Shown: positions 1 to 64,000 of the stretch, in pieces
How positions within the stretch are numbered: the first letter of the stretch is position 1
Layout: every line of letters begins with the position of its first letter
From: Acidobacteriaceae bacterium
GTDB lineage: Bacteria; Acidobacteriota; Terriglobia; Terriglobales; Acidobacteriaceae
Length of the DNA stretch: 64,000 nt
Assembly: GCA_030037545.1 (NCBI GenBank)
Contig: JASHRF010000118.1
Location: 1 to 64,000, forward strand
Direction of reading: 5' to 3'
Made by a program: the position numbers and the translations under genes
Notes under the pieces: generated by a model
What the model saw: only the letters and a program-made list of their open reading frames with translations
Database searches by the model: none
Told to the model about the DNA's origin: nothing

Positions 1-342
1 AAAATGACATTTCAAGTGATACGGCGGACGATTGCCACCTTAGCCCAGAAGAAGGGTACGGTGAAAGACGTGCAGGGCGTGCTCCGGCACTCGCGCACAG
101 CGACGACCACCGATGTCTACATGCAGGAGATTCCTGCAAGCGTGCAGGCGACGGTCAACTCCATCAATCGGGAGTTGAGGAAGTCGGGGTCGGCCGGAAA
201 GTCTCAGGCCAATTCGAAGAGAGCTGCCGATGCGAAAGCTTCTCCTGGAAAGCAGCTGCACAATGAAGTTCCTAATCGCATCATTCAGAATTTGACACCA
301 AATGACACCAAGTCGGAAAGGAGTCTGTCTGTAAGTTATTGA
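1..342 (+). CDS. tyrosine recombinase/phage integrase, C-terminal fragment (cut by window edge)
   Basis: Only the catalytic C-terminus of a tyrosine site-specific recombinase is inside the window; the frame is open at base 1, so the start lies to the left. The fragment shows the box II arginine (IRRTIATL), then LRHS with the histidine and, ten residues later, the nucleophilic tyrosine in TTTDVYMQ. A basic low-complexity tail of about 65 residues follows. The stop is 5 nt from the 3' end of an oppositely oriented tRNA-Ala gene, the usual position of an island integrase next to its tRNA attachment site. The enzyme would cut and rejoin DNA at that site. The integrated element should lie to the left of the window. 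Family assignment is firm; the identity of the element is unknown. Confidence 0.85.
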   Translation, partial: KMTFQVIRRTIATLAQKKGTVKDVQGVLRHSRTATTTDVYMQEIPASVQATVNSINRELRKSGSAGKSQANSKRAADAKASPGKQLHNEVPNRIIQNLTPNDTKSERSLSVSY

Positions 343-347
343 TTCTT

Positions 348-423
348 TGGTGGACCTGGTCGGGATCGAACCGACGACCTCTTCCATGCCATGGAAGCGC
401 GCTCCCAGCTGCGCCACAGGCCC
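348..423 (-). tRNA. tRNA-Ala (anticodon GGC)
   Basis: Read on the minus strand, a full 76-nt cloverleaf including an encoded CCA can be folded by eye: acceptor GGGCCTG/CAGGTCC (one G-U pair), D stem GCGC/GCGC, anticodon stem CTTCC/GGAAG with loop ATGGCAT giving anticodon GGC (alanine), T arm GTCGG-TTCGATC-CCGAC, then A-CCA. The gene is intact. Its 3' end (348) faces the stop of the integrase fragment, so it is the probable attachment site. Confidence 0.95.
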
Positions 424-523
424 ACGTCGGCAGGAATCAAACTCCCCTATTGTCGTTGCAAAAGGCGGCTCAAGTCAAACCCGTAATCCAGGCTGCATGA
501 GTCTGTGGTCCATTCTTTCTGCC

Positions 524-1228
524 TCAGAACAGCTCGCGCAGCCTGGCGATGCCGTCCAGCTCGATGAGGTGCTGTCCAGCAGGCGCGGCGTCAACCTCGG
601 CGTGCTCCAGCACCCACGTGTCCGGGTGGTAGAGCAATACGGCATGAAGTCCGGCCGCCAGCGCGGGGTTGATGTCGCTCCTGGGGCTGTTGCCGATCAT
701 CCAGCTGGTATGCGGCACCAGCTCGTGGCGGGCAATCACCTGCCGGTAGGCCGGGGGATCCTTTTCCCGCACAATTTCGACGGCTGAGAAATGGCAGGCC
801 AGTCCGGAGCGGGCCAGCTTGCCGGCCTGCTCGGCGTGATTGCCTTTGGTCATGAGGATCAACCGGTGGCGCGCAGCCAGGTCGGCAAGTGTCTCTTCCA
901 CGCCGGGCAGCAGCTCGATCTCCTGCTCAGCAATGGCGCGCGCAAAGCCGCAGACGCGCTCCTGGTTTTCCTCAGTCACCGGCTCCGGGCTGAGCCGCTC
1001 GAAGCACTTCACCAGGGAGCGCGTGAAGCTCGAGACCCCGTAGCCGTGAGTCAGGATCGTCTCCCGCTCCACGCCGTACAGCGTCTCCCGCACGTCGGCT
1101 GCCGTGTACTCGTGGTGATCGAGAAAACTGATGAAGGCCGCGATGGCGCGCTCAAAGTAAATGTTGTTCTCCCACAACGTATCGTCGGCGTCAATGAGCA
1201 GCGTCTGGCCGGCTGGGAAGCGGGGCAT
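524..1228 (-). CDS. HAD-superfamily hydrolase
   Basis: A 234-residue haloacid dehalogenase-like phosphatase or dehalogenase. Motif I is LIDADDTLW near the N-terminus (nucleophile Asp and general acid Asp), motif II the Thr of LMTKGNH, motif III the Lys of REKD, and motif IV is GNSPRSDINPA. The alpha-helical insertion between motifs I and II is a C1-type cap, so a small phosphorylated metabolite is the likely substrate; it cannot be named from sequence. A GTG five codons upstream (1243) is an alternative start; neither start has a clear ribosome-binding site. No operon partner: a tRNA on one side, a decayed gene on the other. Confidence 0.85.
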   Translation of the reverse strand: MPRFPAGQTLLIDADDTLWENNIYFERAIAAFISFLDHHEYTAADVRETLYGVERETILTHGYGVSSFTRSLVKCFERLSPEPVTEENQERVCGFARAIAEQEIELLPGVEETLADLAARHRLILMTKGNHAEQAGKLARSGLACHFSAVEIVREKDPPAYRQVIARHELVPHTSWMIGNSPRSDINPALAAGLHAVLLYHPDTWVLEHAEVDAAPAGQHLIELDGIARLRELF

Positions 1229-1255
1229 GGGCTGAGAATACACAACGACGGCTCT

Positions 1256-1276
1256 TAGCTCCTAGCTTTTAGCTCC
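1256..1276. repeat. heptamer array, 3 units of TAGCTNN
   Basis: Three consecutive 7-nt units TAGCTCC, TAGCTTT, TAGCTCC lie just upstream of the HAD gene. They are the smallest example of the 7-8 nt arrays seen at several other places in this window. Confidence 0.7.
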
Positions 1277-1406
1277 TGGCCTGGGAATGCGCGATGATTC
1301 CCACAACTATCGACACTAAGCCACGATCAGCATACGAGCGTCCTTATGCTCTCCCTGCCATGCATGTACCCTCGAGCGCCAGCAATCTCGCCCAGTTCAT
1401 CATTGA

Positions 1407-1619
1407 GCAGACCGAACGGCGATTGATTTCGAGCCTTTCCAACTGACCCTCCTGGACACCCGCATGTTGGCCAACCTGCATCCGCGCGTCATTGCGCCGG
1501 GCCACGGACGGCCGCTGGCCGGCGCCGAGGTGGAGCAGAAGTTGCCGCAGCTTGCGGCCGAGTACTCCGCCGATCACGCCACCGGTCTCGAGCCAGGAGC
1601 CGGTTTGGCGGCGGCGTAG
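1407..1619 (+). pseudogene. metallo-beta-lactamase-fold hydrolase, C-terminal remnant
   Basis: An open stretch of about 70 codons without a plausible start ends at TAG 1617-1619. It reads FEPFQLTLLDTRMLANLHP, then VIAPGHGRPLAGAEV and a C-terminal helix. PxVIAPGHGRPL resembles the late metal-binding histidine region of MBL-fold hydrolases. The part that would carry HxHxDH is absent upstream, where the frame is closed by TGA at 1404. I infer a decayed gene of which only the 3' end survives. Assignment rests on one motif region. Confidence 0.5.
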
Positions 1620-1677
1620 CCAGAAATTGAGATCTGGGCCAGCCAACGGAAGCTTGCCAGCCGTGGATAGATGTGAT

Positions 1678-2165
1678 TTATCTCACGGGGTGGGGGGGAG
1701 GGGGGGGTCGATTTTTTAGTCCTTTCCGGTCATTGAAAGTGGATGCAACTTGCGAAGCATGAAGGAGTTGCGAGGCCTGAGACCCGCGAAGGCTTCGCGG
1801 GAAAATGCGCGTGCGTGATGCACGCAAACGCCGATTTGGTGGTGCAAGACAAGTCCATTGGGGATTTGAGTCGGATCCCATGGGCAGGTTCCTTTCCGAG
1901 ATGGGGGCAATCGGGATCAGGGAGCAGGGATCGGGGTGATCTTTGCATGTCAAGGTCAGGATAGGGCAAAGGGGGGAAATTACCGGCAAAGTGCAGGCTG
2001 GAAAATGGCGTTTAGTTTTAAGGGGTTATAAGAAAAGTTGCAAGATGGGGCTTGACTTTTGGTGGGGCGCTTCGCAGCGCCTGGCGAGATGGGCGCGCTA
2101 CCGCGCGTGCCGGAGCTGGATGCAGGATTGCGGCTTTGTGTAACTCAGCCGCTTAAGGGGATGGC
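1678..2165. other. gene-free stretch with several hairpins and a G-run
   Basis: No convincing gene on either strand; the short open frames are low-complexity and lack ribosome-binding sites. Visible structure: G-run 1687-1707 (G4-T-G7-A-G8), a 9-bp stem 1783-1801 with a 1-nt loop, a 6-bp stem 1809-1825, a 6-bp stem with TCGC loop 2066-2081, and short purine heptamers around 1908-1935 (ATCGGGA, TCAGGGA, GCAGGGA). It could hold a structured RNA or promoter material; nothing identifies it. Confidence 0.4.
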
Positions 2166-2171
2166 AGGCGG

Positions 2172-3782
2172 TCAGCGCGCCGTCGGCTCCAACAGCGATT
2201 CATGCCCGTCCGCGGGCGCCGCATAGTCGGCCTTGCCCATTTCGGCTCCCAGCGCGCCGCTTCCACTCGAAGGCAGAAACACCCGGAAGCAGGTGGTGCA
2301 CCCCTTGACGTTGCGCCAACTGCGGAAGGTGATACGGCCCTCGTATTTCTGCACGATGCCCTTGCTGATCCACAGCCCCAACCCCGTGCCCTTGGCCGCC
2401 TTGGTACTGAAGAACGGCTGGAAGAGATTGCGCGCATCCTCCGGCCGGATACCCACACCGGTATCGCCGATCGAGACCATCACCCCGCGCCGGTCGGAGG
2501 TGAAATCCGTAGCCTCACGCACGCTCACCCCCAGCACGCCGCCGCGCGGCATGGCCTGGACGGCGTTGCTGATCAGGTTCATGAATACCTGCCGAAGCTC
2601 CACCGGGAAACCCCGCACCAGAGGCGCCGTCAGGTATTTCTTGCGCAGCTCGATGTGATTGACCCGCAGCGCGCGCTCCTGTAATCCCAGCACGTCTTCG
2701 AGCAGTTCCGGCACCACCACGGAGATCGGTTGCTTGGTCTCGCGATAGAAGCTCAGCGTCTGCCGCGTAATATGGCTCACCCGCTGCAGCTCCTGCTCCG
2801 CCATCTCCGCGCAGCGCCGCGCATCCTCGTCGAGCGAGGGGTGGTTGCGCAGCAGGTAGAAGATGTTGGTGATCGCCGCCAGTGGATTGTTGATCTCGTG
2901 GGCAATGATGCCGGCCACGCGGCCCATGGCAGCCAGTTTCTCGCTTTCACGCAGCGCCTCTTCGGCCTGTAGCTGCGCGGTGATGTCGCGGACCACTTCG
3001 AGAATCAACTTGCCGTCTTCGCTCATCGTCTTGTGGCAGGAGACGGTGAGCTCCGTCCCATCCTTGGCGATATGCACCAGGTTGCCCTGCCAGGAGCGGC
3101 GCTCACGCAGCGTGGCCTCGATCTCCGCCGGCGGAACGGGAAAAACGGTCCGCAGCAGGACGTGCAAATTGCGTCCCATTACCTCTTCGCGCTTCCAGCC
3201 GTATATCTTTTCCGCGCCTTCGTTCCAGTATTGAATGGAGGCATCATCGAAGGAGCGCACCATGATGGCGTCCGAGGCCAGATCGAGCAGCTCGGCTCTC
3301 ATGCGATAGAGCGCCTCGCGCCTCTGCAGCTCCTCAGTGCGTTCCGCAATTACCCGCTCCAGGTTCTTGTTCAGCGCTTCCAGCATGCGCGTCTTGCGGT
3401 GCAGGTCCACGAATACGCCGATCTTGGCGCGCAACACCTCCGGAACCACCGGAACGCTGATGTAATCCACCGCGCCGCTGCGGTAGCCCTGGATGCGATC
3501 GGAATCGGTGAGGTGAACGCCAGAGATGAAGATGATGGCCGTCTTCTGGAAGCGCGGATGCTGGCGGATGACGTCGGCCAGCTCGAAGCCGTCCACGTCG
3601 GGCATGGAAACGTCCATCAGCACTACGGCGACGTCGGTCTTGAGGAGGACGTTGAGCGCCTCGCTGGCCGAAGTGGCCTTGATCAGGTTCTCGTCCAGAT
3701 CCTTGAGAATGACCTCGTAGCTCAGCAGCTTCGCCGGCTGGTCGTCGACCATCAATATGTTTACTTTCTCGTCAGCGTTCAT
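2172..3782 (-). CDS. REC-PAS-histidine kinase sensor
   Basis: A 536-residue soluble two-component kinase with its receiver at the N-terminus. Order: REC about 8-125 (phospho-Asp in VVLMDVSMP), a coiled linker, PAS about 160-275 (YWNEGAEKIYGWKREEVMGR), HisKA about 285-350 with phospho-His in HEINNPLAAI, then HATPase with N box NLISNAVQAM, DTGVGI and GTGLGLWI. No transmembrane segment or signal peptide, so it senses inside the cell or takes input through its receiver. It lies downstream of, and in the same direction as, the poly-HAMP kinase; a MITE and an 8-nt repeat array separate the two. A joint pathway is inferred. Start ATG is preceded by AGGT. Confidence 0.92.
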   Translation of the reverse strand: MNADEKVNILMVDDQPAKLLSYEVILKDLDENLIKATSASEALNVLLKTDVAVVLMDVSMPDVDGFELADVIRQHPRFQKTAIIFISGVHLTDSDRIQGYRSGAVDYISVPVVPEVLRAKIGVFVDLHRKTRMLEALNKNLERVIAERTEELQRREALYRMRAELLDLASDAIMVRSFDDASIQYWNEGAEKIYGWKREEVMGRNLHVLLRTVFPVPPAEIEATLRERRSWQGNLVHIAKDGTELTVSCHKTMSEDGKLILEVVRDITAQLQAEEALRESEKLAAMGRVAGIIAHEINNPLAAITNIFYLLRNHPSLDEDARRCAEMAEQELQRVSHITRQTLSFYRETKQPISVVVPELLEDVLGLQERALRVNHIELRKKYLTAPLVRGFPVELRQVFMNLISNAVQAMPRGGVLGVSVREATDFTSDRRGVMVSIGDTGVGIRPEDARNLFQPFFSTKAAKGTGLGLWISKGIVQKYEGRITFRSWRNVKGCTTCFRVFLPSSGSGALGAEMGKADYAAPADGHESLLEPTAR

Positions 3783-3807
3783 TGTTACCTCGTGAATCGT
3801 GGGCTAA

Positions 3808-3937
3808 CAGCCTGTGGGCGAAAGTCAAAAATTCGAGAAAAACCATTCCTCAGCGGCTAAAGCCGCATTGATTTGAGATCACTTACGGCACGGCTGAAAG
3901 CCGTGCCCTTTCAAAACTCGACTTTTACCACAGGCTG
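3808..3937 (+). mobile_element. MITE-like element, copy 1 (130 bp)
   Basis: Starts CAGCCTGTGGGCGAAAGTC and ends with the imperfect complement GACTTTTACCACAGGCTG, giving about 18-bp terminal inverted repeats. CTAA flanks both ends (3804-3807 and 3938-3941). The core carries two palindromes, GCGGCT-AA-AGCCGC and a longer one built on GGCACGGCT/AGCCGTGCC with one extra base in this copy. No coding capacity. The same element is at 11979-12106 and, inverted, at 50453-50580. Confidence 0.85.
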
Positions 3938-3943
3938 CTAAGC

Positions 3944-4111
3944 AGTGAATCAGCGAAGGAGTTAAAAAGTTGATAAGTGAACAAGCGAAGGAGTGAATAA
4001 GCGAAGACGGCGGCGCCGGTTTCTCATTTCACTCCTTCACTCTTTCACTCCCTCACTCTTTCACTCTCTCGCTCCCTCGCTCCCTCGCTCTCTCACCCTC
4101 CCACTCTCTCG

Positions 4112-4115
<4 letters not shown>
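3944..4115. repeat. paired, oppositely oriented octamer arrays
   Basis: 3944-4007 is eight 8-nt units of the form AGYGAANN or AGTTNANN (AGTGAATC, AGCGAAGG and so on). 4028-4115 is eleven units of the form YTCRCTCY (TTCACTCC, CTCGCTCC and so on), the reverse complement type. Between them is a GC-rich palindromic centre CGGCGCCGG. The transcript could fold into a long imperfect hairpin. The second array runs into the stop codon (4112-4114) of the poly-HAMP kinase. Confidence 0.85.
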
Positions 4116-10426
<6,311 letters not shown>

Positions 10427-10742
10427 CGGTTGTGAACTCCTTGCATTAGAGGAAGCTACGAAAGCGGCTGCAAAAATTAATGCCTCGGTCGAAGGGAAAA
10501 TAACCTGGGACGCTCCCGCGCGCGTGAAAAGCCGGCCTGGGGGAAACCTAGAAATAGATGCCTGGGCCGAAATCCGGGTTGTCCAGGGCCGAGCCGAATT
10601 CGAAACATTGCCTCCGGTTTCGCCGGCTTGAGCCACGCCGCTCAAGCGTGGCTAGATCTAAGATAACTAATTCAATACAAAGCAAATATATCTCCAGAAG
10701 CCCAAATGCCGTGAGCGCCTTCTCCATTATCAACGAATACGA
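10427..10742. promoter_or_regulatory. divergent intergenic region between poly-HAMP kinase and PilT-like gene
   Basis: 316 bp without a gene. The ribosome-binding site of the kinase lies at its left end (GGAG complement at 10437-10440). An AT-rich stretch at about 10655-10705 is the likely promoter zone for the rightward gene. I see no repeat, riboswitch or clear operator. Confidence 0.4.
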
Positions 10743-11978
10743 ATGAACGCCAGGAATCGCTATTTCGACGTTCTCAAAACTGCTCATCGACCGCCCGTAA
10801 ACGCGTATGATGGCCCGAAAGGGCAGCGTCTCCTTGTTTCCATGGCCGAATACGAAGGTGAACTCACACGTCTTGTCGAGCAGTTGAATCGCTCCGCAGC
10901 AGGGCCAAAAGCGGACGAAATCAAACTTCTGGACCAGTATCTGACCGCCGCGTTCCAGCGCCACGCGTCAGACCTGCTTCTGGTGGCAGGTTCGCCTGCA
11001 ATCCTGCGCGTGAATGGCGCTCTCACCGCGGGCATCGGGCAGGCCCTGTCCCCTGCCGAGCTGCGCGGTATCCTGCTCCCGTTATTGACCGCCGGACAGG
11101 CTGACGAGTTGCAAACTCATAAGTCTCTCGACTTCTGTTTTGATCGAAAAACGATCGGAAGATTCAGGGCCAACTATCACTATCAGCGTGGCACGCTGGC
11201 AGCCGCGTTCCGCCTCTTGCCGGAACAGGTCCCATCTCTTGAGTCGCTTCACCTGCCGCCAGCGCTTGCGCTCCTGGCAGAGCGCCGGCAGGGCCTGGTG
11301 CTTCTCACCGGGCCAACCGGATGCGGAAAGAGTTCCACACTGGCGGCTCTGGTGGACCTGATCAACAACCGGCGCCGCGACCATATCATCACCGTTGAGG
11401 ATCCCATCGAATATCAGCACCCCAATCGCAGCTCCATTGTCGAGCAGATAGAACTCGGGCACGATACTCCCAGCTTCGCTCAGGCCGTGCGTGCCGCATT
11501 GCGGCAAGCTCCGGATGTCATTCAGATCGGAGAGATGCGCGACAGCGAAACCATGGCGGCCGCGTTGACGGCAGCCGAGACGGGACATCTCGTTCTCAGC
11601 TCTCTCCACACCAATGACGCGATGCAGACCATTTTGCGAATTCTCGACATCTTCCCTTCCACCTATCAGTCGCAAATTCGGCAACAACTTTCTTTGGCTC
11701 TTCTGGCCGTCATCTCGCAGCAATTGGTGCCAGCAGCTACGGGGGTGGGGCGCTATCCAGCCGTCGAGATCATGTTCGCCACAACCGCAATTCGCAACCT
11801 GATTCGCCGCGGGGACGATCATCAGCTTCGCGCGCACATTGAAACCGGCAAAGCTGAGGGCATGTTGACGATGGAGCAGTCGCTGGCCGAGTTAGTCCAT
11901 TCCGGGCGTATCTCCCGCGACACCGCTTTCGATCATTCCCACCACCCCGAAGATTTGCAGCGTCATCTCGTTCATTAG
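10743..11978 (+). CDS. pilT: PilT-like twitching motility ATPase
   Basis: A 411-residue secretion-superfamily ATPase. PilT powers retraction of type IV pili as a hexamer at the cytoplasmic side of the pilus base. Seen: Walker A GPTGCGKSS at about 193, Asp box IITVEDPIEYQH, Walker B with PDVIQIGEMRDSET, and the His box TGHLVLSSLHTNDA. The N-terminal domain (LLDQYLTAAFQRHASDLLL) is the PilT-type PAS-like domain. The first 33 residues are atypical; ATG 10842 is an equally good start. No other pilus gene is in the window. The gene is solitary and its stop codon lies inside the TTAG flank of a MITE copy. A PilU or PilB-like paralogue cannot be excluded. Confidence 0.88.
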   Translation: MNARNRYFDVLKTAHRPPVNAYDGPKGQRLLVSMAEYEGELTRLVEQLNRSAAGPKADEIKLLDQYLTAAFQRHASDLLLVAGSPAILRVNGALTAGIGQALSPAELRGILLPLLTAGQADELQTHKSLDFCFDRKTIGRFRANYHYQRGTLAAAFRLLPEQVPSLESLHLPPALALLAERRQGLVLLTGPTGCGKSSTLAALVDLINNRRRDHIITVEDPIEYQHPNRSSIVEQIELGHDTPSFAQAVRAALRQAPDVIQIGEMRDSETMAAALTAAETGHLVLSSLHTNDAMQTILRILDIFPSTYQSQIRQQLSLALLAVISQQLVPAATGVGRYPAVEIMFATTAIRNLIRRGDDHQLRAHIETGKAEGMLTMEQSLAELVHSGRISRDTAFDHSHHPEDLQRHLVH

Positions 11979-12106
11979 CGGCCTGTGGCGAAAGTCAAAA
12001 ATTCGAGAAAAACCATTCCTCAGCGGCTAAAGCCGCATTGATTTGAGACCACTTACGGCACGGCTGAAGCCGTGCCCTTTCAAAGCTCGACTTTTACCAC
12101 AGGCTG
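11979..12106 (+). mobile_element. MITE-like element, copy 2 (128 bp)
   Basis: Same orientation as copy 1 and close to identical over its length: CGGCCTGTGGCGAAAGTC at the left, GACTTTTACCACAGGCTG at the right, with both core palindromes intact. The flanks are TTAG (containing the pilT stop codon) and TCAG, so the duplication is imperfect. It sits directly behind the pilT stop. Confidence 0.85.
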
Positions 12107-12125
12107 TCAGGCGACTTTTTTGGAA

Positions 12126-12596
12126 TCACTGCGCGGGCAGCGCGTGGTCCGCTGTCCTGATGGCGTGTATCTTGTCCGCAGCCAGCTTTTCCGCTGTGGT
12201 CAGCGCATCGTCTGCCGAGACCTTCACATCCGGTTCTACGCCGGTGCCTTCCCAACTGGTTTTCGTGACGGGATTGATCGCGGTTGCGAAGGACACACCG
12301 ACCATGAAATAGTCTGCCACCACGCGAAAGCGAATTTGCAGTGGCTCGCTGGAATCGATGGAGAGCAGATCGAATCCTCCCGTGTGCCCTCGGAAGCCGA
12401 TCATGGCGTCGGCGTTCTGCGAAGGATCGACGGTTCTCACATAGCTCTCGATCTTCGCGCGGTCGCCGCTATTGAAGGCGTCAAGCCACGCCTGCAGGGT
12501 GCGGCCAGCGGGAGTGCTGGGAATGGCAGGCTGTTGAGCTGATGCGGCCAGCGCCGCGCAAACCACAACGCAGGCCAGGAAGCGAATCGCGTGCAT
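12126..12596 (-). pseudogene. S41 (tail-specific) peptidase remnant with internal deletion
   Basis: The 156-residue frame has a signal peptide (MHAIRFLACVVVCAALAASA), an N-terminal segment with WLDAFNSGDRAKIE and FRGHTGGFDLLSI, and then immediately VGVSFATAINPVTKTSWEG and TGVEPDVKV. In S41 peptidases of this type the first part precedes the PDZ/catalytic domain and the last part is its C-terminal end. The catalytic Ser/Lys core is missing between them. I read this as an in-frame deletion leaving a secreted stub without peptidase activity. It has a plausible GGAG site, so it may still be translated. The family link is from memory of motifs. Confidence 0.6.
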
Positions 12597-12975
12597 GGGA
12601 ATTTTCTCCAGGTGTTTCAGCATACCGGCTACGGGCTGCGCTGCGCACCCGCGAGCGGTGACCCGAAATTCCCGCACATCCGGAAAAAGAAGCGGCAGGA
12701 TAACTTGGCGGGGGACTGTGGTCATCGAAGAAGCTCAGCTTCGTATCTGGTTCAGTTGCTTTGTGTTGCGATGATCACAGGCGATCCATCGGTGCCCCTT
12801 CAGTAACCACCCAAAGTCGCGCCGGTAACGGCCAAAATCAACTAAAGGACCCTGCCCCCGAAAGATTGAGAGTGCAGTTTGCGGTTGCTGCATAGCATCA
12901 TAATGAATATCCGGGAGCATGCGGAGGTCGCATAAACAGCACTCCCGCAGAAAGTCCATCTCTAGGGGTGAACTC
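12597..12975. other. gene-free stretch
   Basis: 379 bp between the peptidase remnant and the zinc-ribbon gene. No credible gene on either strand and no repeat. The 3' end carries the AGGGGTG ribosome-binding site of the next gene. Confidence 0.35.
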
Positions 12976-13242
12976 ATGAACTTCCTCTCCATGCAACATA
13001 TTCCCTTGGTTTCAGCCTATCTTTGTCCGAACTGCGATTGCATTGGAAACTGCGCAGTACGTTGCCCGGCATGTGCTTCGTCATCACTTTTGAGTTTGGC
13101 AGGGGTTCTTGACCGGAAACCGAACAGCAGCTCCGCCATGGTTCGGAACTTCCACCACGTGGCCCGCACTCATTTGCATCCGCAAACATTTCGCCGTAGC
13201 GCCTACCGGCTCAAAGAGTCAGCCGTTGAGTTCAAGCTGTAG
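12976..13242 (+). CDS. small zinc-ribbon protein
   Basis: An 88-residue protein. The start ATG 12976 has AGGGGTG five bases upstream. Residues 14-28 hold paired knuckles CPNC and, ten residues on, CPAC (plus two extra Cys), followed by a short helix SSLLSLAGVLDR and a basic His-rich tail. This is the look of a rubredoxin-like zinc ribbon. Function is unknown; such proteins often bind nucleic acid or act in redox. It stands alone between decayed DNA and a repeat. The motif and ribosome-binding site are the only support. Confidence 0.55.
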   Translation: MNFLSMQHIPLVSAYLCPNCDCIGNCAVRCPACASSSLLSLAGVLDRKPNSSSAMVRNFHHVARTHLHPQTFRRSAYRLKESAVEFKL

Positions 13243-13312
13243 CTTGGAAGCTGTTTTATAACCACCAACTGCCTTTCAGGTGCGAAAGCTACTCTGTTTT
13301 ATGACATTTTTC

Positions 13313-13332
13313 GGCACGGCTGAAGCCGTGCC
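13313..13332. repeat. solo palindrome of the MITE-core type
   Basis: A perfect 9-2-9 palindrome (GGCACGGCT-GA-AGCCGTGCC) identical to the second core palindrome of the MITE, but without terminal repeats. Hairpin-forming; lies downstream of the zinc-ribbon gene. Confidence 0.75.
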
Positions 13333-13443
13333 CTGACACAAAACAAGTTATGAAATGGCTTCTAATCTCCTGACGCTTTTCCCCTCTGCTTTTGCGGGAA
13401 AGCTTCGAATCGCGAAATTTTCAGTAACACGCCCGAGCGGCGG

Positions 13444-15603
13444 CTACCGGCCGGCCAGGGCCCGCAAATACGCCTGCGCCGGAACCTCCTCGAGGGCTAG
13501 GCCCGGTCCCTCCCACAGCAGGCGCGGCGCGCCGCCGCTCATCGTGTTCAGGCCCTCTACGCGGATGGCGTGCAATCCCGCGCGCAGCCCGATGGCACCG
13601 CGATCGTAACGCAGCGCATTGCCCGGCGAGCCGCAAACCTGCGCAAACGGAGGTCCGGTCTTCGCCACTTCCGCGCCGTCGATCGTCAGCCGCGCGCCAT
13701 CGCGATCGATCAAATGGAAGATGTATCCGCCATCGGCCGGAACGCGCAGAAATCCGTCCCACGCCGTGGCCCAGCGCGTGAATCCCTGCGCGTTCGCCTC
13801 CAGATTCGGCGACGCACCCGTCAGCGTCGGCTGCAACTTGGCGAAATCCGGCAGCTCGGCCCACGCGCCCGCGTAGATCTTCCAGTCGAGCCCCGGCGTG
13901 GTCGCGCCCGGAACCTGCACTGCGTCGTGCCACTCGTCCACGGCCGCCACATTCTGCTCCGCCCAATCCTGGTGACCGGTTTTGTCCGTGACGTGCAGCA
14001 AAACGCGGAAAATTCCCGCGCCATTTCTGCCGTCCAACTCAGTGCCCAGCGCATCAGGAAAGCGGTGGCGCACGTGGCGGCCGTGCTGCACCGACCCATC
14101 GCCGAAGAGCCACGTGTACCGCGCGCCCGGCGCGCGCCCGGCGGTAAAAGTCACCTTCCGTCCCGGCCTCGCCACTGCCGGCTCAATCGCAAACTCCGCC
14201 GCGAGCACGGGCGGGGGCGAAAACCTCGGCTGCTCCGCTCCGGCAGAAACCACCACCGGCATCTGCGCGTCATCGCTCACGCGCTGCTGGCCGTATTTCA
14301 AATTGTCGATGGTTACGTCCTTCACGTCGCCCGTGATCGTCGACTCGGCCAGCGGCGGCTGACCCAGTGCCCAGATGTTCCGGAACGTGACCCCGTGCAC
14401 TGCCGGCTGCTCCTGCTCGATCTGCATGAGCGAATACCAATTGTCGAGGAAAAGATTCTCGAAAGTGAATCCCGAGTGGTCGCCCTGCGCGCCCTTCGCG
14501 CCCCAGAAACCGAGCAGCCCGAAGGTCTGCCCGCAGGCCCCGATACCGCCGTCCAGAATATCGCTGTTGCGCAGCGTAAAGTTGCGGGAGTTGAAAATCT
14601 TCTCCGGCCATCCCGCGCGCACCGTGTTCGAGATGCTGGTGGAAAGCTCGCTGTCTTCGACGGTAATGTTGTCCACGTCGTGGCCGGGGCGCAGCATGTC
14701 GGCCTGCGTGTAGCCGTCCCAGTTGCCCTCCATGGCCAGATCGTCGTCCGACGCACGGAAAAATGCATTTTTCACGATGGTGTCGCCGCCGCCCAGCCAG
14801 TCCATGCCGTCCTGGTTGGCGTTGCCGGGATTGCCGCCGATCACGCGCAGGTCGTCGTAGCGGAATCCCGTCGAATCCTTCATCTGAATCGACCACGTCC
14901 GCGAGCGGATGATGCAAGTGAGACCGTCGATCTCCACATTTTGCGACTGGTAGCCGACGATGCAGTGCCAATCCGGCTTCTGCATCCAGCCGTCGTCGGC
15001 TGCCGGATCCTGCGGTCCGTCGTACACAATCGTTCCGCGCCCCAGCACCTTCACGTCGTGAACCTGCCAAAGATTCAGGCTGCCGAGGACGAAGGCTCCA
15101 GGCTCCAAATAAATGGTGTCGCCGCTCTTCGGGTTCAGGCTTTCGCGATGCACGCCTGCCGGCACAATGGTGACGTTTGGCCCCGTGGGCGGCCGCGGCG
15201 CCGGCGAGCCGGCAAAGAGAAACAGCATCTCCGCGTGGTTCAGAAAATCGCCGGGCCGCGAAATAGAGAGCTTGGCCGGCCCCGGGAGCCGGAAGCGAAT
15301 CGTTTGGGCATCTCCGTTTACCCGCGTAGCGCGCAGACCCAGCCGCCAGGGCTCGATGTCCACGCCGCGATCCCAGAAGCCCGGCTCCGCGGCGGTGATC
15401 GTAATCTCCATCGGCCCGGTGGCATCGAAGCTGACGAATTCGTAGCTTGACGCAGCATAAGCCACGTCCACGCGTTGCCCGTTCACGGTAACGGCGAAGA
15501 AACTGGAACGCATTTCCGCGGGAACCGGCGCACCTTCCACACTCGCGGCCGCGTGGGCAGCCGGAAAAAACAAAAGGGCTAGAACTGCCAGACGAAAGAA
15601 CAA
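13444..15603 (-). CDS. secreted beta-helix glycoside hydrolase (GH28-like) with PKD and PA14 domains
   Basis: A 719-residue exported enzyme. I start it at TTG 15603, which has GAGG eight bases upstream and directly begins a signal peptide (FFRLAVLALLFFPAAHAA). Residues about 35-120 form a beta domain. About 140-480 is a right-handed beta helix (YLEPGAFVLGSLNL, VLGRGTIVYDG, repeated N/D-rich turns such as GNANQDGMDW and RASDDDLAMEGN), fitting polysaccharide hydrolases of the GH28/GH49 type. About 500-590 is a PKD domain (WLFGDGSVQHG); about 600-719 is a PA14 domain. PKD and PA14 suggest binding of insoluble glycan. The substrate is not certain. Divergent from a GH115 gene, supporting plant cell-wall breakdown. 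Confidence 0.78.
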   Translation of the reverse strand: MFFRLAVLALLFFPAAHAAASVEGAPVPAEMRSSFFAVTVNGQRVDVAYAASSYEFVSFDATGPMEITITAAEPGFWDRGVDIEPWRLGLRATRVNGDAQTIRFRLPGPAKLSISRPGDFLNHAEMLFLFAGSPAPRPPTGPNVTIVPAGVHRESLNPKSGDTIYLEPGAFVLGSLNLWQVHDVKVLGRGTIVYDGPQDPAADDGWMQKPDWHCIVGYQSQNVEIDGLTCIIRSRTWSIQMKDSTGFRYDDLRVIGGNPGNANQDGMDWLGGGDTIVKNAFFRASDDDLAMEGNWDGYTQADMLRPGHDVDNITVEDSELSTSISNTVRAGWPEKIFNSRNFTLRNSDILDGGIGACGQTFGLLGFWGAKGAQGDHSGFTFENLFLDNWYSLMQIEQEQPAVHGVTFRNIWALGQPPLAESTITGDVKDVTIDNLKYGQQRVSDDAQMPVVVSAGAEQPRFSPPPVLAAEFAIEPAVARPGRKVTFTAGRAPGARYTWLFGDGSVQHGRHVRHRFPDALGTELDGRNGAGIFRVLLHVTDKTGHQDWAEQNVAAVDEWHDAVQVPGATTPGLDWKIYAGAWAELPDFAKLQPTLTGASPNLEANAQGFTRWATAWDGFLRVPADGGYIFHLIDRDGARLTIDGAEVAKTGPPFAQVCGSPGNALRYDRGAIGLRAGLHAIRVEGLNTMSGGAPRLLWEGPGLALEEVPAQAYLRALAGR

Positions 15604-15786
15604 GACCGAATCCTCAATCGAACAGTGGGAACAATCCACTGTAGCACTGGCGATGTGATTCCTACTCTCCGGCAAACGCGGCGTATTCATTTGCTTCGCG
15701 GCGCAGGGTAATGATGCGATTCCCAAGGCTCGGAGACGTACAATTTGAGACGCGAACATGCTCCGTTCATTTCTCTGGAGGTCATC

Positions 15787-18168
15787 ATGCCGTCAGCCGC
15801 TCGAACCGGTTGCATAATTTCAGGCCCCAATTCCAACGGTTTACCTGAGGGGCTAAAGCCCGCGTTTTTATTGGGCTCCCGGGGCACGGCTGAAGCCGTT
15901 CCCTTTCAAAGCCGCATTGATGGAACCATCTCTCATCTCCTCCGCACTTATCGAAAATCGTTGGCTCTCGTGTTCGCGTTTCTCGTTACCCCTATCGCAG
16001 GCGTGGCGTCGCCCGCGCAGACCCCGCGCATCACCTTCAACTCATCCATCACGCTCGTCGAGAGCACGAGTGTGCCCCTGCCGGTATATCGCGCGACAGA
16101 AGACCTGCGCAACGACTTCGGCAAGGTGTTTGGCCGGGAGCCGCGCGTGGTCGAAGCGCTGAGAGACGCCGGGCCGGCCGCGATCCTCATTGCACAGAAC
16201 GGCAGTGTGCCTGCGGGCGTGGACTGTGCGCAGGCTGCCGGGACCGAGGCGTTCGCCTTGTCCATCGCGCAAGGCGCAAAAGGACAGCGCATCGTCTGCC
16301 TCACCGGCTCCGACATGCGGGGAACCATTTATGCGATATACGAATTTTCGCAGCGCATCCTCGGCGTCGATCCCATGTACCTGTGGACCGACAAGCAGCC
16401 GCCAAGACGCGCCTCCATCACGCTGCCCGCCGATTTCACTCGCACCTTCCCCAGCCCTCTCTTTCGCTATCGCGGATTCTTTACTAATGATGAAGATCTG
16501 CTCAGCGGCTATATTCCCGCGCCTCCAGGCGCGCACACCGGCATTTCGCTCCAGGTCTGGGACCAGGTCTTCGAAACCATCCTGCGCCTCAAGGGCAACA
16601 TCGTGGTCCCGGGCACGTGGATCTTCCCTGACGATGCGCAGGTCCACGCCGCATCCGAGCGCGGTCTCATTGTCAACCAGCATCACGCTATTCCGCTGGG
16701 TGTAAACGTGGCGCGCTGGCCCGAGGGCGTCCCCTACAACTTCTCCACCCACCCTGAAATCCTGGAGCGCGCCTGGACTGACGCCGTCGCCACCTACCAG
16801 CCGGACGACGAAATTCTGTGGACCGTGGGCCTGCGAGGTCTTTCCGACCAGAGCTATTCCGCACTCGACCCCAGCGTGCGCGGTAATGACCCGCTGCTCG
16901 GCCAGCGCATCAGCCAGGCCATCGCCGACCAGATCAGGATTGTGCGCGCCCGCTATCCCAACGCTCAGTTCGTCAGCAATCTCTGGCAGGAGGGTGCGCG
17001 GATCAGGCGCGAAGGCTATCTGAAGATTCCACCCGAGGTTACGCTGGTGTGGCCCGATACCGGCTACGGAGACATGCAGGACGACGGCGAAGTTGCCGCC
17101 GGGGAGGGCGCTTATTTCCATGTGGCCATGATGAACGGCCAGGCCAACCAGCTCTCTGAGATGGTTTCCGTCAAGACCATCCAATCGGAACTGGGCCGTT
17201 ATATCCGCGCCGGAGCTACCGGCTACCTGCTGCTCAACACCAGCGACATTCGTCCCGTGGCCATGACCGCGCGCGCGGTCATGGAACTGGCATGGGGAGG
17301 TGTTCCGGAAACCACCGGCGGAGCCGCGGCGGCTTCAGGCAACGATCCCGATGGCGCCTACTATCGCCGCTGGGCCACGGAGGAATTCGGCGCAAAATCC
17401 GCGCCGGCACTTGAAGAGATTTACAAGGCTTATTTCGCCGCGCCAGCGCCGCGCCGCCCGTTCGGTCCTCCGCACCTGACCTCGGCCGGCACTCTGCCGC
17501 CTCCGCCGTCCACGGCATCCACCGACGCTCCGCTCGTATATGGCGATCAGCATTACCACACCGAAGCGCGGCGTCTCATCCTCGACTATCTCAGCCAGCA
17601 CCAGGCGGCCTCCATTCCCAGCCAGTCGCCCAAGTGGTCGCCGCCGCACCTGGTTCCCACGCCCGACGCGCAGATTCGCCAGGCGCTGCTGGAGGCCGAT
17701 ATCGCGGATTGCGCATCGGCGCAGCCACGCTGGGATGCAGTATGGCAAAAGGCCGTCGCCGCCGAACCGCTCGTCGATCCAGCACGCCGCAATTACTACC
17801 AGGCCGAGGTGCTGACCATGATCGCCATCAACCGCGAGAGCAACCGCATGTTATTCGAACTGGCGAACTCTCTCGAAGACGATCGCGCCGGCCATCGCCA
17901 AAAGGCTGAAGCCGAGGCCGCGGCAGCGCTCGGCGCCCTCGATGCGGTGCGGGCGTCGATGTCCGCCGCCGAATACGGCAAGTGGAAGAACTGGTATCGC
18001 GGCGACTGGCTCACCGGAGTCTATCGCACCCACCAGCTGGTCGAGGATTACGCCAATCATCTTAAAGACCCCATGGCGAAGCTCCCCGCACCGGTCGAAT
18101 GGAGCGGTTGGGAGGCCTATTTTCACATCATGGAGTACGAAGACGGCCGGTCCGTCGACGTGCATTAG
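15787..18168 (+). CDS. GH115 xylan alpha-1,2-glucuronidase
   Basis: A 793-residue GH115 protein, which removes (4-O-methyl)glucuronic acid from xylan. Visible family features: GTIYAIYEFSQRILGVDP, YLWTD, FRYRGFFTNDEDLL, RLKGNIVVPGTWIFPDD, and NQHHAIPLGVN, followed by a C-terminal helical part. The start ATG 15787 has a strong GGAGGT site, but the signal peptide (SLALVFAFLVTPIAGVA) begins only near residue 59; the codons between are largely a palindromic repeat (15845-15910). A TTG at 15961 immediately before the signal peptide is an alternative start without a clear ribosome-binding site. Divergent from the GH28-like gene, so the pair likely serves hemicellulose degradation. Confidence 0.85.
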   Translation: MPSAARTGCIISGPNSNGLPEGLKPAFLLGSRGTAEAVPFQSRIDGTISHLLRTYRKSLALVFAFLVTPIAGVASPAQTPRITFNSSITLVESTSVPLPVYRATEDLRNDFGKVFGREPRVVEALRDAGPAAILIAQNGSVPAGVDCAQAAGTEAFALSIAQGAKGQRIVCLTGSDMRGTIYAIYEFSQRILGVDPMYLWTDKQPPRRASITLPADFTRTFPSPLFRYRGFFTNDEDLLSGYIPAPPGAHTGISLQVWDQVFETILRLKGNIVVPGTWIFPDDAQVHAASERGLIVNQHHAIPLGVNVARWPEGVPYNFSTHPEILERAWTDAVATYQPDDEILWTVGLRGLSDQSYSALDPSVRGNDPLLGQRISQAIADQIRIVRARYPNAQFVSNLWQEGARIRREGYLKIPPEVTLVWPDTGYGDMQDDGEVAAGEGAYFHVAMMNGQANQLSEMVSVKTIQSELGRYIRAGATGYLLLNTSDIRPVAMTARAVMELAWGGVPETTGGAAAASGNDPDGAYYRRWATEEFGAKSAPALEEIYKAYFAAPAPRRPFGPPHLTSAGTLPPPPSTASTDAPLVYGDQHYHTEARRLILDYLSQHQAASIPSQSPKWSPPHLVPTPDAQIRQALLEADIADCASAQPRWDAVWQKAVAAEPLVDPARRNYYQAEVLTMIAINRESNRMLFELANSLEDDRAGHRQKAEAEAAAALGALDAVRASMSAAEYGKWKNWYRGDWLTGVYRTHQLVEDYANHLKDPMAKLPAPVEWSGWEAYFHIMEYEDGRSVDVH
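15845..15910. repeat. paired palindromes of the MITE-core type inside the GH115 5' end
   Basis: GGGCT-AA-AGCCC (15850-15861) and a slightly decayed GGCACGGCT-GA-AGCCGTTCC (15883-15902), then CCTTTCAAAG. The order and spacing match the core of the MITE without its ends. The repeat is translated in frame if ATG 15787 is used. Confidence 0.75.
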
Positions 18169-18351
18169 GGCCCTGACGGCTGCGCTTGCGTTGCGTCAAC
18201 TTCCATACCTCGTCTTCCGTATCTCGTCCTTGGGAATCTCGAGAAATGTGTCTCAAATCACACGGCCCAGGTCTTCACATCACATCTCCCCATTCCCGAA
18301 AAGGCGCCTAATTCCTCTGACGGACTCTTGGCAAAGTCCAGGGAGGATGTT

Positions 18352-18783
18352 ATGTTGAAGCGCTTTTCCTTTTTTCTGACAGCAGCGGCCTTGTGCGCCG
18401 CACCTTTGGCGGCGCAGCAATCGGTTGTCAACCTCTCGGTAACCCGAACCGACCCCAACGACGGCAAGCAAATGTACGTGAACTATTGCGCACCCTGCCA
18501 CGGCGTGGATGGCCGCGGCCACGGTCCCGTTGCGAAGGCCCTCATCGTTCCGCCCACCGACCTCACTGCGATGAGCAGGAACCATCATGGAAGCTATCCG
18601 GATCTTCACGTGGCCGCGATATTGAAATTTGGTGTAAATATTCCGGCGCATGGATCGCAAGATATGCCGGTATGGGGCACCGTTCTGCGCAGCTTCGACC
18701 CGCCCAGCAGCCGCAACGAGGATGTCGAGTCACTGCGAATCAGCAATATCGTGCGCTACATCAAGACGCTGCAGACAAATTAA
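18352..18783 (+). CDS. secreted monohaem cytochrome c
   Basis: A 143-residue class I c-type cytochrome. ATG 18352 has GGGAGG five bases upstream. Signal peptide MLKRFSFFLTAAALCAAPLAA; haem site CAPCH at about residue 45; a likely axial Met in GSQDMPVWG. It would carry electrons in the periplasm. It follows the GH115 gene after a 183-bp gap and is probably transcribed on its own. The redox partner is unknown. Confidence 0.9.
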   Translation: MLKRFSFFLTAAALCAAPLAAQQSVVNLSVTRTDPNDGKQMYVNYCAPCHGVDGRGHGPVAKALIVPPTDLTAMSRNHHGSYPDLHVAAILKFGVNIPAHGSQDMPVWGTVLRSFDPPSSRNEDVESLRISNIVRYIKTLQTN

Positions 18784-18915
18784 ACGTGCGTCATCCGCTT
18801 CTCCGCCGGGAGATACTGATACCGTGGCTCCGTGATGAATTGCCGCGCCCATGAGCGTGGGGCGAAGGCCAGATTTTTGTGGTCGCGGCACTCGAAGCCC
18901 GCTCCTGACGTGGGG

Positions 18916-20229
18916 ATGGAGAAGACGCGCAAAAGCCGGAAACAGGAGGCGGCCACCGAGGCTGAGCGGGCCGTTGTGCCTGCCGCAGCCGGCGCGGTCA
19001 TCAGCCGCCGTGCAGCCGGCCGCCTGCGCAGCGGCTATCTCTGGGTCTATGCATCCGACGTCGAGTCGATTGTCCCTCCGCAGCCTGGCAAAACACTTGT
19101 GCCGGTGGCGGACAGCCGCGGCCTGCTGCTGGGCACGGCGCTCTATAGTCCTACGTCGCAGATCGCTCTGCGCCTTGTGTCGCGCGACGCTCTCGACGAG
19201 CCGGCCTGGCTTGAGCTGCTCGCCGTGCGGCTGCAGCGAGCCATCGCCCGGCGCAAACCCTTGCTCTCGGCGGAAACCGACGCCTGCCGGCTCTGCTTCA
19301 GCGAAGCCGACGAGCTGCCCGGTCTCATGATCGACAAATACGGACCGCTGGCGATTGTGCAGCGACTGACGCAGGGGTTGCTCGGCAATGCCGTTGCCGA
19401 TGCCTGCGTGCGCGTGCTGCGCGAGGAAATTGCCCCGGCGGCCATTCTCGAACGGCCCGATCCACGCATTCGCGAGCTCGAAAGCCTGCCCGCACCCGCC
19501 GCCGCGCCGCTCTGGGCAGCCAAGCCCAAAGGGCGCTCCGCCACGCCGGCGACCAACGCCGAATTCCATCTCAACGGGCTGGTCTTCCACTACGACGCCA
19601 ACGCCGGCCAGAAGACGGGCGCGTTTCTCGATCAGCGCCTGAACTACGCGGCCGCGCGCGATTGGGCCAGGCGGCTGGGCGTGGCCAAGGCTAACGGCGG
19701 ACGTGCCCTCGACGTCTGCTGCTACCAGGGCGGTTTCGCGCTCCATCTTGCCGAGGTCTGCCGGCGTGTCACGGGCATGGACGCCTCGCGCGCCTCGCTT
19801 GAAGTTGCCGAACGCAATCTGGCCGCCAATCGCGAGCGGCTCGGGACTTCCGAGGTGGACTGGGTCGATGGCGATGCCTTCACCATCCTGCGCGACTGGT
19901 CCGACGCCGGCGAGCGCTTCGACGCCATCGTGCTCGACCCGCCGGCCTTCGCCAAAACCCGCCGCGCCGTCGAGGGCGCCCTGCGCGGCTACAAGGAGCT
20001 GAATCTGCGCACGCTCAAGATGGCGAGCCCCGGCGGACTGCTGGTTACCTGCTCCTGCTCCCATCACGTAAGCTGGGCCGATTTCGAAGGCGCGGTAGCG
20101 TCGGCCGCAGCCGACGCCCGGCGGCGCGTGCGTCTGCTCGAGCGCCGCGGCGCCGCGCCTGACCACCCCGTGATCCTCAACCTGCCGGAAACCGAGTACC
20201 TGAAGTGCCTGGTGCTGGAGGTAGAATGA
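18916..20229 (+). CDS. RlmI-like class I SAM-dependent rRNA cytosine methyltransferase
   Basis: A 437-residue methyltransferase of the RlmI/YccW type, which makes 5-methylcytosine in 23S rRNA. N-terminal PUA domain (ISRRAAGRLRSGYLWVYASDV), EEHD-like middle part, then FLDQRLNY, the SAM site ALDVCCYQGGFAL, LDPPAFAK, and TCSCSHHV with the catalytic Cys. I prefer ATG 18916 because the PUA domain follows directly; the frame is open back to ATG 18832. Ends 110 bp before panB and may be co-transcribed with it. Confidence 0.85.
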   Translation: MEKTRKSRKQEAATEAERAVVPAAAGAVISRRAAGRLRSGYLWVYASDVESIVPPQPGKTLVPVADSRGLLLGTALYSPTSQIALRLVSRDALDEPAWLELLAVRLQRAIARRKPLLSAETDACRLCFSEADELPGLMIDKYGPLAIVQRLTQGLLGNAVADACVRVLREEIAPAAILERPDPRIRELESLPAPAAAPLWAAKPKGRSATPATNAEFHLNGLVFHYDANAGQKTGAFLDQRLNYAAARDWARRLGVAKANGGRALDVCCYQGGFALHLAEVCRRVTGMDASRASLEVAERNLAANRERLGTSEVDWVDGDAFTILRDWSDAGERFDAIVLDPPAFAKTRRAVEGALRGYKELNLRTLKMASPGGLLVTCSCSHHVSWADFEGAVASAAADARRRVRLLERRGAAPDHPVILNLPETEYLKCLVLEVE

Positions 20230-20339
20230 GAAGCCTTGGCCGCTCGGATTCATTCCTGATCCACTTTCGCGCCCGCGGCATCTATACTGGTGTTGTTCGG
20301 GCCGCATCCTGAGTCTGCCGGAGCGGCACTGGAGACACC

Positions 20340-21290
20340 ATGAGCCTTACCACGTTCCGCGCCGGCGCGCAGCCGCTGGGCGTTTCCCATACCAAAGTCA
20401 CTGTGCCTACCCTGGGCGAGATGAAGCGCCAGGCCAAGCCCATCTCCGCGCTCACCGCCTACGACTACGCCACGGCGCGCCTGGCCGACGAGGCGGGAAT
20501 TGACCTGCTGCTGGTGGGCGATTCGCTGGCCATGGTGGTGCTGGGCCATGAGAACACGCTCTCCGTCACCGTGGACGAGATGCTGCACCACACGCGGGCC
20601 GTGCGCAGCGCGGTGCGGCGCGCGCTGGTGGTCGCCGACATGCCCTTTGGCAGCTATCACGGCACGGTTGCCGAGGGCGTGGCCAATGCCGTGCGCTTTG
20701 TCAAAGAGGCCGGCGCGGAGGCGGTCAAAATCGAGGGTCCGCGCACGGAGCTGGTCCGAGCACTTACCGAAGCTGAGATTCCGGTCATCGGCCATCTCGG
20801 CCTCACGCCGCAGAGCATCAATCGTATGGGCGGTTATCGCGTGCAGGCGCGCACCGCGGAGACGGTGCGGCAGCTCGAAGCCGATGCGCGTTCCCTGGCA
20901 CGAGCCGGCGCGGGCGCAATCGTGCTGGAAGGCGTGCCGCGCGAGGCGGCTGCGCAGATTACCGCCGCGCTGACCATTCCGACCATCGGCATTGGCGCCG
21001 GTCCCGACTGCGACGGCCAGATTCTGGTCTTCCACGATCTGGTGAACCTGACCTTTGCGCCGGCAGCCAAATTCGTGCGCCGCTATGCCGACGCTGGCGC
21101 GCTGTTCCGCTCCGCCATCGAGCGCTACCGCGAGGACGTGGAGCATCGCGCCTTCCCGGCCGATGCGGAGAGCTACCATCTGAGCTCGGGCGAGCGCAGA
21201 GCATTGGGTATGGAAGCGGAGCTCCAGGCGGAAGCCGAAGCAGAGGATGCCATAGCCAATCGCGACGCGCTGCAGGAGTGGACAAGCTAA
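20340..21290 (+). CDS. panB: 3-methyl-2-oxobutanoate hydroxymethyltransferase
   Basis: PanB, the first committed enzyme of pantothenate synthesis: transfers a hydroxymethyl group from methylene-THF to alpha-ketoisovalerate, giving ketopantoate. 316 residues. Seen: ISALTAYDYATARLADEAG, VGDSLAMVVLGHENT (metal-binding Asp), ADMPFGSYHG, KIEGP, PVIGHLGLTPQS, LEGVPREAA (catalytic Glu) and IGIGAGPDCDGQILV. The C-terminus is about 50 residues longer than in E. coli and Glu/Ala-rich. ATG has GGAG upstream. panC follows after 9 bp, so the two are one operon. Confidence 0.95.
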   Translation: MSLTTFRAGAQPLGVSHTKVTVPTLGEMKRQAKPISALTAYDYATARLADEAGIDLLLVGDSLAMVVLGHENTLSVTVDEMLHHTRAVRSAVRRALVVADMPFGSYHGTVAEGVANAVRFVKEAGAEAVKIEGPRTELVRALTEAEIPVIGHLGLTPQSINRMGGYRVQARTAETVRQLEADARSLARAGAGAIVLEGVPREAAAQITAALTIPTIGIGAGPDCDGQILVFHDLVNLTFAPAAKFVRRYADAGALFRSAIERYREDVEHRAFPADAESYHLSSGERRALGMEAELQAEAEAEDAIANRDALQEWTS

Positions 21291-21299
21291 GAACGTCTG

Positions 21300-22157
21300 A
21301 TGCAAACCCTCCACACGGTTGCCGAGCTTCGTCAGTGGTCGCGCGCATGCCGCCGCGCCACCCAGCCTCCGATTGGCCTTGTCCCCACGATGGGCGCGCT
21401 GCACGCGGGCCATGCGTCGCTCATTCGCGTGGCGCGGGCGCGCTGCCGTCACGTGGCCATCAGTATCTTCGTAAACCCCACGCAATTCGGACCCAACGAG
21501 GATTACGCATGCTACCCGCGCAGCTTCGAGGCCGATTGCGCGCTGGCCGGGCGCGAAGGCGCAGACGTAATCTTTGCGCCGGCGGTCGAGGAGCTTTATC
21601 CGGCGGAACCCTCTTCGGAAATTGCCACGTTCGTCGAGGTCGCCGGCCTGAGCGATCGCCTCGATGGCGCTTCCCGGCCCGGGCATTTTCGCGGAGTGGC
21701 CACGGTGGTGGCCAAGCTCTTCATCGCCTCTGAAGCCGATCTGGCCTTCTTTGGCCAGAAGGACGCGGCGCAGGTTTCGATTTTGCGCCGCATGGTAACG
21801 GACCTGCGTCTGGCGACTGAAATCGTCGTCTGCCCCATCGTTCGCGACTCCGACGGCCTGGCTCTCAGCTCGCGCAACGCGTACCTCACCCCGGCCGAGC
21901 GCATTCAGGCGCTTACGCTCAGCCACGCGGTGCGGCATGTGGAGGAACTCGTCGCGCAGGGTGAGCGCCGGTCGAGCGTGCTCATCGATGCCGCCCGCGA
22001 GGTCTTTGCCGCCGAACCCGCCGTGTGCATCGACTATATCGAGCTGGTAGATTGGGCTACGCTGGAGGCGGTCGAAACTGCCGCTCCCGGAACGCTCTTC
22101 GCCGTAGCCGCGTACGTCGGCGCAACAAGGCTCATCGACAACACCATCGTGCGCTGA
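21300..22157 (+). CDS. panC: pantothenate synthetase
   Basis: PanC joins pantoate and beta-alanine with ATP to give pantothenate. 285 residues, usual length. Motifs: PTMGALHAGHASLI (HIGH-like ATP site), FVNPTQFGPNEDY, RPGHFRGVATVVAKL, FFGQKDAAQ and SSRNAYLTPAER (KMSKS-like). Directly behind panB; a glycosylase gene follows after 45 bp on the same strand. No panD is in the window. Confidence 0.96.
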   Translation: MQTLHTVAELRQWSRACRRATQPPIGLVPTMGALHAGHASLIRVARARCRHVAISIFVNPTQFGPNEDYACYPRSFEADCALAGREGADVIFAPAVEELYPAEPSSEIATFVEVAGLSDRLDGASRPGHFRGVATVVAKLFIASEADLAFFGQKDAAQVSILRRMVTDLRLATEIVVCPIVRDSDGLALSSRNAYLTPAERIQALTLSHAVRHVEELVAQGERRSSVLIDAAREVFAAEPAVCIDYIELVDWATLEAVETAAPGTLFAVAAYVGATRLIDNTIVR

Positions 22158-22202
22158 AATCGTTATTGCGCGCGTGCCCGCTGCGGCTGCAATCTGAAAG
22201 CA

Positions 22203-23120
22203 ATGCCGGAGCTGCCCGACATTACCGCCTACATTGCTGCCCTCGCGACGCGCATCCTCGGCCGCACCCTGGAGCATGTGCGGCTGGGCAGCCCGTTTCT
22301 GCTGCGCACTGTCGACCCTCCGCTCGAAGCCGCGGAAGGCCGCGCGGTGCGGGAACTGCGGCGCATCGGCAAGCGCATTGCCATTGGCCTCGGCAGCGGC
22401 CAAAATCAAGAAGGAGACATCTGGCTGGTGCTGCACTTGATGATCGCCGGCCGGCTGCACTGGCGTCCGGCGCAGGCCAGACTCGCCGGCCGAAACGCGC
22501 TGCTCGCCCTCGATTTCGCCAACGGCAGTCTCGTACTCACAGAAGCCGGCTCCAAACGTCGCGCCTCGCTGCATGTAGTACGGGGCGAGGAGGGTTTGTG
22601 CGCGCTCGATCCCGGAGGCGTGGAGATTTTCTCGACCGATCTCGACGGTTTTCGCGCCGCGCTCATGCAGGAAAACCGGACCCTCAAGCGCGCGCTCACC
22701 GATCCCCGCCTGATCAGCGGTGTGGGCAACGCTTACTCCGACGAAATCCTCCACGCCGCGCAGCTCTCGCCCATCACGCTCACCCGCAAACTGAAACCCG
22801 AGGAGTGGGAGCGGCTCCACGCGGCCACGCGCGATACGCTCACGCTGTGGACTACGCGGCTGTTGACCGAGGCCGGGAAAAAATTTCCCGAGGGCGTGAC
22901 AGCGTTCCGGCCGGAGATGGCGGTGCACGGCCGCTTCGGCCAACCCTGCCCGCGCTGCGGCGCCAAGATTCAGCGCATCCGCTACGCCGACAATGAGATC
23001 AACTATTGCGCCGCCTGCCAGACCGGCGGCAAGGTGCTGGCCGACCGCAGCCTCTCGCGCCTGCTCGGCGCTGACTGGCCGCGCTCCCTCGACGAATTGG
23101 AAGCCCTCAAGCGCCGGTGA
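22203..23120 (+). CDS. mutM: Fpg/Nei-family formamidopyrimidine-DNA glycosylase
   Basis: A 305-residue bifunctional DNA glycosylase/AP lyase for oxidised bases. It begins MPELPD, so Pro1 and Glu2 needed for catalysis are present; the usual sixth residue Glu is Asp here. The helix-two-turn-helix part reads DPRLISGVGNAYSDEIL and the C-terminal zinc finger is CPRCG...YCAACQ. It is slightly longer than E. coli MutM. Acidobacterial genomes can hold more than one Fpg/Nei paralogue, so specificity for 8-oxoguanine is not certain. Probably read with panBC. Confidence 0.87.
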   Translation: MPELPDITAYIAALATRILGRTLEHVRLGSPFLLRTVDPPLEAAEGRAVRELRRIGKRIAIGLGSGQNQEGDIWLVLHLMIAGRLHWRPAQARLAGRNALLALDFANGSLVLTEAGSKRRASLHVVRGEEGLCALDPGGVEIFSTDLDGFRAALMQENRTLKRALTDPRLISGVGNAYSDEILHAAQLSPITLTRKLKPEEWERLHAATRDTLTLWTTRLLTEAGKKFPEGVTAFRPEMAVHGRFGQPCPRCGAKIQRIRYADNEINYCAACQTGGKVLADRSLSRLLGADWPRSLDELEALKRR

Positions 23121-23176
23121 TCGGGCTCGGGGATGGGTCAAAAACATTCGAATCCGTCAAATTGCGAAATCGCCGC

Positions 23177-23245
23177 TCCCTCAGCGGCTAAAGCCGCGCT
23201 CTTTTTGTGGCCGCTTTTAGCACGGCTGAAGCCGTGCCCTTTCAG
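23177..23245. repeat. paired palindromes of the MITE-core type, intergenic
   Basis: CTCAGCGGCT-AA-AGCCGC (14-nt palindrome 23184-23197) and GCACGGCT-GA-AGCCGTGC (23220-23237), then CCTTTCAGA. The terminal inverted repeats of the full MITE are missing. It lies between mutM and the channel gene. Confidence 0.75.
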
Positions 23246-23406
23246 AACATCGAATCGGCGCGCGGTCCGGACCCCACCCCCTTGCCGGAAGCGTAATAGA
23301 ATCCAGAGAACGGCAGAGGCATCTGATACTCGCATAAGTTCCGCGGATGGATGCTTCTTTCAAAAGAATGCTTTCCGCACAAATTGCTTCACTGGAAGGA
23401 GGGTCT

Positions 23407-24597
23407 GTGCGCACACTTGCATGCATCGCCGGCATAGTCTGCCTGTGGATCGTGCTGCTTGACGCCTTCCAGACCATCATTCTGCCGCGCCGCGCCTCCG
23501 GGCGCTTCCGGCTCACGCGGCTCTTTTACATCGCTACCTGGAAGCCGTGGGCGTTTTTCGCGCACCGCTTGCGCACGCAGCGCAAACGCGAGACCGCCTT
23601 CAGCTTCTACGGGCCACTATCGCTCATTCTCCTGCTCGTGGTGTGGGCGGCGACCATGGTGTTGGGATTTGGACTGATTTACTATTCGCTGGGCAGCCCG
23701 TTCCACGATGCCTCGCGGCTGCCCAGCTTCAGTTCCGATATTTACGTCAGCGGCACAACCATCTTCACCCTCGGCCTGGGCGACGTGACTCCGCAGAGCG
23801 CCATAGCGCGCGCGCTCGTGATTTTGGAATCGGGAACAGGACTCGGTTTCCTGGCTGTCGTGATGGGCTATTTTCCCGTCCTCTACAGCGCATTTTCGCG
23901 GCGCGAGGTGAGCATCTCGCTGCTCGACGCGCGCGCCGGCTCGCCGCCCACGGCCGCAGAGCTGATGCGCCGGCACGCGCACGAGGGCGCTGAAGAAGCG
24001 CTCTCGGTGCTGCTGGTGGAGTGGGAGCGCTGGTCGGCGGAGCTGCTGGAAAGCCACATCTCCTATCCGCTGCTCTGTTACTTCCGCTCCCAACACACCA
24101 ACCAGAGCTGGTTGAGCGCGCTCACCGCGGTTCTGGACACCTCGTCGCTATTGATCTCCGGCATTCGCGGGCATGAGCCGCGCCAGGCGCAGTTGACCTT
24201 CGCCATCGCCCGCCACGCGCTGGTTGACCTCGCGCAGATTCTCTCGCTAAAGCCGGCTGAGGACGCCCCCGACCGTCTGCCGCCGGAGCGCTATCAGAAA
24301 CTCTTCGCGCTGCTCTGCCAGAGCGGCGTTCAAGTCTGTCGCGACGAGTTCTCCAGCGATCGCCTGCGCGAAATGCGCTCGCTTTATGAGAGTTACGCCG
24401 AGGCGCTGAGCCGGTATCTGTATATGCCGCTTCCGCCGTGGATCGCCGACCAGCCCCACAAGGACAACTGGCTCACCGTGGCCCGCCTGCGAGCCAAAGC
24501 CGAAGCCGAAGATTCGCCGGATGCAGAGGGGCGGGCGCGAAGCGGCGATTTGCCTCCCGGCATCTCGCCGATCGTCGACCGTCACCACGACTTTTGA
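23407..24597 (+). CDS. two-TM potassium channel-like protein
   Basis: A protein of 396 residues from GTG 23407, which has a strong AGGAGGG site; ATG 23347 would add 20 residues. Membrane segments at about 6-25 and 80-100, a pore helix and selectivity-filter-like TTIFTLGLGDVTP (TLGLGD in place of the typical TVGYGD), and a second membrane helix about 150-170 (GLGFLAVVMGYFPVL). This is the Kv-type pore module with an extra N-terminal helix. The remaining 220 residues are a helical cytoplasmic domain I do not recognise. Gly-Leu-Gly-Asp filters occur in bacterial channels, but ion choice is not proven. Confidence 0.8.
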   Translation: MRTLACIAGIVCLWIVLLDAFQTIILPRRASGRFRLTRLFYIATWKPWAFFAHRLRTQRKRETAFSFYGPLSLILLLVVWAATMVLGFGLIYYSLGSPFHDASRLPSFSSDIYVSGTTIFTLGLGDVTPQSAIARALVILESGTGLGFLAVVMGYFPVLYSAFSRREVSISLLDARAGSPPTAAELMRRHAHEGAEEALSVLLVEWERWSAELLESHISYPLLCYFRSQHTNQSWLSALTAVLDTSSLLISGIRGHEPRQAQLTFAIARHALVDLAQILSLKPAEDAPDRLPPERYQKLFALLCQSGVQVCRDEFSSDRLREMRSLYESYAEALSRYLYMPLPPWIADQPHKDNWLTVARLRAKAEAEDSPDAEGRARSGDLPPGISPIVDRHHDF

Positions 24598-24639
24598 GGA
24601 GCGGCTAATAGCGAATCGCCAATAGCAAAAAGCTGCTTC

Positions 24640-26409
24640 TCAGTCCGCGAACGACGCTTCTTCCTCCACCACTTTGGCAAGGCGTTCCACAAGCACGCCC
24701 GGATAGTACGCGTTACGGGTGTACTGGCGGACCATGCGGTCGGTATTGAAGTAGGAGCCGTTGTAAGCGAGCGTGGTGCGCATCAGGCGTCCCCACTTTT
24801 CGGCCGGCTCGCGGTAGAGCGGGACCACAGCCGTTTCCAGCTTGCGATAGAGCGACTGCGCCTCTTCGGCGTCGTTGGCGCCGTCTTCAATGGCCCAGCC
24901 GGTCACGCCCTCGATGCAGCCCTCGATCCACCATCCATCGAGAATCGACAGGCTGGGCACGCCGTTGAGGGCAGCTTTCATGCCGCTGGTTCCTGAAGCC
25001 TCGTAGGGCCGCCGGGGCGTGTTGACCCACACGTCCACACCCGCGGTGAGCATGGCGCCCAGATCCCAGGCGTAATTTTCGAGATAGACGATGCGCAGTG
25101 TGTCGTTGGAAAAGCGGGCGGCGTCTTCGACAACGTGCTGGATGAGCGCTTTGCCGGGACCGTCCTGGGGATGCGCTTTGCCCGCGTAAAGAATCTGCAG
25201 GCCGCCGGCCGCCTCCGCGATCTGCTGCAGGCGCTCGGGATCGGCGAACAGCAGGTCGGCGCGCTTGTAAGTGGCAGCGCGGCGGGCAAAGCCGAGGGTG
25301 AGAACCTTGGGATTGAGCACCAGCCCGGTGCGCGAGGCGACCTCAGCCAGCAGCTCTTCCTTGGCGCGTGCGTGAGCAGCCAGAATCCGCGGCTCGGGCA
25401 GGTCAATCAGGTTGCGCAGGTAGAGATTGTCGCAGCGCCAGGCGGGGACCTGCTGATCGAGCATCTGCTGAATGGGCGCCGAGGTCCAGGTGGCCGCATG
25501 AACGCCATTGGTGATGGACTGAATATCGAAATCCGGAAACATCTGCCGCGACACCCGCCCATGCTGCAGGGCTACGCCGTTGGCGTAGCGCGAAAAGCGC
25601 AGGGCCAGCAAAGTCATGTTAATGAGTCCGTCCTGGAAACATCCTAGTTTCTCGAGGCGGGCCGTGCGGTCGCCGCCCAGGATGCGAATGGATTGCTCGG
25701 TGGAGAAACGGTCGTGACCGGCGGGCACGGGCGTGTGCGTGGTGAAAACACATTTGCGGCGCACCTGCTCGATGTCGGCATCCGTGTAGGCGTTTAACGG
25801 GCCGCCGCCCACCTGGCTTTCGAGCAGCGCCTGCGTGAGCAGCGCCGCGTGACCCTCGTTCATGTGGAAGACATTGATGTTCAGGCCCAGGGCCTTGGCC
25901 ATGCGCACGCCGCCCATGCCCAGCACAATCTCCTGCTGCAGGCGATAGTTGGTGTCGCCGCCGTAAAGATGGTCGGTCAGGCCACGGTCCCAGCCCGAGT
26001 TGTCTTCCACGTCAGTGTCGAGCAGATAGATGGGGACTATGTGCCCGAAGCGGCCCTCAAGGGAGTAGCGCCAGGCGCGCACCGTCACCACGCGGTCTTC
26101 GATGGAAACCGTGGCGCGGGCCGGCTCTTCGGTGCAGAAATCCTCCGGACTCCAGGACTGCACTTCCTCCGTCTGCGCCCCGTTGCGGTCAAGATGCTGC
26201 TGGAAATATCCCTTGCGATGCAAGAGCGTGAAGCCCACCACAGGCACGCCCAGGTCGGCCGCCGAGCGCAGCGTGTCTCCAGCCAGAATCCCCAGGCCGC
26301 CCGAATAGGTGGGCATGGAGGGATGGATCGCGATTTCCATCGAGAAGTAGGCAACCTGACCGGAATTGGGGAAGGTTTCGTATGAGATGGGTCTTTTTGT
26401 GGTTTCCAT
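24640..26409 (-). CDS. alpha-glucan phosphorylase (short type)
   Basis: A 589-residue GT35 phosphorylase that releases glucose-1-phosphate from glycogen or maltodextrin. Features: AYFSMEIAIHPSMPTYSGGLGILAGD at the N-terminus, HMNEGHAALL, FTTHTPVPAGHD, ITNGVHAATW, the Arg/Lys-rich FARRAATYKRADLLF, and the PLP-lysine motif EASGTSGMKAALNG. The length matches the shorter bacterial/archaeal type (TIGR02094-like) rather than the 800-residue GlgP. ATG 26409 has GGAG about 12 bases upstream; an ATG nine codons earlier is also in frame. The neighbour, 240 bp downstream-side on the same strand, is galactokinase, so both may feed hexose phosphates to central metabolism. Confidence 0.92.
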   Translation of the reverse strand: METTKRPISYETFPNSGQVAYFSMEIAIHPSMPTYSGGLGILAGDTLRSAADLGVPVVGFTLLHRKGYFQQHLDRNGAQTEEVQSWSPEDFCTEEPARATVSIEDRVVTVRAWRYSLEGRFGHIVPIYLLDTDVEDNSGWDRGLTDHLYGGDTNYRLQQEIVLGMGGVRMAKALGLNINVFHMNEGHAALLTQALLESQVGGGPLNAYTDADIEQVRRKCVFTTHTPVPAGHDRFSTEQSIRILGGDRTARLEKLGCFQDGLINMTLLALRFSRYANGVALQHGRVSRQMFPDFDIQSITNGVHAATWTSAPIQQMLDQQVPAWRCDNLYLRNLIDLPEPRILAAHARAKEELLAEVASRTGLVLNPKVLTLGFARRAATYKRADLLFADPERLQQIAEAAGGLQILYAGKAHPQDGPGKALIQHVVEDAARFSNDTLRIVYLENYAWDLGAMLTAGVDVWVNTPRRPYEASGTSGMKAALNGVPSLSILDGWWIEGCIEGVTGWAIEDGANDAEEAQSLYRKLETAVVPLYREPAEKWGRLMRTTLAYNGSYFNTDRMVRQYTRNAYYPGVLVERLAKVVEEEASFAD

Positions 26410-26649
26410 AATTGCTGAAGTCTCCGCAGCTTTCAACCTGCGCGCGCCTACTCAAAGCATTGAGCCGCGAAAGCCAGGCAAGGCACGGTCATGGCCTCAA
26501 AGGTTCATCGGGGCAAACATCCCTCAAGTTTAGCAAGGGAAACCCGGAAGCGCACCGGAATCTGCCCGGTGAGAATTTAACCCTTTGGTGGGATGCAAAA
26601 ATGCGCCCCGCCGCAAGAGCAAGGCGGAAAAACGGCGAACTCCAAGCTG

Positions 26650-27804
26650 TTACTCCAACTGATGTGCGCCGCTCGAAGCATGGCAGATGTGAATCTCGGG
26701 GGCCATGCCAAAGCGCTTCGTATAGCGCCGGCCCAGCTGGGCCGCAAACGCCGGCGCATCTTTCTGTTCGACGAGATTCACAGTGCATCCGCCGAAGCCG
26801 CCGCCGGTAAGCCGCGCGCCGATCAGCCCGGGCAAATCCTGCGCCAGTTCCACCATGGCGTCCGCCTCCACGCAACTGCCTTCGAAATCCTGGCTATAGC
26901 TGATGTGCGCCTCGGCCATTAACCGGCCCAGTTCTCTCAAATCCCCGCGCAGCAGCGCGTCGCAGGCTGCCACGGTGCGCAGGTTCTCGCTGATCACGTG
27001 GCGCGCGCGCAGCAGCGATTTGGGCGCCATCTCGCTGCCCCATTTCTCCAGATCCTCGAGCGTGGCGTCGCGCAGGAAGGGCACACCCGGCCGGTGGCTG
27101 GCGATGACCGCGCAGGCGGCTTCCGATTCCGCGCGCCGCACCTTGTAGCCCCCGCCCACTACCGAGTGCTTCACCATGGTGTTGGCGATCACGAGCGCTA
27201 CGTGGTCGGGAATCGGCGCCAGGCGGAAGCTCAGGTCGCGACAGTCCAGCAGCAGCGCGTGATCCTCTTCGCCGTTGGCGGAGATGAACTGGTCCATGAT
27301 GCCGCAGTTGGCGCCGACAAACTCGTTCTCCGCGCGCTGGCAGAGACGCGCGATGACCGGGCCAGGATAGCTGGCGCCCGCCAGGGAGAGAACCGCGAGC
27401 ATGGAGGACACTCCAATGGCGGCGGAACTGGATAAGCCGGAGGCCAGCGGCACGTCGCCCCAGATGGTGAGACTGAAGCCGGGAACTTTGTGACCTTCAC
27501 CAGCCAGAATCGACACCACGCCCATCGGGTAATCGCTCCAGTGCGAACTGGGCCGCGCGGGCAGCGCCGTGGCGTCGTAGGTCTTCTCTTCGCCATAGTT
27601 CTCGGAGAAGATAACGATTTTGCCGTCCGCGCGCGGGGAGATGGCCGCCAGGGTGGCAAAGTTGATGGCCGCCGGCATCACGAAGCCTTCGGCGTAGTCG
27701 GTGTGCTCTCCGATCAGGTTGACGCGGCCGGGCGCGACAAAGATGGAGGGCTGGGCGTGAAAACGGCCCTGGTGCATGGAGCGGAGAGCGGCTGGATCGT
27801 GCAT
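26650..27804 (-). CDS. galK: galactokinase
   Basis: GalK phosphorylates alpha-D-galactose with ATP in the Leloir pathway. 384 residues, normal length. GHMP-kinase features: GRVNLIGEHTDYAEGFVMP (galactokinase signature), PLASGLSSSAAIGV (ATP-binding), NCGIMDQFIS with the catalytic Asp, and C-terminal ARLTGGGFGGCTVNLV. AGAGGA lies upstream of ATG 27804. No galT or galE is in the window. Transcribed towards the phosphorylase gene on the same strand, with about 240 bp between. Confidence 0.95.
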   Translation of the reverse strand: MHDPAALRSMHQGRFHAQPSIFVAPGRVNLIGEHTDYAEGFVMPAAINFATLAAISPRADGKIVIFSENYGEEKTYDATALPARPSSHWSDYPMGVVSILAGEGHKVPGFSLTIWGDVPLASGLSSSAAIGVSSMLAVLSLAGASYPGPVIARLCQRAENEFVGANCGIMDQFISANGEEDHALLLDCRDLSFRLAPIPDHVALVIANTMVKHSVVGGGYKVRRAESEAACAVIASHRPGVPFLRDATLEDLEKWGSEMAPKSLLRARHVISENLRTVAACDALLRGDLRELGRLMAEAHISYSQDFEGSCVEADAMVELAQDLPGLIGARLTGGGFGGCTVNLVEQKDAPAFAAQLGRRYTKRFGMAPEIHICHASSGAHQLE

Positions 27805-27909
27805 ATCGATTCAAATCCTCTTCAGCGAGTCAGCAAATCGGCGCCGCATTTGGCTTCAAGATAAATGAGAACGTTTACCTGCTGGCCCATTTCACGCATA
27901 TTGCCGATC

Positions 27910-29280
27910 CTATTGGCCCGAAACTTCCGCGCAGGCCGCGGATAGCCGCTCCCAGATTCGGCCCATCCATGCCTGGTGCTCCGGCTTCATCAACACCGAA
28001 CGCAGGCAGGTAACCGAAGGGCGAGAATCTGCTCCATTCTCTTGACCGACCGGCCAAAACCAGGATTGCGGCAATTGTACAAGAGCCAGGTGCAGGTCGC
28101 GCGCGGCGCAGGCGTCGAAGACATCCTGTGCCTGCTGGGACGCCTTCCGAAAGTCCGCTCCATGCAATGGCGCAGCCCAGACGACGATGTCGAGCTCCGG
28201 CGGTCCGGCGGCCAGCGGCGCGAACCGGTCGTCTTGGCGCAGCCGGCGATCGAGCTCCATCGCCGCCGCGCGGCCCGCGGCCAACCCGCGGGCAAATGCG
28301 CTTCCAGGAACCAGTGGGAGCAGCCGTTGCGTGGCCCAGAGCGCAACCGCTGCCGCGCCCGCGCGCGAGCACTCCAGGCTGATCTCGCCCAGGTGCAATT
28401 GTTTGGAGGTGAAGTAGGTATACGGCGAGTCATGCCTGTAAAAGCGGCCCACGGCCGGGTCGCGAAACAGCACGCAGCCGCAGCCATAGGGCTGCAAGCC
28501 GTGCTTGTGGGGATCGATCACGATGGAGTCAGCGTGGCCAATGGCTGCGAAGGCGCGCCGCGCGGGCTCCTCGAGCGCCTCCGGAATCAGCGTGAAATAG
28601 CCGCCGTAGGCCGCGTCCACGTGAATGCGAAAACCGTAGCGCTCGCGCAGCGCGAGGATGCGGTCGAGCGGATCGACGGCGCCCACAGCGGTGGTTCCGA
28701 GCGTAACCACCACCGTGCCCACCTTGCCCCGGCGCAGCTCCGCTTCCAGCGCATCTATGTCCATCCGCCCGCGGTTGTCAGCCGGAATGGAGGCAAAATC
28801 GAGCTTCAGTACCGCGGAGATGCGGCGATGTGTATAGTGAGCCTGTTCGGAGCCAACGATGCGCTGTTCCGGCGCCACCTGTCCCGCAACCCACAATGCC
28901 TCCAGATTGGCGATCGTCCCACTGGAAGTCAGGTGGCCCAAAAACTCACTCCAGCCGAACATCCTGACAATCTCGCCAACCGCCTCGATCTCCATTTCGG
29001 AGCTGGCGCGGCCTCCGTCGCGGGCGTGATTGTTGGGATTGATCTGCATGGCCAGCGCGTAGGCGGCGCGAGCTACCGGGTGCGGCGGCTTCAGCATCTG
29101 CCCGGCGTACAGCGGGTGGAAGTAGGGATAATTGTCGCCCAGCCGGCTCGCCGTATCCGCCAGCACCTGTTCCAGGGCGTGGGTATCGCAGCCCGGCGCA
29201 AGCTTAGGCAGCGGGTCAAACTGCTGTTCCAGCAATTCGGTGGCGCGCGAAAGAAGTGCGGGAACGGGGTCCAGGGGCAT
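27910..29280 (-). CDS. pyridoxal-phosphate-dependent group II decarboxylase
   Basis: A 456-residue PLP enzyme of the aromatic/glutamate decarboxylase family. Seen: HLTSSGTIANLEALWVA (phosphate cup), HVDAAYGGYF with the Asp that holds the pyridine nitrogen, and DPHKHGLQPYGCGCVL with the PLP lysine. Such enzymes decarboxylate L-amino acids (Glu, Asp, Tyr, Trp or Dopa); the substrate cannot be chosen from sequence. Start ATG 29280. It lies 105 bp before galK on the same strand with no evident functional link. Aspartate decarboxylation to beta-alanine would suit the panBC nearby but is only speculation. Confidence 0.85.
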   Translation of the reverse strand: MPLDPVPALLSRATELLEQQFDPLPKLAPGCDTHALEQVLADTASRLGDNYPYFHPLYAGQMLKPPHPVARAAYALAMQINPNNHARDGGRASSEMEIEAVGEIVRMFGWSEFLGHLTSSGTIANLEALWVAGQVAPEQRIVGSEQAHYTHRRISAVLKLDFASIPADNRGRMDIDALEAELRRGKVGTVVVTLGTTAVGAVDPLDRILALRERYGFRIHVDAAYGGYFTLIPEALEEPARRAFAAIGHADSIVIDPHKHGLQPYGCGCVLFRDPAVGRFYRHDSPYTYFTSKQLHLGEISLECSRAGAAAVALWATQRLLPLVPGSAFARGLAAGRAAAMELDRRLRQDDRFAPLAAGPPELDIVVWAAPLHGADFRKASQQAQDVFDACAARDLHLALVQLPQSWFWPVGQENGADSRPSVTCLRSVLMKPEHQAWMGRIWERLSAACAEVSGQ

Positions 29281-29407
29281 GGTGAGATCTTACCGTGGAA
29301 CGCCCCTGGGCGTGCAATAACCCCAAATCGGTCAGAGAGTTCCGTCGCGGTAATTCACGAGGTGAGACGAGGCAAAACTTTCCTCTCCTCATTTTAGACG
29401 TAGATGG

Positions 29408-29530
29408 TACAATGTGGTCAGCGTTAGAAACGAACCGGGCGTGAGCAGCAACTCGCCCAACCAAGCAAGATTCTGCCAGTGGTCGCTCCGATTCCTCCAG
29501 CGCAATTCAAAACCAGGAAAATCGAACAAG
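29408..29530 (+). promoter_or_regulatory. putative promoter and long 5' leader of the cold-shock gene
   Basis: A TACAAT hexamer at 29408-29413 could serve as a -10 box; no good -35 is visible. The distance to the ATG (29531) would give a leader of about 110 nt, as is usual for cspA-type mRNAs whose leader folds respond to temperature. AGGAAA at about 29515 is the ribosome-binding site. Confidence 0.4.
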
Positions 29531-29731
29531 ATGGAACAAGGTACTGTGAAGTGGTTCAATGACGCGAAGGGCTTCGGCTTTATTTCGCGCCAGAACGGCG
29601 AAGATGTTTTTGTGCATTACTCGGCAATCAACTCAAGCGGATTCAAAAGCTTGCAGGAAGGCCAAGCCGTGCAGTTCAACGTTGTGAAGGGTCCCAAGGG
29701 CTGGCAGGCAGCCGACGTTCAGCCTCTCTAA
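29531..29731 (+). CDS. cold-shock domain protein (CspA family)
   Basis: A 66-residue single cold-shock domain, an RNA chaperone binding single-stranded nucleic acid. It starts [18 protein letters not shown] (RNP1 KGFGFI), then DVFVHYSAI (RNP2 VFVHY) and ends with the fifth strand [10 protein letters not shown]. Length and motifs are standard. Monocistronic: long leader upstream and a strong hairpin downstream. Confidence 0.96.
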
Positions 29732-29770
29732 GCCGACCGGGCGGATTCCGGCGGAATCTTTAATGGTCAT

Positions 29771-29799
29771 CGCAGGGCCGGGCGACTCCCGGCCCTGCG
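29771..29799 (+). terminator. hairpin downstream of the cold-shock gene
   Basis: A perfect 12-bp GC-rich stem (arms CGCAGGGCCGGG and CCCGGCCCTGCG) with loop CGACT, 40 bp after the stop codon. There is no T-run behind it (GTGTATTTGC follows), so it is a terminator-like hairpin. Confidence 0.6.
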
Positions 29800-30113
29800 G
29801 TGTATTTGCTGTCGTTAGGCCGTTTCAGCCAGATAGAGCTTCGATTCGCTTCCTTCCGCTTCCCTGAAGCCATGCACTTGCATTTCTGCCCGCCCTGAGG
29901 GGATGGGTCAGGGGGCGGCGGACGCCTGTGTCTGGCGAAACCCTGGGTTTTCGGCCTGTGTGCCTGCATGGTTCACGGCCGCGGCGCCGGGGCCGTGCCT
30001 GCCCGCTCGTGATGCGGCCAGGGTGCTCCGCCTCATTGCGGCTGCGTGCAATGCCAAAAGCGAAAAACCGCGCTGCTCCCCAACCGCGCCTCAGTATACC
30101 CTTGAAGAGGATC
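29800..30113. other. gene-free stretch before the MFS gene
   Basis: 314 bp of GC-rich sequence with no credible gene. The MFS reading frame is open back to 29928, but that part does not resemble a transporter N-terminus. No repeat or operator recognised. Confidence 0.35.
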
Positions 30114-31442
30114 ATGGAACCGGCTTCCCCTCGGCCGCCGCGGCGCGGCATGGAGGCTTTTGCCTCTCGCGACTTCCGCCGCTACCAGCTAGCGCGATTA
30201 GCCGCGATTCTGGGCGCTGAAGCGCAGGCCGTGGCTGTAGCCTGGCAAGTCTACTCCATCACCCACCGCGCCATCGACCTGGGCTACACCGGCTTGGCAC
30301 TCTTTCTGCCTGGACTCATTTTTCTGCTCCCCGGGGGCCATTCGGCCGACCGCTTCGACCGGCGCCGCGTGCTCCAGGTGTGCTACTCGCTCCAGCTCTT
30401 GGCCACCGGAACGCTGGTCATGCTGGCGCGCAACCACACGCACAATATTCTGGCCATTTACGCGGTGCTGTTCTTTATCGGCACGGGGCGCGCGTTCTCA
30501 GGGCCGGCGGCCACGGCTTTTGTCCCGCACCTGGTCCCGGAGAAACATTTCGTCAACGCCATTACGTGGGCCGGGGTTGTCTTTCAGCTCGCCATTATCA
30601 CCGGGCCGGCGCTGGGCGGCCTGCTGTTCACGTTTCCGCTGGCGCACCTGGCGCCCGGCTTGCGGCTCGAGGGCGCGGGCATCGTCTACGTCTTCACGCT
30701 GGCCACGCTGGTCTGGTATTTGGCGCTGGTAAGCACGCTCCGTGTGCGCCCGGGGAGGATGGAGCATCGCGACCTCTCCATGAAAGTGCTGCTCGCCGGT
30801 TTCCACTATGTGGGCCGCGCGCCCATTCTGCTGGGATCGTTTTCGCTCGACCTGTTCGCGGTGCTGCTGGGCGGCGCGACCGCATTGCTACCGATCTTCG
30901 CGCACGACATTCTGCGCCAGGGCCCCGCCGGGCTGGGCATGCTGCGCGCCGCGCCGGCGGTGGGGGCGGTGATGGTTTCGCTGGCGCTGGCGCGGTTTCC
31001 TTTACAGAGGCGCACGGGACGCAAACTCTTCATGGGGGTCTCGATCTTTGGCGCGGCGACCATCGTCTTTGGGCTATCCCGCTCGATGTGGCTCTCGTTG
31101 GCGGCGCTGGTGATCCTGGGCGCGGCCGATATGATCAGCGTCATTATTCGCAGTTCGGTGCTGCAACTGGCCACGCCTCTTGAGATGCGCGGCCGCGTGA
31201 GCGCCGTGAGTGCGCTCTTCGTAGGCGCATCCAACGAACTGGGCGAGTTCGAAAGCGGCGTCACCGCGCAGTGGTGGGGCGCGGTGCGCGCCACGGTAAT
31301 TGGCGGCGTGGGCGCGCTGGCGGTGGCGGGACTCTGGGCGGGACTCTTCCCCGGCTTGCGCCAAGTCGATGAGCTGACCGCCGAATCGCTGCGGTCGCAA
31401 ATGCCGCGCCAAGAAGCCCTGGCACTGGAGGGCAGCGATTAG
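30114..31442 (+). CDS. MFS exporter, EntS-like
   Basis: A 442-residue major facilitator with about 12 hydrophobic segments, of the EntS/MFS_3 type. Near the N-terminus FASRDFRRYQLARLAAILGAEAQ leads into TM1; the loop GGHSADRFDRRRVLQ is the MFS motif A; RVSAVSALFVGASNELGEFESG is the late signature of this subfamily. Members export siderophores or drugs by proton antiport; the substrate is unknown. ATG 30114 is chosen because AAGAGG lies just upstream. No siderophore genes nearby. Confidence 0.85.
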   Translation: MEPASPRPPRRGMEAFASRDFRRYQLARLAAILGAEAQAVAVAWQVYSITHRAIDLGYTGLALFLPGLIFLLPGGHSADRFDRRRVLQVCYSLQLLATGTLVMLARNHTHNILAIYAVLFFIGTGRAFSGPAATAFVPHLVPEKHFVNAITWAGVVFQLAIITGPALGGLLFTFPLAHLAPGLRLEGAGIVYVFTLATLVWYLALVSTLRVRPGRMEHRDLSMKVLLAGFHYVGRAPILLGSFSLDLFAVLLGGATALLPIFAHDILRQGPAGLGMLRAAPAVGAVMVSLALARFPLQRRTGRKLFMGVSIFGAATIVFGLSRSMWLSLAALVILGAADMISVIIRSSVLQLATPLEMRGRVSAVSALFVGASNELGEFESGVTAQWWGAVRATVIGGVGALAVAGLWAGLFPGLRQVDELTAESLRSQMPRQEALALEGSD

Positions 31443-31491
31443 GGGAATTGGGATAACGACAAACCCTGGGAAGCTGCTTGCTGGCTTGGCC

Positions 31492-31523
31492 CCTTTGTCC
31501 CTCTGTGCCTTTGTCCCTGCTCT
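31492..31523. repeat. octamer array (4 units) directly behind the cupin stop codon
   Basis: CCTTTGTC, CCTCTGTG, CCTTTGTC, CCTGCTCT: four 8-nt units, ending one base before the stop codon (31525-31527, minus strand) of the cupin gene. It also lies between two convergent genes. Confidence 0.7.
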
Positions 31524-31524
31524 C

Positions 31525-31995
31525 TCATGCCTTGGGCGTGGCCGCCGTCCTCCAGTTGATGACGTGATACACGGCTGGCTCGGTGCCCACATTCTTGAGC
31601 CCGTGGAGCTGGTTAGAGCCGTTGAAGATCACGGATCCCGGACCTACGCGCTTCCATTCGCTATTCGAAAGTGTTTCCACCGTGCCCTGGCGGAGGATGA
31701 TCATTTCCTCGTTGGGATGCCGGTGAGGCGCGTGCGGCTGCTGGCCGGGATTGAGGGTAGTCACGTGGACTTCGAGATTCTCGAGCGTCGCTGTGGGCGC
31801 GGAGCAGAACGAGCGCACCGAGCCGTAGGAGGTGGGCTTGACGGGAATTGAATTCCAGTCGAAGACGCGCGAGCCCATCACCGGCGCGGCGCCGGCGCCT
31901 GGCCCGGAGCCGGCAGCGAAACTGGTCTTGGCAGCCAAGGCCTCCGGCGCCAGCGCGGTTCCAGCGAGAGCAGCGAAAAAGTCGCGACGGTCCAT
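31525..31995 (-). CDS. exported cupin-domain protein
   Basis: A 156-residue single-domain cupin. ATG 31995 is preceded by GGATGGAG. The N-terminus MDRRDFFAALAGTALAPEALA looks like a twin-arginine-type signal (one RR, then FF). The cupin core has motif 1 PHAPHRHPNEEMIIL and motif 2 with GSNQLHGLKN, so the metal-binding His/Glu set is present. Function open: dioxygenase, isomerase or a sugar/metabolite binder. Convergent with the MFS gene and divergent from the thiamine operon. Confidence 0.8.
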   Translation of the reverse strand: MDRRDFFAALAGTALAPEALAAKTSFAAGSGPGAGAAPVMGSRVFDWNSIPVKPTSYGSVRSFCSAPTATLENLEVHVTTLNPGQQPHAPHRHPNEEMIILRQGTVETLSNSEWKRVGPGSVIFNGSNQLHGLKNVGTEPAVYHVINWRTAATPKA

Positions 31996-32184
31996 GAGCT
32001 CCATCCTGCGGGTCACGATCAGCGACAGTGTACGCTACCCAGGGTAACGCTGGTCTCCATTCCGGGTTAACCCGCGCACCCGGTTTGGGCGCGTGCGCGG
32101 CGCGCTATGCACGGATGTCCGGCCTGCTCGCGCCATGGCTGCCCTCCCATTTACAAACCTGCTCCGAAAGTGTTCCAATCAAAG

Positions 32185-32272
32185 AGTTGAAACAGGGGTG
32201 CTCCGCGCGGCAAGCGGGGCTGAGAAGATACCCTCGAACCCGATCCGGATAATACCGGCGTGGGAAGCTTTC
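32185..32272 (+). promoter_or_regulatory. TPP (THI-box) riboswitch
   Basis: All conserved blocks of the thiamine-pyrophosphate aptamer are in order: GGGGTGC (32195-32201), GCTGAGA with CTGAGA at 32220-32225, ATACCC (32228-32233), GAACCCGATC, and GGATAATACCGGCGTGGGAA up to about 32266. An outer stem can be drawn from AAAG near 32181 to CTTT near 32271. The aptamer ends about 75 nt before the TonB-receptor start, leaving room for an expression platform that hides the AGGGGG ribosome-binding site (32335-32340). TPP binding should lower expression of the genes that follow. Confidence 0.95.
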
Positions 32273-32346
32273 CGAATCCGAGCGGCAATTTTCAAAAAGT
32301 TTCCGGCATGAGCGCCTTTGTTTCAACAGGAAGCAGGGGGACGCCT

Positions 32347-34812
32347 ATGCTCGTTTCGCGAGGCCGCATCACATCTTCCATTTCGTATAGAGATCAAGAA
32401 CTCTCCGCACCTCCTCCGCTTTGTCATCCTGAGCGAAGCGCAGCGGAGTCGAAGGACCTGCTTTTCGTTTTTGTGCTCGCCGCGTGTTTTGGTTTCGCCC
32501 ATTTCGCGGGCGCGCAACGCGCCGCGGCGCAAACCAACACACTGCAACCCGCACAGGCAGCGACGCAAAAGCTCGCGCCCGTAACCACCACTGTGGTTGT
32601 GCACGGCGACCTGAACGGCGACTACCTTCCCCAGCAGGTCACAGTAGGCACGCTCGACGGCGAGCCGCTCAAAAACGCGCCGCTCTCGGCCACCATCGTC
32701 ACGCGCGACCTGATGAACGACCAGGTGGCGCGACTGCTTTCGGACGTGGTCAAGAATGATGCTTCAGTCGAAGACGATTACGTGCCGGTGGGCTACTACG
32801 GCGTCTACCAGATTCGCGGCTTTCCCATCGACCTGGCCACCGGCCTCGAAATTAACGGCATGACCATCGCCGGCGAGCAGGACGTGCCCCTCGAAAACAA
32901 GGAGCGCGTGGAGTTTCTCAACGGCCTGGCCGGCGTGGAGAGCGGCGTGGCCTCGGGCGGTGGCCTGATCGATTACGTCACCAAGCGCCCGGCGCCGGTG
33001 CGCGCGCTCGACTTCGCCACCGACCAATATGGGACAGCCTACGGCGCCGCGGATCTGGGCCGCTTCTTCGGCAGCCGCAAGCAGGTGGGCGCGCGCGTGA
33101 ACCTGGCCGGCGAGCGCATTGAGACCTACATGGATGGAACGCAAGGCTGGCGCGCGGTGGGCGCTGGCGCGGCGGACTGGAAGATTTCGAAGATCGCCAC
33201 CCTCGAGGGCGACTTCGAGTACCAGCACAAGACAGAGGCCGACGGCAGCGGTTATCAACTTCTGGGCGGGACCACGCTGCCCGACATCAATCTCCTTCCC
33301 CGCTCCACCATGCTGGGAGAGCAATCGTGGGCGCCGCCGGATACCTATGACACTTTCAACACCGGCACGCGGTTGAACCTGATCCTTTCACCTAAGTGGA
33401 CGGCATTTGCCGCGGCCGGCCTGAGCCATTCGCTAATTCAGGACAACGTGATCTACGCGTATGGCTGCATCTATGAAGCCGAATGCGCGCAGAATCCGGG
33501 TCCCGGACAGTTTCCCGGCTACTTCTTCGCTCCCGATGGTACGTACGACATTTACGACTATCGCAACCCCGGCGAGTTGCGCATGGATGGTGAACTGGAA
33601 GTGATGGCCACCGGAACGATCAAGACCGGGGCGGTCACGCAGACCATCACGATGGGCGGCGAGCTGTTTCTGCGCAGCGTGCGGATGCCAGGCTTTTATT
33701 CGACGGCCAATCCTTACTCGCCCGACGGTGTTGTGCAAGATGGCGCAGTGTATGCCTATATTGGATCGGAGAACATTTATCAGCCGCTGGTGGCCTATCC
33801 CATCGAGAGCCCCGTCGAGTCGGCCGGCCCGCGCCGTCTATGGGAGGACGATCATCAATCGTCCGCCATCCTGCAGGATCGCATTCAGCTTCCGGGCCGC
33901 GTGCAGCTCATCGCCGGCGGGCGCTACGATTCGCTGCGCGATCATAATTACTCGCTATACGCGTCATGCGTCGATTTCACGCTGCCCAACGATTGCGCGC
34001 TTGAATTTACCGACAAGCCGGTGTGGCTGCCGCAGTACGCCATCACGTTCAGCCCGGCGCGCAACCTCACCCTCTATTCAAACTACGGGGTGCTGCTGTC
34101 GCTGGGCCCGGAAGGTCCGTGGTGGGTCGACGATGCCAACCAGTTCCTCGGTCCGTATAACACGCGCCAGGTCGAGGGAGGCGCCAAGTACGAGCCCGAT
34201 CAGCGCATCCTGCTTTCGGCTGATCTGTTTCACATGCACGCTCCGTTCTTCTATCCGAAGATCATCCAGGCCGCCGATAACACTTGTACGTACAACGCAA
34301 GCACGGGCGGTCCAGTACAGCCGGGCGATCTGTGCTTCGAGTCGGAGGGCCGCGAGACGCACAACGGCGCGGAGCTGAATGCGCAGGGCAAAGCCGCCGA
34401 CTGGCTGCGGTTGACCGCCTCGGCTGCAACCATTCGCGCTATTTCGCAAAACACCGGCACGCCCAGCTACGACAACAAGCAGGTCATCAACGTTCCGCGC
34501 TTCCGCTCGACGGTCTTTGCAGACGTGGCAGCTCCGCATTTTCGCGGCCTGTATTTGATGCCCGGCTGGAGCTACACCAGCCGCAAAGAAGCGTTGCGCG
34601 ACGACACGGTAAGCGTTCCCGGCTACAACCTGTTCAGCTTGGGTTTGCGCTACACGCCCGGCGGCGAACAGGGCCGCACCAGCTTTCGCATCTACGCCGA
34701 TAACATCACCGATAAGAAGTACTGGTCCGATACCGGCGCGAGCTACGGAGATACGTTTGTATGGCTGGGCGCGCCCGCGTGGGTGCGTGCCTCGGTGCAT
34801 TACAGCTTCTGA
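32347..34812 (+). CDS. TonB-dependent outer-membrane receptor, probably for thiamine
   Basis: An 821-residue TonB-dependent receptor. ATG 32347 is chosen for its AGGGGG site. Residues 1-37 include translation of an interspersed repeat; the true signal peptide follows (LLFVFVLAACFGFAHFAGA). Plug domain about 75-200 (RDLMNDQVARLLSDVVKNDASV, YQIRGFPI, VEFLNGLAG...GGLIDYVTKRP); 22-strand barrel after that, ending with the aromatic C-terminus VRASVHYSF. It resembles siderophore receptors of the FhuA/FpvA sort. Its place directly under a TPP riboswitch, with a PnuT-type permease downstream, makes thiamine or a precursor the likely cargo. Confidence 0.88.
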   Translation: MLVSRGRITSSISYRDQELSAPPPLCHPERSAAESKDLLFVFVLAACFGFAHFAGAQRAAAQTNTLQPAQAATQKLAPVTTTVVVHGDLNGDYLPQQVTVGTLDGEPLKNAPLSATIVTRDLMNDQVARLLSDVVKNDASVEDDYVPVGYYGVYQIRGFPIDLATGLEINGMTIAGEQDVPLENKERVEFLNGLAGVESGVASGGGLIDYVTKRPAPVRALDFATDQYGTAYGAADLGRFFGSRKQVGARVNLAGERIETYMDGTQGWRAVGAGAADWKISKIATLEGDFEYQHKTEADGSGYQLLGGTTLPDINLLPRSTMLGEQSWAPPDTYDTFNTGTRLNLILSPKWTAFAAAGLSHSLIQDNVIYAYGCIYEAECAQNPGPGQFPGYFFAPDGTYDIYDYRNPGELRMDGELEVMATGTIKTGAVTQTITMGGELFLRSVRMPGFYSTANPYSPDGVVQDGAVYAYIGSENIYQPLVAYPIESPVESAGPRRLWEDDHQSSAILQDRIQLPGRVQLIAGGRYDSLRDHNYSLYASCVDFTLPNDCALEFTDKPVWLPQYAITFSPARNLTLYSNYGVLLSLGPEGPWWVDDANQFLGPYNTRQVEGGAKYEPDQRILLSADLFHMHAPFFYPKIIQAADNTCTYNASTGGPVQPGDLCFESEGRETHNGAELNAQGKAADWLRLTASAATIRAISQNTGTPSYDNKQVINVPRFRSTVFADVAAPHFRGLYLMPGWSYTSRKEALRDDTVSVPGYNLFSLGLRYTPGGEQGRTSFRIYADNITDKKYWSDTGASYGDTFVWLGAPAWVRASVHYSF
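32423..32460. repeat. interspersed repeat encoding CHPERSAAESKDL
   Basis: The sequence starting GTCATCCTGAGCGAAGCG and ending GTCGAAGGACCTG is, to my knowledge, a dispersed intergenic repeat of acidobacteria and other soil bacteria that often appears in predicted proteins as CHPERS-type peptides. Here it is inserted between the riboswitch and the receptor signal peptide, in frame with the receptor. Confidence 0.65.
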
Positions 34813-34813
34813 T

Positions 34814-34869
34814 CGTGATTCCTGGATCGTGATCGTGACGCGTGGACGGTGATTTGTGGACGGTGAACT
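34814..34869. repeat. heptamer array between receptor and kinase genes
   Basis: Eight 7-nt units: CGTGATT, CCTGGAT, CGTGATC, GTGACGC, GTGGACG, GTGATTT, GTGGACG, GTGAACT. It starts two bases after the receptor stop codon and its last two units overlap the chosen GTG start of the next gene. Confidence 0.75.
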
Positions 34870-36073
34870 GGGAGCGACCGTAAAAGCGCACGGCTTGGAC
34901 GGTGGGCTGGTCGAACCTGACTGGCCGCCGCTTACGCTGGCCGAGATGCGCGCTCTTTTCGCCGGATTCCCGCAACTGGGCGAGCCGGTCGAAATTGTAT
35001 TCGTCAGCCCGCGGCCGTTTTCCGCGGCAGGCATGGTCCGCACGGCGAACGGTTCGGTCTTCGTTAAGCGCCATGCGCGCAGCGTGCGCGATCGCGCAGG
35101 ACTGCTCGAGGAGCATCGATTCCTCTCCCATCTGCTGGAGCATGACGCGCTCGTGCCGCGCGTGTTCGCCGATGCGGCCGGTGAAACTGCGATCGAGAGC
35201 GGGCCGTGGACCTACGAAGTGCACGAGCCGGCTGCGGGCCTCGATCTCTACGGCGAGGCCATTTCATGGACGCCGTTTTCTTGCGCAGGCCACGCGCGTT
35301 CCGCGGGCGAAGCGCTGGCCCGCCTGCATCGCGCAGCGGAGGGATTCGACGCGCCGCGGCGCAAAATCCAACCGCTGGTGGCAAGCTTCTCGATCTTTGC
35401 CGCCGAGAATCCCGCGACTGAGATGGCGAATTATCTTTCCGCGCGACCGGCGCTGACCCATCATGCGGGCGTGCATGGCTGCGCCGCGCAGGCGCTTGAG
35501 CTCTTGTCGTCTTTTCACGCGGAGCTGCGCCCGCTGCTCCCCTCACTCGCGCCGCTGTGGACGCACAACGATCTGCACGCGTCGAACCTGATGTGGAACG
35601 ATGCGACAGAATTCGCGCGCGCTACGGACGTCATCGACTTCGGCCTCGCCGACCGCACCAATGCAGTGCACGATCTCGCTCACGCCATCGAGCGCAATAT
35701 CGTCGAGTGGCTGGCCCTGGTGCAGAATTCCGATCGCCCCAACGATGTTCCGGTGCACTTCGATCATCTCGACGCGCTGCTTGCAGGCTACGAATCGGCG
35801 CGCGCGCTTTCCGCAGAGGAAGCCATAGCGCTGGCGCCCATGCTGGCGCTCTGCCACGCGGAGTTCGCGCTCTCTGAAGCAGACTATTTTCTCGGCGTCC
35901 TGCGCTCTGAGGAACAGGCTCGCATGGCGTATGACGGCTGGCTGGTGGGCCATGCGCGCTGGTTTCATTCGCCGGCCGGCAAACGGCTGCTGGATGCGCT
36001 GCGGCGTTGGGCGGATGCGCGCCTGAGCCATTCCGCGCGCACAACTAATCGCCGGGCGGGAGCGCACCAATGA
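34856..36073 (+). CDS. APH-family phosphotransferase, putative thiamine kinase
   Basis: A 405-residue kinase-like protein of the aminoglycoside phosphotransferase/choline kinase fold. Seen: SVFVKRHAR (ATP-binding Lys), a helical substrate lobe, catalytic loop LWTHNDLHASNLMW (Brenner motif with Asp and Asn), and VIDFGLADRTNAVHDLAHAIER with the metal-binding Asp. Its stop overlaps the permease start (ATGA) and it sits in a TPP-riboswitch operon, so phosphorylation of imported thiamine (ThiK-like role) is the best guess. The start is uncertain: GTG 34856 lies in a repeat and has no clear ribosome-binding site. Confidence 0.8.
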   Translation: MDGELGATVKAHGLDGGLVEPDWPPLTLAEMRALFAGFPQLGEPVEIVFVSPRPFSAAGMVRTANGSVFVKRHARSVRDRAGLLEEHRFLSHLLEHDALVPRVFADAAGETAIESGPWTYEVHEPAAGLDLYGEAISWTPFSCAGHARSAGEALARLHRAAEGFDAPRRKIQPLVASFSIFAAENPATEMANYLSARPALTHHAGVHGCAAQALELLSSFHAELRPLLPSLAPLWTHNDLHASNLMWNDATEFARATDVIDFGLADRTNAVHDLAHAIERNIVEWLALVQNSDRPNDVPVHFDHLDALLAGYESARALSAEEAIALAPMLALCHAEFALSEADYFLGVLRSEEQARMAYDGWLVGHARWFHSPAGKRLLDALRRWADARLSHSARTTNRRAGAHQ

Positions 36074-36663
36074 TTCCAATCCTACTCGCCTACCTGCGCA
36101 TGCACGGTCTCGAGCTTGCCGGCATGATCGCCACCATTCTCGGCATCTGGCTCACCACCAAGCGCCTGCTCATCTGCTGGCCGGTGGTGCTGGCAGCGGA
36201 CTTTCTTTATCTCGCCGTCTTCTATCGCGCACGGCTTTTCTCCGATGCGCTGCTGCAGGTCTTCTTTGTGGTCTTCACGCTCTACGGCTGGTGGCACTGG
36301 TGGCGGGGCATTCGCGCGGAGGGCGAGGTGCGCGTGGAGCCGCTCAGTGCGCGGGGGTGGACCGCGGGACTCGCCAGCGGCGCTGTCGGCGCGGCGCTGC
36401 TGGGCGCGCTCATGGTGCGCATGGGCGCGGCGCTGCCTCATCTTGATGCCGCGCTCACCAGCTACAGCCTGGTGGCCAGCTGGTGGCAGGCGCGCAAGCA
36501 CATCGCCAACTGGTGGCTGTGGATCGCGGTCGATGTCATCTACGTGGGCGAATATCTCTACAAGGATTTGCGGGCCACGGCGCTGCTCTATGCAGGGCTG
36601 GTGCTGCTGGCGGTGCTGGGCTTGCGCGACTGGCGGCGCGCGCCGGTTCAAATGGCGGCTTGA
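36070..36663 (+). CDS. pnuT: PnuC-family permease, probable thiamine transporter PnuT
   Basis: A 197-residue inner-membrane protein with about seven helices. PnuC-family marks: GIWLTTKRLLICWP near the N-terminus, YGWWHWWRG, TSYSLVASWWQARKHIANWWLWIAVD and VIYVGEYLYKDL. PnuC transports nicotinamide riboside; family members under TPP riboswitches take up thiamine (PnuT). Facilitated diffusion followed by trapping through phosphorylation fits the kinase gene that overlaps it by 4 bp. The 3' end overlaps the convergent dehydrogenase gene by 16 bp. Confidence 0.87.
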   Translation: MIPILLAYLRMHGLELAGMIATILGIWLTTKRLLICWPVVLAADFLYLAVFYRARLFSDALLQVFFVVFTLYGWWHWWRGIRAEGEVRVEPLSARGWTAGLASGAVGAALLGALMVRMGAALPHLDAALTSYSLVASWWQARKHIANWWLWIAVDVIYVGEYLYKDLRATALLYAGLVLLAVLGLRDWRRAPVQMAA

Positions 36664-37619
36664 ACAACGTTATGGAGCGGCTCGCCGTTCATGTAGCGGC
36701 GCAGCTCCGCGCCGGCCACGCGCAGCGCATTGCGTGCGAAGTGCGGGCTCGATGCGCCGATGTGCGGCGTGATGAGCAGATTCGGGCAGCGCCACAACGG
36801 GTGGTCCTCAGGCAGCGGCTCGGGATCGGTCACGTCGAGGGCGGCGCGAATTCGTCCTGCCTGCAATGCTTCGACGAGCGCATCGGTGTTCACGATGGGC
36901 CCGCGCGCGGCGTTCACCAGCAGCGCGCCCTGGCGCAGCAACGCAAGCTGCGGACGATCGATGAGCCAGCGCGTTTCCTGCGTGAAAGGCAGAATGAGCA
37001 CCACCACGTCGGCTTGCGGAAGCAGGCTTTCGAGGGCGCTGACGGGATGCGCTTCGGGGCTCTTGCGCGCCCTGCGCGCCACGCGCAGCACATCCACGTA
37101 AAACGGCGCCAGCATGCGCTCAATCTCTTTGCCGATGGCGCCGTGGCCTACGATCAGCACCGTTTTGCCGGTCAGGTCTTCAAGCATGACCGGCGGATGG
37201 TGCGTGCGTTTGTCGCCGCTGATGGCGGCATAAGCTATGCTGGCCTCGTTGCGGCGGCGCCAGTTCGCGGAGCGCTGAATATCGAGAAACAACGGAAACT
37301 GCTTGAGCAAGGTCAGGATGGCGGCCAGCGTCCACTCCGCGGTGGTCACGTTGTGCGCTCCGTGCGCGCTGCAGATGGTCACGTGCGGGCCCACGGTGCC
37401 CGGAATCCACTCCGTCCCCGCCATCATCGAAAGCACCAGGCGCACCCCGCGCAGGTGCGGCCAGGTGCGCTGCGCGCGCGTGGGATAGGGATCGGTGATC
37501 CACACGTCGATTTCGGCATCGTGGTCCATTTTGTCGGAGACGGGAATCAGCTCGATGCCTTCGGGCAGCTCGCGCAGAACTTCCGGCACTAAGGCGGCAG
37601 GATATCCAACTCGCAGCAT
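36648..37619 (-). CDS. D-isomer-specific 2-hydroxyacid dehydrogenase
   Basis: A 323-residue NAD(P)-dependent dehydrogenase. Rossmann motif VLIVGHGAIGKEIERML in the middle, NAARGPIVNTDALVEAL with the catalytic Arg region, DVTDPEPLPEDHPLW (catalytic Glu), and TPHIGASSP (catalytic His). The N-terminal half is the paired catalytic domain with SMMAGTEWI. The frame is open 67 codons upstream, but MLRVGYPAAL at 37619 is a typical beginning. The substrate (phosphoglycerate, hydroxypyruvate, glyoxylate or other) cannot be named. Convergent with the thiamine operon. Confidence 0.9.
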   Translation of the reverse strand: MLRVGYPAALVPEVLRELPEGIELIPVSDKMDHDAEIDVWITDPYPTRAQRTWPHLRGVRLVLSMMAGTEWIPGTVGPHVTICSAHGAHNVTTAEWTLAAILTLLKQFPLFLDIQRSANWRRRNEASIAYAAISGDKRTHHPPVMLEDLTGKTVLIVGHGAIGKEIERMLAPFYVDVLRVARRARKSPEAHPVSALESLLPQADVVVLILPFTQETRWLIDRPQLALLRQGALLVNAARGPIVNTDALVEALQAGRIRAALDVTDPEPLPEDHPLWRCPNLLITPHIGASSPHFARNALRVAGAELRRYMNGEPLHNVVQAAI

Positions 37620-37722
37620 GGAATTCAGGGAGGGCCCGGCACGGGGCTGCTCTGATGTTACGCCATGGCCTATGCGCATCCGCACCGGGCGAGCCAAGGG
37701 CCTGCTGAAACGTCGTGCTCGG

Positions 37723-39249
37723 TTATTGAGCGCCAGATTCAGGATTCGCCGCACCTGTCCTTCGCCCTTGCGGCGCGACTCTGCTAATAGCAGCGGCCAC
37801 AGCCACGCCGCCCAGCGCAAAAATCATCGGAAAACATTCCAGCGTATAGCGCGCTTCGGGCGCTTCCACGGTCAGCAGCAACGCGCTGCGCAGCAGCATG
37901 TAGGCGAGCAGGGCCTTCCAGTAACGCGGGCGCAGCCACAGGCCGGTGGCCGCCAGCAGCAGGAAGAGAGCGTTCAGTCCGGTGTAGAACCAGCTGAAGC
38001 GGGTCTCTGCGTTGTGGTGCGCGTAGACCCACCAGTCAAGATCGATGTTCAAGTTCTCGACGCGGGGCCTGAGCCACATGTCAGCCACACGGCCCAGCGG
38101 CAGCCACACGTAATAGCGCCAGGGATGGGCGGCCACGCGCGCGGCAGCCAGACGCGCAAAGGCGGCGTCGATCTGCGGCGTCAGATTCTCGCCGTGGGTG
38201 TTGTAGTCCTGCGCCAGCGCAACCGTCGCGGCGCGCTGCGCGGGAGAATCGAAGGCGCGGCTGGGGAGCTGGCTCACGTCCAGTGCGCCGTCGGGAACGG
38301 GCCAGTAGATTTGATAAGTGGAGATGAAGTCGAGGCACCAGGTTTTGACCCAGCGCTCCCAACCCGGGTAGGTGTCTTCGCCGGGGTCAGTGGCCAGGCG
38401 CGGGACCAGCGGCTCAAAGACGTGAAAGACGCGCCAGTTGCGCCACGTCCATGCGGCAAACGGCGCCAGCGCGAGCAAGGCGCAGACAATCGCCTTCGTA
38501 ACCGCCCCGCTCTTCGGCGCGCCGCGCAGGCTCATCAGCATCAGGGGCGCAAAAGCAATGGCCGCCAGCGCGCCATCGGGGCGGAGCAGCGTTGCATAGG
38601 TCACGGCGAAGGTGAAGGTCAGCGCGCTTCCCCATCCCGGCCCCACACCCCATCGGCCAAGACCTGCCGATGGGGGTCCCGGCTGCTCGTGGAAGCGGCC
38701 CATGGACCACATGGCCAGGGCGAGCACAAAGAGAGTTGGCGCCTCAGCCAACGGCATCGCCGCGTAGGAGGCCGTGAACGGGCACAGTGCGGCCAGCCAC
38801 AGCGTAGCCAGTCCGCTGCGGCGGGCAAATGCCTCATCACGGTCCCGGATGCTGCGTGCAGCCAGTCGCGCAAAGTCGGCCAGCAGCAGGCAGCCTGCCA
38901 GCTCCAGCGCAATGGCCACGCAGGCCGCGGACCAGTAGTTTTCCATGCCGAAGAGCCGGAAGCAGGCCGCCAAAAACAGTGGATATCCGGGCAGCCGCAT
39001 GAGCGTGGGAGCGAGCGCGCCGTTGGGCGCGGTCAGGGCGTAGCGGCCATGCAGCAGCAGGTTCTTGGCGATGCCGCCGTAGATGAGCGAATCGCCATTT
39101 ACATCAAAGACCGAGGGCAGCATCCAGATGCGCAACCCCAGCCCGCAAGCGAGCGCCAGCCCGCCAACGACAGCTACTCCGGCTGTCAGGCCTGTCCTGA
39201 CGCGCATGGCGCCCGCCCGCGCGCATTGACTCTCTTGGACGCCTTCCAT
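37723..39249 (-). CDS. GT39/ArnT-like membrane glycosyltransferase
   Basis: A protein of about 508 residues with roughly ten membrane helices. After TM1 comes VFDVNGDSLIYGGIAKNLLLHG and MRLPGYPLFL, the periplasmic loop layout of GT-C enzymes (PMT/ArnT-like) that use polyprenyl-phosphate sugars; the Asp in the first loop would be catalytic. The large C-terminal half has further helices and ends in a basic, soluble tail. The start at ATG 39249 is preferred to an upstream frame of low complexity. It follows the dehydrogenase-side strand with a 103-bp gap and is divergent from the big polysaccharide enzyme, so an envelope role is likely. Confidence 0.75.
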   Translation of the reverse strand: MEGVQESQCARAGAMRVRTGLTAGVAVVGGLALACGLGLRIWMLPSVFDVNGDSLIYGGIAKNLLLHGRYALTAPNGALAPTLMRLPGYPLFLAACFRLFGMENYWSAACVAIALELAGCLLLADFARLAARSIRDRDEAFARRSGLATLWLAALCPFTASYAAMPLAEAPTLFVLALAMWSMGRFHEQPGPPSAGLGRWGVGPGWGSALTFTFAVTYATLLRPDGALAAIAFAPLMLMSLRGAPKSGAVTKAIVCALLALAPFAAWTWRNWRVFHVFEPLVPRLATDPGEDTYPGWERWVKTWCLDFISTYQIYWPVPDGALDVSQLPSRAFDSPAQRAATVALAQDYNTHGENLTPQIDAAFARLAAARVAAHPWRYYVWLPLGRVADMWLRPRVENLNIDLDWWVYAHHNAETRFSWFYTGLNALFLLLAATGLWLRPRYWKALLAYMLLRSALLLTVEAPEARYTLECFPMIFALGGVAVAAAISRVAPQGRRTGAANPESGAQ

Positions 39250-39466
39250 ACGATTCTCAATGTATAGCGTAGACCGTTTGCGCGCTGAACAGAACCTGCC
39301 GGAACTGCCAACCGGGCTGGGCGCAGAGTCACCGCGCGCTGCCGCCCGCGTCCAATAGATGCCGGGGTGCGTTGCAGCGGGCGACGCGTGATTCCTGGAC
39401 AACCCGGTACCGTAATTGGAGACGGCGCCGGCAACGCTATAGAGCCCGCGGAGACGCTACCGGCCG

Positions 39467-42400
39467 ATGCCAGAACGCCAGATTTTTTTCGATCCGCAAC
39501 GCAAGCGCTGGAAGCGGCTGCGCCGCATTCTGGATGCTGCCGCGGTGCTGTCGACGCTGGTCGTGGCAGCCTTTATCTTCAGTGCTTTCCGCGGCCAGCG
39601 GCTGCCCGGGCTGTTGCTGCCCGTGCCCCGCCACAACTTCCGCGCCCTGCCCGATCGCACCCCACTGCTGCGCAAAACCAAGGTGCAGCGCCCGGCGCGG
39701 CGCAAAACCAATCGCCGCCCCTCCGACATCCCCCTGAACACCGGTGAGGGCCTGCGCGCCGCCTATTACGTGCAGGACGACGCCGCCAGTTACACCTCGC
39801 TCAAAGAACATGTTCACCAGATCGACATGCTTTTTCCGCAGTGGCTGCACGTGGACTCTCCCAGCGGCACATTGATGGCCATGAGCGGCGACAACCTGCA
39901 TGAGTTCCCGGTGATCGAGGGTGATACCGTCCACGATCCCGACTACCTGAACAAAGTGAAGCGCGTGGTTCTGGCACCGCCGGCGGAAACTGAAATCTTT
40001 CCCCATCTCAACAACTACAACCCGCACACGCAGAGCTGGGACGAGGGCTTGGGCGCGGTGCTCCAGAATCCGGATAAGAGCGCCGCGCTGCGCGACCAGA
40101 TTATGCGCTTCCTCATCGCGTATCCGGTCTATCGCGGTCTCTCGCTGGACATCGAAAGCATTCCCGACGACGCCGACCCGGCTTATATTGCGTTCATTCA
40201 GGCGCTCTATGCCCAGATGCATCCGCGCAATCTGCGCCTCTACGTCAACGTAGCTGTAGCCACCAGCGACGCCGACCTCAAGACCATCGCCGCCAACTCC
40301 GACGGCATTATCCTGATGAACTACGACCAGCACGAGCAGAACAGCGACCCTGGTCCGGTGGCCGCGCAAAGCTGGTTTGTCGGCAATCTGCAGCGTGTCC
40401 TCAAGCTGGTGCCCCGCAACAAGATCATCTGCGCCATCGGCAACTACGGCTATGACTGGACGCTCTCCATCCCCAACCCCAAGGACCGCCGTCACCGCAA
40501 GCCGCAGGTGCTGGACACGGAAGATTTATCGGTCTCCGACGCCTGGGAGCGCGCCTCCGACGCCGACGCCGACCTCGACCTGAATTACGACACCCTCAAC
40601 CCCCACTTTGAATACATCGACGAAGACAATAACCAGCGCCACGTAGTCTGGTTCCTCGATGCCGTGACGGTTCTCAACGAGATGCGCGCCGCGCGCCAAT
40701 TGGGGCTGGAGACCTTCGCGCTATGGCGGCTGGGCGAAGAGGACAGCTCGCTTTGGAGCATCTGGGACCGGCCCAGCGCTCCCGAATCGCTCCAGGCGCT
40801 GGGCACGGTGCTGCCCGGACACGATGTGGACACGGAGGGCGACGGCGACATCCTGCGCATCACCGGGTTGCCGCAACCCGGCAGGCGCACCGTCGAAGTG
40901 GATACCGACGAGCCCGACCCGCGCAAGAAGCTCATCGTCGACGAGCACATGGATGTCTATCCGCGCACTTACACCATCGAGCAGTACGGCTACCACCCCA
41001 AGGAGATTGCGCTCACATTCGACGACAGCCCCGATCCCACCTGGACGCCGAAGATCCTCGACATTCTCAAAGCCAAGCATGTCAAAGGCACTTTCATGGC
41101 CATTGGCTCAGAGGCTGCGCAGCACGTAGGCCTGATGCAACGAATTGTCCGCGATGGCAACGAGATCGGCAACCATACCTGGACCCACCCCGACATCAGC
41201 GAAATCTCCACGCGCCAGCTCGATCTCGAAATCAACCTCACGGAACGCCTTTTTGAGAGCAAGCTGGGCGTGCAGCCGCTTTATTTCCGTCCCCCCTACG
41301 ATATCGACGAAGAGCCCGACACCGACGACGAGGCCGCGCCAGCGTGGCGCATTCAGCAAAAGGGTTACATCATCGTGGGCAGCAAGGTCGACACCGACGA
41401 TTGGGACGAGCATCCGCGCAAGACGCCGCAGGAGATCACGCAGTCGGTGCTTACGCAACTGAACACCATGAAGACCAAGCCGCAGTTCAGCGGCTCCATC
41501 ATCCTCATGCACGATGGCGGCGGCGACCGCTCCGCCACCGTGGCCGCGCTTCCCGTGCTCATTGACGCGCTGCGCGCCCACGGCTACACCCTGGTCCCGG
41601 TTTCCGCGCTAATGGGCAAGACCACCGCGCAGGTCATGCCCCCGCTCACCTTCTGGGCGCGCGTCCGCACCATTCCCGACTCCATCGCCTTCTCCGCGCT
41701 CGACGCTGTCGGCACCTTCATTGTGATGGTCTTCTTCGTCGGCGATGTGCTCATGAGCGCGCGCCTGATCATCGTCGGATTCATGGCCATTATCGACCGC
41801 CTGCGCCGGCCCCACCGCGAGGCGTCGCCGGGCTACAATCCGCGCGTGGCCGTGCTCATTCCCGCCTATAACGAAGAGAAGGTCATCGTGCGCACCATCC
41901 GCTCGGTGCTCAATTCCGATTACAAGAACCTGCACGTGATCGTCGTCGACGACGGCTCCCACGACCGCACTGCCGAGGTTGCCATCGCCGCCTACAGCAA
42001 GGAGATCGCCGCCGGCCGCGTGCAGGTCTTCAGCAAGCGCAACGAGGGTAAGGCCACCGCCCTCAACTATGCGCTGGAGCGGATCAACGAAGAGATTTAC
42101 ATTGGCATCGACGCCGATACCGTGGTCGCCACCGACGCCATTTCCAAGCTGGTCTCGCACTTCGAGGACGCCACCATCGGCGCCATGGCCGGCAACGCCA
42201 AGGTGGGTAATCGCGTGAACCTGTGGACGCGCTGGCAGGCACTCGAGTACATCACCAGCCAGAACTTCGAGCGCCGGGCCATGGACTTATTCCACGTGGT
42301 TACAGTGGTGCCCGGAGCCATCGGCGCGTGGCGCACCGCGCCCGTGAAAGCCGCCGGCGGCTATCCGCTCAATACCGTGGCCGAAGACGCCGACCTTACC

Positions 42401-42997
42401 ATGAATCTGCTCGAGCAGGGCCTGAAGGTGGACTACGAAGATCGTGCGCTGGCCTACACTGAAGCGCCAATCGATATGAAGGGCCTGATGCGCCAGCGCT
42501 TTCGCTGGTCGTTCGGCATTCTGCAATCGTTATGGAAGCATCGCGCCGCGTTTACCAAGAACCTGGCGATGGGACTCTTCGCGCTGCCCAACATTCTTAT
42601 TTTCCAGATGCTCCTGCCCCTGGTGTCGCCGTTCATCGACATCATGTTCGCGGCCGGTGTGGTGAATTATTTTGTCGATCGCCACTACCACCCCGAAGCG
42701 GCCTCGCCCGCCAGTTTTGAAAAGCTGGTGGCCTACTTCCTCGGCTTCCTGCTCATCGACTTCGTCACTTCGTCGCTGGCCTTCAGCCTGGAGCGCCGTC
42801 ATCCGGCCAACAAGGGCGACGGCTGGCTGCTCTTCCACATCTGGCTGCAGCGCTTTGCCTACCGGCAAGTGTTTTCGGTCGTATTGTTCAAGACCCTCAA
42901 GCGCGCCATCGACGGCAAACCCTTCACCTGGGATAAGCTGGAGCGCACGGCGACGATGAGCAAACACACCGAGGCGCTGGTGGAGTCGGTGCAGTAA
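39467..42997 (+). CDS. GH18-like / NodB deacetylase / GT2 synthase fusion
   Basis: A 1176-residue envelope enzyme with three modules. TM about 20-42; GH18-like domain about 95-445 (VYRGLSLDIESIPDDAD holds the DxE end of the DxxDxDxE site; IILMNYDQHE); polysaccharide deacetylase about 505-730 with TFDDSPDP, HTWTHPD, RPPYDID, VDTDDW and ILMHDGGGDRS, all five NodB motifs; then TM and a processive GT2 about 800-1010 (VDDGSHD, IDADTV, EDADL, QRFRW) with C-terminal helices. GT2 of this class polymerises beta-1,4- or beta-1,6-linked GlcNAc and NodB domains deacetylate it, so a partly deacetylated exopolysaccharide made by one polypeptide is inferred, comparable to PgaB plus PgaC. No other exopolysaccharide gene is adjacent. 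Confidence 0.9.
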   Translation: MPERQIFFDPQRKRWKRLRRILDAAAVLSTLVVAAFIFSAFRGQRLPGLLLPVPRHNFRALPDRTPLLRKTKVQRPARRKTNRRPSDIPLNTGEGLRAAYYVQDDAASYTSLKEHVHQIDMLFPQWLHVDSPSGTLMAMSGDNLHEFPVIEGDTVHDPDYLNKVKRVVLAPPAETEIFPHLNNYNPHTQSWDEGLGAVLQNPDKSAALRDQIMRFLIAYPVYRGLSLDIESIPDDADPAYIAFIQALYAQMHPRNLRLYVNVAVATSDADLKTIAANSDGIILMNYDQHEQNSDPGPVAAQSWFVGNLQRVLKLVPRNKIICAIGNYGYDWTLSIPNPKDRRHRKPQVLDTEDLSVSDAWERASDADADLDLNYDTLNPHFEYIDEDNNQRHVVWFLDAVTVLNEMRAARQLGLETFALWRLGEEDSSLWSIWDRPSAPESLQALGTVLPGHDVDTEGDGDILRITGLPQPGRRTVEVDTDEPDPRKKLIVDEHMDVYPRTYTIEQYGYHPKEIALTFDDSPDPTWTPKILDILKAKHVKGTFMAIGSEAAQHVGLMQRIVRDGNEIGNHTWTHPDISEISTRQLDLEINLTERLFESKLGVQPLYFRPPYDIDEEPDTDDEAAPAWRIQQKGYIIVGSKVDTDDWDEHPRKTPQEITQSVLTQLNTMKTKPQFSGSIILMHDGGGDRSATVAALPVLIDALRAHGYTLVPVSALMGKTTAQVMPPLTFWARVRTIPDSIAFSALDAVGTFIVMVFFVGDVLMSARLIIVGFMAIIDRLRRPHREASPGYNPRVAVLIPAYNEEKVIVRTIRSVLNSDYKNLHVIVVDDGSHDRTAEVAIAAYSKEIAAGRVQVFSKRNEGKATALNYALERINEEIYIGIDADTVVATDAISKLVSHFEDATIGAMAGNAKVGNRVNLWTRWQALEYITSQNFERRAMDLFHVVTVVPGAIGAWRTAPVKAAGGYPLNTVAEDADLTMNLLEQGLKVDYEDRALAYTEAPIDMKGLMRQRFRWSFGILQSLWKHRAAFTKNLAMGLFALPNILIFQMLLPLVSPFIDIMFAAGVVNYFVDRHYHPEAASPASFEKLVAYFLGFLLIDFVTSSLAFSLERRHPANKGDGWLLFHIWLQRFAYRQVFSVVLFKTLKRAIDGKPFTWDKLERTATMSKHTEALVESVQ

Positions 42998-43005
42998 TGC
43001 CGCCC

Positions 43006-43026
43006 TTCGTGGTTCGTGATTCGTGG
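43006..43026. repeat. heptamer array, 3 units TTCGTGR
   Basis: TTCGTGG, TTCGTGA, TTCGTGG in tandem, starting 8 bases after the stop codon of the fusion enzyme. Same kind of array as the others in the window. Confidence 0.7.
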
Positions 43027-43153
43027 GTCGCGCGATCCTGCCCTGACACAAGGCTAGCTGGAATACGGTGAGAGCATCTGGACGGCAGTCCCCACGGTAT
43101 AAACTTGCTGTTCGCGTTCAGATGATGTTCCGGCCGTGCGAATTGGAAACGCC

Positions 43154-43344
43154 ATGCGCAAGCTTCTGTTGGCTCTCCCTCTCGGCTTTGCATCCGTTTT
43201 TATTCCGGCCCAACCGGACCGCTTCGGCGCGCCACGAACACTTCGTCCGCGGCGTCCAGGCGCCCTATGACCTTCGAGGACATGATGAAGATGAAGGGGC
43301 TGGGCGAAACGGCCGTCTCCCACGATGGCAAGTGGCTGGCGTAA
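43154..43344 (+). pseudogene. S9-type peptidase, 5' remnant with frameshift and nonsense codon
   Basis: ATG 43154 opens a signal peptide (MRKLLLALPLGFASVF). About 60 bases on, the coding continues in another frame as RRPMTFEDMMKMKGLGETAV and SHDGKWLA, then TAA at 43342-43344. This is how prolyl-oligopeptidase (S9) precursors begin after export, before the first beta-propeller blade. So the remnant has a frameshift, a probable Tyr-to-stop change, and lacks the remaining several hundred codons. It lies between the fusion enzyme and fabG. Confidence 0.6.
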
Positions 43345-43402
43345 TCCATCAGGGCAAGCGAGCGCATTGTTCCACCCCAACCAAGAACTGTGAACTGTGC
43401 CT

Positions 43403-44152
43403 TCACCCGCCCATGAACATGCCGCCGTTCACGTCCAGTACATGCCCGGTGATGTACGCGGCCGCATCGGAGGCCAGAAAGGCCACGGCCTGCGCAATTT
43501 CCACGTCCGTTCCAGCGCGGCCGAGAGGAATGGCCGCCAGCATCGCCGCGCGCTGCTTCTCGTCGAGCACGGCGGTCATGGGCGTCTCGACATATCCCGG
43601 CGCAACCGCGTTCACCGTTATCCCGCGCGAAGCCACTTCGCGCGCCAGAGAGCGCGTCAAGCCGATCAATCCGGCCTTGGATGCGGCGTAGTTCACCTGT
43701 CCCGCCTGCCCGGTGCGGCCCACTACGCTCGATAGATTCACGATGCGTCCCCAGCGGTTTCTGAGCATGGTGCCGAGTAGCGCCTGCGTCAGCAAAAACG
43801 CCCCCGTCAGGTTGGTGGCCAGAACGTCGTCCCAATCGGCGCGCTTCATGCGCAGCATCAGCCCGTCGCGGGTAATGCCGGCGTTGTTTACGAGGATTTC
43901 GACTTTGCCGAATTGTTCCAAAGCGCTCTTCGCGCACGCCTTGATCGAATCTTCGCTGGCGATATCGAGCGCGAACGCGGCAGCCTTGCCGCCGGCGGCT
44001 TCGATCTCCGCGACCGCTGCGGCCAGTTTGGCCTCATTACGCGCCGCCAGCGCCACGGTAGCTCCGCGCCAGGCGAGTTCCAGCGCACACGCGCGCCCAA
44101 TTCCCTGCGATGCCCCGGTCACCAGGGCAATTCGCCCATCCAAATTTCCCAT
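43403..44152 (-). CDS. fabG: 3-oxoacyl-[acyl-carrier-protein] reductase
   Basis: A 249-residue short-chain dehydrogenase of the FabG type, reducing beta-ketoacyl-ACP with NADPH in fatty-acid synthesis. Seen: VTGASQGIGRACAL (cofactor glycine motif), NNAGITRDGLMLRMK, the Ser-Tyr-Lys set in NLSSVVGRTGQAGQVNYAASKAG, and C-terminal YITGHVLDVNGGMFM. Every FabG hallmark is present, but other fab genes are not adjacent, so a paralogue acting on another ketoacyl substrate is possible. Confidence 0.9.
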   Translation of the reverse strand: MGNLDGRIALVTGASQGIGRACALELAWRGATVALAARNEAKLAAAVAEIEAAGGKAAAFALDIASEDSIKACAKSALEQFGKVEILVNNAGITRDGLMLRMKRADWDDVLATNLTGAFLLTQALLGTMLRNRWGRIVNLSSVVGRTGQAGQVNYAASKAGLIGLTRSLAREVASRGITVNAVAPGYVETPMTAVLDEKQRAAMLAAIPLGRAGTDVEIAQAVAFLASDAAAYITGHVLDVNGGMFMGG

Positions 44153-44229
44153 GTCGTAGGAATGCCTTTCAGTGGACCATTATAGGAGGCGAAGAGAACG
44201 GTCCACGTGCACCGTTCGCGGCTTACAGC

Positions 44230-44269
44230 TTCCTTGTTCCCTCCTTCCCCTGGTCCCTGCCTTTATCCC
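44230..44269. repeat. octamer array (5 units) over the yqjF stop codon
   Basis: TTCCTTGT, TCCCTCCT, TCCCCTGG, TCCCTGCC, TTTATCCC. On the yqjF strand the array starts in the last codons of the gene (stop 44263-44265) and runs downstream. Confidence 0.6.
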
Positions 44270-45072
44270 GTCGGTGCCGCCACGGCGGTCACCGGCCGTC
44301 CGGCCAGCGCCGGCCTCACCAGTTCTGCCGGCCATACATACACGGCCAGGCGTCGCGAATAGTGCAGCACCGGCGCCGCATTCGGCAGTTTGATGCCGAT
44401 GGAAGCAGCCAGATCGTTGCGCTCGATTTCGGCTTCGGCATCCTCGAGCGGCCACGGAATGTAATGCAGGCTGGCGCGGATGGGCTGGCCTGCCCGGTTG
44501 GAGCTGAAAAGGCAGGAGCGCTCCGTAACGAAGCTCTCGAAAGAGCCGCCGCGCATCTCCGCCGACCGGCGCGTGGGACCGAGACCCCGGTAGCGCGCTT
44601 TAAAGAATACCGGCCGGCCGCCAAACCTCCGCCGGCTATAGAACTCGAACTCCCGATCCGCGCGCTCTTCGAGCCGCATCTCCGCCCAGTAGTAGGGCAG
44701 GTGATAGACCATGCGGGCCACGCCCACCGCCAGCAGGTTGCTGGCATCGATCGAAAAACAGTAGATTCCAGGGGTCCCGGTGAACCGGTCGCGAACATAG
44801 GTGCGCAGGTTGAGGTCCGGAAAACCGCGCACCCCGGGCACCGGAGGCACTCCCCGAATCTTGATGCGGTCAAGCCAGAACGGCACTGCGCCCAGCCAAG
44901 CCGATTCCTGAAAGGTATCCACCTCCATCCACTCCGGCAGCAGCGGGGCAATCACTGAGGCGGGAATCGGCCAATGCGCAAAAAGAAGATCGTTCCAGCG
45001 CTGCGTCATCGCCCACCGGCCCGCCGGCAGCGGCCGCGGCTTATGCGACGTTCGGAACAGATACTCCTGCAC
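44263..45072 (-). CDS. DUF2071/YqjF family protein
   Basis: A 269-residue soluble protein of the YqjF/DUF2071 family, whose function is not established. The start is GTG 45072 with a strong GGGAGGGG site. Typical marks: WNDLLFAHWPIPASVIAPLLPEW at the N-terminus, WLGAVPFWLDRI, FPDLNLRTYVR and GIYCFSIDASNLLAVGVARM. Divergent from the ThyX-like operon; 254 bp between them. Confidence 0.85.
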   Translation of the reverse strand: MQEYLFRTSHKPRPLPAGRWAMTQRWNDLLFAHWPIPASVIAPLLPEWMEVDTFQESAWLGAVPFWLDRIKIRGVPPVPGVRGFPDLNLRTYVRDRFTGTPGIYCFSIDASNLLAVGVARMVYHLPYYWAEMRLEERADREFEFYSRRRFGGRPVFFKARYRGLGPTRRSAEMRGGSFESFVTERSCLFSSNRAGQPIRASLHYIPWPLEDAEAEIERNDLAASIGIKLPNAAPVLHYSRRLAVYVWPAELVRPALAGRPVTAVAAPTG

Positions 45073-45326
45073 AGCCCCTCCCGCGAGCTTCGGCCCCCCA
45101 TAGGGCGGAATTTCACCTGCTCGCTCTTGATCTTGGGCACCTCTCGTTCGGGCAGTCTGCCTGGGAGGTTTTGGGCCCCGAAATGGATTTCTGACTTTAC
45201 TTTAGATCAATTCTGCCGCGCCGCGCCCGAACAAATTTCGCCCGAACCTGCCGCGAAAACCCCGGGCTCAACAGCGTTCCAACCGGTGGACCGCTCTATG
45301 CCGTATTCTGTTCGCGAGACGCGCAC

Positions 45327-47177
45327 ATGTCCAGCAAATCTTTCGTAAATTCCGCATCGCCAAACGCCGCTTCCGGTTCGCGCAACGCTACTGAGGTTTT
45401 TGCCGTCCATGGCGCCGATCCTGAGATTCTGGCTTTCGCCATGGCCAAATATTCGCGCTCGGCTCTTTCCATGCGCGAGTCGCTCAGTGAGATCAGCGCC
45501 CAGCGCGCCGAGCAGTTCCTCAACACCTTTTATTTCCAATACGGTCACCGCTCCATCGCCGACTTGGCTCACATTGCCTTCGCCGTCGAGCGCCTCAGCC
45601 TCATGGCGGCACTCGTGCTCGTCGATGAGCAGCGCTGGGACGGCCAGGAGCGCTCTACTCGTTACCAGAACTTTCAGACGTCTGGATGGTATCTTCCTGA
45701 TTTTGGAGCAGATGCGGAGTTGGCCGCGCTCTTCACCGCAACCATCGAAAAACTGTACGCTGCCTACCGGCGCACCTCCGCGGCCGCCCTCGAGGTACTG
45801 CGCCGGCGCATTCCCTGCCCCGTCACCATGAAGCCGGAGGCCTACGAGCGCACCCTTAAGGCCCGGGCCTTCGACGTGGCTCGCTACCTGCTGCCACTGG
45901 CCACCAACACCTCGCTGGGTCAGATCGTGAGCGCGCGCACGCTGGAGACGCAGGTCTCGCGGCTGCTCTCCCACCCCGCCGCCGAGGTTCGCGACCTAGG
46001 CGCGCGCCTGCGCCAGGCTGCCATCGGTCCCGCTTGGAACGTCAACACCGCCGCGGCCCAGGCGTTCGTCCACAAACTGGCCGCCTGGGAAGGCCGCGCC
46101 GCCCAGGAAGGCTTCAGCCCCTACGAGGAGCTCCGGGAAAATCTCGACGAAGTGGAGCATGGCTTGAAAGGGCACGACCGGGGAACCCGCTCGCAACAAG
46201 AAGATGGGGCCTCGGCTCTTGAGGGATTAGCCGCCGAAGCCGCCCGCCTCTTCACGCGCGATGTCCGCACCGCCCCCACCCTGGTCAAATACGCTCAGCC
46301 CAATCCCTACCAGATCGAAACGCGCCGCGAGCTGGCCCAGGCCGCAGCGGAACTTCTGCCAACCCTCTCAACCGAAAGTCTGCCCCACGCAGTGGCCCAC
46401 GCCGTGGTCGATCTGGTGGAACGCACCGAAACGCTCGAAGTCGAGATCGCCGCCACGCTGCTCTACTCCGCCAGCCACCACCCCTACCGCCAGATTCGCG
46501 ACCTGGTCGCCGCCCTGCCCGCCGCGCGCGTCAACGAGATCGTCGATCTCGGCCTGCGCCACCGCGGCCGCCATGATGAGCCCCTTCGCGCTTTCCACGC
46601 CGGTGCAGCCCTGCGTTTCGACCTGCTCATGGACATCGGCGCCTTCCGCGACCTGCACCGCCATCGCCGCTGCACCCAGATCATTCAGGGCTTTACCACC
46701 CTGCACGGGTACGAAACCCCCGGCTCCGGCGACCTCCCAGCCGGTATCGACATCCTGGCCGAAGCCGGCGTTATCGACGACTACTGCTCCACCGTGGAAG
46801 CCGCCCACGCGGCCAGCGAACGCATCGCCGCCAGCCGCGCGCTCCAAACCGCCGCCTTGAAAGGGCACGACTTCAGTCGTGCCGAAAATGCCGCAGAAAA
46901 GACCGGGGCTTTAGCCCCGGAGGAGAGCTTCGCTGCTGAAGCTGCCCAGTCCGCTCTCTACCTCCTGCCCCTGGCCACGCGCGTTCGCGCCCTCTTCAAA
47001 ATGGATTTCGCTGAAGTGCAATACATTTCCGAGTTGCGCTCGGCGCCCGCCGGCCACTTCAGCTACCGGCGCGTAGCCTGGGAAATGTTTTTAGCCCTCC
47101 AGCGTCAGCACCCGGCGCTGGCCAAGCATATCCGCGTTACCGACTTCACACAACCCATCGACATGCTGCAGCGGTGA
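45327..47177 (+). CDS. two-domain ThyX-superfamily protein with degenerate active-site motif
   Basis: A 616-residue protein with two ThyX-like domains (about 20-250 and 310-600). The first keeps NTFYFQYGHRSIADLAHIAFAVE, but the FAD/dUMP motif RHRxxSxNxxSxR is broken: DEQRWDGQERSTRY is found there. The second has LHRHRRCTQIIQGF, keeping RHR but not the rest. True ThyX is about 220-250 residues and uses FAD to methylate dUMP; this duplicated form may be a divergent enzyme, or not a thymidylate synthase at all. Two insertions derive from interspersed repeats (residues about 278-298 and 512-532). It overlaps the GT9 gene by 4 bp. Confidence 0.75.
   Translation: MSSKSFVNSASPNAASGSRNATEVFAVHGADPEILAFAMAKYSRSALSMRESLSEISAQRAEQFLNTFYFQYGHRSIADLAHIAFAVERLSLMAALVLVDEQRWDGQERSTRYQNFQTSGWYLPDFGADAELAALFTATIEKLYAAYRRTSAAALEVLRRRIPCPVTMKPEAYERTLKARAFDVARYLLPLATNTSLGQIVSARTLETQVSRLLSHPAAEVRDLGARLRQAAIGPAWNVNTAAAQAFVHKLAAWEGRAAQEGFSPYEELRENLDEVEHGLKGHDRGTRSQQEDGASALEGLAAEAARLFTRDVRTAPTLVKYAQPNPYQIETRRELAQAAAELLPTLSTESLPHAVAHAVVDLVERTETLEVEIAATLLYSASHHPYRQIRDLVAALPAARVNEIVDLGLRHRGRHDEPLRAFHAGAALRFDLLMDIGAFRDLHRHRRCTQIIQGFTTLHGYETPGSGDLPAGIDILAEAGVIDDYCSTVEAAHAASERIAASRALQTAALKGHDFSRAENAAEKTGALAPEESFAAEAAQSALYLLPLATRVRALFKMDFAEVQYISELRSAPAGHFSYRRVAWEMFLALQRQHPALAKHIRVTDFTQPIDMLQR
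46857..46923. repeat. REP-like double palindrome inside the ThyX-like gene
   Basis: GGCACGACT-TC-AGTCGTGCC (46864-46883) and CCGGGGCT-TT-AGCCCCGG (46903-46920), preceded by TTGAAAG. Order and spacing are those of the MITE core in reverse orientation, but both palindromes carry compensating base changes. The frame stays open, adding a peptide (LKGHDFSRAENAAEKTGALA). A weaker partial copy, also beginning TTGAAAGGGCACGAC, is at 46163-46177. Confidence 0.8.
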
Positions 47178-48349
47178 TCGCGACCTCGATTGCATTGTGC
47201 GAAAATTTAAGTTTGCACACCCCATCCAAGTTTCGCCTGCTCGTGGTGCGCCTGGGCGCCATGGGCGACATCCTGCACGCCCTGCCCGCAGTCACCGCGC
47301 TGCGCCTTGCCCATCCCGAGTGGGAGATTGGCTGGGTGGTCGAGCCGCGCTGGCAGGCGCTGCTGACGGCAGGGAACAGGGAAACAAGGGAACGAGGAAA
47401 CGAGAAAACAGGGACTGAGGGATCGGGGGCCACGGACTCCGCGCAGCCGCTTGTCGACCGGCTGCATTTTGCGCCGGCCAGGCAATGGGGCAAGCGACCG
47501 CTGAGCCCGCGGACCCTGCGCGAAATCAAGTCTCTGCGCCGCGAGCTGCGCGCCTGCTCCTATGACGCCATGCTCGATTTTCAGGGCGCCGTCCGCTCGG
47601 CCGCTATCGGCCGCATGGCCGGAGCTGGCCGCGTGATCGGCGAATTCCAGCCCCGCGAGCGGGCCGCGCGCTGGCTCTTTTCCGAGCGCATCTCTACCGG
47701 CGGCGCGCACGTGATCGAGCAGGACATGGAGTTGGCCCGCGCCGTGGCCGGCGACCGTCTTGAGCCCGCGGCTCCTTTGCTCCCCGTCGATCCCCAGGCC
47801 GAAGCTTGGCTCGAATCGTTTTCCGCCGCTCAGCTCGCCGCCCCCGCGACCGCAGGCGCCGGCTGTCGGATCGCGCTGCTCACGCCCGGAGCCGGTTGGG
47901 GCGCCAAACGCTGGCCCATCGAGCGCTACGCCGCCGTCGCGCGGGGCCTCGCCGAACGCGGACTGCGCGTGCTCATCAACGCCGGTCCCGGCGAGGAGCT
48001 GCTGGCTGACCAGATTCGATCCGCATCCGCCGCCGCGGCCACTCCGGTCTGCCCATCCCTCAGCCAGCTCATCGCGCTCACCCGGCGCATCGCGCTCTGC
48101 ATCGCCGGAGACACCGGCCCGCTGCACCTGGCCTGTGCACTGGGTAAGCCGGTCGTCGGCATCTACGGCCCCACCGATCCCAGCCGCAACGGCCCATACG
48201 GCACGCGCGCCGTCGTCCTGCGCAGCCCCTTCAGTCGTCGCGACCACAGCCGCCGCGCCGAACCCGAATCGGGCCTGCTCACCATCAGCCCTGAAGACGT
48301 GCTCCAGGCCGCCGACACTTTGCTGGCGGGGGAAAATAGTCAAGCATGA
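47174..48349 (+). CDS. GT9 heptosyltransferase-like glycosyltransferase
   Basis: A 391-residue GT9 (WaaC/WaaF-type) glycosyltransferase. N-terminal RLLVVRLGAMGDILHALPAV; the C-terminal nucleotide-sugar site reads LLTPGAGWGAKRWPIERY and CIAGDTGPLHLACALGKPVVGIYGPTDP. Such enzymes add heptose to lipid A-core in the inner membrane. GTG 47174 overlaps the preceding stop (GTGA); the first 20 residues precede the domain, so the start is uncertain. An 8-nt repeat array (47375-47422) is translated as a polar loop (NRETRERGNEKTGTEG) after the first beta strands. Second gene of a three-gene operon. Confidence 0.85.
   Translation: MIATSIALCENLSLHTPSKFRLLVVRLGAMGDILHALPAVTALRLAHPEWEIGWVVEPRWQALLTAGNRETRERGNEKTGTEGSGATDSAQPLVDRLHFAPARQWGKRPLSPRTLREIKSLRRELRACSYDAMLDFQGAVRSAAIGRMAGAGRVIGEFQPRERAARWLFSERISTGGAHVIEQDMELARAVAGDRLEPAAPLLPVDPQAEAWLESFSAAQLAAPATAGAGCRIALLTPGAGWGAKRWPIERYAAVARGLAERGLRVLINAGPGEELLADQIRSASAAAATPVCPSLSQLIALTRRIALCIAGDTGPLHLACALGKPVVGIYGPTDPSRNGPYGTRAVVLRSPFSRRDHSRRAEPESGLLTISPEDVLQAADTLLAGENSQA
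47375..47422. repeat. octamer array inside the GT9 coding region
   Basis: Six units: AACAGGGA, AACAAGGG, AACGAGGA, AACGAGAA, AACAGGGA, CTGAGGGA (48 bp, 16 codons, frame kept). Low-complexity G/A composition unlike the flanking codons. Confidence 0.8.
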
Positions 48350-48996
48350 GCGAGAATCCCTCACCCGGCCGGAACCCTCCTCCAAAGGTCCGCTCCATGC
48401 AATGGTGGCAGAAGATTGTGCGCCGCATCCGCGTCCCGCTCGGCTTCCTCGCCGCCGCGCTCTATCTGTTCGAGCTGTGGCGCCACGCTCCGCGACCCGC
48501 CGCCGTCGCCTGCAGCCTCGCACTGGCTGTCCCTGGTCTCGCCCTGCGTGGCTACGCCTCAGGATACGTGCGGAAGAATCGCGAGCTGACCCAGACCGGC
48601 CCCTATGCCCACACGCGCAACCCTCTTTATCTTGGCTCCATGCTCATCGCCGCCGGATTTGCCGTCGCCTTGCTTAGCTGGGTCTTTGCGCTGGCGCTGG
48701 CCATCGGCTTTGCCATTGTTTATATCCCCACGATCGCATCGGAAGAGCGTTACCTGCTCGCCACCTTCCCGGGCTATGGCGCTTATTGCCGCCGCGTGCC
48801 CCGGCTCATCCCGCGGCTTACGCCGGCCCGGCCCGCGGACGATAGCGAAGCAGGTTCCGGCGCCTTCTCGTTCGCCCTCTACCTCAAGCACCGCGAGTAC
48901 AATGCTCTCATAGGGGCCGTACTGCTTTACCTCAGCCTGCTCTTTCTAAGGCCGGCGGTGGAGGCGATTCTGCACCGGGCAGCGAATCTGTCCTGA
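48346..48996 (+). CDS. isoprenylcysteine carboxyl methyltransferase-like membrane protein
   Basis: A 216-residue membrane protein with about five helices. TQTGPYAHTRNPLYLGSML is the SAM/phosphatidylethanolamine methyltransferase-ICMT signature, and YIPTIASEERYLLATFPGYGAYCRRV is its second half. Bacterial relatives methylate lipids or unknown isoprenoid thiols; the substrate is open. ATG overlaps the GT9 stop (ATGA), so it is the third gene of this operon; a joint role in the envelope is inferred. Confidence 0.82.
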   Translation: MSENPSPGRNPPPKVRSMQWWQKIVRRIRVPLGFLAAALYLFELWRHAPRPAAVACSLALAVPGLALRGYASGYVRKNRELTQTGPYAHTRNPLYLGSMLIAAGFAVALLSWVFALALAIGFAIVYIPTIASEERYLLATFPGYGAYCRRVPRLIPRLTPARPADDSEAGSGAFSFALYLKHREYNALIGAVLLYLSLLFLRPAVEAILHRAANLS

Positions 48997-49048
48997 AAAG
49001 CGATTCTGCGCCGCCTGCAGTGATCGTCTTTCTGCCCGTTGGGGTACA

Positions 49049-49132
49049 GCGGAACCAGAGTAGATGGAACCAGGAGCCGCCCCCAGCCACACTTCGCAAA
49101 CCAACGCGAGGGCGCGGTTACTCTGGTCCCGC
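49049..49132. repeat. 14-bp inverted repeat upstream of the DUF3108 gene
   Basis: Arms GCGGAACCAGAGTA (49049-49062) and TACTCTGGTCCCGC (49119-49132) are complementary except at one position; 56 bases lie between. Could form a hairpin in the leader or be a pair of operator half-sites. Confidence 0.5.
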
Positions 49133-49183
49133 TCTAAGCCCGTAAATGCGTGACCGTTCGAATCGATCGATTGCCAAGGAGTC

Positions 49184-50008
49184 ATGCCGACGTTGAAGAT
49201 GCGCGCCCCTACCGCGGCCTTTTTCTGTGCGCTTGCCTGCCTGGCCTCAGGCGCCAGTCCGACCCAACTTCCGGCGCAGAGTCCAGTCGCGGCGCCCGCC
49301 GGCTCGCCGCCAAATCAGCTCACCCCTCCGCAGCCCGGCTTCAGCTTTCCTGACAAGCAGACGTTCACCTACGCGGTCGACTGGCGCGTTTTTCCCGCCG
49401 GCATCGCGGTCATTCACTTCCAGTCCCAGGGCGACAACGAGCAAATCTCCGCCAGCGCCCAAACCAGCGGCGCCATCAACCTCATCTTTCACGTCGACGA
49501 CCGTTTTCAGTCCATGTTCGATCGCCAGCACGGCTGCAGCTACCAGTTCAACAAGCAGACCGTGGAGGGCCGCCGCCAGATCGACGCCACCCTGCGCCTC
49601 GATTACGCCCAATCCAAGGCCATCAACGACCAGAAAAACCTCGTCAACGGCCAGACCCGCCACGTTGAATCTCCCATCCACGGCTGCCTCACCGACCTGC
49701 TCACCGGCATCTTCTACGCCGCGTCGCAGCCCTTGCAACTGGGCCACAACTTCGTAATCCCGGTTTTCGACGCCCAGCACACCATCCCCGTCACCATGAA
49801 GGTAGAAGCGCGCGAGGAGATCAAGACCCCCCTGGGCGCCTTCAAGACGCTGCGCGTGCAGCCCACGGCGGACGCGGGCGTGGTCAAAAACCGCGGCGAC
49901 ATCTGGATCTGGTACACCGACGACGCCCGTCACCTCCCCGTGCAGATGCGCGCCCGCCTCTTCTGGGGAACCATCACCTTCCGCCTGACGGGAAACGAGA
50001 ATAAGTAG
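49184..50008 (+). CDS. secreted DUF3108 protein
   Basis: A 274-residue exported protein; ATG 49184 has AAGGAG close upstream. Signal peptide about 1-28, then a Pro-rich linker and a DUF3108 beta domain: FTYAVDWRVFPAGIAVIHF, DDRFQSMFDRQ, CLTDLLTGIFYAAS, and C-terminal RNRGDIWIWYTDDARHLPVQM-type ending (here KNRGDIWIWYTDD). Family function is unknown; many members are periplasmic. 187 bp behind the ICMT-like gene and probably its own unit. Confidence 0.85.
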   Translation: MPTLKMRAPTAAFFCALACLASGASPTQLPAQSPVAAPAGSPPNQLTPPQPGFSFPDKQTFTYAVDWRVFPAGIAVIHFQSQGDNEQISASAQTSGAINLIFHVDDRFQSMFDRQHGCSYQFNKQTVEGRRQIDATLRLDYAQSKAINDQKNLVNGQTRHVESPIHGCLTDLLTGIFYAASQPLQLGHNFVIPVFDAQHTIPVTMKVEAREEIKTPLGAFKTLRVQPTADAGVVKNRGDIWIWYTDDARHLPVQMRARLFWGTITFRLTGNENK

Positions 50009-50244
50009 CGCCGCTCGCCTGCCGCTCCCAACCGGACTTTGCCGGCCTCAGGGTGCCTCCTGACGGGCAATTGAGGCATCGATGACCTCCGCCGCGAGCG
50101 CCGCGCCAACGCCCCGGCGAACCCCGGCCGTCTTGTGACATCAATACCCTAACCCTTGAAGGGACAAGAGCGCACCAGGCCCCGTAGGCCAAACCACGGC
50201 CGGAACGCACCCGCGACCAACCTCGAAGCCGCCGGGGCGTTCGC

Positions 50245-50448
50245 TCATGTTCCGGGAACACCAATTCCAGGCAACGGTACCGTCCAGATGAGGTTCGAGT
50301 CCGGCATCGTAAGGTATGCCACATTCAGATAAGGATCGACCGCAATCGCGGTCACAGGTGACGGTGTCGGCACAGAGGTGAAAACATAATTACCTGCTAT
50401 GTCCGTGATTGTGAACCCGCTGGGAGTCGCGGTGACCGCCAGCCGCCG
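50245..50448 (-). pseudogene. C-terminal remnant of a beta-propeller-like secreted protein
   Basis: An open stretch of 67 codons ending at TGA 50245-50247 reads VTATPSGFTITDIAGNY, then SPVTAIAVDPYLNVAYLTM and NLIWTVPLPG. Repeated V-x-x-I-A-V-D-P/N-x-A-Y strands are typical of YncE/NHL-like propeller blades. Its upstream end is closed by an in-frame stop formed at the TTAG flank of a MITE, and no matching coding is seen beyond the MITE. I infer a truncated gene; the fold is tentative. Confidence 0.45.
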
Positions 50449-50452
50449 TTAG

Positions 50453-50580
50453 CAGCCTGTGGTAAAAGTCGAGTTTTGAAAGGGCACGGCTTCAGCCGTG
50501 CCGCAAGTGGTCTCAAATCAATGCGGCTTTAGCCGCTGAGGAATGGTTTTTCTCGAATTTTTGACTTTCGCCACAGGCCG
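50453..50580 (-). mobile_element. MITE-like element, copy 3 (128 bp, inverted)
   Basis: Reverse orientation of copies 1 and 2: starts CAGCCTGTGGTAAAAGTC, ends GACTTTCGCCACAGGCCG, contains both core palindromes. A perfect TTAG duplication flanks it (50449-50452 and 50581-50584). It borders a truncated gene. Confidence 0.85.
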
Positions 50581-50653
50581 TTAGGGTGCCTATTAACATG
50601 CGTCGCGGGACTGTCACTTGTACTCCCTCCTCTCAAATCGACTGCGAGCCCGG

Positions 50654-51421
50654 CTACCGTTGGATTCCCATATCTTGGAGCAGCCCGCTGAAGAGAGCCA
50701 TGTTCGCAGCCGCCGAGCGCGCGGCGAGGTACTGGTCAAGCCTCATGTATGCGTCGTTCGCTGCATCTTCGACACTGAACGTCTCGCCAACACGAGGCAC
50801 CGGCTGGCCGCGAGGGAGAAAACCAATCTTTCCATTGTTGGACTTCAGTTGGGACAGGAGCAAAAGTGCCTCGTCGGGAAGGCAGGAGGCCGGATGCTCT
50901 TTTACGGAGCTCAGGGCCGGGGAATAAGCCTCCAGGAACCACCGGAAGCGGTGGACCGTCTGCACATCCGTTCGAATAGGGCCGGCATGGTTGCCTTGTG
51001 CCTGGGCCATTAACCAGTTGAACGCCGCGGCGACGGCGGTCTCCGGGATGTATTTTGTGGGGTCGTGTCGCGCCGCCTGGTCCGCCGAGGCAAGGCGACG
51101 CGCAAGCTGGGCGAAATCGCCTTGGCTGACGTGCGACGCTGTCATGCGCATCAGCTCTGTCGCGTAGCTCAGGTCGCCTGCGGGGCTGGCCGCGCGCTGC
51201 GCATAGGCGCTGAGCGAATTAAGGAAGGCGCTTGGACCGCCTGCGGAGGGGGAGCCGGCGGCTTGCGCGCCTAGGATCAACGGCGCGATAAAAGCGGCCA
51301 GCAGGACCCACGCCGCGGGCGCCATGATGCGCGCCGCCAGCCGGCGGTCGATTAGGGCACCGCATTCGGGCCGCGAACGCGGCTGGAGGTTGAGGGCACG
51401 GCTCGTCGTGCGACTCGTCAT
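50654..51421 (-). CDS. secreted protein of unknown function
   Basis: About 255 residues from ATG 51421; ATG 51325 (MAPAAWVLLAAFIAPLILGAQA) would begin directly at the signal peptide. The mature part is alpha-helical and rich in Ala/Gln (LSYATELMRMTASHVSQGDFAQLARRLA is not a known motif), with no metal or catalytic pattern that I recognise. There is no lipobox. It stands alone between a MITE and a gene-free region. Codon use looks like its neighbours, which supports it being real. Confidence 0.55.
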   Translation of the reverse strand: MTSRTTSRALNLQPRSRPECGALIDRRLAARIMAPAAWVLLAAFIAPLILGAQAAGSPSAGGPSAFLNSLSAYAQRAASPAGDLSYATELMRMTASHVSQGDFAQLARRLASADQAARHDPTKYIPETAVAAAFNWLMAQAQGNHAGPIRTDVQTVHRFRWFLEAYSPALSSVKEHPASCLPDEALLLLSQLKSNNGKIGFLPRGQPVPRVGETFSVEDAANDAYMRLDQYLAARSAAANMALFSGLLQDMGIQR

Positions 51422-52088
51422 CTCAGGCCCCTGTTGCTCCGCCGCGGAATACGCCGGAGGGCGCAGACACCCGTCACCTAGAGGGCAACGTCGTAACTCA
51501 CGCAGGATCGGGGATAACAAACGCCGAGGGGAGACATGCCGCCCTATTGCTAACCCAGCCGGCTGTGTCTTTGACCTTCACTGCACACGAACGAAATTCA
51601 CCTTAGGTCTTTATGGGTCGCGCGTCAAGCCATTTCGCATTAGCATTGCATTCATCCGCGAGAGGTGCGAACCCAAACCGGCCAGCCCGCGAACTTGGCG
51701 TTTTTCCGTTGTCAATACCTCCCGTCCCAAAAATTTCCCATCCATTTTCTTTTGAGGCACATACGCCAGGCAAAAAACTGTGGGTTATTTCCCCTCGATC
51801 GCTATCCTCTAAATGAGGCCGGAAACAGCGCTGCCTCCCGCCGTGGCCCGCCTTGGACCGGCATCGACCCGCGCTGATTCGGCCTTCTGGTTTCGGAGTT
51901 TATATGCCGTTTTCCGCAACAAAACAGCATGTTGCGCACCGGAATTCTTCCGGTATCCCCTTGAAACCGCGAGATTTGCTCAAAAACGCCGGTACACCCC
52001 CCCGGGGGGGGTAGTTTCCCATTTCAGGAAGGAGCCGGCACAGAAGATGCAGCTCAGCGCGAACACGCCCGACGGCGCCGTCGCAAGT
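51422..52088. other. gene-free stretch
   Basis: 667 bp, less GC-rich than the rest, without a credible gene. It holds a near-perfect palindrome of seven C and eight G (51997-52011) and nothing else that I can name. It includes the region upstream of the unknown secreted protein and the 3' flank of the DUF3300 gene. Confidence 0.4.
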
Positions 52089-53717
52089 CTAGCGGTCCTT
52101 GTCTTTTTTATCCTTATCTTTGTAGTGCTTCTCCTTGGGGGCTTTCTCTTTTTCGTGCCGGACTTTTCTTGCCCGCGGCGCCTTCTCACGGTGCTCCTTC
52201 TCGCGATGGTCTGCCGCGTGAGCAAAGCCCTTGCCGACATCCTTGCCGCCTCTGAGCGCGTCCTTCGACGCGCCGGCGCCAACCTTGCCCGCATCGCGTC
52301 CGCCGTGGGCCAAATCTGTTGCTCCGTGTCCGGCTACCGACGCCCTGCGCTCGCCTGCTAAGGCTCCGCGTTCCGCTCCCTGTACGGCTACGCCGGGCGC
52401 TGCTGCTGCAAATCCGCGCGCGGCCGGCGCGGCCGGAACACGCTCCGGCGCCGGGCGAACGGCAGGCATGGGGTGAGCTTCAGGCGCGGGCCGGGCTGCC
52501 GGTGCAGCGTAGGCATTGCGGCCGCGGTCCATTTCACCGGCGCGACTGTAATCGCCGCCACGCCCATAACCGCCGGCGGGACGATAGGGCACAGGCGCGC
52601 GGCCGAATGCCGGCCGGTAGCCGCTCACCCGGCGTCCGCCGCGGTTCCATCCGGCGTAGGCGCGCGGTCCGCCATGAGGATAGCCCCAGTCCGCCACCGT
52701 GCGGCTATCCGTAAAGTACGGAGAATGGTGGAAGAAGACAGCGTGTCCCAGCCAGCTCATCCCCCAGAGCGCCAGGCCGAATGGCGTGCGGTCAAATGCG
52801 CCCATGGCGATGCCGGGACCGAAGCGCAGCGCGCCGCTGCCAAGAGCGCCCCCGGCTCGGCCGAAAAATGACCCCAGCGTGCCCATGAATGAAAATCCCG
52901 GATACGGCGAAATGGGAGCGCCGTAGGCCGACCAGGGGTTGTAGGCCGGCACATAAACGTACTGCGGCGTGGGCGGCGCGAGCTGAATTGCGCCCTGATC
53001 CTGCGTCACCGTCTCCTGCGGCGAACTCTCGAGCGTTCCCGCTTGCTCTGCCCGCTGGCGCAGTGCCTGCACTGTCTGCATCACGTCCTGCGGCTGGTTG
53101 AAGTAGGCATCGCCAAGCTGCGTGGTCCACTCCAGGTTCTGGTCCATCATCTGGAGCACCTGCGGGAACGCGGTCAGGCCCTTCACGCTCGGGTCCCAGT
53201 TCTGGCTATCGGCGCCGGCGGCGACCTGACCGGGCGAGCCGTATCCCTGCGCCTGCATCTGCTGGAGCCACTGGTCCGCCGTAGCCACCTGCTCGGGATA
53301 CGTCGAAGCCGTGAGGATCTGCGCCAGCAGTGCATCGGGGTAAAGTGCAATGGGAGCCAAAAGCTGCTCAAGCTGGCCGGGGCCGAGCGGCGCCTGTTGC
53401 GGAGCGTACTGCTGCTCGCCCTGTGGCGGGTATTGCGCGCCGGGATTCTCCCCCGGTGCTGCGCCCGGGTACCCCGGCTGCTGTCCGTAAGCCGGCTGCG
53501 GATACTGCTGTGGTGGATTCTGGCCCTCAGGGTAGCCGTTTTGCTGCGCCGTTTGGGCGTGAGAGTACGTGCCGCCGGCAGTTAGAAAAATGATCGCGCT
53601 GCTAAGGACTGCAGCCTTGAGAACCCGGATTGTGAATAGGGAGGAACGAATTGCATCATAACGGCCAAAACGCGCCGATTTCGATTTCGATGCCAAAATT
53701 TGGGCTCGTGGATTCAT
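52089..53717 (-). CDS. secreted DUF3300 protein with charged tail
   Basis: A 542-residue exported protein; ATG 53717 is preceded by CGGAG. Signal sequence about 27-55 after a basic N-region; a Pro/Gln-rich linker (60-110); the DUF3300 domain about 115-290 (LEQLLAPIALYPDALLAQILTAST, WDPSVKGLTAFP, YVYVPAYNPW); a Gly/Arg/Tyr-rich middle; an Ala/Pro segment; and a very basic-acidic end built of HREKEHREKAP and KDKDKKDKDR. The domain's function is unknown; the Gly-rich middle recalls envelope or outer-membrane proteins. Single gene. Confidence 0.85.
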   Translation of the reverse strand: MNPRAQILASKSKSARFGRYDAIRSSLFTIRVLKAAVLSSAIIFLTAGGTYSHAQTAQQNGYPEGQNPPQQYPQPAYGQQPGYPGAAPGENPGAQYPPQGEQQYAPQQAPLGPGQLEQLLAPIALYPDALLAQILTASTYPEQVATADQWLQQMQAQGYGSPGQVAAGADSQNWDPSVKGLTAFPQVLQMMDQNLEWTTQLGDAYFNQPQDVMQTVQALRQRAEQAGTLESSPQETVTQDQGAIQLAPPTPQYVYVPAYNPWSAYGAPISPYPGFSFMGTLGSFFGRAGGALGSGALRFGPGIAMGAFDRTPFGLALWGMSWLGHAVFFHHSPYFTDSRTVADWGYPHGGPRAYAGWNRGGRRVSGYRPAFGRAPVPYRPAGGYGRGGDYSRAGEMDRGRNAYAAPAARPAPEAHPMPAVRPAPERVPAAPAARGFAAAAPGVAVQGAERGALAGERRASVAGHGATDLAHGGRDAGKVGAGASKDALRGGKDVGKGFAHAADHREKEHREKAPRARKVRHEKEKAPKEKHYKDKDKKDKDR

Positions 53718-53964
53718 AGCTCCGTCTCGGGCGCTCGCCCCGGGCGGGCCGCTGCCGAAGCGCCGGAAACGAGCCAGTTCAGGCCCAAAACAGAAGGCCC
53801 GCGGCCATCCTTCCAAACTCCGGCGCTGGTCACAAGCGCAAGCTCCGGGGAAGGCTCCAGGTGAGATGCGGGCTCGGCGCATGAGTTTTCTCGCCGGCGG
53901 AATGCCTGGTTTCGATGAGAATATAAGCCCAAGAGCGGAATGGATTTAGGCGAAACCCCTCGCG

Positions 53965-55116
53965 CTAATCGCCGAACTCCAGCTCGTCGAAGCGCCGCCA
54001 CTTGTAAATCGCCACGGAGGCGATCCAGCTCAGCGCGAACAGACCGACGATGCAATAGCCCAACGTGCCGAAGTTTTCGTTGAGGCGGCGGATCAGGCCC
54101 CAGAAAACTCCGTTCAACCCGAATTGGCCGGCCAGCAGCCCCAGCACCTCGATTCCGCCCACCCCCAGCGCCACGGCCACGGAGACAAACGTGATGGTCA
54201 GATTGTAGTAGAGCTTGCGCACCGGCTTCATGAACGCCCAACCGTAGGCGCCCAGCATGAGAATGTTGTCGGTGGTGTCGATGAGTGACATGCCGGCGGC
54301 AAAGAGCAGCGGGAAGGCCAGGATGGACCACATCGGTAATCCTTTCGACGCTTCCGCCGCGGAGATGCCCAGCAATCCGATCTCGGTGGCCGTATCGAAT
54401 CCGAGCCCGAAGAGCACGCCCAGCGGATACATGTGCCAACTGCGCCGGATCATGGCGAACATGGGCCGGAACAGCCGCGACAGGAAGCCGCGATCGGCGA
54501 GCAGCATGTCGAAATCTTCATCAACATACGGCGCGCCGTTGCGCACGCGCACAAAGGCGCGATAGATCGACAGCAGCACAACGATGTTCACCGCCGCGAT
54601 GGCAAAGAGGAACAGACTGGAAACCAGCGTGCCGATGACGCCGCCGATGGCCCGCGCCGCGTCCATGCGATGCTGCAGCGCGAGGGCTGTGGCCGCAATG
54701 CCGGCTGAGCCCAGCACCACGATGGTCGAGTGGCCGAGCGAGAACATGAATCCCACGCCGACCGGGCGCTTGCCCTGCTGCATCAGTTTGCGGGTCACGT
54801 TGTCGATGGCCGCAATATGGTCGGCGTCGACCGCGTGGCGCAGCCCGAAGCTGTAGGCCAGCAGCGCCGTGCCCAGCAGCAGCGGAAAGTGACGGAAGGC
54901 GAGCACCGCCCACAGCCATGCGGCTAGGTTAAAGGCAAACAGGATGGAATAAATGCCGACGACTTTGCCGCGCAGGTTAGCGGACGCGTCGTTGAAAAGG
55001 CCGAGCAGGCCGGAGGATTTGGACGCGTGCGGGTGCGATGGGAGTTTCCGCGCCTGGAGCGTCTCTGCCAGGCCGCTGGTCGTTTGTTCACTCGGGGCGG
55101 GCAAATTTGCTCCCAT
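53965..55116 (-). CDS. NiCoT-family nickel/cobalt permease
   Basis: A 383-residue inner-membrane permease of the HoxN/NixA/NicT type (about eight helices). Diagnostic segments: FGLRHAVDADHIAAIDNVTR (the HxxxxDH metal signature), GFMFSLGHSTIVVL, FGLGFDTATEIGLL and AGMSLIDTTDNILML. Imports Ni2+ and/or Co2+ at high affinity. No hydrogenase, urease or cobalamin gene is in the window, and no NikR palindrome or riboswitch is visible upstream, so the metal's purpose is open. 78 bp behind a small secreted-protein gene on the same strand. Confidence 0.93.
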   Translation of the reverse strand: MGANLPAPSEQTTSGLAETLQARKLPSHPHASKSSGLLGLFNDASANLRGKVVGIYSILFAFNLAAWLWAVLAFRHFPLLLGTALLAYSFGLRHAVDADHIAAIDNVTRKLMQQGKRPVGVGFMFSLGHSTIVVLGSAGIAATALALQHRMDAARAIGGVIGTLVSSLFLFAIAAVNIVVLLSIYRAFVRVRNGAPYVDEDFDMLLADRGFLSRLFRPMFAMIRRSWHMYPLGVLFGLGFDTATEIGLLGISAAEASKGLPMWSILAFPLLFAAGMSLIDTTDNILMLGAYGWAFMKPVRKLYYNLTITFVSVAVALGVGGIEVLGLLAGQFGLNGVFWGLIRRLNENFGTLGYCIVGLFALSWIASVAIYKWRRFDELEFGD

Positions 55117-55194
55117 CTGAGACCTTGGCGGCGCATATTTCCGGGATGTGGCCGCGGCCCAGGTATTTACGATGATACCATTCTGGAATTTGTG

Positions 55195-55470
55195 CTACCA
55201 GCGCGGGCGGGGAAATTGCATGAACGCCGGAATCGGCTTTGCGGCTGGAGGCTGGCTTCGCGGCTCCGGGGCCATCTTCCGCTCGTCCCTTGGGGGACGG
55301 GAATGCCCGGCGATTTCGACGATTGCCGTGTTCGGCGCATATGGCTCCAGGACAATCGTCTCGCCGTTGCGGTCGAGTTCCAGGCACTGGCAGGGTTCTG
55401 CGCGCGGCAGGCAAATGGAAGTCAGCGCGATTCCGGCAATCAGCGCAAGAAACTCTGAAGGCGTTCGCAT
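55195..55470 (-). CDS. small secreted protein upstream of the NiCoT gene
   Basis: A 91-residue protein with AAGAGGAG upstream of ATG 55470. Residues 1-22 look like a signal peptide (MRTPSEFLALIAGIALTSIC), followed by CLPRAEPCQCLELD, a short beta segment and a Pro/Arg-rich end. I do not recognise a family. It reads into the nickel/cobalt permease gene with 78 bp between, so co-transcription is likely; the three Cys close to the N-terminus could bind metal, but this is a guess. Confidence 0.6.
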   Translation of the reverse strand: MRTPSEFLALIAGIALTSICLPRAEPCQCLELDRNGETIVLEPYAPNTAIVEIAGHSRPPRDERKMAPEPRSQPPAAKPIPAFMQFPRPRW

Positions 55471-55677
55471 TGAGTGAATCTCCTCTTAACCTAAGAAGTG
55501 CCGATTGTAGAACTTCCCGGCAACCTTCGCGACCGGCGATGGCCTGAGGTTGGCCTGACTGGCGATAAGCATGTTAGCTGGATAAGAGAGAGCCGATTCA
55601 ACAAAGACAGCGAGTTAGCGGTGGTAGAGGCTCATCCAGACCTTTCATTTCTCCTTGGTTAGGGCGAAGGTGGGCCA

Positions 55678-57558
55678 TTACTGTTTCTTTTCCGCTGGCG
55701 GCGCCGCACAGGGACTTCCGCCGCATAGCGCGCCAGTAATCCCTTTGCCTTCGGTGATGGTATAGATGAGGTCCACCGCGGGCAGCTTGATGGTTTCTTT
55801 GGCGCCTGAAGGCCAGTGAATCTCCACGGTTCCGGGATCCGTGGCGTCGCCCAGGCCAAAGTGCAGCCGCCGGTCATTGGCCCCGATGTAACTGCCGCTG
55901 GCCAGCACGTCGCGGCGCTGGCGCATGCCGTTGGCGGTCAGATAGGCCGTGGCGCAGGTGGCGTCGCGCGGGCTTTTCCTGCCGGTTTTTGGGTTCACTC
56001 CCCCCACCAGCTTCAGCTCCACCCAATGATGATGGTCGGGGCTTACATCGCGCAGCAGCACCGGCGGACCATCGACGGGATTGATGACCACATCGATCTT
56101 GCCGTCGTTGAACAAGTCGCCGAAGGCCGCTCCGCGCGCGGGAATCACGTCCGCCAGTCCTGAGCCCACGACCGGCGGAACGTATTCAAACTTGCGCCCC
56201 TTGCCGTGCGGGTCAGGCACGTTGCGGAAGTACAGTGGCCGCTCCGCAAACGATGTACCCCAGGGATGCTGATCCACCTGCGGATAGACGTGCCCGTTGA
56301 CCATAAACAGGTCGAGCCAGCCGTCGTTATCGAAGTCGAAGAAGCCGTCGCCCCAGCCCACGAACGGAATAGTGGGCTGCGCCACTCCGGCCCTGTAGCT
56401 CACGTCGGTAAAGCTGGCGTCGCCGTCGTTATGGAAGAGAACCTTGTAGTCGTCGCCGAAGTCGGTAACGAAAAAGTCGAGCAGGCCATTGTTCTCGTAG
56501 TCGCCGACGGCAATGCCCATGGACGCGATCTCGCGCCCATCCGCATTTAACGCAAAGCCCGATAGATAACTATCGTCCTCGAACGTCCCGTCGCCTTTAT
56601 TCATGTAGAGAAAATTGGGTTCCGAGTCGTTACCCACCACCAGGTCGGGCCTGCCATCGCCGTCGAGGTCCACAAAGATGGCCGTGAAGCCGTAATAGCG
56701 ATTCTTGTCTTCCACGCCGGCTTTCGCGGTCACATCGGTAAATGTGCCGTCGCCGTTGTTGTGAAACAGATGGTCGGGCTCACCCTCTAACCCGCGTGGG
56801 CCGCAGTTCACCGCCACGCCGCGATATTGGCAAAAAGCGTAGCCAACCGCCTTGCTGCCGCCAACGGGCAGATTGTTGCGGTCGAAATGCACGTAGCCGG
56901 AAACATACAGATCGAGCAGGCCGTCGCCGTCGTAATCGCCCCAGGCCGAGCCGGTGGACCAGTTACCCAACTGCACGCCGGCTTTCTCGGCTACGTCGGT
57001 AAATGTTCCGTTGTGGTTGTTGTGGTACAGCCGGTTCTTGCCGTAGTTCCCTACGAAGAGGTCGGGCCACCCGTCATTGTCGTAATCGGCCACCGAGCAT
57101 CCGTAACCCCAGCGGTCGTTGGCGACCCCAGCCGGAATTGCAACATTGGTAAAGGTTCCGTCGTGGTTGTTGTGGAACAGGGCGGCGTGCGGCGGTTCTT
57201 CCTTGCCGTCCAACGCGTCAAAAGTCGAGCCGTTGACCAAGTAAATGTCGAGCCAACCATCGTTGTCGTAATCGAGCAGGCAGACGCCCGACCCGTTGGT
57301 CTCAACAATGAAGTTCTTCTCAGGCGAGCCCATTTTGTGGCGCCAGCCGGAGAGCCCGGCCTGCTTAGTGATGTCCTCGAACATCACCGTTCCCTTGTCC
57401 ACAAATCCGCCCGCGGTGATGGGCCGGTGCTGCGCGTCGTACTCCGGGGTAGCCGCCGCCCCTGAGGCAATACCACCCATGCCGGCTTGCTGTGCGTGCC
57501 CAGGCATAAGCACAAGGAGCACAAAAGAAACAGCAAACAGCAAATTGCGACCCTGCAA
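55678..57558 (-). CDS. CRTAC1-like secreted protein with FG-GAP/VCBS repeats and ASPIC/UnbV domain
   Basis: A 626-residue exported protein starting at TTG 57558 with GAGG upstream. Signal peptide MQGRNLLFAVSFVLLVLMPG; then about six FG-GAP/VCBS repeats, each with a calcium-type DxDxDGxxD loop (DYDNDGWLDIYL, DYDGDGLLDLYV, DLDGDGRPDLVV, DFDNDGWLDLFM), which make a seven-bladed propeller; C-terminal ASPIC/UnbV domain (GSYIGANDRRLHFGLGD, VEIHWPSGAKE). Found widely in acidobacteria and planctomycetes; role unknown, probably extracellular binding. Single gene. Confidence 0.93.
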   Translation of the reverse strand: MQGRNLLFAVSFVLLVLMPGHAQQAGMGGIASGAAATPEYDAQHRPITAGGFVDKGTVMFEDITKQAGLSGWRHKMGSPEKNFIVETNGSGVCLLDYDNDGWLDIYLVNGSTFDALDGKEEPPHAALFHNNHDGTFTNVAIPAGVANDRWGYGCSVADYDNDGWPDLFVGNYGKNRLYHNNHNGTFTDVAEKAGVQLGNWSTGSAWGDYDGDGLLDLYVSGYVHFDRNNLPVGGSKAVGYAFCQYRGVAVNCGPRGLEGEPDHLFHNNGDGTFTDVTAKAGVEDKNRYYGFTAIFVDLDGDGRPDLVVGNDSEPNFLYMNKGDGTFEDDSYLSGFALNADGREIASMGIAVGDYENNGLLDFFVTDFGDDYKVLFHNDGDASFTDVSYRAGVAQPTIPFVGWGDGFFDFDNDGWLDLFMVNGHVYPQVDQHPWGTSFAERPLYFRNVPDPHGKGRKFEYVPPVVGSGLADVIPARGAAFGDLFNDGKIDVVINPVDGPPVLLRDVSPDHHHWVELKLVGGVNPKTGRKSPRDATCATAYLTANGMRQRRDVLASGSYIGANDRRLHFGLGDATDPGTVEIHWPSGAKETIKLPAVDLIYTITEGKGITGALCGGSPCAAPPAEKKQ

Positions 57559-57934
57559 CGTTACATCCTCAAGTTCCGTAATTGCTCAAGCTCTGTGTTT
57601 GTTGAATTATAGCAGTCCGTCAAATTGGGGATGCGCGGTGTGCATGTTCGAAGATTTGGCCGCGGACGCAGAGGCCGGCCAACGCGAGGGATGGTGGCCG
57701 AGCGGCGCGTGGAGACGAATAGCGCCCCTGAGGGCATGTGGCAACGAGACAATTGCACCTCTACTGCGCCAATTCGGAGAAAAACTCACGGGATTGCGGC
57801 CCGCGCCGATAGAGGGATTGTCTGACTGCCCGACGCATTGACTTATTCCACGGCACGGCGGAGTGGAACAAGGTGCTGAGAAATTTACGCTCAATCGGCC
57901 CCGAAAAGCCGACTGCATTCGGGGGAGGAAGTGC
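57559..57934. promoter_or_regulatory. divergent region upstream of the chemosensory operon
   Basis: 376 bp between the divergent CRTAC1 and cheA genes. No gene with support; the short open frames are antisense-like and lack ribosome-binding sites. It should hold both promoters, but I cannot point to clear -35/-10 pairs. GGGAGGAAG at its right end is the cheA ribosome-binding site. Confidence 0.35.
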
Positions 57935-60529
57935 ATGCAGGAAGATCAGGACGTGATCCGTGAATTTCTGGTCGAGAGTCACGAGAACCTATCGCGCCTC
58001 GATCAGGATCTGGTGGAATTGGAGACACATCCGACAGACGCCGCACTACTGGCCAGCATTTTCCGCACCATCCACACCATCAAGGGAACTTGCGGCTTCT
58101 TTGCTTTTTCGACTCTGGAAAAGATCACCCACCAGGCTGAAAGCCTCCTGAGCCAGTTGCGCGATGGGCAGCGGGAGCTTAGTCCATCCCTGGTGTCTAT
58201 GATCCTGGAAACCGTAGACGCCACACGCAAGGTGCTGGCCTCGATCGAAGCTACTGGGGAAGAAGGGCCGGAGCCGTTTGACGATTTGACGGAACGTTTG
58301 CGTCTGGCAGCGCAAAGCCCGGCCGGCAACGAGAGGCGTCCGGGCAAGGAAAAGCAGCGCGCCTCCACCAGAAAAGGCCGGGCGGCAACGGTTCCGGCGG
58401 AGCCAGCGAGAAAAGCAAGGCCCGAAGAGGATGCGACCAAATCTTCGGCCGTGGCGGACGCCAATATCCGCGTGGGCGTGGTGCTGCTGGATAAGCTGAT
58501 GGACCTGGTCGGGGAGTTGGTGCTGACTCGCAATCAGATCCTGCAGTTCAACACCGAGCGCGAGGATGCTGCGCTGAGCGCGACCTCGCAGCGGCTCAAC
58601 CTGATCACCACGGAGCTGCAGGAAAGCGTGATGAAGACGCGCATGCAGCCCATCGGCATGGTCTGGAATAAGCTGCCGCGCGTGGTGCGCGACATGGCCG
58701 TGGCGCTCGACAAGCAGATCCGGCTGGAGATGGACGGCGCCGAGACGGAATTAGACCGAACCATCATCGAAGCCATCAAAGACCCGCTGGTTCACCTGGT
58801 ACGCAACTCGTGCGATCACGGCATCGAAGCGCCTGGCGTGCGCCAGCGCGCCGGCAAACCCCTCCAGGGGACGCTGACTCTGCGCGCCTATCACGAAGGC
58901 GGGCAGGTCAACATCGAAATCGGCGACGATGGGGCAGGCATTGACGTTGCCGAAGTCAGGCGGCTAGCCATCGAGAAAGGGCTTCTGCAATCCGATGCGG
59001 CCCAGAAGCTGAGCGATCGCGAGGCGCTGAACCTGATCTTTCAACCGGGATTTTCTACAGCCCAAACCGTCACCAACGTCTCCGGGCGTGGCGTGGGCAT
59101 GGACGTTGTGAAGTCCAACATCGAAAAGATCGGCGGGATTGTGGATGTATTCAGCCGTCCCGGCCAGGGCACCACCGTCAAGCTCAAGATTCCGCTCACG
59201 CTGGCCATTATTCCCGGGCTGGTGGTCACCAGCGGCGGAGAGCGGTTTGTGATCCCCCAGGTCAGCCTGCTCGAGTTGATTCGCCTGGAAGGAGACTCTT
59301 CCGATAAGCACATTGAGCGCGTGCACGGAGCGCCGGTGTACCGGCGCCGCGGAAGCCTGTTGCCCATCGCCTATCTTAACCAGGTATTGGGACTCCAACC
59401 GGCGGAGAAGGCCGCGGCACTGAACATGGTGGTGCTGCAGGCCGAGGACCGGCAGTTCGGGCTGGTGGTGGACGGTATCAACGACACCCAGGAGATCGTG
59501 GTCAAGCCGCTGGGCAAGCAGTTGAAGGGGCTTACCGTCTACGCGGGCGCGACAATCATGGGCGATGGACGGGTGGCCCTGATCCTCGATGTGCTCGGTA
59601 TCGGGCAACATTCCGGGGTGCTTTCCGAATCCAGAGAACAGGCGCGCGGCGCGGCGGAGCAAAGGACCAGGGCGCGGATCGACCAGCAGCGGCTTCTTCT
59701 GTTCCGCGCGGGAGCCTTCGAACGCCTGGTCCTGCCTCTATCGCTGGTTGCGAGGCTGGAAGAGTTCCCTCGATCCTCCATCGAGAGCGCGGGCGGATGC
59801 CAAGCCGTGCAGTATCGAAACCAAATCCTTCCTCTGGTTCTTCTCGAGAACGTGCTCGAGTTCGGCGGGAAGGGTGCGGAGCCGGCGGCCGACCCGGTCC
59901 AGGTGGTCGTCATCAACGACGGCGACCGCAGTATCGGGCTGGAAGTCGACCAGATTCTGGATGTCGCGGAAGAGGAGGTCAACGTTCGCCAGAGCTCGCC
60001 GCGTAAAGGCCTTCTAGGCTCGGGCGTGGTGGGCAAGCGGGTGGCCGATTTCCTCGATCTCAATTATGTACTGAGCGCACCCGCCGGGTACTGGTTCCGC
60101 GGCCAGCATGGATCGGACCGCGGGAAGAATGTCCTGATTGCGGAGGAGTCGCCGTTCGCACGGGGGCTGATCCGAAGCAGCCTCGAGATGGCGGGGCACC
60201 GGGTCATCGAGGCCGCGAATCTGGACACCGCAATCCGCGCGCTGGAGCAGCGCCCGGTGGATGTGATCGTGGCGGCGTTGGATCTTCCGCCCCAAGGCAG
60301 TTCCGCGCTCCGAGCCGCCATGGACTGCCGGCCGGAGTGGAAGGAGATCCCTCTGCTCGCGCTAACCGAGTCGCCCGAACGGCTGCGGGAGCTTGCCGGC
60401 CAGGCGCCGAATTTCGACGACTGCCAGTCCGAACGCGACCTGGATGCCGTGCTCGAGGCAGTGGAGCGGCTGGCTTCGGCCCGGAACGCCGTCCAGGTTG
60501 CGCCGTTGTGCGCGGGAAAGGAGAGTTGA
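57935..60529 (+). CDS. cheA: CheA-type chemosensory kinase with two CheW domains and a degenerate receiver
   Basis: An 864-residue hybrid CheA. ATG 57935 has GGGAGGAAG upstream. Order: Hpt domain with phospho-His47 (HTIKGTCGFF), linker, dimerisation helices with ANIRVGVVLLDKLMDLVGELVL, HATPase (HLVRNSCDHGIE, GDDGAGID, GRGVGMDVVKSNI), first CheW-like domain (about 445-565), second CheW-like domain (about 590-715), and a C-terminal receiver fold (about 725-840). In this receiver the acidic pocket is EE and the expected phospho-Asp position falls on Leu in VAALDLPPQG, with Asp one place later, so phosphorylation looks doubtful. A CheB-binding P2 domain is not obvious. Heads the operon. Confidence 0.92.
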   Translation: MQEDQDVIREFLVESHENLSRLDQDLVELETHPTDAALLASIFRTIHTIKGTCGFFAFSTLEKITHQAESLLSQLRDGQRELSPSLVSMILETVDATRKVLASIEATGEEGPEPFDDLTERLRLAAQSPAGNERRPGKEKQRASTRKGRAATVPAEPARKARPEEDATKSSAVADANIRVGVVLLDKLMDLVGELVLTRNQILQFNTEREDAALSATSQRLNLITTELQESVMKTRMQPIGMVWNKLPRVVRDMAVALDKQIRLEMDGAETELDRTIIEAIKDPLVHLVRNSCDHGIEAPGVRQRAGKPLQGTLTLRAYHEGGQVNIEIGDDGAGIDVAEVRRLAIEKGLLQSDAAQKLSDREALNLIFQPGFSTAQTVTNVSGRGVGMDVVKSNIEKIGGIVDVFSRPGQGTTVKLKIPLTLAIIPGLVVTSGGERFVIPQVSLLELIRLEGDSSDKHIERVHGAPVYRRRGSLLPIAYLNQVLGLQPAEKAAALNMVVLQAEDRQFGLVVDGINDTQEIVVKPLGKQLKGLTVYAGATIMGDGRVALILDVLGIGQHSGVLSESREQARGAAEQRTRARIDQQRLLLFRAGAFERLVLPLSLVARLEEFPRSSIESAGGCQAVQYRNQILPLVLLENVLEFGGKGAEPAADPVQVVVINDGDRSIGLEVDQILDVAEEEVNVRQSSPRKGLLGSGVVGKRVADFLDLNYVLSAPAGYWFRGQHGSDRGKNVLIAEESPFARGLIRSSLEMAGHRVIEAANLDTAIRALEQRPVDVIVAALDLPPQGSSALRAAMDCRPEWKEIPLLALTESPERLRELAGQAPNFDDCQSERDLDAVLEAVERLASARNAVQVAPLCAGKES

Positions 60530-60532
60530 GCG

Positions 60533-61015
60533 ATGGCGACCGATGCATGGACCGCGAAGACGGGCGGGCCGCAGAAGAGCAACCAGTTCGCCACTTTTTT
60601 CGTGGCCGATCTGTTCTTTGGAGTGGACGTTCTTTGCGTCCAGGAGGTGCTGCGCTCCCAGCAGATGACCAACGTGCCCAAAGCGCCCGAGGTCATCGAG
60701 GGGCTGATCAACCTGCGCGGGCAGATCGTCACGGCTATCGACATGCGGCGCCGGCTCGAGTTGCCGCCGCGCGGCAACGGCAAGACGCCGATGAACATGG
60801 TGGTGCGCACCGAAGACGGCGCGGTCAGTTTACTGGTGGACGAAATCGGCGACGTGCTCGACGTGGACAGCGCCACCTGGGAACGCACGCCGGAGAGCCT
60901 GGCCGGCTCCGCGCGCGAACTGATCTGCGGCGTCTACAAGCTCAAAGACAGATTGCTGCTGGTTCTCGACACCGACAAGACAGTGGAGATTGCCGCGGCC
61001 ATGGGCAGTGCCTAG
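60533..61015 (+). CDS. cheW: CheW coupling protein
   Basis: A 160-residue CheW: two SH3-like barrels linking receptor and CheA. Seen: FFVADLFFGVDVLCVQEVL, INLRGQIVTAIDMRRRL and SLLVDEIGDVLDVDSATW. It begins 3 bp after the cheA stop with GGAG in front, so the genes are coupled. Confidence 0.93.
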   Translation: MATDAWTAKTGGPQKSNQFATFFVADLFFGVDVLCVQEVLRSQQMTNVPKAPEVIEGLINLRGQIVTAIDMRRRLELPPRGNGKTPMNMVVRTEDGAVSLLVDEIGDVLDVDSATWERTPESLAGSARELICGVYKLKDRLLLVLDTDKTVEIAAAMGSA

Positions 61016-61109
61016 TCCGGCGCGGCGCGAACGGCCCGAAGCTTGAGCCGGGATTGGGATTGCACGCCGGCGAAGGCGCAATGAAAAGGACAGGAGAAAG
61101 GAGAAGGCA

Positions 61110-62987
61110 ATGGAAATACATGGGAGCGATCGCCGGCGCATGAGTCCGGGCCGGCATTCATCGAACGGGGCTGCTGTTCTGGATTATCAGGAGCAGAAAC
61201 AGCCGCGGAGCAGGGCGGAAACCGGAAGTTCCCGGCACGAGAGCGCCGGCGCGGCCCAGGAGCCGGGCATCGATCGGGAGCAGTTTGCCGATTACGCGGG
61301 GCAGGTGGCCGCTATCGGCAAATCGCAGGCCGTAATCACATTCGGGATGGACGGAACGGTTTTCGACGCCAACGAAAACTTTCTCAATGCGCTGGGCTAC
61401 CGGCTGGACGAGATCAAGGGCCGCCACCACAGCATGTTTGTGGACGAGGGCTATTGCCGCAGCCCGGAGTACAAGGAGTTCTGGGAGAGGCTGAACCGCG
61501 GCGAATACCAGGCCGCCGAGTACAAGCGCATCGGCAAAGGCGGCAAGGAAGTGTGGATTCAGGCTTCCTACAACCCCATTCTGGATCTCAACGGCAAGCC
61601 CTTCAAAGTGGTGAAGTACGCCACCGACATCACGCCGCAGAAAATGGCGATGCATGCCATGGTCGCCGACGCCGCGATGCTTGTCGAAGCCGCGGTGGCG
61701 GGCAGGCTGACCACTCGCGCCGATGCCGGAAAGCACCAGGGCGACTACCGCAGAGTCGTCGAGGGCATCAACAAGGCGCTCGATGCGGTCATCCTGCCTA
61801 TCGAAGAGGGTAACCGCGTCCTGCGCCTCATCCGCGGCGGAAACCTGCGCGAAAAAGTCGAGATTGCCTGCGAAGGCGATCACGAAAAGATGAAGAACGC
61901 CATCAACGGCGTGCGGGACTGGATCACCGAGCTGGTGGCTTACGTTACCAAGATCGCCAACGGCGATATGTCGGCCACCATGACCAGGGCCTCCGATCAG
62001 GACCAGATTCACGAATGGCTGGTTTTGCTCAAGAACAACATCCACGCGCTGATTGCCGATACCGACAACCAGGTGCAGGCCGCCGCCGAAGGCAGGCTGG
62101 GCACCCGGTCCGATGTGTCGCGGCACGTGGGCGATTATCGCAGGATCGTCGAGGGTATCAACAAGACCCTGGAGACGGTGGTGCAGCCGCTGAAGGTTAC
62201 GGCTGAGAATGCCACCACCCTGGCCGCCGCGTCAGAAGAGCTGGCCGCGGTGAGCCAGCAGATGGCGGGTAACGCGGAAGAAACGGCGACGCAGGCAAAC
62301 CTGGTCTCCGCAGCCTCCGAGCAGATTTCAGGGAACATGGGATCGGTGTCTTCGGCGTGCACGCAGATGCAGGCCTCCATCCGCGAAATCGCCAAGAGCG
62401 TCAACGAGTCGGCGCGCGTGGCCAAGGATGCGGTCAGCGCGGCGCACGCGACCAACCAGACGGTGACCAAACTCGGCGAATCCAGCCAGGAGATCGGCAA
62501 CGTCATCAAGGTGATCACCTCGATCGCGCAGCAGACCAATCTGCTGGCGCTCAACGCGACCATCGAGGCGGCCCGCGCAGGCGAGGCCGGCAAGGGCTTC
62601 GCGGTGGTGGCCAACGAGGTGAAAGAGCTGGCGAAACAGACAGCCCAGGCCACCGAAGATATCGGCCGCAAGATCGAGGCCATCCAAGGCGACACCAAGG
62701 GAGCCGTCAAGGCCATCGAGGATATCAGCGCGATCATCAACCAGATCAACGACATCTCCAACAGCATTGCCACGGCGGTGGAAGAGCAAACCGTGACCAC
62801 CAACGAAATCAGCCGCAGCGTGACGGAAGCAGCCAAGGGTGTCGACGACATCGCCAAGAACATTGGCGGCGTGGCCACGGCGGCAAAAAACACCACGCAG
62901 GGAGCCAACGACACGCAAAAGGCGTCGCATGAGCTGAGCCAGATGGCGGCGAGGCTGCAGGGGGCGATGGCCAAGTTTACGTTCTGA
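61110..62987 (+). CDS. soluble PAS-containing methyl-accepting chemotaxis protein
   Basis: A 625-residue receptor without membrane segments. N-terminal 55 residues polar; PAS domain about 60-175 ([45 protein letters not shown] resembles Aer/flavin- or haem-type PAS folds); then two copies of a GxLxTRxD...GDYRxxVEGINKxLxxVxxP module (about 200-230 and 330-360) around a HAMP-like part; MCP signalling helices about 370-620 with the conserved tip [20 protein letters not shown]. Directly behind cheW with AGGAGAAGG upstream. The soluble layout suggests cytoplasmic sensing, as in FrzCD. The ligand is unknown. Confidence 0.92.
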
Positions 62988-63001
62988 CCAGCGGGTGGAT
63001 G

Positions 63002-63044
63002 GGGAGCGGGCCGCGCGGTGAAGGCAACCGCGCGGCCCGCTCCC
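63002..63044 (+). terminator. perfect 18-bp hairpin between mcp and cheY
   Basis: Arms 63002-63019 (GGGAGCGGGCCGCGCGGT) and 63027-63044 are exactly complementary; loop GAAGGCA. It starts 15 bp behind the receptor stop codon and ends 34 bp before cheY. No T-run follows. It may attenuate transcription or protect the 3' end of the upstream mRNA, setting different levels for the two halves of the operon. Confidence 0.6.
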
Positions 63045-63078
63045 GCAACGCAATTCAACCGGTTGCGGAGGTGCAGCC

Positions 63079-63453
63079 ATGGCCAAAGCCCTGGTGGTGG
63101 ACGATTCCAGAGCCGTTCGCATGATCATCGCGAAGACTCTCAGGGACCTGGGGTACGAGGTGCGCGAGGCGGCCAACGGCAGAGAGGCGCTGGAGGTCAT
63201 CGCGGTCGAGAAGACCGCGGTGAAGCTGGTGCTGGCCGACTGGAACATGCCCGAGATCGACGGGCTGGAACTGCTCAAGCAATTGCGCCGGATTTCCACG
63301 CCCGATTCGCTGGCCGTAGTCATGGTGACGACGGAGACAGGAATGGGCCGGATGGCGGCAGCCCTCGCCGCCGGCGCCAACGAGTACGTCATGAAGCCGT
63401 TCACCCGCGACATCCTGGTCGAGAAGCTTCAGCTTGCGGGAATTCGTCCCTGA
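63079..63453 (+). CDS. cheY: CheY-like single-domain response regulator
   Basis: A 124-residue receiver alone. Acidic pocket VVDDS, phospho-Asp in LVLADWNMPEIDG, Thr in VMVTTE, Lys in YVMKPFT: all catalytic residues are present, unlike the receiver of the adjacent CheA. GGAGGTG precedes ATG. It probably carries the output of this chemosensory system; whether to flagella, pili or another target is not shown. Confidence 0.94.
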   Translation: MAKALVVDDSRAVRMIIAKTLRDLGYEVREAANGREALEVIAVEKTAVKLVLADWNMPEIDGLELLKQLRRISTPDSLAVVMVTTETGMGRMAAALAAGANEYVMKPFTRDILVEKLQLAGIRP

Positions 63454-63464
63454 GGAATTGAGGC

Positions 63465-64000
63465 ATGGCCGCACTAAACAGACGCGTGCTTCAAGCCGGA
63501 GAACGCATCCGTGTGCTAGTGGTGGATGATTCGGCGGTCATTCGCCACCTGGTTACGCAAGGTCTCGCTCAGGATCCCGCCATCGAGGTGGTGGGGACGG
63601 CATCGAACGGCGCAATCGCGCTGGAGCGCATTCCGCAGTTGAGTCCCGACCTGCTGACCCTGGATGTCGAAATGCCGGAAATGGACGGCCTGGAGATGTT
63701 GTGGCACGTTCGCCGCGATTATCCCCATCTTCGGGTGATCATGTTCAGCACGCTCACGGAGCGCTGCGCGGCAGTGACACTCGAGGCATTGAGCCGGGGC
63801 GCGGACGATTATGTGACCAAGGCTTCCAATCAGGGATCGCTGGATCGCTCCATGGCCCGCCTCAAGGACGAATTGATTCCGAAGATCAAGCAGTTTTTCC
63901 TGATGCCGGAGCCGGGCCGGCCCGCATTCAGGCCGGAAATATCGCCAGCCCCAGCGTATGCTCCCTCAGCGCAACCCATGCGGCTGACCAGCAAGCTCCA
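63465..64000 (+). CDS. cheB: CheB protein-glutamate methylesterase, N-terminal part (cut by window edge)
   Basis: The frame from ATG 63465 is open to the end of the window (178 codons). The receiver domain reads IRVLVVDDSAVIRHLV, LLTLDVEMPEMDGLEML (phospho-Asp), VIMFSTLTE and DDYVTKAS (Lys), a typical CheB/CheY-like receiver, followed by a Pro-rich linker. The methylesterase domain would lie beyond the window, so the CheB call rests on this receiver type (STLTE...TKAS) and the operon. GAGG lies upstream and the gene starts 11 bp after cheY. Confidence 0.85.
   Translation, partial: MAALNRRVLQAGERIRVLVVDDSAVIRHLVTQGLAQDPAIEVVGTASNGAIALERIPQLSPDLLTLDVEMPEMDGLEMLWHVRRDYPHLRVIMFSTLTERCAAVTLEALSRGADDYVTKASNQGSLDRSMARLKDELIPKIKQFFLMPEPGRPAFRPEISPAPAYAPSAQPMRLTSKL

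Follow-up and report, generated by a model that had tools for sequence, protein, structure and literature searches.

Introduction

Can a single polypeptide polymerise an amino sugar, deacetylate the chain and trim it? The question is raised by a gene in a 64,000-nucleotide stretch of DNA from an Acidobacteriaceae bacterium (contig JASHRF010000118.1; the window hereafter means this whole stretch), which a first-pass annotation described as a single chain in which GH18-like, NodB and processive GT2 domains are joined, with membrane segments between them. We find that the fusion is a real, conserved, multi-phylum enzyme architecture that is in the databases already but apparently uncharacterised, and that it is likely to be a membrane-bound, self-contained synthase and processor of a partly de-N-acetylated GlcNAc (HexNAc) homopolymer. 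Such a protein offers a compact model for coordinating the synthesis, deacetylation and cutting of GlcNAc polymers, a question that work on PgaB and PgaC as separate proteins has left open, and the Acidobacteriaceae, where the fusion is near-core, are abundant in soil and little known in their surface chemistry.

Results

The reading frame is intact (Table 1) and three Pfam models match its product above their cut-offs, Glyco_hydro_18 at residues 192-424 (45 bits), Polysacc_deac_1 at residues 510-611 (102 bits) and Glyco_tranf_2_3 at residues 792-1017 (114 bits), which bears out the annotated composition of the chain. The AlphaFold model of the fusion has a mean pLDDT of 83.3 and a pTM of just 0.62, so the placement of the domains relative to each other is less certain. 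The basic flank of TM1 is its N side and that of TM2 its C side, and one TM separates NodB from GT2; the simplest reading is that the N-terminus lies inside, GH18 and NodB outside and GT2 inside. The annotation had named a cytoplasmic location of GH18 and NodB as fatal to its proposal, and this predicted topology has both of them extracytoplasmic. Preceding TM1 is a short signature whose residues F7 and R14 are found in 96 of 97 homologues (102 full-length sequences, 97 after removal of duplicates); the same [VI]F-x6-R-[W] motif is also visible in a Kocuria NodB-GT2 protein.

Table 1. Coordinates in the window of the fusion gene, its parts and the adjoining gene
Feature	Position	Strand	Remarks
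GH18-NodB-GT2 fusion gene	39467..42997	+	1176 aa, ATG start, 0 internal stops
N-terminal signature IFFDPQRKRW, cytoplasmic	39482..39511	+	consensus [VI]F-x6-R-[W]
TM1, residues 13-41	39503..39589	+	N side basic, predicting N-in
GH18 TIM barrel, residues 94-440, SleL/YdhD/CvChi-like	39746..40786	+	Pfam and predicted structure
GH18 catalytic D228-I-E230	40148..40156	+	homologue conservation
Linker domain, small, beta-rich, residues 441-502	40787..40972	+	predicted structure
NodB/CE4 de-N-acetylase, residues 503-720	40973..41626	+	Pfam, conservation, structure match
TM2, long helix, residues 736-780	41672..41806	+	C side basic, predicting out to in
Processive GT2 domain, residues 790-1025	41834..42541	+	DD, DAD, ED, QRFRW; Pfam, conservation
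C-terminal membrane/interface helices, residues 1026-1149	42542..42913	+	predicted structure; TM number uncertain
Divergent partner, GT-C fold membrane glycosyltransferase (PMT_2/ArnT/Pmt-like)	37723..39249	-	508 aa from ATG 39249

The nearest relatives of the fusion are those of an Acidobacteriaceae MAG (80% identical) and of Terracidiphilus gabretensis (72%), and relatives that cover its full length are known from Acidobacteriaceae, Rhodanobacter, Alphaproteobacteria, Domibacillus and Mesobacillus, as well as from plasmid-labelled records of Deinococcus, Sphingobium, Novosphingobium, Prevotella and Sulfitobacter. At E <= 1e-80, matches were found in 2 of 329 sampled genomes of the phylum of Domibacillus, 7 of 349 of that of Rhodanobacter and 16 of 296 of that of Pontibacter. 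Within the Acidobacteriaceae the gene is near-core (134/150 genomes, 99/109 good-quality genomes, 72/79 genera) and mostly single copy, several second matches arising where one gene is divided over two contigs, while phage records held no match spanning 80% of the protein. We rejected a chance or assembly fusion, because 51 of 297 sampled Acidobacteriota genomes encode the protein in full or nearly full length and so do many other phyla. Full-length homologues in several phyla, together with the low dN/dS against the 80%-identical relative (L004; 0.13/1.13 overall, and low in each of the three domains), indicate that the fusion is more than a chance event.

The five NodB motifs, with the metal-binding D-H-H, and the DD, DxD, ED and QxxRW motifs of processive GT2 synthases, followed by a synthase membrane part, are all present, as the annotation had stated for the motifs. 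Their catalytic residues hardly vary: D519, D520, H570, H574, R608, D645 and H682 of NodB are invariant in the 97 homologues, and so are the GT2 DxD, ED and QRxRW residues with the sole exception of one D828N. The best NCBIfam model for the GT2 part is PgaC_IcaA, which spans residues 759-1146 (model 8-389 of 407) at 173 bits; as this score lies under the PgaC/IcaA equivalog cut-off of 422 bits, homology fixes neither the sugar nor the linkage. Chitin_synth_2 and NodC models match the GT2 domain too, the latter over its catalytic core only. In the predicted structure, GT2 and the C-terminal helices (residues 751-1174) resemble hyaluronan synthase (8snc; Z 30.4, 382 residues), and the PgdA-like Bc1960 deacetylase (4l1g; E 6e-13) is among the Foldseek matches.

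The annotation held that GH18 keeps only the end of its motif, and this is literally right, since the window sequence GLSLDIE has other residues in place of the first two Asp of DxxDxDxE. The catalytic Glu is present, however, and solved relatives likewise lack these two Asp: GINVDFE in CvChi, GVTIDFE in YdhD and DIHFDFE in SleL/YaaH of B. megaterium. On this sequence comparison GxxxDFE is the normal motif of a SleL/YdhD-type GH18 subgroup, for which the window motif is complete and no remnant, so that the shortened motif is not a sign of decay and, given its agreement with the solved SleL, YdhD and CvChi enzymes, we rejected a degenerate GH18. The predicted fold agrees, matching the C. violaceum chitinase (5jh8; Z 32.2, rmsd 2.4, 307 aligned) and SleL (Z 31.9), and the TIM barrel carries the D-x-E and the substrate-site Y-D of GH18 (D228, E230, Y286, D287). 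The active-site set D228, E230, Y286 and W420 is mostly conserved among homologues, D228 being kept in 94 and E230 in 86 of the 97.

The catalytic Glu is replaced in the other 11 homologues, by Q in a Granulicella/Bryocella group, by S or R among Bacillota, by T or R among Sulfitobacter-like proteins and by D in some Bacteroidota, and in a tree from which the GH18 columns were left out it was lost about five times (at least five changes). Given this repeated loss, hydrolysis is dispensable to the architecture, whereas the barrel is always kept. The Gln of the Granulicella/Bryocella proteins (L011, L015, L016, L017) is a natural counterpart of chitinase E-to-Q mutants. GH18 could thus be mainly a module that binds or guides the chain, with hydrolysis incidental, a reading to which we give real though minority weight: the Glu varies whereas the catalytic residues of NodB and GT2 almost never change, and GH18 has the lowest mean identity of the three domains (0.36, the other two having 0.50 and 0.57). 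However, the Glu is retained in the window protein and most homologues, and the GH18 domain is under purifying selection (dN 0.15 and dS 1.22 against L004).

Similarity searches and domain order both relate the GT2 and NodB parts to actinobacterial NodB-GT2 proteins with the layout of MatB. By blastp, such proteins score 215-217 bits against the GT2 domain, compared with 123 for E. coli PgaC and 99 for NodC, and 125-152 bits against the NodB domain, compared with 98 for rhizobial NodB. A Streptomyces protein of this layout is 37% identical to the window protein in GT2 and 41% in NodB, a match in layout and not an established MatB orthologue. The order NodB, TM, GT2 of MatB-type proteins is found in the fusion, with GH18 as an addition. 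When the GT2 domains are placed in a tree, fusions from Acidobacteriota, Pseudomonadota, Bacteroidota and Deinococcus group with modest support and those of Bacillota fall outside any firm grouping; the references, including PgaC and NodC, sit on very long branches, so the sister group of the fusion is unsure.

These relationships bear on the linkage of the product. Kinship of GT2 and NodB to MatB and PgaC favours a beta-1,6 linkage, whereas the GH18 domain favours beta-1,4: GH18 enzymes rely on participation of the N-acetyl group and mostly cut beta-1,4 GlcNAc links, a preference that fits a beta-1,6 chain poorly and that we count against it. The product might instead be a beta-1,4 chitin- or chitosan-type chain or oligosaccharide, as with NodC and NodB, and GH18 a chitinase that sets its length. 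The match of the barrel to chitinases and to SleL, which cut beta-1,4 GlcNAc links, the hits of the Chitin_synth_2 and NodC models and the clear homology to rhizobial NodB speak for this alternative, but we think it rather unlikely, as GT2 and NodB are nearer to the PNAG-linked MatB-type proteins than to NodC and NodB and the NodC model is limited to the catalytic core.

We then turn to the genes around the fusion. None of PgaA, PgaB and PgaD scored above curated cut-offs in any of 36 Acidobacteriaceae genomes (0/36 each; the genome of the window, 89% complete, is included), while the E. coli control was positive and the weak PgaA matches were short matches to the TPR region; an operon with pga genes was therefore rejected. 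Clustering of flanking ORFs from 51 loci yielded local, lineage-specific neighbours only and none conserved across phyla. No Rfam match (riboswitch or other RNA) was found in 38900-43500, and a promoter and terminator scan near the fusion gave no convincing excess. Two single cases involve plasmids: in Deinococcus the gene after the fusion encodes a diguanylate cyclase (L093 11594-13129), a possible link to c-di-GMP, and in Kocuria a chitinase-annotated gene (L097 7203-8189, minus strand) adjoins a NodB-GT2 gene.

Within Acidobacteriaceae, a gene for a GT-C fold membrane glycosyltransferase adjoins the fusion divergently in 38 of the 39 distinct loci whose upstream sequence is available, the exception (L020) having it broken into pieces. 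This pairing is new in this analysis. Of the other window neighbours tested, none recurs in more than one further locus, so shared gene order in general does not account for the adjacency. Loci of other acidobacterial families show the partner divergent in one case (L152) and, in two (L203 and L209), on the same strand downstream of the fusion. Its orthologues score 49-51 bits with PMT_2 (cut-off 26.1); the window copy reaches 17 bits, below the cut-off, and its structure model (pLDDT 82.3) has a GT-C fold that matches Pmt4 (Z 25.2) and ArnT (Z 24.2). Among family genomes chosen for having or lacking the fusion, the partner was found in 12 of 13 with it versus 2 of 11 without it (Fisher p = 0.0005, only indicative, as shared ancestry was ignored). 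One of the two partner genes lacking a fusion lies at a contig edge and the other (G1362) is real; there the partner (L210 4889-6376, minus strand) is present and a tricorn-like S41 protease gene occupies the expected fusion site. The label of a single-protein system suits most phyla, which lack a conserved neighbour, but the Acidobacteriaceae have a conserved partner gene. GT-C enzymes of the PMT_2/ArnT type use a polyprenyl-linked sugar outside the membrane, which makes decoration of the nascent polymer a natural guess; by this analogy the partner probably adds a sugar borne on polyprenyl phosphate to the polymer or to a carrier.

Discussion

A self-contained synthase and processor of the PgaC/PgaB kind is the likely identity of the fusion. 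It is favoured by the near-full-length PgaC_IcaA match, the processive-synthase fold that includes the membrane part, the kinship of GT2 and NodB to the MatB layout, the invariant NodB catalytic residues, the GH18 active-site set, the predicted topology and the lack of PgaA, PgaB and PgaD matches above cut-off, and its self-containment by the lack of a conserved neighbour outside Acidobacteriota. Starting from the computed domains, residues, fold, topology, distribution and pairing, we infer activity, sugar, chain growth, processing and the role of the partner as follows. Cytoplasmic GT2 would polymerise UDP-GlcNAc and drive the chain across by way of its own membrane helices, and NodB, tethered at the outer face, would de-N-acetylate the chain as it emerges. 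The GH18 barrel beside NodB would grip the chain and, where the Glu is kept, may cut it, setting its length or releasing it, so that the work of PgaC and PgaB would be combined in one chain; in Acidobacteriaceae, the GT-C transferase might optionally decorate the product.

Besides the PgaC_IcaA score under the cut-off, the GH18 preference for beta-1,4 links and the uncertain number of C-terminal TM helices, two observations count against this synthase reading. No outer-membrane exporter was identified, and bulk EPS of two Granulicella strains consisted of Man, Glc, Gal and Xyl with no acetate by NMR, amino sugars lying outside the standards (PMC5259719); the latter argues against an amino-sugar polymer, though a minor surface polymer could have been missed there. 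We regard as very improbable that the fusion instead modifies or builds a peptidoglycan-related glycan and not an exopolysaccharide: its GH18 is like the SleL/YaaH spore cortex-lytic enzymes and its NodB like PgdA-type peptidoglycan deacetylases, but its GT2 part comprises a complete synthase and a membrane part to go with it, and processive GT2 synthases are not known to make peptidoglycan.

Going further, we tentatively suggest, while thinking it doubtful, that the fusion is a one-gene replacement of the pga operon in several phyla, coupling synthesis, deacetylation and length control or release at the membrane, and that Acidobacteriaceae have a two-gene version in which GT-C branches or decorates the chain. 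If true, this would mean that some of the commonest bacteria of soil make a new type of polymer. The GT-C gene paired with the fusion is a concrete lead to a modified polymer.

How does the fusion compare with known systems? The annotation considered its domains to be normally separate, which holds generally, but NodB-GT2 fusions are known, and the triple combination has been tabulated. The closest characterised layout is that of MatB of Streptomyces, which likewise unites in one chain a CE4/NodB domain on the outside, a TM helix and a GT2 of the PgaC type in the cytoplasm and which is needed for PNAG, as experiments with mAb F598, dispersin B and periodate demonstrated; no GH18 is reported in MatB and a partner, MatA, is needed, whereas the fusion carries a GH18 (PMC5972031). 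A 2020 survey also found GT-deacetylase fusions without pgaA and pgaD, and the part of it consulted does not describe GH18 (PMC7112194). Proteins of Acetivibrio cellulolyticus and Sphingobacterium multivorum have the same domain set as the fusion, and 'GH18-CE4-GT2' appears as just a table entry or a count, accompanied by neither function nor analysis (PMC3413522, PMC7065263); no functional study of the triple fusion was found in the PMC literature.

PgaB and PgaC of the E. coli pgaABCD system, like the fusion, bring a synthase, an extracytoplasmic deacetylase and a TIM-barrel hydrolase to bear on a GlcNAc polymer, but they are separate proteins and PgaB has a GH153 domain after NodB where the fusion has GH18 before it. 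NodC and NodB, too, are a GlcNAc synthase (beta-1,4) followed by a deacetylase, but they are separate proteins with an oligosaccharide product and lower similarity to the fusion. SleL, YdhD and CvChi share fold and GxxxDFE motif with its GH18 but are free enzymes, whereas in the fusion this domain is joined to a synthase. The fusion is a variant of PgaC/PgaB- and MatB-type synthesis and not a new kind.
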